NCBI GenBank assembly: GCA_019057595.1 | Contig: DXJI01000041.1 | Coordinates: 1-14,969 of the forward strand | DNA from: Candidatus Thorarchaeota archaeon | GTDB lineage: Archaea; Asgardarchaeota; Thorarchaeia; Thorarchaeales; Thorarchaeaceae | Reading direction: 5' to 3' | Length of the DNA: 14,969 nt | Shown here: positions 1 through 14,969 of the stretch, piece by piece | Layout of the letters: each line of letters starts with the position of its first letter | Position numbering within the stretch: position 1 is the first letter of the stretch | Notes under the pieces: model-generated | Database searches by the model: none | Seen by the model: the letters and a program-made list of their open reading frames with translations, nothing else | What the model was told of the DNA's origin: nothing | Made by a program: the position numbers and the translations under genes

Positions 1-21
1 ACCGGCGAATGAAGAAATTAT

Positions 22-369
22 CTATTCCGGTTCCAAGCCATGATGTAGATAGTGATCCTTCTCTTTCTTTGAACCAAAGCTTCTGATACCATCTGCCTTG
101 AGCTGGCTCTTGATCTCTCTCGCCTGCGCCGACGTAATCTCACTCTGCTTTAATAGAAATTCAACAATTTCCATTGCTTGGGACATTGTATCACATCGAC
201 GAATATAGTCCACCACATCCGGTTCGAAGGCTTCTTTCTCACCCTTGGTAGGCACTGTTTCTTCAGACATTGTACGGACACCATCTATCTTGTATGTCTT
301 AGTGGACTTCTCCTCAAGCTCCTTACCCAAAGCAGGAAACACTTCATGAAGTTCACCATCTTCCGACAT
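22..369 (-). CDS. DUF2095-like archaeal conserved protein
   Basis: A small soluble protein of 115 residues with no membrane segment and no catalytic motif that I recognise. The middle and C-terminal parts (EPDVVDYIRRCDT near residues 49-61, then a helix-rich stretch ending in GIRSFGSKK near 95-102) match my memory of the DUF2095 family of uncharacterised archaeal proteins; this is recall, not a search. The ATG at 369 is well placed: a GGTGA SD (plus-strand 376-380) lies 6 nt upstream, and an in-frame stop at 376-378 excludes a longer form. It is the last gene of the minus-strand block, 102 nt after the radical SAM gene, so it may be co-transcribed with it. The function is unknown. The acidic N-terminus and charged helices suggest a binding or adaptor protein, but that is a guess. 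Confidence 0.8.
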   Translation of the reverse strand: MSEDGELHEVFPALGKELEEKSTKTYKIDGVRTMSEETVPTKGEKEAFEPDVVDYIRRCDTMSQAMEIVEFLLKQSEITSAQAREIKSQLKADGIRSFGSKKEKDHYLHHGLEPE

Positions 370-378
370 ACTTCGTCA

Positions 379-465
379 CCAACGACCCGGCCGACTTAGG
401 TCAGGGCGTATCTCATGAAGACTTTCAAGAATTGACTTAAGAGCTTTGTCAAGACGGCGTTCGTC
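379..465 (-). other. Open stretch without a start codon, between the radical SAM gene and the DUF2095-like gene
   Basis: The gap 370-471 holds a 29-codon open stretch on the minus strand. It is bounded by TAA (466-468) and TGA (376-378) and lies in the same frame as the DUF2095-like gene. It reads as an amphipathic helix beginning DERRLDKALKSILESLHEI. It has no ATG, GTG or TTG, so it is not called as a gene. It could be chance, a decayed extension of a neighbour, or a peptide with an unusual start. A small hairpin (AAGACG-GCGTT-CGTCTT, 451-467) sits at its upstream end and could be a weak terminator or processing site. Confidence 0.2.
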
Positions 466-471
466 TTATCC

Positions 472-1983
472 TCAGTTGTTCAAAAACGACCAAGGCAGCT
501 CTCCTTCCAACCTCTCAGCGTCGTTAGCAACTGAGAAGAAGGGAATTTTTGTTTCTTTCTCTGCTCGTCTCCACCCTCCGAGTCCTCCATACTCAGAGGC
601 TTTCCGAATCACCTGTCCTAGGGTCCTATCACCTAACGAGAGGGCCGCTTGGATACGGGCGTTTCTGGGGTCCAGTGTTTCAACAGTGACTCGAGAGATT
701 TCCCTTACCCCCTTCTCTACAAAGCTAACCTTTCTTCGAATCTCTTCAATAGGCGGTTGTGGTTCTTTCTCCCATCTAGTCTGTGCCTTTGGAATGAACG
801 GATTGACACTGGCTGTCACCCTGAGACCGGATGTCCTCGCCAGTTTCGTTATCATATCGACTGTTTCTTTGAGGTCTTCATTGGTTTCTTCAGGGAGTCC
901 AACTATGAAGTACAGTTTCAAGGACCCATATCCGGCTTTTTTCGCCAGATCGACTGCGTTCTCAATGTCAGATTCGTCCAATCCCTTTCCCATTAATTTC
1001 CTCAGGCGAGCAGAACCGGATTCAGGTGCTATTGTTAGAGTCCGTTGTCCGCTCTCGACAAGACAATCAAGGAGAGGTTTGGTAACAGAATCAGCTCGAA
1101 GAGATGGAACTGAAACTTCCAGTCCCTGCTCCACAGTCCAGCACACAAGATCCTCCAGACTGTCGAGGTCTCCCAGTGAAGATCCTATCATTGAAACCTT
1201 GTTCGTGGGAGTGTCCTCTTTCCCCAATGTCACGATTTCCTTGAGCCGTTTCAACGACCGTGTTCTCCTCGGTCGACAGATGTGCCCCACGAGACAAAAC
1301 CTACAGGAATGTCCACATCCTCTGGTTACCTCTAGGAGGAATGACTTACCAAAGACTGATTCAAGATGAGATCCTGCAGGAACATCTGCAACAATCTGAG
1401 TGGTAGGATATGGCAGGGAGTCCAGATTGGATATGATGTTTCGCCTTATACTGGACTTGGGCAACGTTGGCACGTATACCCCGTTCAATTGGGAGAGCTT
1501 GGTCAACGCTTCGTTTCGTGCGCCGCAATCCCTGACAGCATCCACGATGTCATGGATAATGAGGTCTCCTTCTCCAATCACAAAAACGTCGACAAAATCA
1601 ACGTAGGGTTCTGGATTTGCAGTGCTAACGGGACCACCAACAATTACAATTGGGTCGTTCTCTCCCCGGCTTTTGGCAACGATTGGAACGCCTCCTATGT
1701 CAAGCATTTGGACAAGATGGAGTATGTCTTGCTCATAGGTTAGAGAGAATCCTAAGATGTGGTTATCTCTCAGGGGTCGATTACTCTCCACTGAGCGAGC
1801 AGGGGATGAAGTATCGTATCGAAAGTATCTCTCACAAGATGTGTCTTCCCGCGAGTTCAAGGTTGCATACAGGATATGAAGGGCCAGCCCCGTCATTCCC
1901 GCCCTGTATGTGGATGGATAACAATAACCGAAGAGAACGTCAACACGACTAGAGTCCTTAGTCACTGTGTTGAACTCTTTCAA
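472..1983 (-). CDS. B12-binding-like domain radical SAM protein (COG1032 type)
   Basis: A radical SAM enzyme of 503 residues. The N-terminal 200 or so residues resemble the Rossmann-like B12-binding region of COG1032 proteins, including IVIVGGPVSTANPEPY near 112-127 and VFVIGEGD near 133-140. The canonical CxxxCxxC cluster follows at C223, C227 and C230 (TRGCGHSCRFC). The rest fits the TIM-barrel and C-terminal part, for example TIAPESGSARLRK and YFIVGLPEET. The cluster would bind a [4Fe-4S] that cleaves S-adenosylmethionine. No DxHxxG-type cobalamin signature is visible, so cobalamin binding may be lost. The substrate cannot be named; radical SAM methylation or another modification of a small molecule, RNA or lipid all remain possible. 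The start is TTG at 1983 with an AGGGGA SD-like sequence 5 nt upstream; an in-frame TAG at 1993-1995 rules out extension. Only 12 nt separate it from the upstream nucleotidylyltransferase stop, so the two are probably one operon. Confidence 0.88.
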   Translation of the reverse strand: MKEFNTVTKDSSRVDVLFGYCYPSTYRAGMTGLALHILYATLNSREDTSCERYFRYDTSSPARSVESNRPLRDNHILGFSLTYEQDILHLVQMLDIGGVPIVAKSRGENDPIVIVGGPVSTANPEPYVDFVDVFVIGEGDLIIHDIVDAVRDCGARNEALTKLSQLNGVYVPTLPKSSIRRNIISNLDSLPYPTTQIVADVPAGSHLESVFGKSFLLEVTRGCGHSCRFCLVGHICRPRRTRSLKRLKEIVTLGKEDTPTNKVSMIGSSLGDLDSLEDLVCWTVEQGLEVSVPSLRADSVTKPLLDCLVESGQRTLTIAPESGSARLRKLMGKGLDESDIENAVDLAKKAGYGSLKLYFIVGLPEETNEDLKETVDMITKLARTSGLRVTASVNPFIPKAQTRWEKEPQPPIEEIRRKVSFVEKGVREISRVTVETLDPRNARIQAALSLGDRTLGQVIRKASEYGGLGGWRRAEKETKIPFFSVANDAERLEGELPWSFLNN

Positions 1984-1995
1984 TGTAGTCCCCTA

Positions 1996-3273
1996 CTAAT
2001 TATAGTCTGCATCCAAGACTTCTTGATTTTGCTTGACATTGACTAATTTGTTGGCTTCGATATCCCTATCGACGATTACACCAACTCCAGTGCGCGCACC
2101 TTGATGGATCACGATTCCTGGACTGATCGATGTGCCGATTCCAGTTTTCACGTCATCACCAATGATTGCACCAAGCTTCCTTCTCTTAGAGTCGAAACGT
2201 TCTCCCTTTACTGTGACAAATATTGACCTATCGTCATGCCGCAGATTGGCAGTTATTGTCCCCGCTCCAAAGTTGGACCGTTGACCGATTATTGAGTCAC
2301 CCACATATGATAGGTGTCCAACATTGGTGTCATCCATAATGATGCAGTTTTTGATTTCAACAGCGTTTCCTATTTTGACCCTTTTTCCTAAGGAGGTGTA
2401 AGCACGAATGTAGCAGTTGGGTCCAATCACTGAGTCCTCTCCAATGAGAGCTGGTCCTTCGATATACGCTCCGCTTTTGATGAGTGCACCCTTCTCTATG
2501 ACTACATTCCCCTTGATTACGACTCCCTCTTCGACAGTACCCTCTATCCTTTTCTCTTCGTTCTCTAATAGCAATTTGTTTGCTTCGAGAAGATCCCAAG
2601 GTTTTCCTACATCCAACCACCATGAGGGGAGTGCATAAGCACCGACATTTCCCTTCTCAATTAGCATTGAAATCGAATCTGTGATCTCTATCTCTCCTCT
2701 CGGGGAGATTTCTGTTTTATCGATAGCCTCCCAGAGTGAATTAGTGATTACAAAGACCCCTGCGCTCACGAGATTGCTCACCATTTCCTCCGGCTTTGGT
2801 TTCTCGATGAGTGAAGTTGCTTTTCCCTTCTTCACAACAGCTATCCCATACTCACTTGGGTCCTCGATATGTTTGGTCGTCAGGGTTAAATCATACTCTC
2901 CCTCATTGTGATATCCTATAAGACCCTCAAATGTGCCAGGCCCCACCATCACATCACCAAACATTAGAATAGCTTCACTCTTGCCAACGAACTTCTTTGC
3001 ATACCCTGCAGCGTGACCTGTCCCCTTCCGTTCCTCTTGATTGACAAAAGAAACTGACATTTTCCAAGATCTAGACTCAACCACCTCGCGGAGAAGTTCA
3101 GCATGGTACCCATATACAACAAGAGTTTCTTTGATCCCTGCATTCTCCAGAGCCCCCAATGTATGAAATATCAATGGCTTTCCAGCAACGGGAAGAAGAT
3201 GCTTGGGCTGATGTGCTGAGAGTGGTAACATCCTCGTGGAGTCGCCAGCTGCAAGTATGACGGCCTTCTTCAT
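1996..3273 (-). CDS. Bifunctional sugar-1-phosphate nucleotidylyltransferase / acyltransferase (MJ1101/ST0452-like)
   Basis: This enzyme joins a sugar-1-phosphate to a nucleotide and carries a second, acyltransferase-type domain. The first 230 or so residues are the nucleotidylyltransferase: LAAGDSTRMLPLSAHQPKHL (signature G-x-S/G-T-R-M-x-P-L), FGDV with a metal-binding Asp near 108, EKPKPEE near 158-164, and WWLDVGKPWDLLEAN, typical of the archaeal MJ1101/ST0452 group. From about 245 to 405 hexapeptide repeats (for example ALIGEDSVIGPNCYI and NFGAGTITANLRHDD) form a left-handed beta-helix as in GlmU. By homology it makes UDP-GlcNAc or dTDP/UDP-glucose; the exact sugar cannot be read here. 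The ORF opens with GTG at 3276, but ATG at 3273 is preferred because GTGAT (plus-strand 3279-3283) lies 5 nt before it. It heads the minus-strand block that includes the radical SAM gene. The product would feed surface glycans or protein glycosylation. Confidence 0.9.
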   Translation of the reverse strand: MKKAVILAAGDSTRMLPLSAHQPKHLLPVAGKPLIFHTLGALENAGIKETLVVYGYHAELLREVVESRSWKMSVSFVNQEERKGTGHAAGYAKKFVGKSEAILMFGDVMVGPGTFEGLIGYHNEGEYDLTLTTKHIEDPSEYGIAVVKKGKATSLIEKPKPEEMVSNLVSAGVFVITNSLWEAIDKTEISPRGEIEITDSISMLIEKGNVGAYALPSWWLDVGKPWDLLEANKLLLENEEKRIEGTVEEGVVIKGNVVIEKGALIKSGAYIEGPALIGEDSVIGPNCYIRAYTSLGKRVKIGNAVEIKNCIIMDDTNVGHLSYVGDSIIGQRSNFGAGTITANLRHDDRSIFVTVKGERFDSKRRKLGAIIGDDVKTGIGTSISPGIVIHQGARTGVGVIVDRDIEANKLVNVKQNQEVLDADYN

Positions 3274-3549
3274 CACAAATCACTCTGCCCATTATCTTCC
3301 GAGTTAAAGACTTTCCCGCACTTTGAGTGTTGTACCATTGAATAGTGATTTTGGGGACAAAAACTGGAAATGCTGTTTGGAGTTACTTAACGGCGTTAAC
3401 TTTTCCGCGGTCTGTCACTGCGACATCACATCTCCAGACTGCGATAAGTTAATAAGCAGTTCTGTAGATTAAATGATTAGTTGATTGAGGCAATTTCTAT
3501 TAGAAAACCTCAACAAATGATAAAATTCCAATGGGAAGGTATTCAAACA
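3274..3549. promoter_or_regulatory. Divergent intergenic region with TTAACG-G-CGTTAA palindrome and TATA-like box
   Basis: About 275 nt separate the nucleotidylyltransferase start (minus) from the small winged-helix gene (plus). The perfect palindrome TTAACGGCGTTAA (3387-3399, 6-bp arms, 1-nt centre) lies in the middle, as an operator might. Ahead of the plus-strand gene, TTAATAAG at 3449-3456 is a plausible archaeal TATA box, giving a start near 3480 and a leader of about 70 nt. No convincing TATA box was found for the minus-strand block. No other gene was seen here. Confidence 0.4.
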
Positions 3550-3795
3550 ATGATGAGCGACCAACAACTCCAAGAAGAGCTCAAAAACATGAAGCTCACT
3601 AAGAGTCAGATGATTGTCCTAGATATTCTCAGGAGCAGCGGCCAAAATGGTGTTACACCAAAGCAGCTCTTGGACAAGGTGTCTTTTGCACCAAGGACTG
3701 TCCGATATGCTCTTAGAAAACTCTTGAAGAAGCAATTAATCAAGCGCGTTCCATGCCTGCAAGACATGCGGCAATGGATCTACGTGCCCGCATAA
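3550..3795 (+). CDS. Small winged-helix DNA-binding protein
   Basis: A protein of 81 residues (80 if the second ATG is used) that is almost entirely one winged helix-turn-helix domain. Residues about 14-35 form the first helices (TKSQMIVLDILRSSGQNGVT). SFAPRTVRYALRKLLKKQ is the recognition helix region, and IKRVPCLQDMRQWIYV is the wing. It resembles short archaeal MarR/TrmB-like regulators; the effector and targets are unknown. The ORF could run back to TTG at 3481, but ATG at 3550 (or 3553) is preferred because GGGAAGGT (3533-3540) lies 9 nt upstream, and the extra 23 residues do not look like a domain. It precedes a second winged-helix regulator on the same strand. With no sensor domain, it may bind DNA constitutively or as a dimer. 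Confidence 0.82.
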   Translation: MMSDQQLQEELKNMKLTKSQMIVLDILRSSGQNGVTPKQLLDKVSFAPRTVRYALRKLLKKQLIKRVPCLQDMRQWIYVPA

Positions 3796-3834
3796 TCAAC
3801 TGCGGAAGGGCAATCAATTTGCCTGAAGAAACAC

Positions 3835-3868
3835 CGACACTAGTAGCCCTCTGGGCTATTAGTTGTCG
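3835..3868 (+). repeat. 34-nt near-perfect inverted repeat (RNA hairpin or operator)
   Basis: Arms 3835-3849 and 3853-3868 pair over 15 base pairs around a 3-nt loop (TCT, 3850-3852), with one bulged T and one G-T pair. The core is CTAGTAGCCC-TCT-GGGCTATTAG, flanked by CGACA and TGTCG. It lies between the stop of the small winged-helix gene (3795) and the start of the ArsR-like gene (3929). As RNA it would be a stable hairpin; as DNA it is a long dyad that could be an operator for the neighbouring regulator. No T-tract follows, so a simple archaeal terminator is not the obvious reading. Confidence 0.75.
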
Positions 3869-3899
3869 AGCAAACCTAAACATTGTTCATTTCTCAAAG

Positions 3900-3922
3900 C
3901 TTATAGTATACGATTAGGTGAT
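3900..3922 (+). promoter_or_regulatory. TATA-like box and strong SD before the ArsR-like gene
   Basis: TTATAGTATA (3901-3910) resembles an archaeal TATA box. AGGTGAT (3916-3922) is a strong SD, 6 nt before ATG 3929. The two conflict: transcription from this box would begin near the ATG and leave the SD out. Either the box is fortuitous and the message comes from upstream through the hairpin, or the SD is unused. The SD decides the start codon. Confidence 0.45.
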
Positions 3923-3928
3923 ATTCTG

Positions 3929-4615
3929 ATGCAGGGGGCAAAGCCAATAGACACCCTACGGGTTCTCACAGGAGAAGAAGCAATCGACGCTTACAAAGTT
4001 CTCAGTGACGAGAGTAGAAGACAGATTCTTCATGCATTGAGAGCTCGACGAATGTCCACTTCTGAACTTGTCGAGTTTCTCTCGAAACAGGATCCAGAGA
4101 AAGAGATCAAACCCCAGACAGTCCGATATCACGTCAAAGCACTTGAAAAATGCGGACTTGTTGAACAGGATGGGTACGAACCAACAGGCAATGGTGACTC
4201 TCACATCATGAAGAAGCTCTGGAGAGCCACAGCTGAGAACGTATTCATTGCCACAGGTGATATGGATGGTTTCCCTGATCAAGAGGAATCCGATTTGGAC
4301 AAGACCCTTGATATTGTGAGTACAATGAGGGACTTGGGGCTTCAGTTGAAAAATGAACAAGAAACGATGTCGATTGCTGAGGACTTCACAACTCGTGATA
4401 GGATCTACCTCAAAGGACTCGAACTGGCAAGAGAGTCTCTCAGACAAGTTTCTGAAATCGATCCAAAATTGTATGTGATGTTCCGCAGGATACTCAGTGT
4501 GGTCAGACTAGATGACAAGGACTACCTAGAATACTGGGACTTGAGTCGAAGAATAACTGACGTTCTGCGTGAGGCGTTTAAGAGGAGCAAGGGCAAGAAC
4601 CCAAGCGTCTATTGA
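3929..4615 (+). CDS. ArsR-like winged-helix transcriptional regulator
   Basis: A protein of 228 residues. Residues about 16-95 form an ArsR-type winged helix: AYKVLSDESRRQILHALRAR is the typical first two helices, then STSELVEFLSK and KPQTVRYHVKALEKCGLVEQ, the recognition helix. After this comes a mostly helical, charged C-terminal region of about 130 residues with no ligand-binding fold that I recognise. It lacks the paired cysteines of metal-sensing ArsR proteins (C76 stands alone), so metal sensing is unlikely. The ORF extends back to TTG 3863, but ATG 3929 has the SD AGGTGAT at the right distance, and the extension would overlap the inverted repeat. It may act on the upstream dyad or on the neighbouring genes; targets are unknown. 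It ends 19 nt before the convergent hef stop. Confidence 0.87.
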   Translation: MQGAKPIDTLRVLTGEEAIDAYKVLSDESRRQILHALRARRMSTSELVEFLSKQDPEKEIKPQTVRYHVKALEKCGLVEQDGYEPTGNGDSHIMKKLWRATAENVFIATGDMDGFPDQEESDLDKTLDIVSTMRDLGLQLKNEQETMSIAEDFTTRDRIYLKGLELARESLRQVSEIDPKLYVMFRRILSVVRLDDKDYLEYWDLSRRITDVLREAFKRSKGKNPSVY

Positions 4616-4634
4616 TTTTACACATACTTTCACT

Positions 4635-6929
4635 CTAAGAACTTGAATATTTGGTTGTCAGTAGTCGTCTTATCCGTCCAGCAATCTTTGGACCCACGCC
4701 CTTCACTTTCTGCAGATCTTTGAATTCTGCTGAGAAGATGTTCTCCAGATTTCCAAACTCAGAGAGAATGGCCCTCGAGGTCACCGTGTCCACACCTGGG
4801 AATCCGGAGAGTATGTACTCCAGTGCCTCGGCATCTGAACCCTTTGCCTCACCTGAACGAGTTCTGAGGGGTTTACTAGATTCTATCTGTTCCATACGAG
4901 CAATCCTATACAGCACATTTGCTGTTTCTTCGGAGTTTCGAGTCCAGATTATAGGGACTTGGATCCGTATGGCAATCGATGCTAATGCACCATAGATCGA
5001 AGCTGGATTTACCGCCCTCAGGCCAATCAGCTGTTCACCCTCGATGATAAGCACCGGGCGTCTATATGCTGAACGGAGCGCACTCAGCTGTGAAAACAGA
5101 CGACCATCAATCAGTGACTGGATGAAGTCATTACTCTCCTTTCTCTCAATGGCGACCTCCTCAGAGGCCACATAGTCTCCAATCTCCAGACTCTCCCCAG
5201 ATATGATAACATCGAGTCTTGTGAGTTCACGAGCAACAGCAGTGGGCAGCTCCCTGGAATCGACAATCATACGGATTTTGTCATCATCCTCCTTCTTCGG
5301 AGCCTTACTCACCATCCGTTCAACAGGATCATCTGATACGAACTCGTCCAGACTGGTCTGCTGTTCATCCTCTTCACTCTCTGCCTCTTTGAGGGCTGAA
5401 GGCATCTTCTTCAACTTGTTAATCACACTCCAATGGTAGAACTCGTCATGAGTTCCTTTTGCTACGAAGATGACGACCCGTCCTGGGGAGCGACGACCCG
5501 TTCTACCTCTTCGCTGAATGTAGGGTACGACAGATGGCACACAGTCATAGAAAACAACCAGGTTGCACTCTGGGATGTCTAGTCCTTCCTCTCCGACCTG
5601 TGTGGCCACTAGGACATTGAACTCATTGTTACGAAAGCCATCCAGAACCTCGACCTGCTTCTTCTGACTGAATCCCTTGTCAGAGCCACGAGAGCTCTGA
5701 CCAACAAAACGACTGGCCCTGACCTCCTCAAGCTGCTCTAGGGTTTCATTGATCTCCACCGCTGTATCACGAAAACGCGTGAAGATTAGTATTCGTGAAT
5801 CGAGATTGACAGACAGCTGCTCACTGACTATCTCTAGAATTGCATCTGCCTTTGGATGACGATAACCCTTTGTAATGAGTGCCTCGAGAAGATTCTCGAA
5901 CTGAGAGAATTCAGGTCTTGAGAGGAGGTCCTTGACACCCTTCGAGCTCTTCTTGTTGCGAATCTCCTCATGGACTCCTTGAAGGTATCTTTGAGTTGGC
6001 ATCAAGCCCTGAGTGCCAATGAACTCCAAGAGGTGTACAATCCTTAGCAGTGCTGTAAGATTACGGATGACCATAAACAGTGAACCAGGAGGTTTTGTGT
6101 AGGTTCCAATCTCCTTGCGGACAATACCTTGTGTCTTCAGAATCTCCTTCCTCGTCATTCGCTTTGGGTCTGGTAGACTGAACCCATTATCGATAACAGG
6201 TGTTCTATAGATGCTGATGATCGAATACAGAATGTCCTTCAAGACCTCAATCTCTGGTGGTAGGTTAATGTATCGAATGTCTGAATCCACCGCCACCATA
6301 TACTCACGGACATCCTTACTCCTCTCGTTCCTGACCTCAACATGAGGAAGTCGTAGGTTCTCACAGACCTGTCTGATATGTTCGGCCTGGTGGCCAGGGG
6401 AAGCAGTGAGACCCAGTGAACGGATGTTTAATCCCTGTTTCTCATAGAGCTCTGCGATGAAGGTGTAGGCATAGTTTCCAACTCCTCTGTGAGCCTCATC
6501 AAAAACTAGCAGTGATACATCTTGGAGGTCATAGCTTCTCTGAACAAGATCATTCTGAAGAGCTTGAGGGGTCATGACCACAACTCGGGAGTCTGCCCAG
6601 ATTTTTCGTCTTTGGTCGGGAGAATCCTGACCAGTGAGACACACAACAAGGTTGTCCTCTAGGTCCAGCACTCTTCTCAGATATCTTGCCTGTTGGTCCA
6701 CCAGAGGTCTCGAAGGTGCAAGGAAAAGCACCTTTGAGTCAGGGAACTCGGATAGCCGTTTTGCTGCAACAAGGGCTGCAATCACAGTCTTCCCAAGACC
6801 AGTACTAAGGACTATCATTGTGCTCTCTTTTGCAGCAACCTCAGCAAGGTTGACCTGGTATGACCTACGCTCAATGCCACCCTTCCGAATCAGGGGCGCT
6901 TTAACATAGGTCTCCTTCTTAACCAACAT
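4635..6929 (-). CDS. hef: Hef: archaeal FANCM/XPF-like helicase-nuclease
   Basis: A DNA repair enzyme that unwinds and cuts stalled-fork and branched DNA, 764 residues from the preferred start. Positions here are counted from the upstream GTG (6950); subtract 7 for the ATG start. The SF2 helicase part has RSYQ (29-32), Walker A STGLGKT (49-55), DEAH (151-154), LTASPG (181-186) and the C-terminal RRGRTGR (480-486). The XPF-type nuclease domain follows, with VDSREL (563-568), GDY (591-593) and the catalytic ERKESND (602-608), so the GDx(n)ERKx3D motif is intact. Two helix-hairpin-helix units close the protein (FPGVDTVTSRAILSEFG and VKGVGPKIAGRIRRL). This matches the length and order of euryarchaeal Hef. 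The linker carries a PCNA-box-like sequence, QTSLDEFV (531-538). ATG 6929 is preferred over GTG 6950 because GAGG (plus-strand 6935-6938) lies 5 nt upstream. It stands alone, divergent from the PRC-barrel-like gene. Confidence 0.95.
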   Translation of the reverse strand: MLVKKETYVKAPLIRKGGIERRSYQVNLAEVAAKESTMIVLSTGLGKTVIAALVAAKRLSEFPDSKVLFLAPSRPLVDQQARYLRRVLDLEDNLVVCLTGQDSPDQRRKIWADSRVVVMTPQALQNDLVQRSYDLQDVSLLVFDEAHRGVGNYAYTFIAELYEKQGLNIRSLGLTASPGHQAEHIRQVCENLRLPHVEVRNERSKDVREYMVAVDSDIRYINLPPEIEVLKDILYSIISIYRTPVIDNGFSLPDPKRMTRKEILKTQGIVRKEIGTYTKPPGSLFMVIRNLTALLRIVHLLEFIGTQGLMPTQRYLQGVHEEIRNKKSSKGVKDLLSRPEFSQFENLLEALITKGYRHPKADAILEIVSEQLSVNLDSRILIFTRFRDTAVEINETLEQLEEVRASRFVGQSSRGSDKGFSQKKQVEVLDGFRNNEFNVLVATQVGEEGLDIPECNLVVFYDCVPSVVPYIQRRGRTGRRSPGRVVIFVAKGTHDEFYHWSVINKLKKMPSALKEAESEEDEQQTSLDEFVSDDPVERMVSKAPKKEDDDKIRMIVDSRELPTAVARELTRLDVIISGESLEIGDYVASEEVAIERKESNDFIQSLIDGRLFSQLSALRSAYRRPVLIIEGEQLIGLRAVNPASIYGALASIAIRIQVPIIWTRNSEETANVLYRIARMEQIESSKPLRTRSGEAKGSDAEALEYILSGFPGVDTVTSRAILSEFGNLENIFSAEFKDLQKVKGVGPKIAGRIRRLLTTKYSSS

Positions 6930-7022
6930 GACAGCCTCGGGTGTTTCCACACATCTTTGATAATACTCACTGTAAAAAGCCTCCTACAAAGATGTCATGT
7001 AGAGCAAAGGAGCCGAGTAGAC
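6930..7022. promoter_or_regulatory. Short divergent region between hef and the PRC-barrel-like gene
   Basis: About 93 nt must hold the promoters of both hef (minus) and the small plus-strand gene. AAGGAG (7007-7012) is the SD of the plus-strand gene, 10 nt before its ATG. An AT-rich stretch near 6957-6976 (TTGATAATACTC and TGTAAAAAG) is the only candidate for TATA-like elements. Neither direction is clear. Confidence 0.3.
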
Positions 7023-7364
7023 ATGACTACAACATCAAAGGAAGGCATGCCCAGTATCGAAGCAGAGCTTTACGAGCTCAGTATGCCAGGAAGAATACTG
7101 GGAAAGGAAGTCTTAGACAACAGGGCCAGAAGGATTGGTATTGTACGAAGCATAAGGATTGCGCTCCATCCTACACGTTCTGAACTCATTGTGAAAGGCG
7201 CTGAAGTGGAGTTTCCAGTTGATTTCTCCAAGGTAGATGCTGTCGGTACGGTTGTACAGCTTAATTCTGTAGTGAAGGACGCTGAGGAGATTGAAGTACA
7301 CGATGTGATCAGACTTCAGAAAGAGGTTCTTGATGACATCAAGTCGTACCTTGGCGCTCGTTGA
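7023..7364 (+). CDS. PRC-barrel-like small protein
   Basis: A protein of 113 residues with a PRC-barrel-like beta domain. The signature is the start of the barrel, MPGRILGKEVLDNRARRIG (near residues 21-39), followed by alternating strands such as IRIALHPTRSELIVKG and a hydrophobic segment ending DAVGTVVQL. The C-terminal third is acidic and helical (VKDAEEIEVHDVIRLQKEVL). PRC-barrels occur in RNA maturation factors such as RimM and in photosystem and adaptor proteins, so a binding role is likely but no partner can be named. ATG 7023 is chosen because GGAG lies 10 nt upstream; the frame also extends back to 6957, but the extra residues look random. It is divergent from hef and 71 nt ahead of deoC, and so may share or precede the deoC transcript. 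Confidence 0.78.
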   Translation: MTTTSKEGMPSIEAELYELSMPGRILGKEVLDNRARRIGIVRSIRIALHPTRSELIVKGAEVEFPVDFSKVDAVGTVVQLNSVVKDAEEIEVHDVIRLQKEVLDDIKSYLGAR

Positions 7365-7390
7365 TACCACAAACTGATGAATTCGAAGAG

Positions 7391-7427
7391 TATATAGTGG
7401 TCAGCGGAGCATTTCCGTAGTCGGAGG
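7391..7427 (+). promoter_or_regulatory. TATA box and SD of deoC
   Basis: TATATA (7391-7396) is the clearest archaeal TATA box in the window. It predicts a transcript start near 7420, giving a short leader. GGAGG (7423-7427) lies 8 nt before the TTG at 7436 and fixes that codon as the start. The deoC block therefore probably has its own promoter, separate from the PRC-barrel-like gene. Confidence 0.6.
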
Positions 7428-7435
7428 CATCTCCA

Positions 7436-8257
7436 TTGGACCTGACTGTGGAAAAACTTGCCAAAATGATTGATCATACAGTCCTCAAACCAGAGACCAC
7501 TAAGGCGAAGATCAAACAACTCTGTGATGAGGCAATCACCTATGATTTTGTTGCCATCTGTATTAATTCGACTCACGTTGAATATGCTGCCGAGCTGCTA
7601 AAGGACACTTCTGTTCAGGTGTGTATCGTTGTTGGATTCCCACTTGGTGCATCACTCTCAACTGTGAAAGCTTTCGAAACTGCAGAGGCTGTGAAGAAGG
7701 GGGCTCATGAGATCGACATGGTCATGAATGTCGGGGCTCTACGAGATGAGAACTTTGACTTTGTACAAAAGGACATTGAAGCCGTAGTGGCCGCTTCAGG
7801 AGATGCTCATGTAAAGGTCATTCTCGAAACAGGTCTCTTAATAGATGATCAAAAGCGGAAGGCGTGTATGATCTGCAAGGAGGCTGGAGCTGACTTTGTA
7901 AAAACATCCACGGGGTTTGGACCAATGGGAGCAACACCACATGATGTTCGTTTGATGCGTGAAACCGTTGGACCCAAAATGGGGGTCAAGGCGGCAGGTG
8001 GTATCCGTTCATTCAAAGATGCGATTCGTGTAATTGATGCAGGTGCTGACCGTCTTGGAACAAGTGCAGGCGTCGCAATAGTTGAGGACTTTCGATGGGT
8101 GCAGTACAGCGACTCCTGGATGGAACCAGACAAACCATGCTGGACCTGCCCGAGTCGAATGGCTAACATCGCCAAACAACCGAAAGAGGTCTATAAATGG
8201 TATAAACAGAGATGTCTGACTTGCCCGGACAAGGAGCACAACATCTTCACTGAATAG
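7436..8257 (+). CDS. deoC: Deoxyribose-phosphate aldolase with a C-terminal four-cysteine extension
   Basis: A class I aldolase that splits 2-deoxy-D-ribose-5-phosphate into glyceraldehyde-3-phosphate and acetaldehyde in deoxynucleoside breakdown. The barrel is complete: DHTVLKPETT near 13-22, D94 in EIDMVMN, the Schiff-base lysine K156 in FVKTSTGFG and the second lysine K185 in VKAAGGI. LGTSAG (208-212) is the phosphate-binding end. Most DeoC proteins end about here, at 215-230 residues. This one runs to 273 and adds C235-W-T-C238-P and C260-L-T-C263-P, two nearly identical C-x-T-C-P units 21 residues apart. They could bind zinc or an Fe-S cluster; this is inference. The start is TTG 7436 with GGAGG 8 nt upstream. 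The stop codon overlaps the SD of the next gene, the AOR-family oxidoreductase, so the two are almost surely translated from one message. Confidence 0.95.
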   Translation: MDLTVEKLAKMIDHTVLKPETTKAKIKQLCDEAITYDFVAICINSTHVEYAAELLKDTSVQVCIVVGFPLGASLSTVKAFETAEAVKKGAHEIDMVMNVGALRDENFDFVQKDIEAVVAASGDAHVKVILETGLLIDDQKRKACMICKEAGADFVKTSTGFGPMGATPHDVRLMRETVGPKMGVKAAGGIRSFKDAIRVIDAGADRLGTSAGVAIVEDFRWVQYSDSWMEPDKPCWTCPSRMANIAKQPKEVYKWYKQRCLTCPDKEHNIFTE

Positions 8258-8262
8258 GAGGT
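8256..8262 (+). promoter_or_regulatory. SD AGGAGGT of the AOR gene, overlapping the deoC stop
   Basis: AGGAGGT, a full SD match, lies 6 nt before the TTG at 8269 and shares bases with the deoC stop codon TAG (8255-8257). It fixes the unusual TTG start and suggests translational coupling of deoC and the AOR gene. Confidence 0.85.
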
Positions 8263-8268
8263 ATAAAA

Positions 8269-10050
8269 TTGTCAAAGTCTTCACTCTATGCTGATGCCGA
8301 GATTCTTCATGTTTCATTGACTGATGGGACCTTCAGAAAGGAATCCATACCCACAGATATCTACGAGAAATACATTGGAGGTCGTGGTCTTGGTGTCAAG
8401 CTCCTGTATGATAGTCTTGCTCCTGGGACTGATCCTCTCTCACCAGACAACCTGCTTGTGTTCGCTGTCGGGCCATCTACTGCGACCAGTGTACCAACAG
8501 CTGGAAGATTTGTTGTGGTGACAAAGTCTCCTCAAACCGGTACAATATTCGATTCTCATGCTGGAGGATACTTTGGTCCACAGTTGCGACGTGCAGGACT
8601 CGCCGCAGTCGTCTTTCATGGAAAGTCCCCCTCTCCAGTGTACCTCTGGATCAATGATGATGAGATTGAGATCCGAGATGCGTCAAAATACTGGGGGAAG
8701 GACACAACTGTAACAAATGATGGTCTCATAGAGGACACGGATCCAAAGGCTCAGGTCGCCTGTATCGGTCCTGCTGGAGAGAATCAGGGACTCATGGCAG
8801 CCATAATGACCGACAAGCATCGGGCAGCAGGCCGTGGAGGTGTCGGAGCTGTAATGGGTTCAAAGAACCTCAAAGCGATTGTGGCAAGAGGCACTGGTGA
8901 TGTAGGCGTTCATGACACTGAGGCGCTAAAGATTGCTGTGGAGAGAGCCCGCAGACTCATCAAAAAGAACGGTGTGACGAACAAGTCACTACCAGTCTAT
9001 GGGACACCAGTACTAGTCAATGTTGCAAACGAGCTCGGAATGCTTCCAACTTTCAATTTTCAAGAAGGTACATTCAATGACGCAGAGGGAGTTTCTGGTG
9101 AGAAACTTCTCGAACGATTCTCAGCAGGTACTTACAGCTGTCATGGATGCCCCATTGGTTGTGGTCGTGTAAGCCTGATTAAAGGAGAGAAGGTGGGTGG
9201 TCCTGAATACGAATCAATATGGTCTCTAGGTCCACAATGTGGAATTAACGACTTAGAATGGATTGCCATAGCTAATGACAAGTGCAATCTGTTAGGAATT
9301 GATACAATCTCAGTAGGAAGTACAATTGGGGCTGCAATGGAACTTGTGCAGACAGGCAAGCTAGATGCCCCCCTGAATTTTGGTGATACAACTGGAGTGC
9401 TTGAAATCATTGATGACATAGCTCATGTTCGTGGTCTTGGTGCTGAGATAGCTGAGGGTTCAAAGAGGCTTGCTGAGCGTTATGGTGCTCCAGAACTGGC
9501 GATGCAGGTGAAGGGGCTTGAGATTCCAGCGTACGATCCACGTGGAGCTCAAGGTCACGCATTAGGTTACGCAACATCAAATCGAGGTGGATGTCATCTT
9601 AGGTCATATCTGATAGGCCCAGAAGTGCTAGGGTCTCCAGTACTCATTGATCGAGATAGTCCCAAGGGAAAGGCAGACCTTGTCATGCTCTTCCAAGACC
9701 TTTCTGCAGCAATGGACTCAATGGTTGTCTGTCGGTTCACTAATTTTGCTTGGACAGTTGACGACTATGCAGATATGCTAGCGGCAGGAACAGGGTTAAA
9801 GATCAAAGGTCGTGATATACTCCTCATTGGAGAACGTATCTACAACTTAGAGCGTTTGTTCAACCTACGAGAAGGATTCACAGCAAAAGATGATACACTA
9901 CCTCCGAGGTTCTTTGAACCCCTGCCAGAGGGCGGGTCGAGGAAACGTACAGTCCAACTTGATATAATGTTACCCGAGTACTATTCACTTCGTGGCTGGG
10001 ATAAGAAAGGTGAGCCAACAAAAACCACTCTGAAGAAATTGGCCCTATGA
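8269..10050 (+). CDS. Aldehyde:ferredoxin oxidoreductase family enzyme (tungstopterin, [4Fe-4S])
   Basis: An enzyme of the tungsten AOR family, which oxidises aldehydes to acids and passes two electrons to ferredoxin; 593 residues, close to the 600-620 usual in the family. The N-terminal domain (YIGGRGLGVKLLYD, DSHAGGYFGPQLRRAG, GRGGVGAVMGSKNLKAI) contributes to tungstopterin binding. Cluster ligands are C291, C294 and C298 (CHGCPIGC), with a distant C488 in DSMVVCRF, matching the CxxCxxxC...C pattern. The pterin motif is DPRG (423-426), followed by YATSNRGGCHLR. EYESIWSLG near 313-321 is the conserved segment around the active-site glutamate. Motifs do not tell AOR from GAPOR, FOR or WOR-type members. 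The start is TTG 8269 with the SD AGGAGGT 6 nt upstream. Its place directly after deoC suggests that acetaldehyde or glyceraldehyde-3-phosphate is the substrate; this is inference. Confidence 0.94.
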   Translation: MSKSSLYADAEILHVSLTDGTFRKESIPTDIYEKYIGGRGLGVKLLYDSLAPGTDPLSPDNLLVFAVGPSTATSVPTAGRFVVVTKSPQTGTIFDSHAGGYFGPQLRRAGLAAVVFHGKSPSPVYLWINDDEIEIRDASKYWGKDTTVTNDGLIEDTDPKAQVACIGPAGENQGLMAAIMTDKHRAAGRGGVGAVMGSKNLKAIVARGTGDVGVHDTEALKIAVERARRLIKKNGVTNKSLPVYGTPVLVNVANELGMLPTFNFQEGTFNDAEGVSGEKLLERFSAGTYSCHGCPIGCGRVSLIKGEKVGGPEYESIWSLGPQCGINDLEWIAIANDKCNLLGIDTISVGSTIGAAMELVQTGKLDAPLNFGDTTGVLEIIDDIAHVRGLGAEIAEGSKRLAERYGAPELAMQVKGLEIPAYDPRGAQGHALGYATSNRGGCHLRSYLIGPEVLGSPVLIDRDSPKGKADLVMLFQDLSAAMDSMVVCRFTNFAWTVDDYADMLAAGTGLKIKGRDILLIGERIYNLERLFNLREGFTAKDDTLPPRFFEPLPEGGSRKRTVQLDIMLPEYYSLRGWDKKGEPTKTTLKKLAL

Positions 10051-10107
10051 CAACAGGGAAATAGCTAGTACAGTTGGCCAGACCAGAACTTCCGGAGATG
10101 TACACAG

Positions 10108-12063
10108 CTGGCCAGAAGAAAACGTAGACGTGGGAAATTTCGAAGAGGCCATGCTCCGTATCTCGCTAAGATACGATTCTTCTGGTGCGACACATGCAAT
10201 GTTCCAAGACTGGCTGATACAGAGTGCAATGTCTGCGGAACTGGACCTAGAAAGGTGGAATTGTCCCCGCCTGGCGATGCATTTCCTGCCATGGAGGGAC
10301 ATCTAGAGAGAGCAATCAATGCTCTTGATGCCCAATTTGGAGAAGGTGTAGGAAAGGACCTTCTTCCATCAGACAAAGCGGTCGTGATGAACAAGGTTTC
10401 ATCCCTCGATGCCATGTATGAAATCATCGTGGATGGTATTGTGGTGGGCCGTCTCAGATTTGATATTCCCAAGAGCGGGTACACGTTCATTCTCTCTCTT
10501 GAGGGGGCACGAAGAATAGGTTCCATAAGTCGACAAAAGTGGGTGACCCTACATGATGGGGTTTTAAAATACCTGAAAGATGGCGCCAATCTCATGGTTC
10601 CTGGTGTTCAGGGTTGCGACTCAGGTATCGAGGTAGATGATGAGGTTTGGATTGCCAACCCCGATGGTCAAGTTGTAGCTGCTGGAATATCTCGTATGAC
10701 TGGGTCTGAGATGACTAAGGAACCGAAAGGTTTTGCAGTCAAGATACGCTCCGTTGCTGACCCAATACCGCCCTCAGAGAATAGCAAGATAGCTACGTGG
10801 GAAGATGCTGTGCAAGCCAATGCTGCAGATCTTGACAAGATTGAAGCAGAAGCCATGTCCTTTGTTAATCGTACAATTGCTAGACAGGATGATCTTCCTG
10901 TAGTTGTAGCTTTCAGTGGTGGAAAGGATTCTTTGGCCACCTATCTAGTCGTTGAGAAAGCAATCAATGAGAGTCCACCAATCTTCTTCATGGATACTGG
11001 GATTGAACTCCCTGAAACCATTGAACACATTGAGAATTTTGCTAGGTCTCGCAAGATCAAGGTCATTGGACAGAAAGCCGGTGATCGATTCTGGGAATCC
11101 GTTGATACATTTGGTCCCCCAGCACGAGATTTCAGGTGGTGCTGCAAGGTCCTAAAACTCGGTCCTGCAGCCACATCAATTGCTGATGAGATGGGTGGAG
11201 AGAATCTGAGCTTCATGGGCCAGAGAAAATTGGAATCTTTCCAGCGATCAATAGAACCAAGAGTGACAGAAAATCCATGGGTTCCAGGGCAGACATCTGC
11301 AAATCCGATACAGAATTGGAACGCCTTGGAGGTCTGGCTCTACATCTTTCACAAGAAAGAGGACTTCAACCCACTATACACTCGAGGATATCATAGAATG
11401 GGATGCTATCTGTGTCCCTCATCACCCTTGGCTGAACTTGAAGGTCTGCAAGAAACTCATCCAGACCTCTATAGACAGTGGGAGTCAAAACTACATGAAT
11501 GGGCTGAAAAGTATGGTTTTCCTGATGATTGGGTCACTAAGGGCTTCTGGAGATGGAAAAATCTACCTGGAGGTCAGATGGAGTTAGTGAACAAACTGGG
11601 TCTGAACATTGAGCCTAGTAGAACGAGCCCAAGTCAGACATTGAACCTATCAGTAACAAAGGGAGTTTCACCTTGCGTCAAATCAGGCTTCAGTCTAGAA
11701 GGAGCTTTCTCATCAGGTATCGACCTGAACAGAGTATCAAAGATATTCCCCATATTCGGTAAGACTCGCCTATCAGAAGAACTCGGAGCGTTGCGAACAA
11801 CATCTGGTGAGAATAGTATCGCGCTATTTAGCTCAGGATCAGTGGTCGTTAGGGGTGAGGATGAAAGGTCCGTAGAGAGACTCACAAATCAAATGGAACG
11901 AGCTCTCAAACGAGCCCTCTTCTGCCAAGCATGTGGTTCCTGTGTACCACAATGTGAACATGGAGCATTGAATCTTGACGAAGGCAAGATTTCAGTCGAT
12001 GAAGAGAAGTGTACCAACTGTCTCAAGTGCGACAAATGGCCTTGCCCTACATACCTCACTTAG
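10108..12063 (+). CDS. Zinc ribbon / PUA / PP-loop (PAPS reductase-like) / 2x[4Fe-4S] ferredoxin protein; start uncertain
   Basis: A multidomain archaeal protein, 651 residues if it starts at CTG 10108. Numbers count from there. A zinc ribbon (C27, C30, C40, C43; FFWCDTCN and CNVCG) comes first. A PUA-like domain follows near 140-200 (RQKWVTLHDGVLKYLKDG). Next is the PP-loop ATPase with SGGKDS (270-275), then CC at 345-346 and CxxC at 433-436, the spacing of the APS-reductase [4Fe-4S] site, with GQRKLESFQRS between. No ECG(I/L)H catalytic tail motif is seen. Two ferredoxin motifs end it (C606, C609, C612, C616 and C635, C638, C641, C646). Annotated relatives are called PAPS reductase-like, but PUA implies RNA binding, so RNA thiolation is an alternative. 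The zinc ribbon has no ATG, GTG or TTG in frame; the first GTG (10255) would delete it. CTG 10108 has GGAG (10094-10097) 10 nt upstream. It begins 57 nt after the AOR stop and is probably in that operon. Confidence 0.88.
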   Translation: MARRKRRRGKFRRGHAPYLAKIRFFWCDTCNVPRLADTECNVCGTGPRKVELSPPGDAFPAMEGHLERAINALDAQFGEGVGKDLLPSDKAVVMNKVSSLDAMYEIIVDGIVVGRLRFDIPKSGYTFILSLEGARRIGSISRQKWVTLHDGVLKYLKDGANLMVPGVQGCDSGIEVDDEVWIANPDGQVVAAGISRMTGSEMTKEPKGFAVKIRSVADPIPPSENSKIATWEDAVQANAADLDKIEAEAMSFVNRTIARQDDLPVVVAFSGGKDSLATYLVVEKAINESPPIFFMDTGIELPETIEHIENFARSRKIKVIGQKAGDRFWESVDTFGPPARDFRWCCKVLKLGPAATSIADEMGGENLSFMGQRKLESFQRSIEPRVTENPWVPGQTSANPIQNWNALEVWLYIFHKKEDFNPLYTRGYHRMGCYLCPSSPLAELEGLQETHPDLYRQWESKLHEWAEKYGFPDDWVTKGFWRWKNLPGGQMELVNKLGLNIEPSRTSPSQTLNLSVTKGVSPCVKSGFSLEGAFSSGIDLNRVSKIFPIFGKTRLSEELGALRTTSGENSIALFSSGSVVVRGEDERSVERLTNQMERALKRALFCQACGSCVPQCEHGALNLDEGKISVDEEKCTNCLKCDKWPCPTYLT

Positions 12064-13087
12064 GTGGAGGGAATTTCTTTTTCCAACGTTCCGTGAGTTC
12101 GCTACAGGTCAGAATCTCAGGATCCGCTTCTTTGATCATTTTGAGTAGTGCCCTGAAGGATTTGTGATACTTAGGATGTCCAAAATCCTCTGGATCTGGA
12201 TGCAAGATGAATACTGCAAGACCACCTTTCGATTTGATGTACTCCATCTTCTTCTTCCACACTCGGAGCATGCTTTCCTCAGAGAGCTTGTAATAGTAGA
12301 GCAGGGTCCAGTCCTGAGGCATTGATACAGGAATCTCAAGGACCGAACTCTGGTGCCACTCCCCGTCTTCACGATACAATGGATAGAATGGAAATATGGT
12401 TCGACTTCCTGTTGCTGCATAGCCTATCGTTGAATCATCAGTATCCGGGAACGATGAGTCCCAGTCATAGCCCGCTTCCGTGAGATGTTGAATCATGGTC
12501 TTTGTCCGATGAAGAAGTGGTGCACGATACCCTATTGATGAAAGTCCTAATTCTCTACTTCGTGCTGCAGACCTCTCAATCCTCTCTTTCTGCTCAGTAA
12601 CTGGAAGGAATGGGAACTTTGCATCATGAAGAAGTCCGTGCATTCCAAAATCAAACCCATCTTCGACCAGTGTTCTGATGAAATCTTCAGAGATTTCATA
12701 TACAGGTGACTTTGCCACGATGTTGAACGTGGAAACCATGTCTTCTGCTCGCTCCATCTCAGCAAACTTGGACATTCCATACTCATAGCCAACCCGGGTG
12801 TCCACATCATGAGTCATGATGACTCCAAAGTCTTTCTTCCAAAACTCCTTCTTCTCATCAGTGGAGGGATCCAAACGATCTGCGAGATCATCAATCGGAA
12901 ATTCCCTTCTCTTTTGACCTGAAGCTGGTTTCTTTCTGAACAGGGAGAGCATTGATACAAAGGAGTTACGAATCTGGTGCGGAATGTATTCTATCAGATT
13001 CATGTTTACACCATACTGCATTGCTGCAGGTGGTTCGTATTTGATGTCCATCTCATTCCTGTAGAAATCGCTCTTTGAGACCTTCAC
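12056..13087 (-). CDS. NodB-like polysaccharide deacetylase
   Basis: A metal-dependent deacetylase of the carbohydrate esterase 4/NodB fold, 343 residues. The motifs are in order: MTHDVD (91-96, catalytic base D94 and metal ligand D96), H150-GLL-H154 (the two metal histidines), YRAP (187-190), WDSSFPD (209-215) and LHPDP (295-299). It would remove acetyl groups from N-acetylated sugars in a surface polysaccharide, or act on a related amide. There is no signal peptide or membrane segment, so it probably works in the cytoplasm on a precursor. GTG 13087 is supported by GGTGAT 8 nt upstream (plus-strand 13096-13101). It starts 17 nt after the stop of the membrane acyltransferase gene, so the two form an operon. 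Its last 8 nt overlap the convergent PP-loop gene. Confidence 0.88.
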   Translation of the reverse strand: MKVSKSDFYRNEMDIKYEPPAAMQYGVNMNLIEYIPHQIRNSFVSMLSLFRKKPASGQKRREFPIDDLADRLDPSTDEKKEFWKKDFGVIMTHDVDTRVGYEYGMSKFAEMERAEDMVSTFNIVAKSPVYEISEDFIRTLVEDGFDFGMHGLLHDAKFPFLPVTEQKERIERSAARSRELGLSSIGYRAPLLHRTKTMIQHLTEAGYDWDSSFPDTDDSTIGYAATGSRTIFPFYPLYREDGEWHQSSVLEIPVSMPQDWTLLYYYKLSEESMLRVWKKKMEYIKSKGGLAVFILHPDPEDFGHPKYHKSFRALLKMIKEADPEILTCSELTERWKKKFPPPK

Positions 13088-13104
13088 TGCACGTCATCAC
13101 CGTA

Positions 13105-14574
13105 TTACGAGGTATACTTCATCCATTGCCCATATCGAGCGAGCCATGCATTAATGACCAGACTGACCTTGGTCCGAGTTCCACCCCAGGTACTCTGTTC
13201 AAGGTCAAACCACCACGACCCATTCTGCTCTATCTCAGTAGTCTTCTGATTGTCGAGAGAAAAGAGTGTAATGACGAAACTTCTGTCACTGACCTTTTCC
13301 CATACATCCTCCTTGTCTTCAAACAGGAAAATGACTTGATTGTCTACCTTTGATGACGGTCCTTGAGGTGTCCGGAATGTAGCGCTTGCATAGGTTTCCT
13401 CAGACTCAGGATCCCCTACGCTCCAGTCTTCCATACGAAGATATCCCACAAGTTCGGTGAGCATATCTCTCAGAATGTTTCTCTTTTCTTCATCTGTGTA
13501 CTTCTTGATATACTCCTCATCTGACCTGAGGACTTTAGCTGGGACACCTGCTGCAAGACTACGGGCTGGTATATCACGATTGATTACAGACCCAGCTCCT
13601 ATTGTGGCCTCTTTACCGATGTGGACATTGGGGAGTACGAAGACTCGCCAAGGGAACCACACACCGTCCTCGATAGTGATTGGGCCAAACGCCACTGGGA
13701 ATCCTTGAAGTATTGGTTGCCAGGTACCATGTGTGAAAAGAAAGTTTGAACCACCGATACCCACCCTCTTCCCAATCTTGATGGGGTGGGTTGGGTTGAT
13801 GACACTCTGAGCGAAAATCATCGACAAATCACCGATCTCAATCTCGGATTTGTCTGTCTTGAGGCCTCCAATATACACTTGCTCTTGAATTGTCACTTCT
13901 TCACCAATGGTCACCTTGTGAGTGTCGATTATCACGAGCATTCCAAGGTTCGAATAACGACCCATTGTGAACTCGTTTGCTCGGATCATGCACGCCATAC
14001 CAATCTCCGCATAATCTCCTATCACGATTTTCTTACAGTCCAGGATTGCCAGGGGCCCAATCGATACTCCTTCACCTATCACAGCACCCTTTCTCCTGTA
14101 GTATGCAATCTTCAGACTTGAAGGCAAGAGGCCAATAGTCGCCATCTTACCAATTGGCATACTGAAGAGATCGGGGTCTCCAATGTGAGTCCTGACCATG
14201 AAAAATGGTCCAAAGAGTACTGCCAACAGAACTAGACCTCTGAGACCACCAAGAAACAGATTGTAGTCAAACAAGAGCGAATCCAGACTTGTTGACAACC
14301 AGTAGTTGTGATATATGATGTCAAAGATAATGAAGAGGATTAACCAGACCAGACCAACACCTAACATCCTTCCTCTCTTGTATCTAGGAACAAATGACTT
14401 GAATGAGAGATTGATAACTACAAGTAGAAGGACAAACAAAGCGAGCCTCTCTATTGCATACCAAGTGGGGTCGAAAAACAATGTCCAAACCCACTCGAAC
14501 ACAAACGTGACTATTGGTATAAGGATCCAGGCTGCAATTGCATAGGACCTGCTATTTCTCATGATGGCATCCAA
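13105..14574 (-). CDS. Membrane-anchored left-handed beta-helix (hexapeptide) acyltransferase
   Basis: A protein of 489 residues from the preferred start (numbers below count from TTG 14595; subtract 7). Four hydrophobic segments lie near 19-38, 46-66, 76-96 and 113-134. A hexapeptide-repeat beta-helix follows from about 170 to 356 (VIGEGVSIGPLAIL, EIGDLSMIFAQSVI, TIGAGSVINRDIPARSLAAG), with FTHGTW near 287-292, whose His is the likely catalytic residue. The ending GVPAKVLR is typical of acetyltransferases of this fold. The last 100 or so residues, rich in predicted strands and tryptophan (SWWFDLEQSTW), match nothing that I know. The likely role is acylation of a lipid-linked sugar at the membrane, with the downstream deacetylase. 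The start is TTG 14574 because GAGGAGG (plus-strand 14583-14589) lies 8 nt before it; TTG 14595 and ATG 14562 fit less well. Confidence 0.86.
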   Translation of the reverse strand: MDAIMRNSRSYAIAAWILIPIVTFVFEWVWTLFFDPTWYAIERLALFVLLLVVINLSFKSFVPRYKRGRMLGVGLVWLILFIIFDIIYHNYWLSTSLDSLLFDYNLFLGGLRGLVLLAVLFGPFFMVRTHIGDPDLFSMPIGKMATIGLLPSSLKIAYYRRKGAVIGEGVSIGPLAILDCKKIVIGDYAEIGMACMIRANEFTMGRYSNLGMLVIIDTHKVTIGEEVTIQEQVYIGGLKTDKSEIEIGDLSMIFAQSVINPTHPIKIGKRVGIGGSNFLFTHGTWQPILQGFPVAFGPITIEDGVWFPWRVFVLPNVHIGKEATIGAGSVINRDIPARSLAAGVPAKVLRSDEEYIKKYTDEEKRNILRDMLTELVGYLRMEDWSVGDPESEETYASATFRTPQGPSSKVDNQVIFLFEDKEDVWEKVSDRSFVITLFSLDNQKTTEIEQNGSWWFDLEQSTWGGTRTKVSLVINAWLARYGQWMKYTS

Positions 14575-14595
14575 GGTCTTTTCCTCCTCATTCAA

Positions 14596-14712
14596 TGAGA
14601 TGATAGTGTGTTGGATGTCGCCCTCTCGTCCAGACTATATTACCATTGCCATGCATCATCCAGCAAAGGTTATTTACTGCGTGTCCGCCACATGACTTAG
14701 TTGGCACATATT
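14596..14712. promoter_or_regulatory. Divergent promoter region of the glycan operon and the right-edge gene
   Basis: On the minus strand, GGTAATATAG (plus-strand 14635-14644) is a good TATA box. It lies about 60 nt before TTG 14574 and predicts a leader of roughly 40 nt with the SD inside it. For the plus strand, GGTTATTTAC (14668-14677) is a weaker TATA-like box about 40 nt before ATG 14713. A small dyad, CTCAT-TCA-ATGAG (14587-14599), overlaps the ribosome-binding region of the minus-strand gene. Confidence 0.5.
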
Positions 14713-14969
14713 ATGCTGTCTGCAATCAGTTTGAGCATCTATGAATACCGCAAGTATCTAGTTCTCACTCTGGCCATCTCACTGATTGCTATCCCAATTG
14801 CTGACATTCTAGTCATACAACGTGACCGAAACAGGAACGAGATGTATGGCGAAGCATTCTGGATCTATGGTTTTGAAATATACAATATGAATGACACAGT
14901 CCTCGTTGAAATGATTGATGAACTCCATCCAGAATGGAACTTTGATGATGGTGAGCATATCCTACCCAG
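14713..14969 (+). CDS. Membrane-anchored protein, partial (cut by the right edge)
   Basis: An open frame runs from ATG 14713 to the end of the window without a stop, at least 85 codons. Residues about 17-37 are one hydrophobic helix (YLVLTLAISLIAIPIADILV) after a short N-terminus. The rest is hydrophilic with many aromatic and acidic residues (MYGEAFWIYGFEIYNMND) and would lie outside the membrane as a signal-anchored domain. No family is recognised. No SD is visible before ATG 14713; TTG 14701 is in frame and could also be used. Divergent from the glycan operon, it may be part of the same surface locus. Confidence 0.7.
   Translation, partial: MLSAISLSIYEYRKYLVLTLAISLIAIPIADILVIQRDRNRNEMYGEAFWIYGFEIYNMNDTVLVEMIDELHPEWNFDDGEHILP

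Follow-up and report, generated by a model that had tools for sequence, protein, structure and literature searches.

Where does translation of a gene begin when its reading frame encodes a zinc ribbon and offers no ordinary start codon ahead of it? This question is raised by a PP-loop/PUA/ferredoxin gene in a 14,969-nt stretch of DNA from Thorarchaeota, which are archaea that share kinship with the ancestors of complex cells; the whole stretch is referred to here as the window. A sequence-only reading of the window had claimed that the frame of this gene encodes a zinc ribbon with no ATG, GTG or TTG before GTG 10255, and its coordinates check out in the sequence. It had also placed a GGAG 10 nt before CTG 10108, pointed to TTG 10074-10076 as opening another frame that runs to TAG 10125-10127, and reported the same bases, TGGCCAGA, at both 10075-10082 and 10109-10116, all of which are correct. 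The comparison of this gene across its class, described below, indicates that CTG 10108 is very probably its start codon.

The gene and its protein

The window is Thorarchaeotal, the best protein among the matches listed being P0002 from Candidatus Thorarchaeota with 94% identity, and a scan of species genomes with the gene returned 11 loci, all of them in Thorarchaeota. The features of the locus are collected in Table 1. The protein scores 628.3 bits against NCBIfam model NF010368 (PRK13795; cut-off 588), aligning with positions 6-625 of the 635 in the profile, and is by this score a member of the family. The match starts at the Tyr of APYLAKIRFFWC (profile position 6), which indicates that the zinc ribbon is part of the PRK13795 family. 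The NF010368 model carries the name "hypothetical protein", a PDB sequence search with the protein gave matches to PUA and PAPS-reductase only, and an Rfam search of the window gave no match. The PUA and PP-loop domains, together with a sub-threshold match to the C2 domain of tRNA-guanine transglycosylase in P0003, suggest RNA sulfur transfer as the role of this enzyme, which we offer as a guess. CTG 10108 lies 57 nt beyond the stop codon of the upstream aldehyde ferredoxin oxidoreductase gene; the ORF at 7436-8257 of the window, for which TTG is listed as the first start, presumably resembles deoxyribose-phosphate aldolase.

Table 1. Features of the PP-loop locus, in window coordinates.
Feature	Coordinates	Strand	Remarks
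Aldehyde ferredoxin oxidoreductase, upstream neighbour	8269..10050	+	PF02730, PF01314; TTG listed as first start
In-frame stop TAG bounding the open frame upstream of CTG	10066..10068	+	Frame open from 10069
Out-of-frame TTG reading	10074..10127	+	Not conserved; judged not functional
Putative Shine-Dalgarno element GGAG (10094-10097), possibly extended as GGAGATGTA	10094..10102	+	Complementary to 16S tail GGATCACCTCCT of class genomes
CTG, very probable initiation codon of the PP-loop/PUA/ferredoxin gene	10108..10110	+	Class comparison, 46 sequences
PRK13795-type CDS (zinc ribbon, PUA, PAPS-reductase-like PP-loop, 4Fe-4S ferredoxin)	10108..12063	+	Predicted 651 aa + stop
Zinc ribbon CDTC...CNVC	10186..10236	+	Absent from the product if the start is GTG 10255
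PUA domain	10540..10755	+	PF01472, 59.9 bits
PAPS-reductase-like PP-loop domain	10900..11421	+	PF01507, 136.1 bits
4Fe-4S ferredoxin-like segment	11923..12033	+	PF12838, 21.3 bits, under the cut-off of 27

Conservation of the CTG codon

The class to which the genome of locus L001 belongs comprises 47 genomes, and the gene has a match in all 47. Its 5' end could be read in 45 of them, the matches in G025 and G044 beginning inside the gene, so that with the window 46 distinct sequences were available; their 5' ends were aligned on a conserved motif preceding the ribbon. The codon aligned to CTG 10108 is CTG in 43 of the 46 sequences and TTG in the other three (L044, L046 and L057). All 31 rows with a constant spacing to the anchor motif have CTG, while in the other 15 the distance was set by hand and a CTG or TTG following the Shine-Dalgarno (SD) element was chosen, which favours these two codons in those rows. 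In the protein tree, as read from its listing, L057 (TTG) is the sister of L056 (CTG), and L044 and L046 (both TTG) form a separate pair; that an ordinary start codon is aligned to CTG 10108 at two separate points of the tree marks this position as a start. The use of leucine codons points the same way. Among the 27 columns of the alignment that are at least 90% Leu, the start column is 93% one codon, and the other 26 reach at most 57%, with a median of 33%, so that selection seems to act here on the codon and not on leucine. The CTG has been retained even though TTG, an ordinary start, is a single C-to-T change away, and its conservation at this position is more than chance. The zinc ribbon, CxxC...CxxC, is present in all 46 class sequences.

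In 27 of the 46 sequences, including the window, there is no ATG, GTG or TTG between the last in-frame stop and the start codon (24 with CTG, 3 with TTG); stops thus leave no upstream canonical start in 24 of the 43 CTG sequences. The in-frame stop lies 1-3 codons upstream of the start in 16 sequences and directly before it in seven, the stop-start pairs being TAG-CTG in L005, L030 and L032, TAA-CTG in L022, TGA-CTG in L059 and TAG-TTG in L044 and L046. Among these 27, 22 are also free of canonical codons between the start and the ribbon; the remaining five have either a TTG 18-19 codons downstream (L005, L007, L022 and L055) or, in L040, an ATG downstream of the CTG at an offset of +3 codons.

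An SD element precedes the start in nearly every case. When scored with a set of six SD-type 4-mers, 41 of the 46 sequences have one at 9-10 nt before the start and 45 have one at 6-12 nt, with none in L046; GGAG itself occurs in 30, and in the window 10 nt separate GGAG 10094-10097 from CTG 10108. For comparison, 169 of the 182 starts from the genome survey described below (91 pairs, four of which contain CTG) have an SD 4-mer 5-10 nt away, which makes the 9-10 nt spacing of the PP-loop gene long for a start in this survey; this, like the lack of a 4-mer in L046, counts against the CTG reading. Within sequence that is clearly 16S, the tail GGATCACCTCCT was found in L204 and L205; its pattern occurs in four of the six genomes searched, the match in G034 (L206) being outside a 16S context.

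Beyond the class, 20 sequences chosen among the listed relatives of the same phylum were read by eye at their 5' ends, and all 20 have the ribbon and an ATG, GTG or TTG in frame before it. The PP-loop gene of the class differs from the PRK13795 family in its start codon only, and the canonical starts of the relatives probably place the origin of the CUG start on the class stem or in an early part of the class.

N-termini of homologues and public annotation

A protein search gave 1635 matches, and the N-termini of the 120 listed ones were examined. Among these 120, 59 begin downstream of the first CxxC of the ribbon (WCxxC), six (P0002, P0008 and four others) begin four residues before the W of WCxxC, the distance of Ile codon 10171, and four begin seven residues before it. 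A further 27 of the 120 have their N-terminus where the codon three ahead of CTG would place it, and 11 at the distance of CTG itself (12 at W-25 minus P0041, which has an apparent start at an upstream ATG together with an apparent deletion). Of the remaining 13, 12 have still other starting distances and P0077 is a partial record. The sequence-only reading had proposed that homologue N-termini would distinguish a CTG start from a frameshift. P0003 and P0004 start with M-A-R-R-K and P0005-P0007 with M-A-R-G-K, which favours CTG, and the N-terminus expected from the frameshift, M-A-R-P-E-L, occurs in none of the 120 matches listed. P0026, the one protein whose start was matched to DNA, begins at the CTG distance, and its N-terminus agrees with L005, where the DNA reads TAG-CTG-CCC-AGA; a CUG start is therefore already in at least one public annotation.

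Gene finders often clip the N-terminus of the PP-loop protein, and 59 of the 120 listed public versions are without the first half of the zinc ribbon or more. According to an excerpt of its description, Prodigal, a gene caller in wide use, does not consider CTG as a start (PMC2848648), and this can explain N-terminal truncations in the listed proteins. Among the open-access papers that our searches listed, none deals with both Thorarchaeota and CUG, and none with the start of this PP-loop gene.

Competing explanations

The evidence against CTG as the sole start comes from the 19 of the 46 class sequences that have an ATG or TTG in frame upstream, from which it could be argued that a codon 2-6 codons upstream is the true or a second start in these lineages and that CTG is an internal Leu there. 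The 27 listed proteins that begin three codons before CTG agree with this, and an in-frame ATG in sister genomes, which the sequence-only reading had named as an observation that would refute its proposal, does occur in part of the class, in 12 of the 46 (2-5 codons away in 11 and 13 codons away in L051). In L004, L006, L008 and L011 this ATG is the one within GGAGATG, which in the window is out of frame with the PP-loop gene, and in L033-L035 and L037-L039, of which L033-L035, L037 and L039 belong to one subclade, it lies two codons upstream of CTG and 3 nt from an SD 4-mer. The spacing of these codons speaks against them, however, as the upstream in-frame starts that were scored, all within six codons, either lack an SD 4-mer or have one only 0-3 nt away, and in sister lineages an upstream start is ruled out by stops. 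A Leu codon inside the gene would also be free to drift, yet CTG is kept even where an ATG or TTG lies upstream. We regard a dual or lineage-specific start as unlikely, though it deserves some weight. Much less probable is a start downstream, at GTG 10255 or Ile codon 10171, that would leave the ribbon partly or wholly untranslated. The listed proteins that begin downstream of WCxxC or four residues before its W would fit such a start, but the ribbon is conserved in all 46 class sequences and in the 20 outgroup sequences read, and on this ground we rejected both codons; the omission of CTG by Prodigal, as excerpted (PMC2848648), can account for the truncated N-termini.

The sequence-only reading had left two explanations standing, and of these the CTG start is supported by the in-frame CTG of 43 of the 46 sequences, while the frameshift or indel is not. 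A programmed or accidental frameshift would start at TTG 10074 (or ATG 10098) and cross to the main frame around 10109-10116. There is indeed an open frame from TTG 10074 to 10125, some start codon occupies the place of this TTG in nine of the 46 class sequences, and a scan for out-of-frame ATG, GTG or TTG codons within 45 nt upstream, with a frame open past the start, found one in 26 of the 46. The other 20 have no such codon, however, and in the 26 the frames begin at varying places and have ends that range from 14 to 193 nt beyond the start; these scattered codons could be explained by chance and an AT-rich leader. Among the 46 sequences there is no shared shift site, TGGCCAGA is doubled only in the window and L001, and the main frame arrives at a conserved CTG with its SD element without any shift. 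The class-wide comparison leads us to reject the frameshift as a general reading, and we consider it very improbable indeed. The comparison also contradicts the idea that an assembly or sequencing error deleted a normal start. The window is a single assembled contig, which would allow such an error, but 23 further class genomes with CTG likewise have no upstream canonical start in frame, and the probability of this explanation is close to nil.

A proposed mechanism and its precedents

The comparison establishes the position and frame of the CUG, the spacing of its SD element and its constancy across the class. As a whole, the following explanation of these observations appears highly probable to us. 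The GGAG 10 nt upstream would position the small ribosomal subunit with CUG in the P site, the initiator Met-tRNA would read this codon with a first-position mismatch, helped by the SD element, and the product would be a 651-aa protein beginning M-A-R-R-K with a complete zinc ribbon. We infer that the first residue is Met and that initiation at CUG is weaker than at AUG. Selection may keep the CUG weak, as a throttle or a regulated start that would provide low or regulated output of an enzyme presumed to act in RNA sulfur transfer.

The standard example of control through a rare start codon is infC of Escherichia coli, which encodes IF3 and has an AUU start with autocontrol. The PP-loop gene resembles it in having a near-cognate start where AUG is the default; infC is, however, bacterial and autocontrolled and uses AUU, whereas the PP-loop gene is archaeal and uses CUG.

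Among archaea, the nearest precedent found in the sources as excerpted is leuA2 (HVO_1510) of Haloferax volcanii, a gene whose N-terminal region is conserved and which lacks a consistent ATG, GTG or TTG (PMC8305020). In the excerpted account, peptides were found upstream of Met-93, and either an in-frame CTG or an out-of-frame ATG with slippage was proposed, the choice being left undecided (PMC8305020). The two genes are unrelated, and the PP-loop gene differs from leuA2, so far as that account goes, in having stops, and a codon constancy across a class, that favour CTG. CUG is hardly counted as a prokaryotic start, a chloroplast study giving, in excerpt, 20 ORFs (0.024%; 69 genomes) for bacteria (PMC9845219), yet it looks fixed across an archaeal class. 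The PP-loop gene may therefore offer a clean test case both for how an archaeal, eukaryote-like initiation machinery deals with a near-cognate codon and for selection for weak regulatory starts.

Search for further CTG starts

A survey for other CTG starts compared 1.2 Mb each of genomes G004 and G006, giving 371 reciprocal best pairs, 281 after removal of overlapping shadow frames and 257 at 45% identity or more. An SD-supported canonical start is aligned in both genomes in 91 of the 257 pairs, with the same codon in 61 and different codons in 30. TTG changes readily: among 29 aligned, SD-supported TTG starts of G004, 16 have TTG in G006. An identical SD-supported CTG in both genomes was found in two of the 257 pairs, which is at background level (CTA 3, GAG 4), and both pairs, one of which is the gene for the general transcription factor B (TFB), have an in-frame ATG 2-3 codons upstream in G004 and G006. 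A first, noisier scan likewise showed no excess of CTG, which stood opposite a canonical codon seven times, against eight for GTC and seven for GTT. In seven of the 281 pairs the alignment covers at least six residues ahead of the first canonical start of either genome, and inspection of these seven by eye found no second conserved CTG without a canonical start; one of them is the TGA-containing protein described below. The survey excludes the PP-loop pair, the G004 copy lying outside the surveyed part, and we judge that it would have missed this pair in any case, as G006 has GGGG and an in-frame TTG upstream; further CTG-start genes may thus exist.

One gene, called thioredoxin-like here for a CxxC motif, shows only sporadic CTG: this codon is present in G006, but ATG stands in 18 of the 19 loci, out of 30, that could be read by motif. 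Another sporadic CUG start is possible at L174:7816-8439 (-), where, of the gene and its G006 orthologue (pair A_-_171561 / B_-_981679), one has ATG and the other CTG aligned after a similar GAGGG leader.

The TFB gene, identified with NF001658 (396 bits, cut-off 384), may be a second conserved CUG start. Its start region was read in 42 of the 47 class genomes and is GGAG-ATG-ATT-GGA-CTG-GCC-AGC with few changes. CTG is present in all 42 (41 by script, and L278 by eye on the other strand) with GGAG 9 nt upstream. In 41 of the 42 an in-frame ATG lies three codons upstream of CTG, at zero spacing to GGAG; in L290 this codon is AGG, and there a GTG immediately follows the CTG. None of the 42 genomes read has a stop codon that would prove this start. 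It is conceivable, and we advance it tentatively as a rather unlikely idea, that a small set of Thorarchaeotal genes, comprising the PP-loop enzyme and TFB, the latter with a nearly invariant leader GGAGATGAT-N4-CTG, has kept CUG since the class arose for its dependence on initiation stringency (for example, on the level of aIF1). If this were true, these archaea, kin to eukaryote ancestors, would possess a translational switch.

The TFB genes, which lie outside the window (L172 near 12084 (+), L251-L290), also have a nearly invariant leader, GGAGATGATTGGA, before CTGGCCAGC. This leader is little changed even at wobble bases, suggesting that it may be regulatory.

A TGA-containing protein family

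A separate observation concerns a locus outside the window, L134:14790-15590 (+) (G004:C1:634790-635590), which encodes a protein of 267 aa whose frame contains a single TGA, set within a CxxU-like motif (DCIS-TGA-GRG). The protein has no Pfam match, and there is no Rfam match in eight of its loci. Its relatives are L210-L220, with matches in 42 of the 47 class genomes, and the TGA could be located in 11 of 12 loci. An excerpted account of selenoprotein families names seven in Asgard archaea (PMC11227280). The TGA-containing protein represents a candidate selenoprotein family. TGA stands at the site in 40 of 43 rows (one also with TAA), and two of the other three stop short of it. A tRNA-Sec above the cut-off is found in 36 of the 47 class genomes, as well as in five of 14 control genomes; G027 is not among the 36, and its copy of the protein has Cys (TGT) at the TGA site.
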